From a virus: 29,651 nt of DNA. The translations under genes were made by a program, and so were the position numbers. The stretch lies in IMG/VR virus record IMGVR_UViG_3300046733_000124, positions 1 to 29,651 of that record, one strand, 5' to 3'. The notes beneath the pieces were generated by a model that did no database searches, was not told the DNA's origin, and was given only the letters and a program-made list of their open reading frames with translations. Positions 1-29,651 of this stretch are shown here, piece by piece. Numbering within the stretch: the stretch's first letter is position 1; every line of letters starts with the position of its first letter.

Positions 1-78
1 AAAGCGTTTGTAACATCACAAGACGTAACAACTGCACAAAGTTTAGAGCGTAATATAGTAGAGGGCGCATCAATATAG
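1..78 (+). CDS. Tape measure protein, 3' end (duplicate of 29525-29602)
   Basis: Frame 1 is open from the first base to a TAG at 76-78 and encodes the last 25 residues of the tape measure protein. It is the same DNA as the end of the gene at 27866-29602, seen again because the contig is circular. It is not a separate gene. Confidence 0.95.
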   Translation, partial: KAFVTSQDVTTAQSLERNIVEGASI

Positions 79-97
79 TAAAATATAAAAATTAAAC

Positions 98-111
98 GTT
101 ATAGTTATATG
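98..111 (+). promoter_or_regulatory. Late-type promoter motif, copy 1 (before the protease)
   Basis: GTTATAGTTATATG, whose final ATG is the start codon of the protease gene. It is one of five near-identical copies, all at the head of structural operons. If the TATAgTTA core acts like a Bacteroidota -7 box, transcription would start at or near the ATG and give a leaderless message. The copies are seen directly; the promoter role is inferred. Confidence 0.6.
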
Positions 112-1284
112 AGGATAGTCGAACTTATTTTAGATGAAAATAGTGTAGAGGGTATAGAGGCTATCTCTATTGTAGAAAACCCTGCCATTGAGGAGGACTT
201 TGTTGCACTAAAAAACGAAGAAGTACAACTAGCACAAATAGACAAACAACTATTAGTAGGTGCTTTGCTTATTCCTAATAAACCTATATACAGACGTAGA
301 GGAGAAGATGAGTATTATATTTACTTCTCTAAAGACACTATCCGTAAGGCTGCTGAAATGTACCTTATGAAAGGCAATCAGAACAACAGCACACTAGAAC
401 ACCAACACAGCTTAAATGGGCTTACGCTAGTAGAGAGTTGGCTAGTAGAAGATGAAACACACGATAAGTCTAGGAAGTATGGCTTAAACGTGCCTGTGGG
501 TACTTGGATGGGTGTAGTCAAAGTAAACAACGATGAAGTTTGGAATGACTATGTAAAAACAGGCAAAGTAAAAGGGTTTAGTATAGAAGGGTACTTCATT
601 GATAAGATGGAAAGACCTAAAGAGCCTTTAAATGACTTTGAAGAAGAAGAAGCAGAGGAGATGCTATCTTATATCCGTAGAATTGTAAGAGATGACAAAC
701 GTTATAAAGACGGTAAGAAAGAAGAACTAGAAAGCTATTCAGATTATCCTGATGCTGTAAAAAACAACGCACAAAGAGGCATAGACCTAAACAAAGAAAT
801 AAACAACAAATGTGCAACTGACGTAGGTAAGATACGAGCACAACAATTAGCGCAAGGCAAACCTATTAGCGAAAACACTATTAAACGTATGTACTCTTAT
901 TTGTCAAGAGCAGAGGAGTATTACGATGAAGGAGATACTAAAGCGTGTGGCACTATATCCTACTTGTTGTGGGGTGGTAAAGCTGCCAAAAGATGGGCTG
1001 AAAGCAAACTAAAAGAATTAGGCTTATTAGAGTTAAGCGAAGTAGTAAGCGACACTATGGCTATTATAGATGATAGACTAGCATACTCTACTAAAGAACT
1101 AGCAATAAAAGCAGCACAAGATATAGGTTGTGAGAGTTACCACGAACACGAGTACGAGGGTAAGACTTGGTTTATGCCTTGTGAGCAACACAAATTAGAA
1201 AAGCCTTGCACATCAGGTTATAGACAATACGGAATGAAAGAGAAAGACGGTAAGTTAGTTCCTAATTGCATACCTATTAAGTAA
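109..1284 (+). CDS. Prohead serine protease, XkdF/S78-2 type, with extra C-terminal domains
   Basis: Probable capsid maturation protease, 391 aa. Residues about 45-170 match the XkdF-like serine protease pattern: a GALLIPNKPIYRR strand region, a TLEHQH segment giving candidate catalytic His98, and VKGFSIEGYF giving candidate nucleophile Ser158. Residues about 208-305 form a separate helical module (SDYPDAVKNNAQRG, then TIKRMYSYLSRAEEYY, then CGTISYLLWGG) that I recognise as recurring in phage head proteins without a known function. Residues about 323-391 form a Cys/His-rich tail (CESYHEHEYEGKTWFMPC, then GKLVPNCIPI). A protease just before scaffold and capsid genes is the standard order. The start ATG is embedded in a promoter-like motif. 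The protease call is firm at family level; the roles of the last two modules are unknown. Confidence 0.85.
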   Translation: MRIVELILDENSVEGIEAISIVENPAIEEDFVALKNEEVQLAQIDKQLLVGALLIPNKPIYRRRGEDEYYIYFSKDTIRKAAEMYLMKGNQNNSTLEHQHSLNGLTLVESWLVEDETHDKSRKYGLNVPVGTWMGVVKVNNDEVWNDYVKTGKVKGFSIEGYFIDKMERPKEPLNDFEEEEAEEMLSYIRRIVRDDKRYKDGKKEELESYSDYPDAVKNNAQRGIDLNKEINNKCATDVGKIRAQQLAQGKPISENTIKRMYSYLSRAEEYYDEGDTKACGTISYLLWGGKAAKRWAESKLKELGLLELSEVVSDTMAIIDDRLAYSTKELAIKAAQDIGCESYHEHEYEGKTWFMPCEQHKLEKPCTSGYRQYGMKEKDGKLVPNCIPIK

Positions 1285-1421
1285 TGGCTAAAAGAATAGA
1301 AGTAGCGCATATAATAAAACCTAAAGTAAGACGTAAGGGTGTACACGCTAAAACAAAAATGAGTAGCATAAAGGGTAGCAAACATTATAAGAAAAAATAT
1401 AAAGGACAAGGCAAATGTTAA
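1284..1421 (+). CDS. Conserved basic microprotein (45 aa)
   Basis: A 45-aa protein rich in Lys and Arg, ending HYKKKYKGQGKC. The start overlaps the protease stop by one base (TAATG), so it is probably translationally coupled. I recognise the pattern KVRRKGVHAKTK...YKKKYKGQGK as a family of short proteins common in Bacteroidota phages, usually near capsid genes. The charge suggests nucleic-acid binding, perhaps DNA condensation in the head, but that is inference. No enzymatic motif is visible. Confidence 0.75.
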   Translation: MAKRIEVAHIIKPKVRRKGVHAKTKMSSIKGSKHYKKKYKGQGKC

Positions 1422-1552
1422 AGAGATTTTTGACACCATCAAAGACAAGTCCTAAAAGCAGTAAACGTGGATGTTTATGTGCTGACAAAGACACTTACAG
1501 TACAAAATGCTGTAAAGGTAAATTGATAAATCAAGGAATAGGAAAAATATAA
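1415..1552 (+). CDS. Conserved Cys-rich microprotein (45 aa)
   Basis: A 45-aa protein with a basic N-terminus and a cysteine-rich core: RGCLCADKDTYSTKCCKG, followed by LINQGIGKI. Four cysteines (CxC and CC) could bind a metal. The start lies inside the end of the preceding gene (7-base overlap). The GCLC...TYSxKCC...QGIG pattern is familiar from Bacteroidota phage head regions. Function is unknown; conservation next to the protease suggests a head-assembly role. Confidence 0.75.
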   Translation: MLKRFLTPSKTSPKSSKRGCLCADKDTYSTKCCKGKLINQGIGKI

Positions 1553-1555
1553 ATT

Positions 1556-1918
1556 ATGAAAAAAGCAATGAGCAAAATTGCTCAAATAAATAAAGAAGAA
1601 CTGTCTGCACAAAAGGTGGAGTTAGCTTTAATAGATGATTTAAGAAAAGCAGAAAACGAGTTAAAACAATTAAGCAAGGAAGCAAGTGGAGATGGTTTAA
1701 GCCAAGTTAGAAAAGCTGTATTAAAAGCTGACAGGTCTTTTATAAATTTATTAAGAGCATCAGAAAATGCTATTGAAATAGCTGATAAATTTATTTCTGC
1801 TGCAAAAGAATTAGGCATAGACAGCAAAGAAGCGCAAGGAATAAAAAATTTAGCTAACTCACTTGAAGCTGATGCGGAATTTTGGGTAAAGGAATTAAAC
1901 GCATCACAGTATAGTTAA
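1556..1918 (+). CDS. Helical protein of unknown function (120 aa)
   Basis: 120 aa, strongly helical and rich in Lys, Glu, Ala and Leu, with heptad-like stretches at about 15-45 (ELALIDDLRKAENELKQLSK region) and 70-115. There is no signal peptide, membrane span or catalytic motif. It sits between the protease microproteins and the scaffold gene, followed by a promoter-like motif, so it belongs to the protease transcription unit. A minor head-assembly or scaffold-associated role is possible but unsupported by any recognised domain. Confidence 0.7.
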   Translation: MKKAMSKIAQINKEELSAQKVELALIDDLRKAENELKQLSKEASGDGLSQVRKAVLKADRSFINLLRASENAIEIADKFISAAKELGIDSKEAQGIKNLANSLEADAEFWVKELNASQYS

Positions 1919-1949
1919 TTATGAAAATGTAAAATAAGTTAAATAAATA

Positions 1950-1963
1950 GTTATAGTTATATG
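1950..1963 (+). promoter_or_regulatory. Late-type promoter motif, copy 2 (before the scaffold/capsid block)
   Basis: GTTATAGTTATATG, identical over all 14 bases to the copy at 98-111; the last three bases are again the start codon of the next gene. Together the two copies would separate a protease unit from the high-output scaffold and capsid unit. Confidence 0.6.
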
Positions 1964-2566
1964 AAAGCAACCGAAATGTTAAATAAGATTAAAACCTATC
2001 TAGGCGAAGAAGCTACTGACATTGTGAATGATGTTGAGCAAAGCCAAGAAAAGGTAGAACTAGCGACTGCAAAGCTAGACAACGGTACTGTATTAGAAGC
2101 AGAAGCGTTTGAAGCAGGTAAAGAAATATTTATTATTACTGAAGATGACAAAGTAGCATTGCCTGTTGGCGATTATACTATGGAAGACGGTAAGATGCTA
2201 GTAGTAGCAGAAGAAGGCATTATTGCTGAAATCAAAGACCTAGAAGAAGAAGCTGAAGAAGAAGTAGAAGCTGAAGAAGATAAAGAAGAAATGGGTTATG
2301 TTACTAAAGAAGAACTAGCAGAAGCAGTATCTGAAATCAAAGCTATGATTGAGGATATGAAGAAAGAAGAAATGAGCGAAGAAGTAGAAGCAGAAGTAGA
2401 ATTATCAGAGGAATTACCGAAAGAAGTAAAAGAGGAATTATCTGAACCTGCTGCCGAGCCTATTGCTCATAACCCTGAACAAAAAAATAACAATATTGGT
2501 GTAAAGTTTGCACAAAACAGAAAGCAAACAACACTCGATAAAGTAATGTCTAAAATTAACAATTAA
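1961..2566 (+). CDS. Acidic scaffold-like head assembly protein
   Basis: 201 aa and very acidic. Residues about 28-95 form a small beta-rich unit (VELATAKLDNGTVLEAEAFE, then ALPVGDYTMEDGKMLVV). Residues about 92-160 are almost uninterrupted Glu/Lys/Ala helix, probably coiled coil. The C-terminus is Asn/Gln-rich and basic. This arrangement directly before the major capsid gene is typical of the scaffold position in Bacteroidota phages. The role is inferred from position and composition; no catalytic motif is seen. The ATG lies inside the conserved promoter-like motif. Confidence 0.7.
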   Translation: MKATEMLNKIKTYLGEEATDIVNDVEQSQEKVELATAKLDNGTVLEAEAFEAGKEIFIITEDDKVALPVGDYTMEDGKMLVVAEEGIIAEIKDLEEEAEEEVEAEEDKEEMGYVTKEELAEAVSEIKAMIEDMKKEEMSEEVEAEVELSEELPKEVKEELSEPAAEPIAHNPEQKNNNIGVKFAQNRKQTTLDKVMSKINN

Positions 2567-2577
2567 AATTAAATAAA

Positions 2578-3498
2578 ATGCCAAACCCAACTATTACAAG
2601 TTCAAGTTACGCAGGAGAGTTTGCAGGAAAATATCTTGCTGCTGCACTTTTGTCTGCTGATACACTAGATAGCGGAACTGTTACTATTTTACCTAACGTA
2701 AAGTATAAAGCTGCTATGAAAGTAGGTTCTTTTGCAAATCTTGTCCGCTCTGCTGACTGTGATTTTGACGATAGCACCTCTACAATGACACTAACCGAGA
2801 AAGTACTTACTCCTGCTGAACTGCAAGTAAACTTACAAATCTGTAAGAAAGAATTACACGCAGATTGGGAAGCTGCTCAAATGGGCTTTAGTGCTTTTGA
2901 TGAATTGCCACCTTTATTCTCTGACTTCGTTATCGCACAGGTAGCTGCTGAAGTTGCTAATGCAACTGAAACTTCTATTTGGTCAGGTAGCACAGGAGAA
3001 GGTTCTTTTGATGGCTTTGATACTCTATTAACTGCTGACGGTGGTGCTGATGTAACTGCTGCTTCTGTTGATAGCACAAACGTAATTGCACAATTAGGTG
3101 CTATTGTAGATGCTATTCCTTCTACTGTTTACGGAAAAGAAGACCTTAACCTTTATGTATCTTCAAACATCGCAAGAGCGTATGTACGTGCTTTAGGTGG
3201 ATTTGTTGCTACTATTGGTGGTGCAGGTACAGATAACAAAGGTTCACAATGGTACAACGGTGGTCAGCTTTCTTTTGAAGGTATCAACATTGTTGTAGCT
3301 AAAGGACTTGCTGATAACACAGCAATTGCTGCACAGAAATCTAACCTATTCTTTGGTACAGGTCTACTAGATGACCGTAACGAAGTTAAAGTTATTGATA
3401 TGGCTGACCTTGATGGTTCACAAAACGTAAGAGTTGTGATGCGTTACACAGCAGGTGTACAATACGGAGTAAGAGGCGATATCGTTCTTTACTCATAA
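2578..3498 (+). CDS. Major capsid protein (HK97-fold type)
   Basis: 306 aa, forming the icosahedral shell. It follows the protease and scaffold genes and has the composition of a major capsid protein: few Cys, many Ala, Gly, Ser and Thr, with long amphipathic stretches. The segment ELQVNLQICKKELHADWEAA at about 84-103 and a C-terminal strand ending VQYGVRGDIVLYS resemble capsid proteins of Bacteroidota siphophages. Its length is normal for the fold. Codon choice looks more uniform than in neighbours (frequent GCT, GGT, AAC), as expected for the most abundant protein. A strong terminator follows at once. Confidence 0.85.
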   Translation: MPNPTITSSSYAGEFAGKYLAAALLSADTLDSGTVTILPNVKYKAAMKVGSFANLVRSADCDFDDSTSTMTLTEKVLTPAELQVNLQICKKELHADWEAAQMGFSAFDELPPLFSDFVIAQVAAEVANATETSIWSGSTGEGSFDGFDTLLTADGGADVTAASVDSTNVIAQLGAIVDAIPSTVYGKEDLNLYVSSNIARAYVRALGGFVATIGGAGTDNKGSQWYNGGQLSFEGINIVVAKGLADNTAIAAQKSNLFFGTGLLDDRNEVKVIDMADLDGSQNVRVVMRYTAGVQYGVRGDIVLYS

Positions 3499-3520
3499 TA
3501 TTAACTAACATAGAAAGGGT

Positions 3521-3550
3521 GGGCTAGGTGTATCCTACCTGCCCTTTTTT
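3521..3550 (+). terminator. Intrinsic terminator after the capsid gene
   Basis: GGGC-T-AGGT pairs with ACCT-GCCC across a 7-base loop (one bulged T), followed by TTTTTT. An outer AAAGGG/CCCTTT pairing competes with it. It lies 22 bases after the capsid stop and only 15 bases before the next gene, for which no separate promoter is visible, so leaky termination would make capsid mRNA more abundant than tail mRNA. Confidence 0.85.
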
Positions 3551-3565
3551 AATAAATAAATAAAT

Positions 3566-4105
3566 ATGAGTTGTGCAATAACAAAAGGTAGAGGTATAGG
3601 CTGTAAGTCAGCTTATGCAGGTATCAAAAATGTATATATACTTGATTATAGCGCAGCGATTGCAGCGTTAAGCCCTTCATCAGGAACGGTAACATTACCA
3701 TCAGATGGAAGTGCTGAATTTTTCAAGTTTGAGGTAAAAGGTGGTCAAACATCTTTAGAAACAAGCGTAACATCAAGCAGAGAAAATGGAACTACTTTTT
3801 ATGAAAGTACTCTAAATATTACTTTTCAAAACCTAGATGTTGCAACACAAGAGGAGATAAAACTCTTAAACAGAGGTAGAGCGCACTATGTTGTTGAACT
3901 ATATCCTGATGGTACAGGTACTACAAAGTACTTACTAGTAGGAAAAGACAACGGTGCAGAGGTTACAGGTGGTACTATTGTAACAGGAGCAGCAGCAGGG
4001 GATTTACAAGGGTTTACACTTACAGCAACAGCTAGTGAGGTTAATCCACCATTCTTTGCAACAGCACCTGACGAAAGTGCTGCAACACCTATTACTCCTG
4101 CTTAA
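3566..4105 (+). CDS. Probable major tail (tube) protein
   Basis: 179 aa. It starts MSCAITKGRGIGCKSAYAGI and continues as a beta-rich protein with Gly/Thr-rich turns (FKFEVKGGQTSLETSVTSS, then ESTLNITFQNL), ending in a flexible Ala/Thr/Pro tail. The GrGigCk...GGiK N-terminus directly after the capsid gene is a pattern I associate with tail tube proteins of Bacteroidota phages. There is no enzymatic motif. It could instead be another head-tail structural protein; the compact beta composition and high-expression position favour tube. Confidence 0.65.
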   Translation: MSCAITKGRGIGCKSAYAGIKNVYILDYSAAIAALSPSSGTVTLPSDGSAEFFKFEVKGGQTSLETSVTSSRENGTTFYESTLNITFQNLDVATQEEIKLLNRGRAHYVVELYPDGTGTTKYLLVGKDNGAEVTGGTIVTGAAAGDLQGFTLTATASEVNPPFFATAPDESAATPITPA

Positions 4106-4116
4106 TATATTTTTTA

Positions 4117-4124
4117 TATATTTG
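4117..4124 (+). promoter_or_regulatory. Host-like -7 box TATATTTG
   Basis: An exact match to the Bacteroidota -7 consensus TAnnTTTG, 12 bases after the tail tube stop. A transcript from here would start near 4130 and meet the terminator at 4155-4186 almost at once. I see no convincing TTG at -33, so this is tentative. Confidence 0.35.
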
Positions 4125-4154
4125 CGTAGAGTATAAGTTTTTTTTGATTATGAT

Positions 4155-4186
4155 AGAGGGGGGTGCATTAGCATCCCTCTTTTTTT
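4155..4186 (+). terminator. Intrinsic terminator after the tail tube gene
   Basis: AGAGGG pairs with CCCTCT and, inside, TGC pairs with GCA; a T run follows at 4180-4186. It closes the capsid/tail-tube unit and isolates it from the portal unit, which has its own promoter-like motif 24 bases further on. Confidence 0.85.
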
Positions 4187-4209
4187 ATTACAAATTCTCA
4201 CTTTTTATC

Positions 4210-4223
4210 GTTATACTTATATG
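4210..4223 (+). promoter_or_regulatory. Late-type promoter motif, copy 3 (before the portal block)
   Basis: GTTATACTTATATG; the last three bases are the start codon of the gene at 4221. It lies just after a strong terminator, where a new promoter is needed, which supports a promoter role rather than a ribosome-binding role. Confidence 0.65.
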
Positions 4224-4586
4224 AAGATTGTATCAGTATCGCAAACACAAACATTTAAGTATATACCAAGAGCAGAGTATGTTACTCAAACGCTTACATA
4301 TACTGTTACTGATGAACAAACTAACAAGTCTGAAACAATTACAGCATCTACTATTGTTGATAGCAATGAAAACTTTTTAACAGCTTCTATGACATTTGGC
4401 AGCAGCAACGCACCATTTAGAGAAGGACACTTTTACACACTAGAGGTTTTAAATGGCAGCACATTAGTATATAGAGATAAATTGTTTTGTACAGCACAAG
4501 CACCTGTAACACAAAGCAGGTATAATGTAAATAAAGACGTTTACGATACAAACGATACACACAATAACGATTATATAGTATTATGA
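4221..4586 (+). CDS. Small structural protein before the portal (unknown)
   Basis: 121 aa, mainly beta-strand, with regular alternation of Thr and hydrophobic residues (TQTLTYTVTDEQTNKSETIT) and a C-terminal FREGHFYTLEVLNGSTLVYRD segment followed by an Asn/Asp-rich tail ending NNDYIVL. I recognise similar short proteins next to portal genes in Bacteroidota phages but know no assigned role. It overlaps the portal start by 4 bases (ATGA), indicating coupling. A head-tail joining or tail accessory role is plausible from position only. Confidence 0.7.
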   Translation: MKIVSVSQTQTFKYIPRAEYVTQTLTYTVTDEQTNKSETITASTIVDSNENFLTASMTFGSSNAPFREGHFYTLEVLNGSTLVYRDKLFCTAQAPVTQSRYNVNKDVYDTNDTHNNDYIVL

Positions 4587-6373
4587 TACACGCTTTAAGT
4601 TTATCGAATTATGTTAGCCCTACTATTGAAGAAAAAAAGGGTAAGGCATTTGTAACATACGGAGATAAAAACTCATACTTTCAGTACCTAATAGACCGAT
4701 ACAATGGTAGTCCTACAAACAATGCTGTTATAAACGGTATTAGTGAAATGATATACGGCAAAGGATTAGATGCTACTGACAGCAACAAGAAGCCTGATGC
4801 ATACGCACAAGCCATTACATTATTACATAAAGACTGTTTACGCAAACTATGTGCAGACCTTAAATTGTTTGGTCAATGTAGTATGCAGGTAATTTACAGT
4901 AAGGATAGAAAAAAGATAGCAAGGGTTGAGCATATACCTGTTGAACAACTAGCTGCTGAAAAGTGCAACGATAAAGGAGAAATAGAAGCATATTACTACT
5001 CTAATGATTGGGCTAAATACAACCGTATTAACCAAGTAAAGCGCATACCTGCTTTTGGTATGAGTAATGAAGCTATCGAAATTGTTTACGTTAAGCCTTA
5101 CAGAGCAGGGTACAAGTACTATGCCACCCCTGACTATCAAGGTGGGTTGCAATATGCAGACCTTGAAGAAGAAATATCTAACTTTCATATAAATAACATA
5201 CAATCAGGATTAAGTCCTAGTATGCTTATCAATTTTAATTCAGGTACTCCTAGTGCAGAAGAAAGAGAACAAATAGAAAGACGTATCTATGATAAGTTTT
5301 CAGGAAGTAGTAATGCAGGTAAGTTTATACTATCGTTTAACGACAGCCCTGAAACAGCAGCTACAATAGACCCTGTACAATTAAGTGATGCACACAACCA
5401 ATATCAATTTTTAAGCGATGAGAGCAGCCGTAAGATACTTGTAGCGCACAGGGTAGTATCTCCTATGCTTTTGGGTATTAAAGACAATACAGGGCTTGGA
5501 AACAACGCAGAAGAGTTAGAAACAGCCACAAAGCTGATGATGAACTTGGTTATTAAACCTTTTCAGAACTTACTAATAGAGGCGTTTGATGAAATACTAG
5601 CTTATAATAATATATCTCTTAACCTATACTTCAAGACACTACAACCTTTAGAGTTTATAGAAATTGACAAAGAAATTGTTGATGATGAAACACAAGAAGA
5701 AGAAACAGGTGTAAAGTTAGCAAGTGATTTAGATAAATTTGTAGACACGGATATTGCTGATGCTCTTATAGATTTAGGACAAGATGAAGAAGAACTACTA
5801 AAAGACTTTGAAGTTATAGATGAACAAGAAGTAGACTATGACAATGACGATGACCTAAACCAAAAGATTAAGGAGTTAAACGAGCAAACTAATCTAGCTA
5901 GTACAGGTAGTGCCAAGCCATATAGTGAAAGCAAACAAGATGGTAAGAGTAAACAAAAAGGTCAAGAGGACAAAACATATTTAGTTAGATATATGTACAA
6001 CCCTGCAAAGACTAAAGGCACATCTAGGGAGTTTTGCAAAAAAATGGTAAGTGCTAAAAAGGTATATCGTAAAGAAGATATAAACGCTATGACAAGTAAA
6101 GTTGTAAATGCAGGTTTTGGCAAGGGTGGTTCTGACACTTATTCTGTATGGTTATATAAGGGCGGAGCAAGATGCAACCACAAATGGTTTAGACGTATTT
6201 ACGCACGTAAGGAAGGCTCTAAAAGTCTAGGTAGTGTAATTAGTACAACAGAAGCTAAAAGTCAAGGATTTAAGCCCGAAGCTAACGCACAAAAAGTACC
6301 TGTCGCACCTAAAGATATGAAGTATAAAGGTTATACTGCTGCTTATTGGAACAAAATGGGATTTAAAAACTAG
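4583..6373 (+). CDS. Portal protein with Cys/His C-terminal extension
   Basis: 596 aa; forms the dodecameric DNA entry ring and binds terminase. The N-terminal part (residues 1 to about 400) has the portal hallmarks of this group: FVTYGDKNSYFQYLIDRYNG, NNAVINGISEMIYGKGL, then a later SPMLLGIKDNTGLGNNAEEL segment. After an acidic linker (about 355-435) comes a second module, about 464-545 (SREFCKKMVSAKKVYRKEDI, then GKGGSDTYSVWLYKGGARC), with Cys485, Cys531 and His533 as a possible metal site. The last 50 residues are basic and Pro/Lys-rich. Fusion of this module to the portal explains the length. The portal call is firm; the function of the extension is unknown. Confidence 0.87.
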   Translation: MIHALSLSNYVSPTIEEKKGKAFVTYGDKNSYFQYLIDRYNGSPTNNAVINGISEMIYGKGLDATDSNKKPDAYAQAITLLHKDCLRKLCADLKLFGQCSMQVIYSKDRKKIARVEHIPVEQLAAEKCNDKGEIEAYYYSNDWAKYNRINQVKRIPAFGMSNEAIEIVYVKPYRAGYKYYATPDYQGGLQYADLEEEISNFHINNIQSGLSPSMLINFNSGTPSAEEREQIERRIYDKFSGSSNAGKFILSFNDSPETAATIDPVQLSDAHNQYQFLSDESSRKILVAHRVVSPMLLGIKDNTGLGNNAEELETATKLMMNLVIKPFQNLLIEAFDEILAYNNISLNLYFKTLQPLEFIEIDKEIVDDETQEEETGVKLASDLDKFVDTDIADALIDLGQDEEELLKDFEVIDEQEVDYDNDDDLNQKIKELNEQTNLASTGSAKPYSESKQDGKSKQKGQEDKTYLVRYMYNPAKTKGTSREFCKKMVSAKKVYRKEDINAMTSKVVNAGFGKGGSDTYSVWLYKGGARCNHKWFRRIYARKEGSKSLGSVISTTEAKSQGFKPEANAQKVPVAPKDMKYKGYTAAYWNKMGFKN

Positions 6374-6375
6374 AT

Positions 6376-6876
6376 ATGGCAACAGCATTATTTATAAATA
6401 GAACAGACCTTGTAAAGAATAGTATCATTGATGGTAATGTAGATACCAATAAGTTTATACAGTTTATCAAGATAGCACAAGAGATACACGTAAGAAACTA
6501 CACAGGTAGTAAACTATACGATAAGCTACAAGCTGATATTATTGCGGACAATCTAACAGGCGATTACCAAACGCTAGTAGATGATTTTCTTGCACCAATG
6601 CTTATCCATTTTGCTATGGTAGAGTATTTGCCTTATTCAGCTTATCAGTTAAAGAATGGTGGGTTATTTAAGCACACAAGCGAGAACGGAGAAACACCTA
6701 GTAAAGATGAGGTGGACTTCCTAGTACAAAAGGAAAGAAACCTAGCGGAGTATTACACAACAAGATTTATAGACCATATGAGTTTTAACAGTAATTTATT
6801 CCCTGAATATAACAATAACTCGGATGACGATGTTTATCCTGATAAAGACAGTTTATTTAATGGGTGGGTTTTATGA
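6376..6876 (+). CDS. Head-tail connector (adaptor) protein
   Basis: 166 aa, largely helical. The segment FIKIAQEIHVRNYTGSKLYD at about 29-48 and the helical stretch APMLIHFAMVEYLPYSAYQL at about 73-92 are typical of the connector/adaptor family that follows the portal in Bacteroidota phages (gp6-like, DUF6712-type). It starts 2 bases after the portal stop, so it is co-transcribed. Expected role: ring below the portal that joins head and tail. No enzymatic residues are seen. Confidence 0.7.
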   Translation: MATALFINRTDLVKNSIIDGNVDTNKFIQFIKIAQEIHVRNYTGSKLYDKLQADIIADNLTGDYQTLVDDFLAPMLIHFAMVEYLPYSAYQLKNGGLFKHTSENGETPSKDEVDFLVQKERNLAEYYTTRFIDHMSFNSNLFPEYNNNSDDDVYPDKDSLFNGWVL

Positions 6877-6983
6877 GAATGTACAAACCAAAACAAAAAA
6901 ATATAGTAAAACTAAAAAAGTATATAAATGGCAACAGGTTGGGGAAAAGTAATAAACAACATAGGCTTCGGAACGATATATAA
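6873..6983 (+). CDS. Possible basic microprotein (36 aa)
   Basis: 36 codons, extremely rich in Lys, Arg and Asn (MRMYKPKQKNIVKLKKY), starting in a 4-base ATGA overlap with the connector stop. A second ATG lies two codons in. It overlaps the next gene's start by 56 bases in another frame, which weakens the case. The coupled start and strong charge bias make it worth keeping; it may instead only serve to relay ribosomes to the gene at 6928. Confidence 0.4.
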   Translation: MRMYKPKQKNIVKLKKYINGNRLGKSNKQHRLRNDI

Positions 6984-7122
6984 CGAAAGCTGGGTAGGAC
7001 AATATGCATTTGTTAGTATTGTAGGCGATGCAAATGATTTATACAAAAGAGTAGATGACGCAGGTGGTACTATGGAAGCGCAAGCCTGTTTAGTAGAAAC
7101 ATTTAATAATTCAGTACAATGA
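6928..7122 (+). CDS. Small conserved structural protein (64 aa)
   Basis: 64 aa beginning MATGWGKVINNIGFGTIYNE, with a central hydrophobic WVGQYAFVSIVGDAND. The WGK.innIGFGtIY pattern recurs in short proteins between connector and fibre genes in Bacteroidota phages. It overlaps the first fibre gene by 4 bases (ATGA). A small tail or fibre-base component is likely by position; no domain has been assigned. Confidence 0.65.
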   Translation: MATGWGKVINNIGFGTIYNESWVGQYAFVSIVGDANDLYKRVDDAGGTMEAQACLVETFNNSVQ

Positions 7123-8426
7123 GTATTTACGACAAGGCAAGTTTAGTACATATCCCAAGCGGATATAGAAGTGGCACATTATACAATGTACTGCCTAATA
7201 ACGCTGATGGGGATTTCGATTTTTCAAGAGGTTCAACTGGGACACGAGTAAACAAAGACGGACTTATAGAAACCGTAGCAATAGGAGTACCAAGACTTAA
7301 CTACCCTTTATTAGACGGTGTTGTACAGGATTGTCCACATTTACTTTTAGAGCCTAGTAGGACTAATTTGATACCTTATTCAGAAGATTTTTCTAATAGT
7401 GGTTGGACTTTAGATAATACTACTGTTGTAGCAAATAGTGCTGTAAGTCCAGATGGTAGTTTAAATGCTGATAAGATAATTGCTACCGCAATAAATAGTT
7501 CGCACTCTGCATTTATTTCACTTTCATCATCAACATCGTCTGGCACATCTTATTGTTATTCATTTTTTGCTAAAGCCGAAGAATATACAAAGACAGCAAT
7601 ACGAATTGGTGGTGGTGGATATAGTTCTCAACCTATGGCTGTCATTAATCTTTTAAATGGTTCTGTTGTTAGTCAGCAAGGATTTATAAGTCTTTCTGTT
7701 AAAGATTTTAGTAACGGATGGTATAAAATTAATGCAGTTTTTACAGCAACATCATCAGTTGCACCAAACATTCAACCTATTGCAGATGGATTTACTACTA
7801 CATCAGATAATTACACCTACAATGGAGATGGAACAAGTGGAATTTACATTTGGGGCGCACAAATAGAAGAGGACTATCCAACATCCTACATACCAACAAA
7901 CGGAGAAGTAGGTGGTGTAACTCGTTCAGCAGATGCAGCCAATGGCGCAGAAGCAACCTTTAACGATAGTGAAGGGGTTTTGTATGCTGAAATTGCAAAA
8001 GACACCACAAGTGTAGATGGTGGTGTTGCTATAAGTGATAGTAGTTATACCAATAGAGTTTTATTTTACTTTGACATATCAGGTAATATCAGGGCATACG
8101 TTTATTCAAGTGGCGAACAAGCAAATATAATAACAAGCGGATTGGATTATACTCACAATAATAAACTTGCCTTAAAATACTCTGCTACATCTACTAAATT
8201 CTTTGTGAATGGTTTTCAGGTTGGTAGCACAGACACAAGTAGCATTATGCCTGTTGGATTATCAGAATTAGCATTTGATGATGGTGGAGGCGGTTCTGAC
8301 TTCTACGGAAACACAAAACAACTAATGACTTTTAACGAAGCATTAAGCGACACAGAATTGGAAGATTTAACATCTTGGGATAGCTTTAACGAAATGGCAA
8401 CAGAACAACTTTATACAATAGAATAA
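7119..8426 (+). CDS. Tail fibre/receptor-binding protein 1 (lectin-like)
   Basis: 435 aa, first of three tandem paralogues. It has a conserved N-terminal block (about 34-50, FSRGSTGTRVNKDGLIE; about 75-91, LLLEPSRTNLIPYSEDF), a variable central beta domain, a conserved junction at about 254-273 (TSYIPTNGEVGGVTRSAD), and a C-terminal concanavalin/LamG-like domain (about 285-415) ending with the signature FYGNTKQLMTFNEALSDTEL. LamG-type folds bind carbohydrates, so a role in receptor recognition at the cell surface is likely. It overlaps its neighbours by 4 and 1 bases. Confidence 0.75.
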   Translation: MSIYDKASLVHIPSGYRSGTLYNVLPNNADGDFDFSRGSTGTRVNKDGLIETVAIGVPRLNYPLLDGVVQDCPHLLLEPSRTNLIPYSEDFSNSGWTLDNTTVVANSAVSPDGSLNADKIIATAINSSHSAFISLSSSTSSGTSYCYSFFAKAEEYTKTAIRIGGGGYSSQPMAVINLLNGSVVSQQGFISLSVKDFSNGWYKINAVFTATSSVAPNIQPIADGFTTTSDNYTYNGDGTSGIYIWGAQIEEDYPTSYIPTNGEVGGVTRSADAANGAEATFNDSEGVLYAEIAKDTTSVDGGVAISDSSYTNRVLFYFDISGNIRAYVYSSGEQANIITSGLDYTHNNKLALKYSATSTKFFVNGFQVGSTDTSSIMPVGLSELAFDDGGGGSDFYGNTKQLMTFNEALSDTELEDLTSWDSFNEMATEQLYTIE

Positions 8427-9682
8427 TGGCAAAGACATTTAACTACGGAGCAGGTATATGGGCAACCAAGACAGGTTCGTCTATGGCGTATAACGACCAA
8501 AACGATAACTATAAACCGACACCTTTCAGCGTAACAAGGGATAGTATTGCCACAAGGGTAAACAAACAAGGGTTAATAGAAGTCGTAGGACAGGATAAAT
8601 TAAGAATTGACTACACAGACAGTTCAAATGGTGTTGCGCTTTTAGAACCGAGTAGGACTAACAGTTTACTACAATCCAATCAATTCGATACTACTTGGAC
8701 AACATCAAATGCAACTGTAACAAGTGGTCAGACAGGTGTTGGTGGAAGTACAGATGCTTGGCTTCTTACCGCATCGAGTACATCTAATTGTCGAATAAAT
8801 CAAAATGTTTCAGGTTCAGGAGTTCAATACATAAGCATATATGCAAAAGCAAATACATCTAATTTTTTAGCAATAAATACTATTGTTAGTGGCACTAATG
8901 CACTTGCTTATTTTGATTTATCAAAAGGAATTGTGGGCGATACAAATTCAGGAGTAATTGATGCTAATATTAAAAATGTTGGCGAAGGGTGGTATAGATG
9001 TTCTTTTACTTATAATGATACAAATACTCAAATAAGATTTCTTGTTGTTGATGCTAACGGTTCTATTGATGTTACATCTGGTAATTCTATTTACATACAA
9101 TATTCACAGCTTGAAGTAGGAAGCTATGCCACAAGTTACATTCCCACTTCAGGACAATCTGGGGGTGTTACAAGAGCAGCAGACGTAGCTAACGGAGCAG
9201 GAAACGAGCAGGTATTTAATGACAGCGAAGGAGTGTTGTTTGCTAACATAGCAGCTTTGGCTGATTACTTAACTTTTAGTGTTTTATCTATAAGTGATGG
9301 TGGAGTAACAAATAACGTTGGTTTTGGATATAGAACATCTTCAAATGTGATTTATACCTTTGTTGGTTCGTCTATAAATTCTTCTACAAGCGTAACAGTA
9401 AGCGATATAACGCTACAAAATAAAGTAGCTGTTAAATATAAAAGCGGTTTATTTGCTATGTGGATTAACGGATTTGAAGTTTACACATCTCCGACATCTT
9501 TTACAATAAGCGGTATTTCTCAACTATCACTTGATAATGGCGCAGGGGCAGCTGACTTCTACGGAAAAACAAAAGAAATTGGCTACTACGATGCGGTTTT
9601 AACAGATGCCGAACTTGAAGCACTAACAAGCTACACATCATTTACAAATATGGCTAACGAATTAAATTTAACAATTAAGTAA
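8426..9682 (+). CDS. Tail fibre/receptor-binding protein 2 (lectin-like)
   Basis: 418 aa, second paralogue. The N-terminus (MAKTFNYGAGIWATKTGSSM) differs from copy 1 and matches copy 3. It shares TRVNKQGLIEVVG, LLEPSRTNSLLQSNQF, the junction TSYIPTSGQSGGVTRAAD and a C-terminal LamG-like domain with FYGKTKEIGYYDAVLTDAEL. The central segment (about 85-225) is unlike copies 1 and 3. It is joined by TAATG one-base overlaps on both sides. Likely a surface-glycan-binding module; whether all three proteins are in one virion is unknown. Confidence 0.75.
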   Translation: MAKTFNYGAGIWATKTGSSMAYNDQNDNYKPTPFSVTRDSIATRVNKQGLIEVVGQDKLRIDYTDSSNGVALLEPSRTNSLLQSNQFDTTWTTSNATVTSGQTGVGGSTDAWLLTASSTSNCRINQNVSGSGVQYISIYAKANTSNFLAINTIVSGTNALAYFDLSKGIVGDTNSGVIDANIKNVGEGWYRCSFTYNDTNTQIRFLVVDANGSIDVTSGNSIYIQYSQLEVGSYATSYIPTSGQSGGVTRAADVANGAGNEQVFNDSEGVLFANIAALADYLTFSVLSISDGGVTNNVGFGYRTSSNVIYTFVGSSINSSTSVTVSDITLQNKVAVKYKSGLFAMWINGFEVYTSPTSFTISGISQLSLDNGAGAADFYGKTKEIGYYDAVLTDAELEALTSYTSFTNMANELNLTIK

Positions 9683-10875
9683 TGAGCAAGACATTTCAGT
9701 TTGGTAACGGAGAATGGGCAGTAGGAAAAGAAACTGCTCTTGCCTATAATGACGAGAACGGTAATTTTAAGCCACTACCTTTTACTTTTGACAGGGCATC
9801 AACAGCAACTGTTGTAAACAAAGATGGTTTAATAGAAACAGTAGGCACAGAAGAGCCACGTATTGACTTTTTTAACAACACTAATGGGCATTTGTTATTA
9901 GAGCCGAGTAGAACGAATAGCTTACCATATTCAAATGATTTCACAAACGCACGTTGGACTTCGGTATCAAGTGGCACAGGAAGTGCAGCAACAGTAACAG
10001 GAAATTATGCAATTTCGCCTGATGGTAGTCAAAACGCATCAAGATTACAAATAAGCAAAGGAAGTGGTACTACTTCAAGTGATTTTTCTGCTTTTCAGGA
10101 CACTTTTTCTAATATATCTACTGCAAGTTCATCTATATGGATAAAAAGTAACGACAGTAATACTTATAGTGTTGCGTTAAGGTCAAGTAATTATATAGTT
10201 TGTAGTGTAACACCTGAATGGCAAAGATTTGAATTAAACAACGAAATTAATATCGTTATTTTTCAATTAATTTTAAGGGGTGGCTATGGAACTTCTGATA
10301 GTGCTGATATTTTAATTTATGGCTCACAAGCTGAAAATGGAAGCTACGCCACTTCGTATATACCAACATCAGGACAATCTGGGGGTGTAACAAGGAGTGC
10401 GGATGTTTGTAATAATGCAGGTAACTCAAATGTATTTAATGATAGTGAGGGTGTATTGTATGCTAATATACAAGGTTTATCTGACGGAGATGACCCAACA
10501 GGATATATTTCATTAAGTGATGGTTCTTTTACAAACGCATTAATGATACAATACAGAAGCACTGGCGAATTAAGATTATATAATGGTGGCACTTCTACTG
10601 CTCAAATGATATATAGAGATGCTTCTGCTGACCTTACTGAAAATATCAATTTAGCCATACAATATGGCACGAGCGCAAGTGATTATAAAGTTTATATAAA
10701 TGGAGTTAGTAAAACAATAGAGGGTTCATTTATAGCAACATCTATGAGTGGTTTAGATGAATTTCAGTTTGCTTATCCTGTTAGTTCTGCAAACCCATTT
10801 TTAGGAAAAGTAAAAGACATAAAAGTTTATAACACAGCATTAAGCGATAGCGAATTACAAGCATTAACAAGTTAA
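9682..10875 (+). CDS. Tail fibre/receptor-binding protein 3 (lectin-like)
   Basis: 397 aa, third paralogue. The N-terminus MSKTFQFGNGEWAVGKETAL aligns with copy 2 and the LLLEPSRTNSLPYSNDF block with copies 1 and 2; the C-terminal LamG-like part ends NPFLGKVKDIKVYNTALSDS. It stops at ALTS and lacks the last 16-17 residues (SFxxMAxxx type) present in copies 1 and 2, so it is slightly truncated. The next bases hold a remnant reading frame and a homing endonuclease gene. A 20-base stretch around the junction is identical to copy 2 (9149-9168 and 10369-10388). Confidence 0.75.
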   Translation: MSKTFQFGNGEWAVGKETALAYNDENGNFKPLPFTFDRASTATVVNKDGLIETVGTEEPRIDFFNNTNGHLLLEPSRTNSLPYSNDFTNARWTSVSSGTGSAATVTGNYAISPDGSQNASRLQISKGSGTTSSDFSAFQDTFSNISTASSSIWIKSNDSNTYSVALRSSNYIVCSVTPEWQRFELNNEINIVIFQLILRGGYGTSDSADILIYGSQAENGSYATSYIPTSGQSGGVTRSADVCNNAGNSNVFNDSEGVLYANIQGLSDGDDPTGYISLSDGSFTNALMIQYRSTGELRLYNGGTSTAQMIYRDASADLTENINLAIQYGTSASDYKVYINGVSKTIEGSFIATSMSGLDEFQFAYPVSSANPFLGKVKDIKVYNTALSDSELQALTS

Positions 10876-10884
10876 TTTAATACA

Positions 10885-10908
10885 ATGAAATATATATTTA
10901 AGAAGTAG
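10885..10908 (+). pseudogene. Seven-codon remnant of the start of the gene at 11503
   Basis: ATG to TAG encoding MKYIFKK. The gene at 11503 begins MSKYIFKKYEYP, so KYIFKK occurs on both sides of the intervening GIY-YIG endonuclease gene. Five of the six shared codons differ at the third base while the amino acids are the same. The simplest explanation is that the endonuclease cassette entered at the 5' end of the gene and supplied a new, divergent start. Chance reuse of a short Lys-rich start cannot be excluded. Confidence 0.55.
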
Positions 10909-10909
10909 T

Positions 10910-11506
10910 ATGTTTTACGTTTATCTACATAAAAAACCAAATGGTCAGATATTCTATGTCGGAAAAGGCAAGGGATATAGAGCAACTCAAAAATGGAGTA
11001 GAAATCCCCATTGGAGAAGAGTGGTAGATAAATATGGTTATAACGTTACTATCTTTAAGGATAATATGACAGAGCAAGAAGCGTTAAATTTGGAAATAGA
11101 ACTTATAGAAGCTATTGGGTTAGATAACCTTACCAATTTAACTGTTGGTGGAGACGGCACTTCAGGGTTTAAACACAAAGCTGAAACCAAGCGCAAAATA
11201 GGTTTAGCTAATAGCGGAAGTTCGTCTTGGTCGAAAGGCAAGAAGTTTAGTGAAGAGCATAAGAAAAAAATATCAGATGCTCATAAGGGAAAAATAAAAT
11301 CATTAGAACACAGAGAAAAATTAGCAAAGGCATTAACAGGATTGACAGGTAAAAATTCAAGGAGAGGTAAACCCGTTTATTGCGGTATATTAAACAAGGA
11401 GTTTTACACGTTAAAAGAATGCTCTGAAGAATTAGGAATAGCATACGTAACAGCATTAAAAAATATAAAAAATAGTAACAATAAATATAAAATCAATTAC
11501 TTATGA
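10910..11506 (+). CDS. GIY-YIG homing endonuclease with NUMOD repeats
   Basis: 198 aa, free-standing endonuclease that would cut a specific site in related phages and spread its own gene. The N-terminal GIY-YIG domain (1 to about 80) shows FYVYLHKKPNGQIFYVGKGK with Tyr5, Tyr16 and the VGKG turn, plus Glu62 in ALNLEIELIEAIG as the likely metal ligand. It is followed by three NUMOD3-type DNA-binding repeats (about 88-103, 113-127, 132-146; consensus xxEhxxKixxxhkG) and a NUMOD1-like segment (EFYTLKECSEELGIA). It overlaps the next gene by 4 bases. A mobile intruder in the structural operon. Confidence 0.92.
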   Translation: MFYVYLHKKPNGQIFYVGKGKGYRATQKWSRNPHWRRVVDKYGYNVTIFKDNMTEQEALNLEIELIEAIGLDNLTNLTVGGDGTSGFKHKAETKRKIGLANSGSSSWSKGKKFSEEHKKKISDAHKGKIKSLEHREKLAKALTGLTGKNSRRGKPVYCGILNKEFYTLKECSEELGIAYVTALKNIKNSNNKYKINYL

Positions 11507-11907
11507 GCAAATACATTTTCAAAAAATATGAATATCCATCTCAAGATTTGGCAGAAACAAGAATAGCTGCTTTACCACATACAGAAGATGAGGAAGGCAA
11601 CGAACACCCTTCGCACAGCCATACGGTTGTTAAGCTAGGAAACGTAGTAGTAGAACAAGGTACTTATGACGAAGAAGGCGAAGAACTAACTGCGCCTGTA
11701 CTTGCTGACAAGTATTCTGTTGATGTACTATGGAAAGCTTCAGAGATTACAGAAGAAACAGAAGCTGCTGTACTTGATGAAGAAGGTAACGTAATTACTC
11801 CTGCGGTAACAGAGATTGACTACCCTTACGGTTGGGTGTCTAAAGAAATAGAAATAGAAGAAGGTAACGGCGTCCACACTTTCGCAGGTTGGTCTTATAG
11901 TAACTAG
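11503..11907 (+). CDS. Small acidic protein after the fibres (unknown)
   Basis: 134 aa, acidic, mainly beta. Recognisable pieces are HSHTVVKLGNVVVEQGTYDE, ADKYSVDVLWKA, and a C-terminal GVHTFAGWSYSN. The HxxVKLGxxx...KYxVDVLW...GVHxFxG pattern is familiar from small proteins between fibre and lysis genes in Flavobacteriia phages; no function is assigned. Its first codons appear to have been replaced when the upstream endonuclease gene inserted (compare 10885-10908). A virion accessory or fibre-associated role is possible from position only. Confidence 0.65.
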   Translation: MSKYIFKKYEYPSQDLAETRIAALPHTEDEEGNEHPSHSHTVVKLGNVVVEQGTYDEEGEELTAPVLADKYSVDVLWKASEITEETEAAVLDEEGNVITPAVTEIDYPYGWVSKEIEIEEGNGVHTFAGWSYSN

Positions 11908-11909
11908 TT

Positions 11910-12065
11910 ATGGACTTAAACTCGTTTAAACTTTACGCAATCAACTTATCAGCTATTACAGTTAGTACAATGGATATATTAGAAGATAGTCTAAAGATAC
12001 TTTTATTGTTGGTTACTATTGGCTACACAGCCCAAAAGTGGTACGAGTTAAAAAAGAAGAAATAA
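11910..12065 (+). CDS. Small membrane protein, holin-like (51 aa)
   Basis: 51 aa with one predicted membrane span at about 26-41 (SLKILLLLVTIGYTAQ) and a highly basic C-terminus (KWYELKKKK). It starts 2 bases after the preceding stop and ends in a TAATG overlap with the tiny Cys-rich frame, then the endolysin. A single-span protein with a charged tail directly before an endolysin is a usual holin or pinholin position. The holin call is inferred; a second candidate lies at 12580. Confidence 0.65.
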   Translation: MDLNSFKLYAINLSAITVSTMDILEDSLKILLLLVTIGYTAQKWYELKKKK

Positions 12066-12100
12066 TGTGTGATATTTGTATGCATTGCGGTTTATGTTAA
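12065..12100 (+). CDS. Possible 11-residue CxxCxxCxxC peptide
   Basis: ATG to TAA encoding MCDICMHCGLC. Cysteines are at positions 2, 5, 8 and 11, a perfectly regular CxxCxxCxxC. The start overlaps the preceding stop (TAATG) and the stop overlaps the endolysin start (ATGTTAA), so it exactly bridges two genes. It may be a metal- or Fe-S-binding micropeptide, or a leader that relays ribosomes to the endolysin. No proof of translation. Confidence 0.4.
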   Translation: MCDICMHCGLC

Positions 12101-12450
12101 AATACTTTAATTATAGCGAGTTTGACAGCCCTGATGTTCAAGGTAGTGGTCAGCTAATGGATAAGACCTTGCTTGAGATGCTAGACGAAGTGAGAGATAA
12201 GTTTGACAAACCCATACACATTAATAGTGGATTTAGAACACCTGCACACAATGAAAAAGTAGGAGGAGCAGAAACAAGCAGCCATCTCAAAGGACTTGCA
12301 GTAGACATAGCTTGTAACAAAAGCCAAGACAGATTTGATTTAATTAACTGCCTTTTAGACGTAGGGTTTAGCAGGATAGGAGTTGCAAATACTTTTATAC
12401 ACGCTGATATAGACCCTGACAAGACACAAGGTGTAATTTGGACATATTGA
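12094..12450 (+). CDS. Endolysin, peptidase M15 type (D-Ala-D-Ala carboxypeptidase family)
   Basis: 118 aa from the ATG at 12094; this start gives the family N-terminus MLKYFNYSEFDSPD, whereas a TTG start upstream would add six residues of poor fit. Zinc ligands are visible: His64 and Asp71 in SSHLKGLAVDI and His103 in FIHADID; the SGFRTPAHN motif at 45-53 is also typical. The enzyme would cut peptide cross-links in peptidoglycan at the end of infection. There is no signal peptide, so it depends on a holin. It is flanked by two membrane proteins, making a compact lysis cassette. Confidence 0.9.
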   Translation: MLKYFNYSEFDSPDVQGSGQLMDKTLLEMLDEVRDKFDKPIHINSGFRTPAHNEKVGGAETSSHLKGLAVDIACNKSQDRFDLINCLLDVGFSRIGVANTFIHADIDPDKTQGVIWTY

Positions 12451-12596
12451 GCATAGCAATCATATCTTTATTCCCTACTTCGTTTATATTTGGTATATCT
12501 TACTATCCTAAAAATGAAGACTACCCATTTAATGAACTAAACATATATTTGTTTTTTATGCAGTTACAATTTAGAACTTATGAGCAAACCATTTAA
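12447..12596 (+). CDS. Small hydrophobic protein with TTG start (49 aa)
   Basis: TTG at 12447 overlaps the endolysin stop (TTGA). It encodes 49 aa: a hydrophobic N-terminus (SIAIISLFPTSFIFGISYY) and a second hydrophobic stretch, NELNIYLFFMQLQFRTYEQ. The pattern resembles short membrane proteins often found after endolysins in Bacteroidota phages. Another TTG three codons upstream is possible. It overlaps the start of the next gene by 17 bases. Likely membrane-associated and part of the lysis block; precise role unknown. Confidence 0.55.
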   Translation: MSIAIISLFPTSFIFGISYYPKNEDYPFNELNIYLFFMQLQFRTYEQTI

Positions 12597-13023
12597 AGAT
12601 ACTAAAGTAGGTAAGTTTCTAATAGGCGAGAAAGGTCTGTTTAAGAATTTAGCCAATACATTGCCTGACAAGGGCTTTTTAGGTGTTTTAAAGAACTTAA
12701 TAGCTAAAGACAATAGTTTATCCCCATTTGAAAAAGAAAAGGCGTTAGAACTGCTTAAAATGGATATACTAGAAATGGAGCAGGTTACTGAAAGATGGAA
12801 TAGTGATATGACTTCTGACAGTTGGTTATCCAAAAACACAAGACCATTAACACTACTTTACTTAACATTTATGACTACTTTGTTTGTTATTTTAGATAGT
12901 AGCGATAGCCCTTTTAAAGTAGGTAGTGAATGGGTAGAACTTCTTAAAACACTTCTTGTTACTGTTTATGTTGCATATTTTGGTAGCAGAGGTTTTGAAA
13001 AATACAATAAAATTCGTAAGTAA
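12580..13023 (+). CDS. Putative holin, two or more membrane spans
   Basis: 147 aa. The N-terminal half (1-85) is soluble and charged and includes the block QVTERWNSDMTSDSWLSKNT (about 69-87). The second half has two membrane spans, about 88-105 (RPLTLLYLTFMTTLFVIL) and about 119-136 (VELLKTLLVTVYVAYFGS), ending FEKYNKIRK. The RWxSDMxSDSWLSKNxRP signature before the spans is typical of putative holins of the 3TM/GTA type in this host group. It would permeabilise the inner membrane so the M15 endolysin can reach peptidoglycan. Last gene of the late block. Confidence 0.7.
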   Translation: MSKPFKDTKVGKFLIGEKGLFKNLANTLPDKGFLGVLKNLIAKDNSLSPFEKEKALELLKMDILEMEQVTERWNSDMTSDSWLSKNTRPLTLLYLTFMTTLFVILDSSDSPFKVGSEWVELLKTLLVTVYVAYFGSRGFEKYNKIRK

Positions 13024-13220
13024 TATATATATATATATAACTATATATAGCTATATATGATATTGATATATAGTATTAACAAGTATATAACATATAACTA
13101 CTATATAACATCTACTATATATAGCATATAACTATAAATAAAAACTACTATATAGCAGTTAGTATATATGTGTTAAAAACTATATTTTTAGATGTTTAGA
13201 AGTAGGCTTATCTTTGGCAT
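13024..13220. other. AT-rich intergenic region with repeated TATATAG words, candidate origin
   Basis: This 197-bp stretch without a gene separates the late and early halves. It is almost only A and T, with (TA)n at 13024-13037 and many CTATATA/TATATAG words. Three related direct repeats are seen: 13097-13110 ACTACTATATAACA, 13111-13126 TCTACTATATATAGCA and 13144-13157 ACTACTATATAGCA. No clear terminator hairpin with GC pairs is present. Such a region fits a DNA-unwinding element with iterons or operator sites, next to the replication genes. Function is inferred. Confidence 0.5.
13209..13216 (+). promoter_or_regulatory. Host-like -7 box TATCTTTG, nearly abutting a start codon
   Basis: TATCTTTG matches the Bacteroidota -7 consensus TAnnTTTG. 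Only GCAT separates it from the ATG at 13221, so transcription would start at about the ATG. The context TTTGGCATATGA is repeated exactly at 13884-13895. No clear TTG at -33 is visible. Confidence 0.55.
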
Positions 13221-13433
13221 ATGATAGAAAACATATTAGCAGAACAAACAACAGACAATCAGAAGATAGACAAGCTACTAGAATTAGATTGCAACCTATA
13301 TACAAATCTTGGGAGCGATAGTACAAAGACCGAGAAGCAAGAAGTAAAGCGTATGTCAAGAAAAATATATAAAGCAATACAGGGTATCAATGAACCTATT
13401 GGTAAGTCTTTATTACAAGCTATGGATAAATGA
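13221..13433 (+). CDS. Conserved small early protein (70 aa)
   Basis: 70 aa, helical and charged: EQTTDNQKIDKLLELDCNLY, then LGSDSTKTEKQEVKRMSRKI. I recognise the DxQKIxKLLELDCNLYTNLGSDST pattern as common in Flavobacteriia phages near replication genes, without assigned function. It is the first gene of the early half, immediately downstream of a TAnnTTTG box and probably leaderless, which suggests very early expression. It overlaps the next gene by 4 bases. Confidence 0.7.
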   Translation: MIENILAEQTTDNQKIDKLLELDCNLYTNLGSDSTKTEKQEVKRMSRKIYKAIQGINEPIGKSLLQAMDK

Positions 13434-13792
13434 CTAGAAGCAAAATAGTTAAGAAGCTAGATAGTGTGTTCAGCCTATACATCCGCAATAGATATGCAAA
13501 CAATGGCAAAGCTGAATGTTTCACTTGTGGTAAGATAGATGACGTAAGTAGATTACACGCAGGACACTTTATGAGCCGTAAACACTATGCAACTAGATGG
13601 GATGAGGTAAACGTACAGGTACAATGTCCTAAATGCAATTTATTTGGTCAAGGAGAACAGTACACCTTTGGGCTTAATTTGGACAAAGAGTATGGAGAAG
13701 GCACAGCAGAAAAGTTACAACAAAAAGCTAGAGGTTTAGTTAAATTGTCAAATGATGACCTAAATGAGTTGATTGAAAAGTTTAAAGTATAA
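13430..13792 (+). CDS. ninG: NinG/Rap-type recombination nuclease
   Basis: 120 aa, related to lambda NinG (Rap), a structure-specific nuclease acting on recombination intermediates. Seen: CFTCGK with Cys30 and Cys33, the core LHAGHFMSR (His43, His46), and QCPKCN with Cys66, Cys69 and Asn70, together an HNH-like zinc site. The FGLNLDKEYGEGTAEKL part matches the family's C-terminal half. The protein is shorter than lambda NinG, as is usual in Bacteroidota phages. It ends the first early unit, with a hairpin and a terminator downstream. Confidence 0.85.
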   Translation: MTRSKIVKKLDSVFSLYIRNRYANNGKAECFTCGKIDDVSRLHAGHFMSRKHYATRWDEVNVQVQCPKCNLFGQGEQYTFGLNLDKEYGEGTAEKLQQKARGLVKLSNDDLNELIEKFKV

Positions 13793-13809
13793 CCTGCGCT
13801 TGTAGGTTA
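13790..13809 (+). other. Small hairpin after ninG
   Basis: TAACCT pairs with AGGTTA across an 8-base loop, starting at the stop codon of ninG. No T run follows, so it is not a terminator by itself; it could protect the 3' end or pause RNA polymerase before the real terminator at 13830. Confidence 0.4.
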
Positions 13810-13829
13810 GTTTCTCTATATGTTTGTTC

Positions 13830-13865
13830 AAAAAGGGGTTGGTTTTATTACTGACCCTTTTTTAT
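13830..13865 (+). terminator. Intrinsic terminator between ninG and the second early unit
   Basis: AAAAAGGG (13830-13837) pairs with CCCTTTTT (13855-13862) across an 17-base loop, and the 3' arm merges into a T run. It separates the short 13221-13792 unit from the long replication unit that starts at 13892. Confidence 0.75.
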
Positions 13866-13879
13866 TAAAATATTTTTTG

Positions 13880-13887
13880 TAGCTTTG
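13880..13887 (+). promoter_or_regulatory. Host-like -7 box TAGCTTTG, nearly abutting a start codon
   Basis: TAGCTTTG fits TAnnTTTG and is followed by GCAT and the ATG at 13892, the same 12-base context TTTGGCATATGA as at 13213-13224. It lies just after a terminator, where a promoter is needed, and would drive the whole replication operon with little or no leader. Confidence 0.6.
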
Positions 13888-13891
13888 GCAT

Positions 13892-14023
13892 ATGACATAT
13901 AATGAGGATTTATTACGGCTGCGAGAAGCAGAAGCCGAAGCACTTCGAAAAAAAGTAGAGGAGCTTGAAGCAAAAATAGAGATACTTACACAACAAATAA
14001 TGACAAATGAAATATACGAGTAA
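13892..14023 (+). CDS. Short coiled-coil protein (43 aa)
   Basis: 43 aa: MTYNEDLLRLREAEAEALRK, then a heptad pattern (VEELEAKIEILTQQI), so almost one continuous coiled coil. It is the first frame after the promoter box at 13880 and overlaps the next gene by 17 bases. No domain beyond the coil is seen; it may be an oligomerising accessory factor for the replication proteins that follow. Translation is likely given the promoter placement. Confidence 0.6.
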   Translation: MTYNEDLLRLREAEAEALRKKVEELEAKIEILTQQIMTNEIYE

Positions 14024-14396
14024 AGTAAATACAGTAGTAAAAGGCGAAAGTTTTAAACTACCTGACGGAGTTACTATGAATAAATATACAGTAACATTCG
14101 CTAACGGACATAACCCTAATGTTTATTCTCCTAAAGAATTGACATTTAGTGAAGGGGATGAGGTTGAGTATGATTTAGACCAAAATAAAAACAAGGCTAA
14201 AATACTTGGCAAGAAAAGCAGCGTACCACCTGCTCCTAAAAACAACTATTCTAATCCTAAAGACGATGTACAAAAATACATTATAAGACAAAGCAGTTTA
14301 AATAGAGCAACTGACTTGTATGCAGGAAAAGAAATAAATACAACTGAAATAATTAATTTAGCACGTACATTTGAGAACTACGTGTTTAACGGATAA
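14007..14396 (+). CDS. OB-fold-like, putative ssDNA-binding protein (129 aa)
   Basis: 129 aa. The N-terminal 70 residues look like a compact beta barrel: KYTVTFANGHNPNVYSP, then LTFSEGDEVEYDLDQNKNKA. A Pro/Asn linker (SSVPPAPKNNYSNPKDD) leads to a helical C-terminus (VQKYIIRQSSLNRATDLY). The tail pattern IxRQSxLxxAxxL is typical of small proteins next to phage helicases in Flavobacteriia phages. Single-strand DNA binding is my best guess from fold and neighbours, not proven. Confidence 0.6.
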   Translation: MKYTSKVNTVVKGESFKLPDGVTMNKYTVTFANGHNPNVYSPKELTFSEGDEVEYDLDQNKNKAKILGKKSSVPPAPKNNYSNPKDDVQKYIIRQSSLNRATDLYAGKEINTTEIINLARTFENYVFNG

Positions 14397-14407
14397 AAAT
14401 AAATATT

Positions 14408-14674
14408 ATGACTAAAACTTGGGTAGACGGATTGAGAATATTCGACAACAAACAGGAATGGATAGTTTGCGACATTAAAATAAATGCAGACGAGATGATA
14501 AATTGGATTAACCAAAATAGAGCAAACGTCAATGAACGTGGTTCTATTCCAATTACGATAGCTAAAAGTGAGAAAGGATTGTACTCAATGCTAAACACTT
14601 ATGAAGTACAGAAGTCAAAGGAAGTAACAACAGCACAACATTCTCCTGACCGAGAAGCAGACTTGCCTTTCTAA
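14408..14674 (+). CDS. SSB-like replication accessory protein with acidic LPF tip (88 aa)
   Basis: 88 aa: a beta-rich core (EWIVCDIKINADEMINWINQ, then GSIPITIAKSEKGLYSMLNT) and a disordered tail ending READLPF. The last residues match the bacterial SSB tip (D/E-rich then LPF), which binds partner proteins of the replisome. It ends in a TAATG overlap with the helicase gene. Likely coats single-stranded DNA or recruits the helicase. The OB-fold assignment is inferred; the tip is directly visible. Confidence 0.65.
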   Translation: MTKTWVDGLRIFDNKQEWIVCDIKINADEMINWINQNRANVNERGSIPITIAKSEKGLYSMLNTYEVQKSKEVTTAQHSPDREADLPF

Positions 14675-15585
14675 TGCTTATACAGCTAGACAATCACATA
14701 AAGAAGTTAGACGAATACCGAGCAGGAACTCTTAAAACAGGGTTAAGGCTTGGTATTCCAAGACTTGATGAACACTTTAGGTTTAAGTATGGGGATTTTA
14801 ATATCATACTAGGACACGCAAACGTAGGGAAAACATCTCTAGTCCTGTACCTAATGACACTATACGCTATGAAGCACGGCATTAAATGGCTTGTGTTTAG
14901 TAGTGAGAATGAGCCTTATTCTATTATAAGAAAAATTGTAGAATTTAGAGAAGGCAAACCAATAAACAAAATAGAGGAAACACACTACAAGGAGCAAGTA
15001 AAGTGGATTAACGAACACTTTAAATTTATTGATGGTTCAAAGCTATACACTTACAAATCACTACTAGATTTAGCACAGCACGTAAAGAAAGCCTGGGATT
15101 ATCAGGGGTTTTTATTAGACCCTTACAACTCACTAAACAAAGACAAAGATGTACTAAAGGGTATATCAGGACACGAGTACGATTACCAAGCAACAAGCGA
15201 GATACGAATATTCTGCAAAGAGAATAACATAAGTACTTGGGTGTGTACACACGCTGCTACACAAAGTTTAAGGGAAAGACACCATAAAGGACACTTTTAC
15301 GAAGGACACCCTATTCCACCTAGTGCAGCATCAGTTGAAGGTGGGGGTAAGTTTGTTAATAGGTGTGATAACTTTTTAGTGATACACAGATACATATACC
15401 ACCCTGCTGATTGGATGTATTCACACTTGCACATTAAGAAGATTAAAGACGTAGACACAGGTGGTAGACCTACACCAATGGAAGACCCTATCAGACTAGA
15501 AAGCGTATTAAATAACGTAGGCTTTAACATAGAGGGTAAGAACCCTATACAATATCCTAAACGTGAGCAAATAGAACTGTTATAA
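14674..15585 (+). CDS. DnaB/Twinkle-like replicative helicase (RecA fold)
   Basis: 303 aa, an SF4-type ATPase core without an obvious primase domain. Walker A is GHANVGKT at 47-54; SSENEP at about 76-81 carries the catalytic Glu; Walker B is GFLLDPYNSL with Asp149; CTHAATQSLRE (about 191-201) corresponds to motif 3, and an Arg-rich segment follows. It would unwind DNA at the phage replication fork, probably as a hexamer. The short length implies the N-terminal domain is reduced. It follows two SSB-like proteins; no DNA polymerase is encoded, so the phage must borrow the host's. Confidence 0.88.
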   Translation: MLIQLDNHIKKLDEYRAGTLKTGLRLGIPRLDEHFRFKYGDFNIILGHANVGKTSLVLYLMTLYAMKHGIKWLVFSSENEPYSIIRKIVEFREGKPINKIEETHYKEQVKWINEHFKFIDGSKLYTYKSLLDLAQHVKKAWDYQGFLLDPYNSLNKDKDVLKGISGHEYDYQATSEIRIFCKENNISTWVCTHAATQSLRERHHKGHFYEGHPIPPSAASVEGGGKFVNRCDNFLVIHRYIYHPADWMYSHLHIKKIKDVDTGGRPTPMEDPIRLESVLNNVGFNIEGKNPIQYPKREQIELL

Positions 15586-15604
15586 CCAAAATTAAACAAC
15601 CACA

Positions 15605-16102
15605 TTGATAACCGACATACTAACAAGCAAACACAATAAATGGATAAGCTACTGCCGTAGTTGGGGGTGCAATCCTGACACATCAGAGGACTTGGTACAA
15701 GAGATGTATCTTAAACTCCTAGTGCTTATACAGAACGGAATAGATATCTCGTATAAAGACGATATAAACGACTTTTATATTTATAAGGTGCTTCGTAGTA
15801 TGTTTTTAGATTTATGCCGTAAGGAGCAGCGTACACAAGTTGTAGACCTAACAGACGATTACATAAAACACTTAATAGAAGAAAAGACAAAGGTAGAGTT
15901 GGAAGATGAGAAGATATTTGAAGAAGCCTTTGACAAAGTAAACCAAGCACTAAATGAGATGCATTGGTACGACAAAAAGGTATTTGAACTTGTACAGGAC
16001 ACTAACAATATATCTGCACTATCTAGGGAAACCAACATAGAGTATAGAAGCCTTTACAACACTTATCAGAAAGTTAAACGCAAAATAAAAGATAAGTTGT
16101 GA
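15605..16102 (+). CDS. Sigma-70-family RNA polymerase sigma factor (ECF-like)
   Basis: 165 aa with a TTG start; no ATG precedes the conserved region. Region 2 is visible at about 10-75 (NKWISYCRSWG, then SEDLVQEMYLKLL at 27-39, and KVLRSMFLDLCRKE at about 61-74). Region 4 lies at about 121-161, with a helix-turn-helix NNISALSRETNIEYRSLYNT. The two-region layout is that of ECF-type factors. It would redirect host RNA polymerase and is the best candidate to recognise the GTTATAnTTATATG motifs upstream of the structural genes. It overlaps the next gene by 4 bases. The family call is good; the promoter link is a hypothesis. Confidence 0.75.
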   Translation: MITDILTSKHNKWISYCRSWGCNPDTSEDLVQEMYLKLLVLIQNGIDISYKDDINDFYIYKVLRSMFLDLCRKEQRTQVVDLTDDYIKHLIEEKTKVELEDEKIFEEAFDKVNQALNEMHWYDKKVFELVQDTNNISALSRETNIEYRSLYNTYQKVKRKIKDKL

Positions 16103-16608
16103 TATTAAAAGTGCCTAACGATATAAAACTAGATGTTTGGAATTTTGTTCAGCACAACAATATAGGGCATAGATATAAAGCTAATGGTAATAAAACAGAA
16201 CAATATGTAGGATTGTTAGGTGAGGTAATTATAAAAAAACATTTAGGCATTGATTATAAGTTACAAAGTAATTTTGATGGTGGATTTGATTTTATTTACA
16301 AAGGCAAAAGAATAGATGTAAAAACTATGGGCAGAAAAGTTTATCCAAAACCTTATTATGTGAATAATTTTATAGCTTATCAAAAGCATTTCAATTGTGA
16401 TGCTTATATATTTTGCTCATTAAATAAAATAAATTATGATTTAACAGTATGTGGTTGGGTTACTAAAGAGCAGCTTTTAAAACGTGCTGATATATTTGAA
16501 GAAGGTACTGTAAGGGAAAGAACTGACGGAAGCACTTTTAAATTAAAAGCACCTACATACGAAATAAAAAATACACAGTTAAATAATATAAATACATTAT
16601 GGGATTAG
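16099..16608 (+). CDS. PD-(D/E)XK nuclease-like protein (169 aa)
   Basis: 169 aa with a GTG start in a 4-base overlap with the sigma gene. The restriction-endonuclease-like core is visible: Glu42 in GLLGEVIIKKHLG, Asp64 in FDGGFDFIY and the DxK of RIDVKT (Asp73, Lys75), i.e. E...D-x8-DVK. The rest has mixed strands and a Lys-rich C-terminus. It may cut host DNA or process phage replication intermediates. AT content and AAA/TTT codon use seem higher than in neighbours, which hints at separate acquisition. Substrate unknown. Confidence 0.7.
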   Translation: MILKVPNDIKLDVWNFVQHNNIGHRYKANGNKTEQYVGLLGEVIIKKHLGIDYKLQSNFDGGFDFIYKGKRIDVKTMGRKVYPKPYYVNNFIAYQKHFNCDAYIFCSLNKINYDLTVCGWVTKEQLLKRADIFEEGTVRERTDGSTFKLKAPTYEIKNTQLNNINTLWD

Positions 16609-16730
16609 GAGATTTAGTATATTACATAACCAAGTACACAGGGATAAGATATGTTTACAAAAAGATATATCCTCAATGTGGGTGCGATGAACGTAGAAAG
16701 AAGTGGAATTCAATAAACCTAAATAAATAA
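16599..16730 (+). CDS. Conserved small protein with CGC motif (43 aa)
   Basis: 43 aa: MGLGDLVYYITKYTGIRYVY, then YPQCGCDERRKKWN. The GLGDxxxxxTKxTGIKxx...CGCxxRRxxxN pattern is a very common small family in Bacteroidota phages, of unknown function. CxC plus the basic end may bind metal and nucleic acid. It overlaps the preceding gene by 10 bases and ends one base before the next. Confidence 0.7.
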   Translation: MGLGDLVYYITKYTGIRYVYKKIYPQCGCDERRKKWNSINLNK

Positions 16731-16731
16731 T

Positions 16732-16956
16732 ATGCCAAAAGGAAAGTTTAGCGAAGAACAGATTGTAAGATGGGAAAACTATTTAAAAGTAAAAAACGAT
16801 AGTGATTTTAAAATAGAACAATATAAATTAATATGTGAGATACACGCTGATTTATTTGCACACCCTTACCACGAGCCTTGTACGTGCAGCCCAAAACGTA
16901 TAAAAGAATGGATAGCACAAATAACAAGGATATATGAAACTAGACTTAATACATAG
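16732..16956 (+). CDS. Conserved small protein, PCTC motif (74 aa)
   Basis: 74 aa, helical and charged, with the block HPYHEPCTCSPKRIKEWIAQ at about 44-63. The PCTCxPKxIxxWIxxIxxIY pattern recurs in Bacteroidota phages among replication genes; function unknown. Two Cys and two His close together could bind zinc. It overlaps the downstream nuclease-like gene by 23 bases. Confidence 0.65.
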   Translation: MPKGKFSEEQIVRWENYLKVKNDSDFKIEQYKLICEIHADLFAHPYHEPCTCSPKRIKEWIAQITRIYETRLNT

Positions 16957-17347
16957 CTTTGAGAAAGCCCTAGTTACTGCTCTTAACCTAGATGGATGGA
17001 GATTGGTACACACAGGCGAAACTTCTCTACCATACGATGCGCAGGGTATTACTCCTAAAGGATTAAAGTGTGTTATTGAGATGAAGTTTAGAGATAAGTA
17101 CTATGAAACCAAAATACTAGAGGTTGGTAAGTACAACAACCTTATGAAGATGGATAGCGATATTCAGAAGTTTTACTTTGTAAATGACCCTAAAGGAAAC
17201 TATATGTTTTGGCTAAATGACCTAAAGGATTTAAAGCCTGAAGAACTGTATTGTCCTAAAACTACAATGTGGGAAACGAGCAAAAGAAAAAAAAGTGTAT
17301 ATTTGTTACAAGAGAAACAAGCTATAATAACAAACATATATGAATAA
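16934..17347 (+). CDS. PD-(D/E)XK nuclease-like protein, possible junction resolvase (137 aa)
   Basis: 137 aa. The core is DGWRLVHTGETSLPYDAQG with Asp35 and CVIEMKFRDKYYET with Glu49 and Lys51, giving the D...ExK signature of restriction-like or Holliday-junction-resolvase-like nucleases. The second half (ILEVGKYNNLMKM, then KFYFVNDPKGNYMFWLNDL) completes an alpha/beta fold. The size fits small phage resolvases. With NinG and the ExoVIII-like protein it completes a recombination set. Substrate not determined from sequence. Confidence 0.65.
   Translation: MKLDLIHSFEKALVTALNLDGWRLVHTGETSLPYDAQGITPKGLKCVIEMKFRDKYYETKILEVGKYNNLMKMDSDIQKFYFVNDPKGNYMFWLNDLKDLKPEELYCPKTTMWETSKRKKSVYLLQEKQAIITNIYE
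17298..17305 (+). promoter_or_regulatory. Host-like -7 box TATATTTG inside the end of a gene
   Basis: A perfect TAnnTTTG match within the 3' end of the nuclease-like gene, about 35 bases before the ATG at 17340. The presumed leader contains ACAAACAT just before that start. No good TTG at -33; tentative internal promoter for the 17340-20040 genes. Confidence 0.4.
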
Positions 17348-17492
17348 TAAAGATTTTATTGCTATGAGTTATAAAGAACGCATAGACTATTTCAGAGGTG
17401 TAGGTGTAAGAACTACATACAATATTGCTATGGATGATGACCATCCTTTAAGCATAGATGCAAACGATTACCTAGACGAAAAGAATGAATAA
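17340..17492 (+). CDS. Small acidic protein (50 aa)
   Basis: 50 aa starting MNNKDFIAMSYKERIDYFRG and ending in an acidic stretch (IDANDYLDEKNE). No recognised domain. It has an A-rich upstream region (AACAAACATAT) instead of Shine-Dalgarno, overlaps the preceding gene by 8 bases and the following one by 8. Real by packing and codon use; function unknown. Confidence 0.6.
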   Translation: MNNKDFIAMSYKERIDYFRGVGVRTTYNIAMDDDHPLSIDANDYLDEKNE

Positions 17493-17619
17493 GAAACGAG
17501 CAAGTCAATCAGCAAGAATACAAGAACTAGAACAGCATATAGTTAAAATATATATGATACTAGAACAAGTAGTAGAACAGCTAAAAAACAAGGATGAACA
17601 GGGAACTACTAAAACTTAA
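17485..17619 (+). CDS. Short coiled-coil protein (44 aa)
   Basis: 44 aa: a basic N-terminus (MNKKRASQSARIQEL) followed by heptads (IQELEQHIVKIYMILEQVVEQL). Likely one short coiled coil. It overlaps the preceding gene by 8 bases and the next by 26. Function unknown; possibly an oligomerising partner of the helical protein encoded next. Confidence 0.55.
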   Translation: MNKKRASQSARIQELEQHIVKIYMILEQVVEQLKNKDEQGTTKT

Positions 17620-17869
17620 ATTTCAAGGAGATTTTACAGCAGCTTCACACATTATACAGAAGTGGTTAGAGAAAAGCCCTGACAACAAAGAACTGAAACA
17701 CGTTACAGAGTATTTGACAAACTCCTATATTTATGCAACAGCTTGTGAGATGCAAATAAAAGAAGCCAATGCAATCATAAACAGATTAAGAGAGAAGCGA
17801 GATAAGTATAAAGACCTTGCAGACGATTACAAAGAACTATACGAGAAACTACAAGAGAAAACATTATAA
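17594..17869 (+). CDS. Helical protein of unknown function (91 aa)
   Basis: 91 aa, all helix by composition, with a TPR-like first half (LKFQGDFTAASHIIQKWLEK) and a coiled-coil second half (INRLREKRDKYKDLADDYKE). No catalytic or metal-binding residues stand out. It lies directly before the ExoVIII-like nuclease (14-base gap), so a partner role in recombination, comparable in position to a single-strand annealing accessory, is imaginable but not supported by any motif. Confidence 0.65.
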   Translation: MNRELLKLKFQGDFTAASHIIQKWLEKSPDNKELKHVTEYLTNSYIYATACEMQIKEANAIINRLREKRDKYKDLADDYKELYEKLQEKTL

Positions 17870-17883
17870 CAAACATATAGATT

Positions 17884-18654
17884 ATGATAACATTACTAAA
17901 CGGAGAGAAGTGGGATAGGCAAGAGTTACTATCTAAAATGGATGATGACAGCTTTTACTATGGTCATTTAGGTAAACACGCATTAAGTAGCAGTAGTATT
18001 AAATTGTTACAGACAAGCCCAAAGAAATATCACTACATTACAAAGTACAGTAAGAACGAAACTTCTCCTGCTTTACGTGCGGGGCATTTATTCCACACAG
18101 CTATACTAGAGCCTGAAAAATATAGCGAGATAAAATTCATAGACGTACAAAGTAGAAACGCTAAAAAGTTTAAGGAAGCAGTAGAGGAGTATGGCGAATG
18201 TTTTACAGCAAAAGAGCAAAGCGAAAACGAAAGATTAATAGATGCTTTCTTTAAGAACGAACAAGCCTTACAACTTATTACTGATTGTCAAACAGAAGTA
18301 CCTGCTATTGGTAATATAGATATGATGCCATTTAGAGGCAAAGCAGATGTATTAGGTAAGCAGGGTATAGTAGATTTAAAAACTACAACCGACATACGAG
18401 CATTCCCCTATTCAGCTAAAAAGTACGGCTATGATATACAAGTTTATATATACTGCCAATTATTCAACGTACCTTATACAGAGTTTACGTTTATAGCTTT
18501 AGACAAAGGCACACTAGACATAGCGATATACGATGTATCAGAGGACTTCTATTTAGAGGGGGAACGCAAAACACTTGAAGCAATAGACAGATACAAGATG
18601 TTCTTTATAGAAGATGCAGACCTAGATAGTTACACATTAAGAGGTACATTATGA
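17884..18654 (+). CDS. Exodeoxyribonuclease VIII/RecE-like PD-(D/E)XK nuclease
   Basis: 256 aa. Motifs of the phage ExoVIII-like (DUF3799/PDDEXK_1) family appear in order: LSSSSIKLLQTSPKKY (34-49), GHLFHTAILEP with His71, FRGKADVL with Asp155, GIVDLKTT with Asp164 and Lys166, and YDIQVYIY with Gln186 and Tyr190. It would resect double-stranded ends 5' to 3' for recombination or repair of phage DNA. I see no RecT/Bet-type annealing protein in the window; the SSB-like proteins at 14007 and 14408 may serve instead. It ends in an ATGA overlap. Confidence 0.85.
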   Translation: MITLLNGEKWDRQELLSKMDDDSFYYGHLGKHALSSSSIKLLQTSPKKYHYITKYSKNETSPALRAGHLFHTAILEPEKYSEIKFIDVQSRNAKKFKEAVEEYGECFTAKEQSENERLIDAFFKNEQALQLITDCQTEVPAIGNIDMMPFRGKADVLGKQGIVDLKTTTDIRAFPYSAKKYGYDIQVYIYCQLFNVPYTEFTFIALDKGTLDIAIYDVSEDFYLEGERKTLEAIDRYKMFFIEDADLDSYTLRGTL

Positions 18655-18782
18655 AACGATTTATAAGCGATATGGAAACCATACAACTAGCAATAAAGCT
18701 AGGAGATTATGAAGATGCTTTAGAAATGCTACAAGAGGTTAAAGAAGAAATGATTATATTAGATGCATTAAATTATGAATAG
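18651..18782 (+). CDS. Small helical protein (43 aa)
   Basis: 43 aa: KRFISDMETIQLAIKLGDYE then DALEMLQEVKEEMIIL, an amphipathic helical hairpin. It starts in an ATGA overlap with the nuclease and stops at TAG inside the start of the HNH gene (ATGAATAG). If the HNH gene were removed between its ATG and the next gene's ATG, this frame would end one residue differently at TAA, so its C-terminus survives the insertion. Function unknown. Confidence 0.6.
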   Translation: MKRFISDMETIQLAIKLGDYEDALEMLQEVKEEMIILDALNYE

Positions 18783-19266
18783 AGAACAAATAGCATACGA
18801 GAAAGGATACAGAGTTACTAAAGGTGGGGACTTGTTAAACCCTAAAGGGACAAAAATAGGTTCTATAAATAATTACGGATATGAAAAGACTACTATAATA
18901 ATAAACGGTAAAGGTGTTGTTATTAAAACGCATAGATTACAAGCATACCAAAAATATGGCAATAAATTATATGAAGATGGTATTGTGGTTAGACATTTAA
19001 ATGGTAATTCTTTAGACAATTCTTTTAGTAATATATTAACAGGTACACAAGTAGACAACCTTAAAGATATACCTTTAAAACAAAGACAATTAAATGCATT
19101 GCAATCATCTTACAAAAGGATTAAGCACCCTAAAGAACTTGTTGATAAATTAAAAGAAGAATACAAAGTGTTAAAAAGCTATGCTAAACTATCAAGAAAG
19201 TTTAATTTAAGTTACGACACAACGTATTATTTAATAAATCAACGCAAAGTATTTAAAGATGCGTAA
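18775..19266 (+). CDS. HNH homing endonuclease (free-standing)
   Basis: 163 aa. The HNH core reads THRLQAYQKYG (His53), VVRHLNGNSLDN (His74, Asn76) and SFSNILTGTQ (Asn86). The N-terminal part (GYRVTKGGDLLNPKG) is the usual strand-turn of NUMOD4/HNH_3-type enzymes, and the C-terminus has a helix-turn-helix (YAKLSRKFNLSYDTTYYLIN) for DNA recognition. It would nick or cut related phage genomes and spread. It sits with 8-base overlaps at both ends, so it inserted without breaking either neighbour. Confidence 0.88.
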   Translation: MNREQIAYEKGYRVTKGGDLLNPKGTKIGSINNYGYEKTTIIINGKGVVIKTHRLQAYQKYGNKLYEDGIVVRHLNGNSLDNSFSNILTGTQVDNLKDIPLKQRQLNALQSSYKRIKHPKELVDKLKEEYKVLKSYAKLSRKFNLSYDTTYYLINQRKVFKDA

Positions 19267-19435
19267 GACTACACTAATAAAAAGTTATGCCTACTTTAAA
19301 GGACAATTAGAGTGGGCATACAAAAACACAAACGAGAAACTAATAAACTATTATACAGATGAAATACAAAAACTTCTTACTAAATACTACACAAAGAAAC
19401 AGGGAGAACATACAACACCTAAAAACTTTGATTGA
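19259..19435 (+). CDS. Small helical protein after the HNH gene (58 aa)
   Basis: 58 aa: MRKTTLIKSYAYFKGQLEWA, then LINYYTDEIQKLLTKYYTKK. A basic helical protein with no recognised domain. It starts within the end of the HNH gene (ATGCGTAA) and overlaps the following gene, if that gene starts at 19359, by 77 bases; this long overlap raises the possibility that the next gene starts later. Probably a real small gene, function unknown. Confidence 0.55.
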   Translation: MRKTTLIKSYAYFKGQLEWAYKNTNEKLINYYTDEIQKLLTKYYTKKQGEHTTPKNFD

Positions 19436-19859
19436 GAGGCAAACAGGAAAAGACATAACAATAAACACTAGACACAGAGAGATAGTATTCGCTAGAAAGA
19501 TATACTACAAGATACTAACCCTAACTACTAAAATGAGTTACAAGTCTATTGGGGATACACTAGGGCAGACACACGCAACTGTAATACACGCACTAAACAA
19601 CTTTGATTGGGATTACGACCATAACCCTGCATTCAAAGAAGCATACGATAGGGTGTATAACTTGTACACTAAAAAGGGTACTGTTGCTACTGTTGAGACA
19701 ATGGTGTACGAAAACAGAGTATTAGAAGAAAAGATAGTTGAACTAAAATGTCAGATAGACGAATTGAGAAACGAGTTAAAAGAAACACGCAGAAACAATA
19801 TAAGACCTAGAAACCAACAAGCAACTATATACAATGCTTCTGAAACAGTAATACTGTGA
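19359..19859 (+). CDS. DnaA domain IV-like DNA-binding protein
   Basis: 166 aa with no ATPase domain. Residues about 28-90 match the C-terminal DNA-binding domain of DnaA: TINTRHREIVFARKIYYKIL, then SYKSIGDTLGQTHATVIHAL (59-79), where THATVIHA corresponds to the DnaA signature. A coiled coil (about 115-145, ENRVLEEKIVELKCQIDELR) and a basic tail follow. It may mark the phage origin or compete with host DnaA. A TTG at 19428 is an alternative start that would shorten the overlap with the preceding gene and still keep the whole domain. Confidence 0.8.
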   Translation: MKYKNFLLNTTQRNRENIQHLKTLIERQTGKDITINTRHREIVFARKIYYKILTLTTKMSYKSIGDTLGQTHATVIHALNNFDWDYDHNPAFKEAYDRVYNLYTKKGTVATVETMVYENRVLEEKIVELKCQIDELRNELKETRRNNIRPRNQQATIYNASETVIL

Positions 19860-19951
19860 AAAAAGCAATATACATAATAGCAATTATATGGGCTGCCTTT
19901 CTAACAATAGGAGTAATAGGTGGAGCGATTGAAATAATAATAAACTTATGA
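19856..19951 (+). CDS. Single-span membrane micropeptide (31 aa, GTG start)
   Basis: 31 aa, nearly all membrane span: AIYIIAIIWAAFLTIGVIGG, preceded by two lysines. GTG start in a 4-base overlap with the DnaA-like gene and a 4-base overlap with the next micropeptide. Candidates: host membrane modulation or superinfection exclusion; nothing in the sequence decides. Confidence 0.5.
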   Translation: MKKAIYIIAIIWAAFLTIGVIGGAIEIIINL

Positions 19952-20040
19952 AAATAAACCACACAAAAGTATTAGCTTGGATAGTAATAGGAATTATGAC
20001 AATAGCTATTTGGAACAGCATATATAAATTAGTGTTTTAA
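19948..20040 (+). CDS. Single-span membrane micropeptide (30 aa)
   Basis: 30 aa with a span of about 18 residues (VLAWIVIGIMTIAIWNSI) and a short basic N-terminus (MKINHTK). It starts in an ATGA overlap with the preceding micropeptide and is the last early gene before the terminase promoter motif. Function unknown; the tandem pair may act together. Confidence 0.5.
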   Translation: MKINHTKVLAWIVIGIMTIAIWNSIYKLVF

Positions 20041-20057
20041 AAAAGTAAACTAATTAC

Positions 20058-20071
20058 GTTATACTTATAAG
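20058..20071 (+). promoter_or_regulatory. Late-type promoter motif, copy 4 in map order (before terS)
   Basis: GTTATACTTATAAG, differing from the other copies only by A for T near the end, so it has no start codon. The terS ATG lies 30 bases downstream. This copy shows the motif is conserved independently of a start codon and supports a transcription role. With a start near 20068, the terS message would have a leader of about 30 bases. Confidence 0.6.
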
Positions 20072-20100
20072 CGGTTTACAATAACTTAATACGCTTAACT

Positions 20101-20463
20101 ATGTACGACACTAAAGAACTAGAAAGAAAATCACTAGAAGCCATTAAAGAGCATAAGCTGATGTTTATAGAACACGTAGTTGCTTATTTACCCTGTTCAA
20201 AGCCTACTTTTTATGAGCATAAACTTAACGAACTTAACAGCATAAAAAAGGCAATAGAAGAAAATAGAACTGTTAAGAAAGTAGCGTTACTTAATAATTG
20301 GATTACAACTGAAGCCGCACCTGTATTGCAAATAGCAGCTATGAAGATGATTAGTAGTGATGAAGAAGCACACAGGCTAAACGGTACAAAGCGTGAGATA
20401 AAGCACGACACAAAACAAAAGAGTTTTAAGGTAGAAGTGATTGACCACAATACAAGTAAATAA
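20101..20463 (+). CDS. terS: Terminase small subunit
   Basis: 120 aa. The N-terminal half is a helix-turn-helix DNA-recognition region (EHKLMFIEHVVAYLPCSKPT, then FYEHKLNELNSIKKAI); the FIExVxAYLPCSKPTFYEH pattern is characteristic of small terminase subunits in Bacteroidota phages. The middle (KKVALLNNWITTEAAPVLQI, AAMKMISSDEEAHRLN) would form the oligomerisation part, and the C-terminal TKREIKHDTKQKS tail may bind the large subunit. It recognises phage DNA to start packaging. It overlaps terL by 23 bases. Confidence 0.82.
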   Translation: MYDTKELERKSLEAIKEHKLMFIEHVVAYLPCSKPTFYEHKLNELNSIKKAIEENRTVKKVALLNNWITTEAAPVLQIAAMKMISSDEEAHRLNGTKREIKHDTKQKSFKVEVIDHNTSK

Positions 20464-21592
20464 AGTATACAACCATCTAACCAACTCTAATAAGAAGATA
20501 ACATTAGAAGTGGGTGGAACTAGGAGCGGTAAGACATACAATGTTCTACTGTGGATTATTCTACACTATTGCCAACACAACGAAAACAAAACGATTACTA
20601 TATGCCGTAAGACATTCCCTGCTGTACGTGCTACTGTGATGCGAGACTTCCTAGAGATACTCAAACGTATGGACTTATACGATGAACAGCACCACAATAA
20701 GAGCAACCACGAGTATAAGCTAGACAGCAACCTTATAGAGTTTATATCATTAGACCAACCACAAAAGGTAAGAGGACGTAAAAGAGATTTACTTTTCGCC
20801 AATGAGATGAATGAACTGACATTTGAAGATTGGCAGCAATTAGTATTTAGAACAACAGACAAGATAGTAGGAGACCTTAACCCTTCTGACGAGTATCATT
20901 GGATATGGGAAAAGCTAGAGCAAAGAGAAGATGTAGAAATATACAACACTACTTACCTAGACAATCCATTCCTAGACGATAGCATAAGAAGCGAGATAGA
21001 ACTACTAAAAGACACTGACGAAAACTATTGGCGTATATATGGACTTGGGCAAAGAGCAATTAGCAAAGCAACTATATTCAAATACACGGAGATTGATAGC
21101 ATACCTGATGATGCACAGCTTGTGGCTTATGGGATGGACTTTGGATTTAATGACCCTACTACACTTGTTGCGACATACAAGAAAGACCACAACCTATACT
21201 TTAAAGAAATGCTATACAGGTCAAAGATGACAACAGAGGACATACACCAATATCTAAAAGGAGTAGAGGTATTAGGTATGACTTATGCAGATAGCGCAAG
21301 ACCTGAAATAATAGAACAGTTGCGTAGATACGGACACAAGGTGATGAAGTCTTATAAGGGTGCTAATTCTGTACTAGCAGGGATAGACCTACTTAAAAGA
21401 TACAAACTCCACGTAACAAAGGACAGCGAGAATATGATAAAAGAGTTTAGAAGCTATAAGTGGAAAGAAGATAGAGCAGGTAGAATAACTAACGTACCCG
21501 AAGATTTACACAACCACACATTAGATGCAGCTAGATATAGTTGCTACTCTATATTAAGTAAGCCTAACTTTGGTAAGTACTACATACATTAG
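20441..21592 (+). CDS. terL: Terminase large subunit (packaging ATPase and nuclease)
   Basis: 383 aa. ATPase: Walker A GGTRSGKT (25-32), Walker B LLFANE with Glu122, coupling motif around NTTYLDNP (169-176). RNase H-like nuclease: Asp233 in YGMDFGFNDPTTLVATY, Asp284 in TYADSARPE and Asp362 in HTLDAARYS. It pumps DNA into the prohead and cuts it. TTG start: the preceding codon in frame is a stop, and the next candidate would fall inside Walker A. The length is at the short end for TerL but both domains are complete. It is read together with terS. Confidence 0.95.
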   Translation: MTTIQVNKVYNHLTNSNKKITLEVGGTRSGKTYNVLLWIILHYCQHNENKTITICRKTFPAVRATVMRDFLEILKRMDLYDEQHHNKSNHEYKLDSNLIEFISLDQPQKVRGRKRDLLFANEMNELTFEDWQQLVFRTTDKIVGDLNPSDEYHWIWEKLEQREDVEIYNTTYLDNPFLDDSIRSEIELLKDTDENYWRIYGLGQRAISKATIFKYTEIDSIPDDAQLVAYGMDFGFNDPTTLVATYKKDHNLYFKEMLYRSKMTTEDIHQYLKGVEVLGMTYADSARPEIIEQLRRYGHKVMKSYKGANSVLAGIDLLKRYKLHVTKDSENMIKEFRSYKWKEDRAGRITNVPEDLHNHTLDAARYSCYSILSKPNFGKYYIH

Positions 21593-21604
21593 TTTTATAA
21601 ACAT

Positions 21605-21635
21605 TTGGTTAATTAAAATATTGTTTATATATTAG
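21605..21635 (+). promoter_or_regulatory. Possible Bacteroidota promoter (TTG - 20 bp - TATATTAG)
   Basis: TTG at 21605-21607 and TATATTAG at 21628-21635 (consensus TAnnTTTG with one change), spaced 20 bases, which is the usual distance. It lies in the gap after terL and before the gene at 21654, whose leader contains ACAAACAT. It would transcribe the cluster of tiny genes up to the terminator at 22433. Confidence 0.5.
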
Positions 21636-21653
21636 CACTATAAAACAAACATT

Positions 21654-21869
21654 ATGATAACAGAACTAGAAGATTTACAAAAAGAGGAAAAAAGAATTTT
21701 TTGGAAACTTATAGACCTTGAAAGAGATGGCAAAGAAATGACACTTGATTATAATAAACTTTTATATAAGCAAGAATGTGTACAAACAGAAATAAAAGAC
21801 TTAAAAGGGATGACCTATTGGGAAAGGGTTGATTTAAGGAACTTCATACTCGACTTTTATGAAGCGTAA
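21654..21869 (+). CDS. Small helical protein (71 aa)
   Basis: 71 aa, coiled-coil-like: ITELEDLQKEEKRIFWKLID, then LLYKQECVQTEIKDLKGMTY. No recognised domain. It is the first gene after terL in a unit of tiny coupled genes, with its own candidate promoter. Overlaps the next start by 11 bases. Function unknown. Confidence 0.6.
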   Translation: MITELEDLQKEEKRIFWKLIDLERDGKEMTLDYNKLLYKQECVQTEIKDLKGMTYWERVDLRNFILDFYEA

Positions 21870-21975
21870 GATAGAAAACTTTATATTTGACACAATAATA
21901 TACGTAGCTGCTTTTGGACTAGTATGCACGTTTTGCCAACTATGCGCTCACGCTGATAAATGGATGGGGTTATGA
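21859..21975 (+). CDS. Small membrane protein with Cys/His end (38 aa)
   Basis: 38 aa with one likely membrane span (about 8-26, FIFDTIIYVAAFGLVCTF) and a CTFCQLCAHADKW stretch containing three Cys and one His. It overlaps its neighbours by 11 and 4 bases. A small host-interaction protein is possible; function unknown. Confidence 0.5.
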   Translation: MKRKIENFIFDTIIYVAAFGLVCTFCQLCAHADKWMGL

Positions 21976-22052
21976 AAGATTTAAAACTTTTTATAGTGGT
22001 TATTCTGACACTAACATTTTTAGTTTGGTCTAAACATTACTTGGGGATATGA
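21972..22052 (+). CDS. Single-span membrane micropeptide (26 aa)
   Basis: 26 aa: MKDLKLFIVVILTLTFLVWS then KHYLGI, one membrane span with Lys at both ends. ATGA overlaps on both sides. Supported by its place in the chain of coupled frames rather than by homology. Confidence 0.45.
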   Translation: MKDLKLFIVVILTLTFLVWSKHYLGI

Positions 22053-22171
22053 TAGTAGAAATAGGAAACAAACACTTTAGAGATACAGGGGAAACTATGC
22101 AAGAGGTATATTGGAATGAAACCTTTGAGGAGTGGACACCTGTACTATGGGAGCAACAAATGGAGATATGA
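22049..22171 (+). CDS. Small acidic protein (40 aa)
   Basis: 40 aa: IVEIGNKHFRDTGETMQEVY, then WNETFEEWTPVLWEQQMEI, rich in Trp and Glu. The Trp/Glu-rich end is unusual and may fold as a small beta sheet. ATGA overlaps on both sides. Function unknown. Confidence 0.5.
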   Translation: MIVEIGNKHFRDTGETMQEVYWNETFEEWTPVLWEQQMEI

Positions 22172-22296
22172 AAAAGACCAAGAAACAAATAGACAAGAAT
22201 GTTAGGTTTATACCTTTAGCTGAATGGCAAGAAACGTATCAGTATCATAGAACAAACAAGCACAGCAGACAGGTTGATGAAAACGGTAAGAGATGA
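22168..22296 (+). CDS. Small basic protein (42 aa)
   Basis: 42 aa: MKKTKKQIDKNVRFIPLAEW, then QETYQYHRTNKHSRQVDENG. Strongly basic, possibly nucleic-acid binding. ATGA overlaps on both sides continue the chain of coupled frames. Function unknown. Confidence 0.5.
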   Translation: MKKTKKQIDKNVRFIPLAEWQETYQYHRTNKHSRQVDENGKR

Positions 22297-22445
22297 AACT
22301 ACATAAACTACACACAGGGGTTATAATAACCCACATACACACAGACATAGGGATAAGCGTAAAAGCTAGACACCCTAAAGACAAGGACTACATAGTGTGG
22401 GAATTACTACACAGAACACAACAATTTTATAGAGGGCTTTTATAG
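22293..22445 (+). CDS. Small His-rich protein (50 aa)
   Basis: 50 aa with seven His residues: MKLHKLHTGVIITHIHTDIG, then ARHPKDKDYIVWELLHRTQQ. It is the last frame of the chain; its stop (TAG at 22443-22445) lies inside the terminator hairpin. Metal binding is possible through the HxHxD-like THIHTD segment, but no family is recognised. Confidence 0.5.
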   Translation: MKLHKLHTGVIITHIHTDIGISVKARHPKDKDYIVWELLHRTQQFYRGLL

Positions 22446-22456
22446 CCCTTTTTTTA
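22433..22456 (+). terminator. Intrinsic terminator after the tiny-gene cluster
   Basis: AGGGCT (22433-22438) pairs with AGCCCT (22444-22449) across a 5-base loop and is followed by a run of T. It closes the 21654-22445 unit, just before a late-type promoter motif for the tail operon. Confidence 0.9.
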
Positions 22457-22481
22457 TTTCCTAAAAACCTGCTTTATATAC

Positions 22482-22495
22482 GTTATATTTATATG
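22482..22495 (+). promoter_or_regulatory. Late-type promoter motif, copy 5 in map order (before the tail operon)
   Basis: GTTATATTTATATG; the last three bases are the start codon of the tail chaperone gene. It lies 25 bases after a strong terminator, where a new promoter is required. Same arrangement as at 4210-4223. Confidence 0.65.
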
Positions 22496-23137
22496 AAGTA
22501 TGAATTAAACGTGCCTACAAGCCTAAACGAGATAACTCTTGGTCAATACCAACAGTATCTAAAACTACCTGAAGGCTTAACTGAAAACCAAGTAGCACTT
22601 AAAATGGTGGGTATCTTCTGCCAAGTGCCTGACACAGTTGTAAGAAACATAAAAGCTGCTGACATACAAACAATAGTAGCAACCCTTACAAAGATGTTTG
22701 AGGACACTCCTGAACTAACAAGAGAGTTTAAACTAAACGGCAAACGATACGGCTTTATACCCAACCTAGACGATATGTCTTTTGGCGAGTACATAGACAT
22801 AGACACATACTTGGGGGATTGGGATAACATAGAGAAAGCTATGGCAGTCCTTTATAGACCCGTACAGGGCAGTTATGACAAATTATACAACATAGAGCCA
22901 TACGAAGCTAAAGATGCCCTAGAGTACAAGCATATGCCTTTAGGAGTTGTATTAGGTTCTATTGTTTTTTTTTACAATTTAGGGAGCGAATTGTGTCAGG
23001 TTATGATGGATTATTCACTCAATCAGGAAATGACCTATCAACAGAAGCAAACTTTGGAGCAAAGTGGGGTTGGTATCAATCAATATACGGATTGGCTCAA
23101 GGCGACGTTACAAGATTTGAAAATATCACTAAACTAA
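22493..23137 (+). CDS. Tail assembly chaperone (gpG-like)
   Basis: 214 aa. The pattern ITLGQYQQYLKLPE, then KRYGFIPNLDDMSFGEYIDI (about 84-103), AVLYRPVQGSYDKLYNIEPY and VVLGSIVFFYNLGSELCQVM is that of the chaperone family in the tail operon of Bacteroidota siphophages. Such proteins hold the tape measure protein while the tube is assembled around it and usually occur as a short and a frameshifted long form. Codons 157-161 contain a run of nine T, and a -1 frame is open from there to 23220. This entry is the 0-frame (short) product. Confidence 0.8.
   Translation: MKYELNVPTSLNEITLGQYQQYLKLPEGLTENQVALKMVGIFCQVPDTVVRNIKAADIQTIVATLTKMFEDTPELTREFKLNGKRYGFIPNLDDMSFGEYIDIDTYLGDWDNIEKAMAVLYRPVQGSYDKLYNIEPYEAKDALEYKHMPLGVVLGSIVFFYNLGSELCQVMMDYSLNQEMTYQQKQTLEQSGVGINQYTDWLKATLQDLKISLN
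22966..22972 (+). promoter_or_regulatory. Slippery site for -1 ribosomal frameshift (T TTT TTT)
   Basis: Nine T at 22965-22973. In the chaperone frame it is read GTT TTT TTT TAC, so T TTT TTT is a perfect X XXY YYZ heptamer. After slipping back one base the next codon is TTA at 22972, and this frame is open to 23220. Placement between G- and T-like parts of a tail chaperone is the classical position. Confidence 0.7.
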
Positions 23138-23220
23138 ATATGCACGAATGTTTATATGCATTAGAGTTTATGAAAGAGAAAAACGAATTAGAAGCAAAAA
23201 GAATTAAACGAAATGGCTAA
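22972..23220 (+). CDS. Frameshift extension of the tail chaperone (T-like part)
   Basis: The -1 frame encodes about 82 residues after the slip, including GYDGLFTQSGNDLSTEANFG and the conserved-looking AKWGWYQSIYGLAQGDVTRF, then a charged helix to the end. With 160 residues from the 0 frame the long product would be about 242 aa. A GTG at 22993 could in principle start it independently, but seven sense codons connect it to the slippery site, and 165 bases are coded in both frames. The FGxKWGWYxSIxxLAxGD block is the usual second part of this chaperone, which binds the tape measure protein. It overlaps the next gene by 8 bases. Confidence 0.72.
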   Translation, partial: LQFRERIVSGYDGLFTQSGNDLSTEANFGAKWGWYQSIYGLAQGDVTRFENITKLNMHECLYALEFMKEKNELEAKRIKRNG

Positions 23221-23680
23221 TACAGCAGTAAGAGGTTTTTACCTAATCACGCAAACTATAAAAGACCAACTACTATTGGATGAAAATGTCAATACGGTTA
23301 CAACAGGAGATTTAACAGAGATAGACTTATCCAAGCAAACTATATTCCCATTATCTCACGTTATCATAAACAGCGCAACCATACAAGAACAAGTAATTAG
23401 ATTTAACATCACAGTCCTAGCTATGGATGTTGTAGACTTTAGCAAAGAAGAAACAACAGATATATTTATAGGCAACAACAACGAGCAGGATGTACTCAAC
23501 ACACAACTAGCAGTTTTAAATAGATTGTTTGGATTGTTAAGACAAGCAGACGTTAGCGATGTGTACTCACTTGATAGCGACCCTAGCTGTGAGCCGTTCT
23601 ATGACAGATTTGAAAACGAATTAGCAGGGTGGAGTACAACCTTTGACATAACCATACCTAATGACATATACCTATGCTAG
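23213..23680 (+). CDS. Putative tail terminator/completion protein (155 aa)
   Basis: 155 aa, alpha/beta. Typical blocks of a Bacteroidota tail-operon family are visible: NVNTVTTGDLTEIDLSKQTI (about 26-45), FPLSHVIINSATI and ITVLAMDVVDFSKEET. The position next to the chaperone and the neck-like gene suggests a tail terminator or completion protein that caps the tube. Coupled to both neighbours (8- and 7-base overlaps). Exact role inferred from position and size. Confidence 0.6.
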   Translation: MANTAVRGFYLITQTIKDQLLLDENVNTVTTGDLTEIDLSKQTIFPLSHVIINSATIQEQVIRFNITVLAMDVVDFSKEETTDIFIGNNNEQDVLNTQLAVLNRLFGLLRQADVSDVYSLDSDPSCEPFYDRFENELAGWSTTFDITIPNDIYLC

Positions 23681-24180
23681 ACAATACAGAGGATATATTA
23701 AGAGGGTTTGCCAAGAGGGTTATACAACAATCTAGGACACGACTAACTAAAGGTAAAAAGAATAGTAGTAAGGAATTATACAACAGCCTTAAATACGACC
23801 TTAAAACGTCTGCAAATGCGTTTATACTAAACTTCTTTATGGAGGAGTATGGTATTTATCAGGACAAGGGTGTAAGTGGTACTAAAAAGAAATACAACAC
23901 ACCATTTAGTTATAAAGACAAGATGCCTCCACCACAAGCATTAGACAAGTGGCTAGTGAGAAAAGGTATTAAAGGAGTAAGAAACGAACAAGGGCAATTT
24001 ATAAAGAGAAAGAGTTTACAGTATCTAATGGCTAGAAGTATATTTAGAAAAGGTATAAAACCAAGCAATTTCTTTACAAAGAGTTTCGAACAGGCATTTG
24101 ACAAACTACCAAAAGAGTTAGTAGATGCGTATAAATTAGATTTAGAAGAATTTTTAACATCAGCAACAAGTGGCAACTAA
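23674..24180 (+). CDS. Neck/tail completion protein, gp10-like (168 aa)
   Basis: 168 aa, basic, with the pattern VIQQSRTRLTKGKKNSSKEL YNSL split over about 16-39, EEYGIYQDKGVSGTKKKYN (about 57-75) and SIFRKGIKPSNFFTKSFEQA (about 122-141). The YGxxQDKGVxG and GIxPxxFFxxxF motifs are shared with HK97 gp10-like neck and tail completion proteins. It would join head and tail. It overlaps the next gene by 11 bases. Confidence 0.65.
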   Translation: MLDNTEDILRGFAKRVIQQSRTRLTKGKKNSSKELYNSLKYDLKTSANAFILNFFMEEYGIYQDKGVSGTKKKYNTPFSYKDKMPPPQALDKWLVRKGIKGVRNEQGQFIKRKSLQYLMARSIFRKGIKPSNFFTKSFEQAFDKLPKELVDAYKLDLEEFLTSATSGN

Positions 24181-25585
24181 AATAAACGTAAGAAGTCCTT
24201 TCTTTACACAAACAGAGTTTAATTCAACCCTTTATCAGGCGGATTTAGACCTTTATGTATATGATGGAACAAAGGAAACAGACAAGGGTACTCCAAAATA
24301 TACTCTTTCAAAAACAAACGGTATTAATTACGATATATCAGGTTTTTCTTATAAAGGAATTAGCTTCGAAATATCTGAACTCGTAAGAGATTACATTGAT
24401 GTTAATTTTGACGGAAACTACAACAACTACAATAAATGGGTAAGAGCAGAACAGTTTTTTTATGCAACTGATGCTATTGTAACAGGAACAAGTCAAGCAG
24501 CAGGAGCATTTGAGTTGCAAGATAGTAGCGCAAATTTCTCAAGAACAATAGTAGGCAAATACGTAAGAAAAGAAAGCACAGGGGAACTCACAGAAATTAC
24601 AGGTTGGACTGATAGTACAACTATTTCTGTTGATGATGATATATTTGGAGGTGTATTTAATTACACCGCAGGTATTATATTTTTAGAAGAAGACCACATA
24701 GCTTATGATGGTTATGGTTATTTTGAAGATTTAAGAAACCCACAATTATCACAACCATACTTACAAAGTAATAAAAAAATATATAGGTTACAAGACCACA
24801 ATGTAAGAGTACCTATTGACACAGATAAGGCGGTTTCTGCGGTATTTAGATTAAATGGGGAAACAGTTAAATCGCAAACCTTTACACCATCTGATGAAAG
24901 CGATGAACAGGTTGTTTACTTTAATGTTGGCTTTAGCAATTATGACACTTATGCACAAAGAGTTAAAATTACTAATTCAATTATAAACCCTTATACAAGA
25001 AGGTCTGGTATATTAGAAACATCCCCAAGACTTGAAGAGTTTTTTGGGTTAGAAAACGTAGGAGAGGTCGATGAGATATATGTTAGCGATGGGGAAAAAA
25101 CTGAAATACTAAAAATAATCACAGAGCCTTGTTCTAAATACAAGCCATACAAAGTAGTGTTTGTAAACAAGTTTGGTGTGTTGCAAGATTTATTCTTTAG
25201 CTTAAAATCAACAGAGAGCATCACAACAACAGGCGAAACATACAAGGCTAATACATTTAAGACAACTATTGATAGTAGCATACCTCTTGTAGCAAAGGTT
25301 GGTAATATATACGATGCTAACAAACACCAAATAACACAGTACAATAAATTAGGTAAAGAAAGCATTACGCTTAATACAGGCTATCTATCAGAAGATTACA
25401 ATGATGTTATGAAAGAGCTTATGTTGAGTGAACAAGTATGGTTGATGCCTACCGATAGTGATACCGTATATCCTGTTATACCTAAAACAAGTAATCTAAC
25501 ATATAAGACAAGCCTTAATGATAGACTTGTACAATATACAATAGAGTTTGATTATGCGTTTGACAAGATAAACACAGTAAGATAG
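24170..25585 (+). CDS. Tail structural protein, probably distal tail/tail tip (471 aa)
   Basis: 471 aa, mostly beta. GTG start; it overlaps the preceding gene by 11 bases. N-terminal ATKINVRSPFFTQTEFNSTL and FEISELVRDYIDVNF (about 66-80) resemble a family found before the tail hub in Bacteroidota siphophages. The middle contains a small inserted beta region (about 105-170), and the C-terminus has NLTYKTSLNDRLVQYTIEFD. A distal tail or tip component is the best guess by order (before hub, after neck). No enzymatic motif. Confidence 0.6.
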   Translation: MATKINVRSPFFTQTEFNSTLYQADLDLYVYDGTKETDKGTPKYTLSKTNGINYDISGFSYKGISFEISELVRDYIDVNFDGNYNNYNKWVRAEQFFYATDAIVTGTSQAAGAFELQDSSANFSRTIVGKYVRKESTGELTEITGWTDSTTISVDDDIFGGVFNYTAGIIFLEEDHIAYDGYGYFEDLRNPQLSQPYLQSNKKIYRLQDHNVRVPIDTDKAVSAVFRLNGETVKSQTFTPSDESDEQVVYFNVGFSNYDTYAQRVKITNSIINPYTRRSGILETSPRLEEFFGLENVGEVDEIYVSDGEKTEILKIITEPCSKYKPYKVVFVNKFGVLQDLFFSLKSTESITTTGETYKANTFKTTIDSSIPLVAKVGNIYDANKHQITQYNKLGKESITLNTGYLSEDYNDVMKELMLSEQVWLMPTDSDTVYPVIPKTSNLTYKTSLNDRLVQYTIEFDYAFDKINTVR

Positions 25586-27738
25586 TGGTTATACAATTAT
25601 ACATAGAAGGTCAAAGGGTTGAACTGTTTAAGGATGAAAGCGTTACAATAACTGACAGCATCCAAAACGTAAAAGATATAGGCTCTATTTTTACGGCATT
25701 TAGTCAATCTTTTAATGTTCCTGCAAGTAAGACTAATAATAAAATATTTAAGCATTATTATAATTATGATATTGATATAGCATTTTCTTTTAATGCCAAT
25801 GATTTAGTTTCAGGAATTATAGAACTAAACAACCTGCCATTTAGAAAAGGTTTTATAGGGCTTGATGGTGTTACTTTAAAAAACAATAAAGCACACTCTT
25901 ACAAAATTACATTCTTTGGAGAAACAGTAGATTTAAAAACAAAACTAAAAGAAACTAAATTAAGTACAGTATTTCAGGGAGTTACTACTTATGACCACGA
26001 GTACGGAGTATCAACTGTCAAAACAGGATTACAAAGTAGTTTGGCAAGTGGAGCAATACGCTACCCTTTAATATCACACACAGAAAGATTATTCTTTGAT
26101 AGTGGTACGCATATTGCTAATGACCGTAATTTACATTATGATACAGGTGGTGGTGGAGGTGGTTCACACAATCACGGTATAAGATACAATGACTTAAAAC
26201 CTGCTATAAAATTAAGTACTATTGTAGATGAAATAGAAAACTTTACAGGATTGACTTTTACAAGTGGAGCAAGTGATGACTTCTTTGATGAAACAAACAA
26301 CCCTTTATGGGGTACTTTATATTTGTGGTTAAGTAGAGTAAAAGGTGCGCTAGGTTTAAACGTAACAGGTACAGCAGTTGTATATATGCCATTTACAGAC
26401 TTTGATTTTTCAAGCGCAAGTCCTAATGAATGGTCACCCGAATTACAAGGTACTACCCCTGCTTTCTCTCCATATTCTAGGATAAATTCAGGAGTTTGGA
26501 CTATAAGACCACAAGCAGCTTTTTTTCCGAGTGATACATCGTACCAATACTATACAACTTTTACGCTAACAAGCACATCACAATATACAATGATTATTGA
26601 AGATGTTACAAGTACTCCATTTACAGTAGCATCAACGACAGGAACAGGAACACTTACATTAAGTAATGTGTTTGTAGGTACAAATAATGTTTATGGTCAA
26701 ATAAGAAAAATAAGATATAGGGTAACAAGCGAAGACCCTGCTATAACATTCACACCTACAATTGACTTCAAGTACCAAATCTTTCAAAGTGGTAGTCTTT
26801 CAACATTTCGCACACAAATTACAGGTAACGCAATAGAGCCTAATGGTGCTGTTAGTAATATAGTAGTATCAGACCAAATGCCTGATTTAAAAGTAATAGA
26901 TTTTCTCACAGGGCTATTTAAGATGTTTAACCTAACAGCTTTCGTACAAGACGATGGTAAGATTAAGGTAATGACATTAGATAATTTTTATAACGCAGGT
27001 AATTCTTATGATGTAAGCGAATTTATAGACGTGAATGAAAGTAATGTGAATTTTGCAATACCTTATCAAGAGATAGCATTTAGATTTAAAAAACCAAACA
27101 CATTTTTAGGTATAAACTTTAGCGAGATTAACAACAAAGTTTTCGCAGACCTAGAAAGCACAACAGCAGAAAACGCTGATGTACAAACAACTAATAGAGG
27201 TGGCAAATATGTAGTGCAGTTACCTTTTGGCAAAATGATTTATGAAAGGCTTAATGATTTAGATGACGGCACTCAAAGTTTAATGCAATACGGCTACTGT
27301 ACTGACAAAGACCAAAACCCTATTAATATAGACCCTCTTATTTTAAATATAACAAACGAAACTTTAACAACAGGGCATTATTTAAGTTTTTACAATGGTA
27401 CAAGTACAGGCACAGCAGCAGGGTTGCCTACATATAATAGACCATCTAATACATACGGCACAAGTCAATCTTTAAGTTTTGGAACAGAGATAGACGAGTA
27501 CACAGGACTAGCAGAAGATGATAGCTTATTTGAGAACTATTATAAGAATTATATTGTAGATACTTTCAATGCTAAAAGAAGATTAGTAAAAGTAAAAGCA
27601 TTTTTGCCATTAAGGATATTATTAAACTATCAACTTAATGCTGTGTTTATTATAAATGGCAGGGAGTATATTATAAACAGCGTAAACACAAACCTGCTAA
27701 CAGGCAAAAGTGATTTAGAACTATTAAACAAGCTATGA
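25585..27738 (+). CDS. Tail hub/baseplate-like protein (717 aa)
   Basis: 717 aa, GTG start overlapping the preceding stop by one base. The N-terminus carries TITDSIQNVKDIGSIFTAFS then QSFNVPASKTNNKIFKHYYN, a conserved start in this group. A glycine run with two His (T187, G188-G193, SHNHG) lies in a linker. Residues about 245-410 are Ser/Thr-rich beta and may be an inserted carbohydrate-binding-like domain. Then MPDLKVIDFLTGLFKMFNLT (about 432-451) and DDGKIKVMTLDNFY match the hub core. It would form the tail tip next to the tape measure. It ends in an ATGA overlap. Confidence 0.65.
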   Translation: MVIQLYIEGQRVELFKDESVTITDSIQNVKDIGSIFTAFSQSFNVPASKTNNKIFKHYYNYDIDIAFSFNANDLVSGIIELNNLPFRKGFIGLDGVTLKNNKAHSYKITFFGETVDLKTKLKETKLSTVFQGVTTYDHEYGVSTVKTGLQSSLASGAIRYPLISHTERLFFDSGTHIANDRNLHYDTGGGGGGSHNHGIRYNDLKPAIKLSTIVDEIENFTGLTFTSGASDDFFDETNNPLWGTLYLWLSRVKGALGLNVTGTAVVYMPFTDFDFSSASPNEWSPELQGTTPAFSPYSRINSGVWTIRPQAAFFPSDTSYQYYTTFTLTSTSQYTMIIEDVTSTPFTVASTTGTGTLTLSNVFVGTNNVYGQIRKIRYRVTSEDPAITFTPTIDFKYQIFQSGSLSTFRTQITGNAIEPNGAVSNIVVSDQMPDLKVIDFLTGLFKMFNLTAFVQDDGKIKVMTLDNFYNAGNSYDVSEFIDVNESNVNFAIPYQEIAFRFKKPNTFLGINFSEINNKVFADLESTTAENADVQTTNRGGKYVVQLPFGKMIYERLNDLDDGTQSLMQYGYCTDKDQNPINIDPLILNITNETLTTGHYLSFYNGTSTGTAAGLPTYNRPSNTYGTSQSLSFGTEIDEYTGLAEDDSLFENYYKNYIVDTFNAKRRLVKVKAFLPLRILLNYQLNAVFIINGREYIINSVNTNLLTGKSDLELLNKL

Positions 27739-27881
27739 TTAAGAATATACTAGACTTATTAGAATTAGCAAAAGGAGAAACAGAGAATATCCGTATAGCA
27801 CAGGGTAAGTATCATTTGCCTAGTGGGTTAATGGGTGCAGGTAAAAAAATTAAAAGAGAAGCGAAATGGCAGAAAAAATAA
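27735..27881 (+). CDS. Conserved small basic protein before the tape measure (48 aa)
   Basis: 48 aa: LDLLELAKGETENIRIAQGK, then YHLPSGLMGAGKKIKREAKW and QKK. The ETExIRIAQGKYxLPSGLMGAGxKIKREAKW pattern is familiar from tail operons of Bacteroidota phages. It starts in an ATGA overlap with the hub gene and overlaps the tape measure start by 16 bases. Function unknown; perhaps a tail assembly factor. Confidence 0.7.
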   Translation: MIKNILDLLELAKGETENIRIAQGKYHLPSGLMGAGKKIKREAKWQKK

Positions 27882-29602
27882 TTATAGACCTAGAAGCAAA
27901 AACTGACAAAGCCTTAAAAGGCATACAGGATTTATCCCAAGAGGTTGGAGATTTAAATAAAGAAGTAGCTAAAGGTAATAAGCAAACAGAAGAAGGCTTA
28001 AAGGGAGTTGAAAGCGCATCTAAAGATACGGCTAAAGGTGTAAGAGGTATTGGTAATGCCCTAAAAGCAGCAGGTATTGGATTAGCTATTGCTGCCTTTG
28101 CTAAACTAAAAGAAATATTTGAACAAAACCAAGTAGTAGCAGATGCGTTTAATACAGCCTTTGAGTTTATATCTATTGCGTTTAATGACTTCGCCAATTT
28201 TGTTATAAGCAACTCTAGTGTAGTAACAGATTTTTTTAAAGCTATATTTGAAGACCCTATTGGTTCTCTTAAAACGTTTGGCAATTTAGTCAAGGAGAAT
28301 ATCATAGAAAGGTTTGAAAGTTTTTTAGATACTCTAGGATTTATTGCTAGTGCTGTTAAAAAAGTATTTGCAGGGGATTTTGCAGGTGCATTAGATGATG
28401 TAAAAAATGCAGGTAAGGAATATATCGAGATATACACAGGTGTAGAGGGTACTTTTGACAAGGTTGCGGATGGTGTAACAAAGGCAGTAAAAGCAACTAC
28501 TAAATATGTTACAGAAACAGGCAAAGCTGCAGCAGCAAATGTAGAACTAGAAAAAACAGCTAGACTTGCAGAAGCAGCTAATCAGGGGCTAATTGAAAAA
28601 TACGACAGACAAGCTGAACAATTGCGCCAAACAAGAGATGACGAAAGTAAGAGTTTCGAAGAACGTATAAAAGCTAATGAGGAATTAGGCAAACTCCTAG
28701 ACGAACAGGAAAAAACTATGATGGCTAATGCTAATGCAAGAGTAAAACAAGCAGAAGCAGAACTAGCTAAAAACAAAGAGAATATAGATTTGCAAATAGC
28801 CTACCAAGAAGCACTTAACGAACAGGCAGGTATTGAGGCGCAAATAACAGGCTTTAGAAGTGAGCAACAAACAAACACTAATTCACTATTAAGAGAACAA
28901 ACAGACTTACAAAACGAATTAGCACTTATAGGTAAGTCAGAACGTGAGATAGAAAGGCTAGAGTTACAACAAGACTATGATGCTAAAAAGCTACTCATAG
29001 AGCGAGAGATAACAGACGAAGCACAAAAGAATGAAATGCTTATTGCTCTTAAAAAAGACTTTGATGGCAAAATAAACGGTTTAAACGAACAAGCTGCTGA
29101 TAATGAGATTACTTGGGCTAAAATGACACAAGACCAAAAACTTGCTTATGCTCAACAAGGTTTAGCAGGTTTATCAGCTAATTTAGGTAAGGAAACAGCA
29201 GCAGGTAAGGCAGCAGCGGTCGCAAGTGCTTTAATATCTACTTATCAGGGCGCACAAGATAGTTATGCTTCACTTGCTAAAATTCCTGTTGTTGGTCCCG
29301 CATTAGGTTTTGCAGCAGCGGCAGCAGCGACAGTAGCAGGTATGGCAAATGTTAAAGCTATAACATCTACTAAAACACCACAAACAGCAGGTGGAGGGGG
29401 TACACCAAGCGTGAGCGCACCAAGCAGACCAAGCGCACCACAACCCCCTGCATTTAATATAGTAGGAGCAGGAGCAGGAAACCAATTAGCTGAAACAATA
29501 GCAGGTCAAACACAGAAGCCTATTAAAGCGTTTGTAACATCACAAGACGTAACAACTGCACAAAGTTTAGAGCGTAATATAGTAGAGGGCGCATCAATAT
29601 AG
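27866..29602 (+). CDS. Tail tape measure protein (578 aa)
   Basis: 578 aa. Long helices dominate: a first coiled part (1-65), a hydrophobic stretch (about 66-80, AAGIGLAIAAFAKL), a long charged coiled coil (about 225-400), and an Ala/Gly-rich hydrophobic segment (about 478-500, VVGPALGFAAAAAATVAGMA). A Pro/Ser/Gly linker leads to the conserved C-terminus (FNIVGAGAGNQLAETIAGQT, then KAFVTSQDVTTAQSLERNIV). It sets tail length; at about 0.15 nm per residue the tail would be roughly 85 nm, if the whole protein spans the tube. Last gene of the tail operon. The window end falls 49 bases after its stop. Confidence 0.85.
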   Translation: MAEKIIIDLEAKTDKALKGIQDLSQEVGDLNKEVAKGNKQTEEGLKGVESASKDTAKGVRGIGNALKAAGIGLAIAAFAKLKEIFEQNQVVADAFNTAFEFISIAFNDFANFVISNSSVVTDFFKAIFEDPIGSLKTFGNLVKENIIERFESFLDTLGFIASAVKKVFAGDFAGALDDVKNAGKEYIEIYTGVEGTFDKVADGVTKAVKATTKYVTETGKAAAANVELEKTARLAEAANQGLIEKYDRQAEQLRQTRDDESKSFEERIKANEELGKLLDEQEKTMMANANARVKQAEAELAKNKENIDLQIAYQEALNEQAGIEAQITGFRSEQQTNTNSLLREQTDLQNELALIGKSEREIERLELQQDYDAKKLLIEREITDEAQKNEMLIALKKDFDGKINGLNEQAADNEITWAKMTQDQKLAYAQQGLAGLSANLGKETAAGKAAAVASALISTYQGAQDSYASLAKIPVVGPALGFAAAAAATVAGMANVKAITSTKTPQTAGGGGTPSVSAPSRPSAPQPPAFNIVGAGAGNQLAETIAGQTQKPIKAFVTSQDVTTAQSLERNIVEGASI

Positions 29603-29621
29603 TAAAATATAAAAATTAAAC

Positions 29622-29635
29622 GTTATAGTTATATG
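29622..29635 (+). promoter_or_regulatory. Late-type promoter motif (duplicate of 98-111)
   Basis: The same GTTATAGTTATATG as at 98-111, seen again because of the circular overlap. Not counted as an extra copy. Confidence 0.6.
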
Positions 29636-29651
29636 AGGATAGTCGAACTTA
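29633..29651 (+). CDS. Prohead protease, first codons (duplicate of 109-127)
   Basis: The first six codons (MRIVEL) and one base of the protease gene before the contig ends; the complete gene is at 109-1284. Confidence 0.95.

Follow-up and report, generated by a model that had tools for sequence, protein, structure and literature searches.

In the 29,651 nt of viral DNA analysed here (IMG/VR virus record IMGVR_UViG_3300046733_000124, positions 1-29,651; hereafter the window, the piece shown being 10,885-11,907), a free-standing GIY-YIG homing cassette is likely to have inserted in codon 8 of a tail-region gene, rescuing that gene with a substitute 5' end. The two parts of this reading differ in strength: insertion within the coding sequence, with rescue of the target by the substitute 5' end, can be held with high confidence, while resistance of the rebuilt junction to cleavage is somewhat favoured. 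The target would be complete without splicing because the cassette brings a spare, differently spelled gene beginning, and the carrier probably lacks a cleavable site because this replacement start rebuilds the left side in altered form. The features of the locus are as follows.

9682-10875, plus strand: upstream LamG/tail-protein gene (Laminin_G_3; phrog_5939, tail)
10885-10908, plus strand: left remnant, the displaced original target start, ATG...TAG encoding MKYIFKK-stop, identical to the uninterrupted start of endonuclease-free relatives
10906-10908, plus strand: left insertion junction TA/G, common to all seven carriers and three target backgrounds
10908-11528, plus strand: whole cassette as inferred from carriers versus empty sites, ~621 nt
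10910-11506, plus strand: free-standing GIY-YIG (LEM-3-like) endonuclease with NUMOD3 DNA-binding motif, 198 aa
11503-11541, plus strand: replacement 5' end (MSKYIFKKYEYPS), delimited by codon comparison of the window with the empty gene L002
11503-11506, plus strand: ATGA overlap of target start and endonuclease stop, read from the sequence
11503-11907, plus strand: target gene, 134 aa, between the LamG tail genes and an M15 peptidase/endolysin gene

At 10885-10908 the left frame (ATGAAATATATATTTAAGAAGTAG) reads ATG AAA TAT ATA TTT AAG AAG TAG, the first base of the cassette (G, 10908) converting the Tyr codon TAY of the target to TAG; the endonuclease ATG lies one base past this created stop (TAGTATG), and the inferred cassette comprises GT, the endonuclease gene and the replacement start through the TA of TAT. 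At 11503 the target begins ATG AGC AAA TAC ATT TTC AAA AAA TAT GAA TAT CCA (MSKYIFKKYEYP), the gene reading MSKYIFKKYEYPSQDLAETR, with one Ser codon added relative to the left remnant. The six residues common to remnant and new start, KYIFKK, are encoded by codons of which five differ, all in the third base. The preliminary description had reported a MKYIFKK-stop frame left of the GIY-YIG gene and five synonymous third-base differences over six residues, and both its coordinates and its codons are confirmed. The ATGA overlap at 11503-11506 points to probable translational coupling of endonuclease and target. The LamG gene, whose stop lies 9 nt 5' of the left remnant, is the third of three tandem LamG-type tail paralogs (window 7119-10875); it diverges strongly among close relatives, except in its last 60 nt, which like the target gene are conserved, and 7119-10875 is thus a recombination hot spot.

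The endonuclease matches the LEM-3-like GIY-YIG domain of Pfam (PF22945, E 2.7e-7, above the cut-off) and phrog_314, homing endonuclease (E 6e-23), and carries the homing-type DNA-binding motif NUMOD3 (E 1.6e-10). Comparison with solved GIY-YIG chains gave matches at E 0.09-0.55 only, and the structure model, at pLDDT 38, is unusable; relatives in an annotated phage collection are distant ones only (up to 50% over half the length), and none were found in a search of genome contigs. The target protein belongs to phrog_18574 (unknown). Its model (pLDDT 76) has no match in the PDB at E below 0.1 and one in BFVD at E below 0.001, to an unnamed viral protein, and no relatives were found in the annotated phage collection.

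The principal evidence comes from related loci that lack the endonuclease. A scan of IMG/VR with the downstream target protein returned 80 loci. In ~60 endonuclease-free loci of the target family the gene is continuous and starts shortly after the LamG stop or overlaps it, the typical uninterrupted start being ATGAARTATATATTTAARAARTAYGARTTT; the start is likewise continuous in ~37 endonuclease-free loci of a divergent branch (MELFKKYEFNSQEQAE, MKLFKK..., MAIFKK...), and ~99 endonuclease-free viral loci in all run uninterrupted past the insertion point (ATG...TTTAAGAARTAYGARTTT). The endonuclease-free gene reads ATG-AAA-TAT-ATA-TTT-AAG-AAR-TA/Y-GAR-TTT, the slash marking the position of the cassette in carriers, and thus it is in codon 8 that the coding sequence is interrupted. 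Over the left remnant of the window, and over the 18 nt 5' of it, the sequence matches the empty-site relatives: the remnant differs from the uninterrupted starts by 0-2 of 23 nt for most of them, and occupies the same position, a few bases past the upstream LamG stop. Among all loci compared, the stop-truncated MKYIFKK or MKLFKK is confined to the seven contigs carrying the endonuclease, two unrelated matches (MDNFKK-stop and MFKK-stop) being set aside. Neither of the two outcomes that the preliminary description named as refuting its model appeared: in relatives without the endonuclease one continuous gene opens with the left-side codons, and the two short frames never occur together. By this comparison the downstream gene originally began with the left frame, which the insertion has displaced.

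The left junction pattern TTYAARAARTAGTATGTTYTAYGT occurs in IMG/VR in exactly six contigs besides the window, every one a carrier (L008, L015, L016, L017, L023 and L085, the same contigs being duplicated as L135-L140). All seven share the junction TA/GTATGTTTTACG, with insertion after AAGAARTA, and the cassette is found in three target backgrounds and as two alleles; this is a small sample, four of the seven contigs having an identical cassette. In allele 1 (window and L008) the endonuclease has 198 aa, the replacement start is MSKYIFKKYEYPSQ and the target ATG lies within the endonuclease stop; in allele 2 (L015, L016, L017, L023 and L085) the endonuclease has 179 aa, the replacement start, MK(Y/H)LFRK, is ATGAAATATTTGTTCCGC or ATGAAGCATTTGTTCCGC, and the target ATG lies 11 nt past the endonuclease stop. 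The two endonuclease genes are ~90% identical in DNA across their first 333 nt and then diverge. At the protein level (window 10910-11506 versus L015:2453-2992) the nuclease domain and NUMOD3 are common and the C-terminal parts differ, allele 2 having a weak match to NUMOD1 (E 0.07), and each C-terminal part pairs with its own replacement start although the insertion site is identical for both alleles.

In every carrier a new ATG and divergent codons for the same first residues stand in frame with the resident gene at the insertion point. The allele-2 block TTGTTCCGC-AARTAYGARTT is absent from every contig shown to lack the endonuclease, and the replacement block TTGTTCCGCAARTAYGARTT is confined to the five allele-2 carriers together with contig L157, which starts inside it; the allele-1 block, among the loci compared, is restricted to the window and L008. 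L157 (positions 1-30 begin within the allele-2 replacement start) comes from the same sample as L085 and is probably a further carrier broken at the repeated cassette. In L085 the cassette sits in the divergent target, with a left remnant MKLFKK-stop like its own empty sites (MELFKK/MKLFKK), and directly past TTGTTCCGC the resident sequence resumes (AAATACGAGTTTAACTCACAAGAACAGGC, resuming at AAATACGAGTTTAACTC). The restriction of the replacement blocks to carriers, together with this reversion to resident sequence, indicates that the replacement start is part of the cassette. The earlier proposal that the insertion hit the 5' end of a gene and that the cassette supplied the replacement start is thus strongly supported by the comparison of endonuclease-free loci with carriers.

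The imported block is short. Against L002, the nearest empty gene, and with the added Ser dropped, the window differs in codons 3-6 and 10-12 and then in none until codon 80, which places the end of the block ~13 nt past the insertion point (11541). Between L015 and L023 the cassette shows 0/552 differences, the target gene 15/355 and the DNA 0.4-1.4 kb downstream 297/959 (~31%); between the window and L008 the cassette shows 7/594, the LamG gene 104/226 and the downstream DNA 476/871. Cassette identity so far above that of the flanks shows that the cassette spreads between genomes, with the reservation that the tail region is mosaic in general, such that exact tract lengths are uncertain and ordinary recombination could explain some of the shared identity. 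Presence and absence at one precise site are likewise seen in similar genomes, the carrier L008 being 100% identical to the empty loci L002 and L003 across 1 kb downstream and the junction being that of all seven carriers.

On the proposed mechanism, the predicted endonuclease would cut the empty site and repair of the break would copy the cassette, including the replacement start, into the recipient. The endonuclease would then be translated by termination-reinitiation from the old start of the target, and translation of the target would begin at the new start, with ATGA providing the coupling in the window (allele 1). The replacement start would restore the left-side sequence in altered form, keeping the protein and probably not rebuilding a cleavable site.

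Why the codons differ is less certain. Immunity through synonymous recoding is plausible: the original spelling joined to the resident right half would recreate an intact target site, and hence some protection is to be expected. A real possibility, although appreciably below even, is that insertion and replacement start are as described but that the codons are simply the 5' end of a donor phage homolog brought in by co-conversion, unselected for immunity, the insertion itself blocking re-cutting. Endonuclease-free homologs vary among themselves by 0-7 of 23 nt at the gene start, and the allele-1 replacement start lies 1 nt from that of L051 and 2 nt from those of L001 and L018, all three endonuclease-free. 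The right half is altered in allele 1 as well, with TATCCATCT in place of TTTGAAAGC, and the endonuclease-free L001 encodes YEYPSQELAE, the YEYPSQ spelling being that of allele 1 except for single bases. At least five differing codons of six are expected from the codon usage of the virus alone with P ~0.056, and the codon divergence of the window allele is, on these comparisons, within natural variation. Co-conversion would also agree with the fungal mitochondrial precedent, which has been attributed to horizontal transfer (PMC3630166). Against it stands the argument that an unaltered replacement start would recreate the site beside the resident right half, so that protection is logically needed, and also allele 2, which has TTG TTC CGC for ATA/TTA TTT AAG, including a change of K to R, in codons that are uncommon (frequencies 0.08, 0.16 and 0.035) and in a form present in no contig shown to be endonuclease-free. 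The allele-2 start lies at least 4 nt from every main-group empty start. It falls beyond the natural range seen, and this allele fits the immunity idea better than does allele 1. The preliminary description had held that synonymous divergence keeps the protein while destroying the cleavage site: the first part stands, KYIFKK being identical, and the second, in view of the allele-1 probability and of L051, is not established. On the simplest reading, the start in each cassette comes from some divergent homolog, and may have been retained since it rebuilds no cleavable site.

L001, from the comparison of YEYPSQ spellings, may belong to the lineage from which the window's replacement start came. 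Together with L006, L007, L032 and L043 it belongs to a set of endonuclease-free loci with A-rich leaders of 55-120 nt (versus 12 nt) before the target gene, which starts MKYLFKK or MKYIFKK. These loci were considered as former carriers and the idea was rejected, inspection of the leaders by eye having revealed no cassette remnant.

It is unlikely that the divergent spelling serves chiefly to keep a ~20-nt direct repeat from forming on either side of the gene, through which recombination could delete the cassette: the left remnant and the replacement start do share only short identical runs, a pattern which sequence alone cannot separate from the immunity reading, but so short a repeat would seldom recombine and its loss would merely restore the empty gene. 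It is far-fetched to regard the left frame as similar by chance, as what is left of a neighbouring paralog or as a leader peptide in its own right, for while the similarity of remnant and new-start peptides is not significant inside the window alone (score 32 versus a shuffle maximum of 33) and target-like genes may stand in tandem after LamG genes, as in L072, the significance of this similarity derives from the comparison with endonuclease-free relatives, in which the uninterrupted gene, at this same place, begins with exactly the left piece, and the truncated frame is restricted to carriers; a left frame unrelated to the downstream gene is refuted by the empty sites. Scarcely credible, too, is the idea that an intron or intein splices itself out and so joins the left codons back to the target, for although group I introns often harbour endonucleases of the GIY-YIG family, no group I or group II intron was matched in the insert by Rfam, an intron-borne endonuclease gene of the group I type being rejected with the absence of the RNA core, and the ORF, which has its own start and stop (against an intein), fills the insert, leaving 2 nt before its ATG and 0-11 nt to the new ATG. 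The two target-family copies of L072 (1536-1904 and 2986-3339) each follow a LamG gene, which suggests that LamG and target form a fixed tail gene pair.

The closest known systems are fungal mitochondrial mobile ORFs (mORFs), which form gene hybrids in Allomyces macrogynus atp6 and in Glomus atp6, atp9, cox2 and nad3, the endonuclease having been shown biochemically to be responsible for mobility in the earlier hybrids (PMC3630166). There, too, a free-standing endonuclease gene splits a coding sequence without splicing and supplies a foreign substitute for the displaced part, and the substitute is more diverged in DNA than in protein: in Glomus it has 64-81% DNA and 94-100% protein identity to the corresponding part in related species (PMC3630166), and in the window five of six codons differ with KYIFKK identical. 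In the fungal mORFs, however, the 3' end of the gene is replaced and the native C-terminus left downstream (PMC3630166), whereas the window cassette, in a phage, replaces the 5' end, displacing seven codons and leaving the native start upstream. It is an N-terminal mirror image of the Allomyces/Glomus type, in which the C-terminus is replaced, and we do not file it as a member. The free-standing Seg and Mob endonuclease genes of T4-like phages are mostly intergenic and cut a neighbouring gene, and some of them share bases with the ORF before them (UAAUGA for mobE), translational coupling being presumed (PMC2988022). The window cassette resembles intronless homing of the T4 Seg type in being a promoterless, operon-internal GIY-YIG gene of a phage with presumed break-repair mobility (PMC2988022), and is unlike Seg and Mob in its insertion inside the target coding sequence and in carrying a substitute 5' end. 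Free-standing endonuclease genes within phage coding regions are also represented by mobE in nrdA of phage Aeh1 and mobA in T4 gene 60, which split the gene into two assembling polypeptides (PMC2988022); by contrast, the downstream gene of the window is full length because its start is duplicated. In the open-licence literature 3'-end cases were found and neither a 5'-end replacement nor a phage case of gene-end replacement, an absence that carries little weight; compared with the known 3'-end-replacing mORFs, 5'-end replacement in a phage thus appears new relative to the literature searched.

Other relatives of the endonuclease (L086-L133 and L179-L190) were screened for duplicated flanking peptides, and most have none. 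In L126 (700-1360) an upstream gene, which from its sequence we read as terminase-like, ends in a divergent EHLPQNYSY-stop and a NUMOD3/HNH-type endonuclease ORF ends in DHLPQTFAY-stop, matching the native ending of terminase-like family members (QDHMPTTFAY-stop in L194, for instance); relatives of the upstream gene (n=30) end with similar LP..Y motifs, and L126 is a possible 3'-end mirror case in phage. In L120 (1891-2830), a candidate second 3'-end type, the upstream gene ends PIQLTKTNRLRG-stop, and immediately right of the endonuclease stands SVQLTKTNKLRG-stop in different codons; one relative, L224, with no endonuclease beside it, ends PIQLTKTNIIRKR-stop. L117 (2190-3420) has IMKTHIKLIKRL-stop before and IMKTHIKLIKRLK-stop after the endonuclease gene, the DNA being nearly identical and not recoded. 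The window itself has a second homing-type gene, HNH_3 (18775-19266). It overlaps a small ORF at either end, its start sharing bases with the stop of the upstream one (ATGAATAG), and inspection of its flanks by eye showed no peptide duplication.

We suggest tentatively, at a little below an even chance, that there exist in phages homing cassettes of a class that does without splicing, sits inside coding sequences and brings a replacement gene end re-spelled against cutting, the window representing the 5'-end type and L126 and L120 the 3'-end types. The usual assumption is that free-standing homing genes need intergenic sites, while introns and inteins permit insertion into genes; here a third route is seen in a phage, in which a substitute gene start is carried and the old start is used to drive the endonuclease. 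Empty and filled alleles occur together in phage, and the natural empty sites, two replacement alleles and three backgrounds make avoidance of self-cutting directly testable in vitro with short duplexes. In synthetic home-and-rescue gene drives, which are engineered, eukaryotic and involve whole or partial coding sequences, the wild-type gene is cut and a re-spelled functional copy is supplied with the drive, a logic shared with the window cassette, to which they have no relationship. If the proposed class is real, such phage cassettes would be a natural counterpart of home-and-rescue drives.
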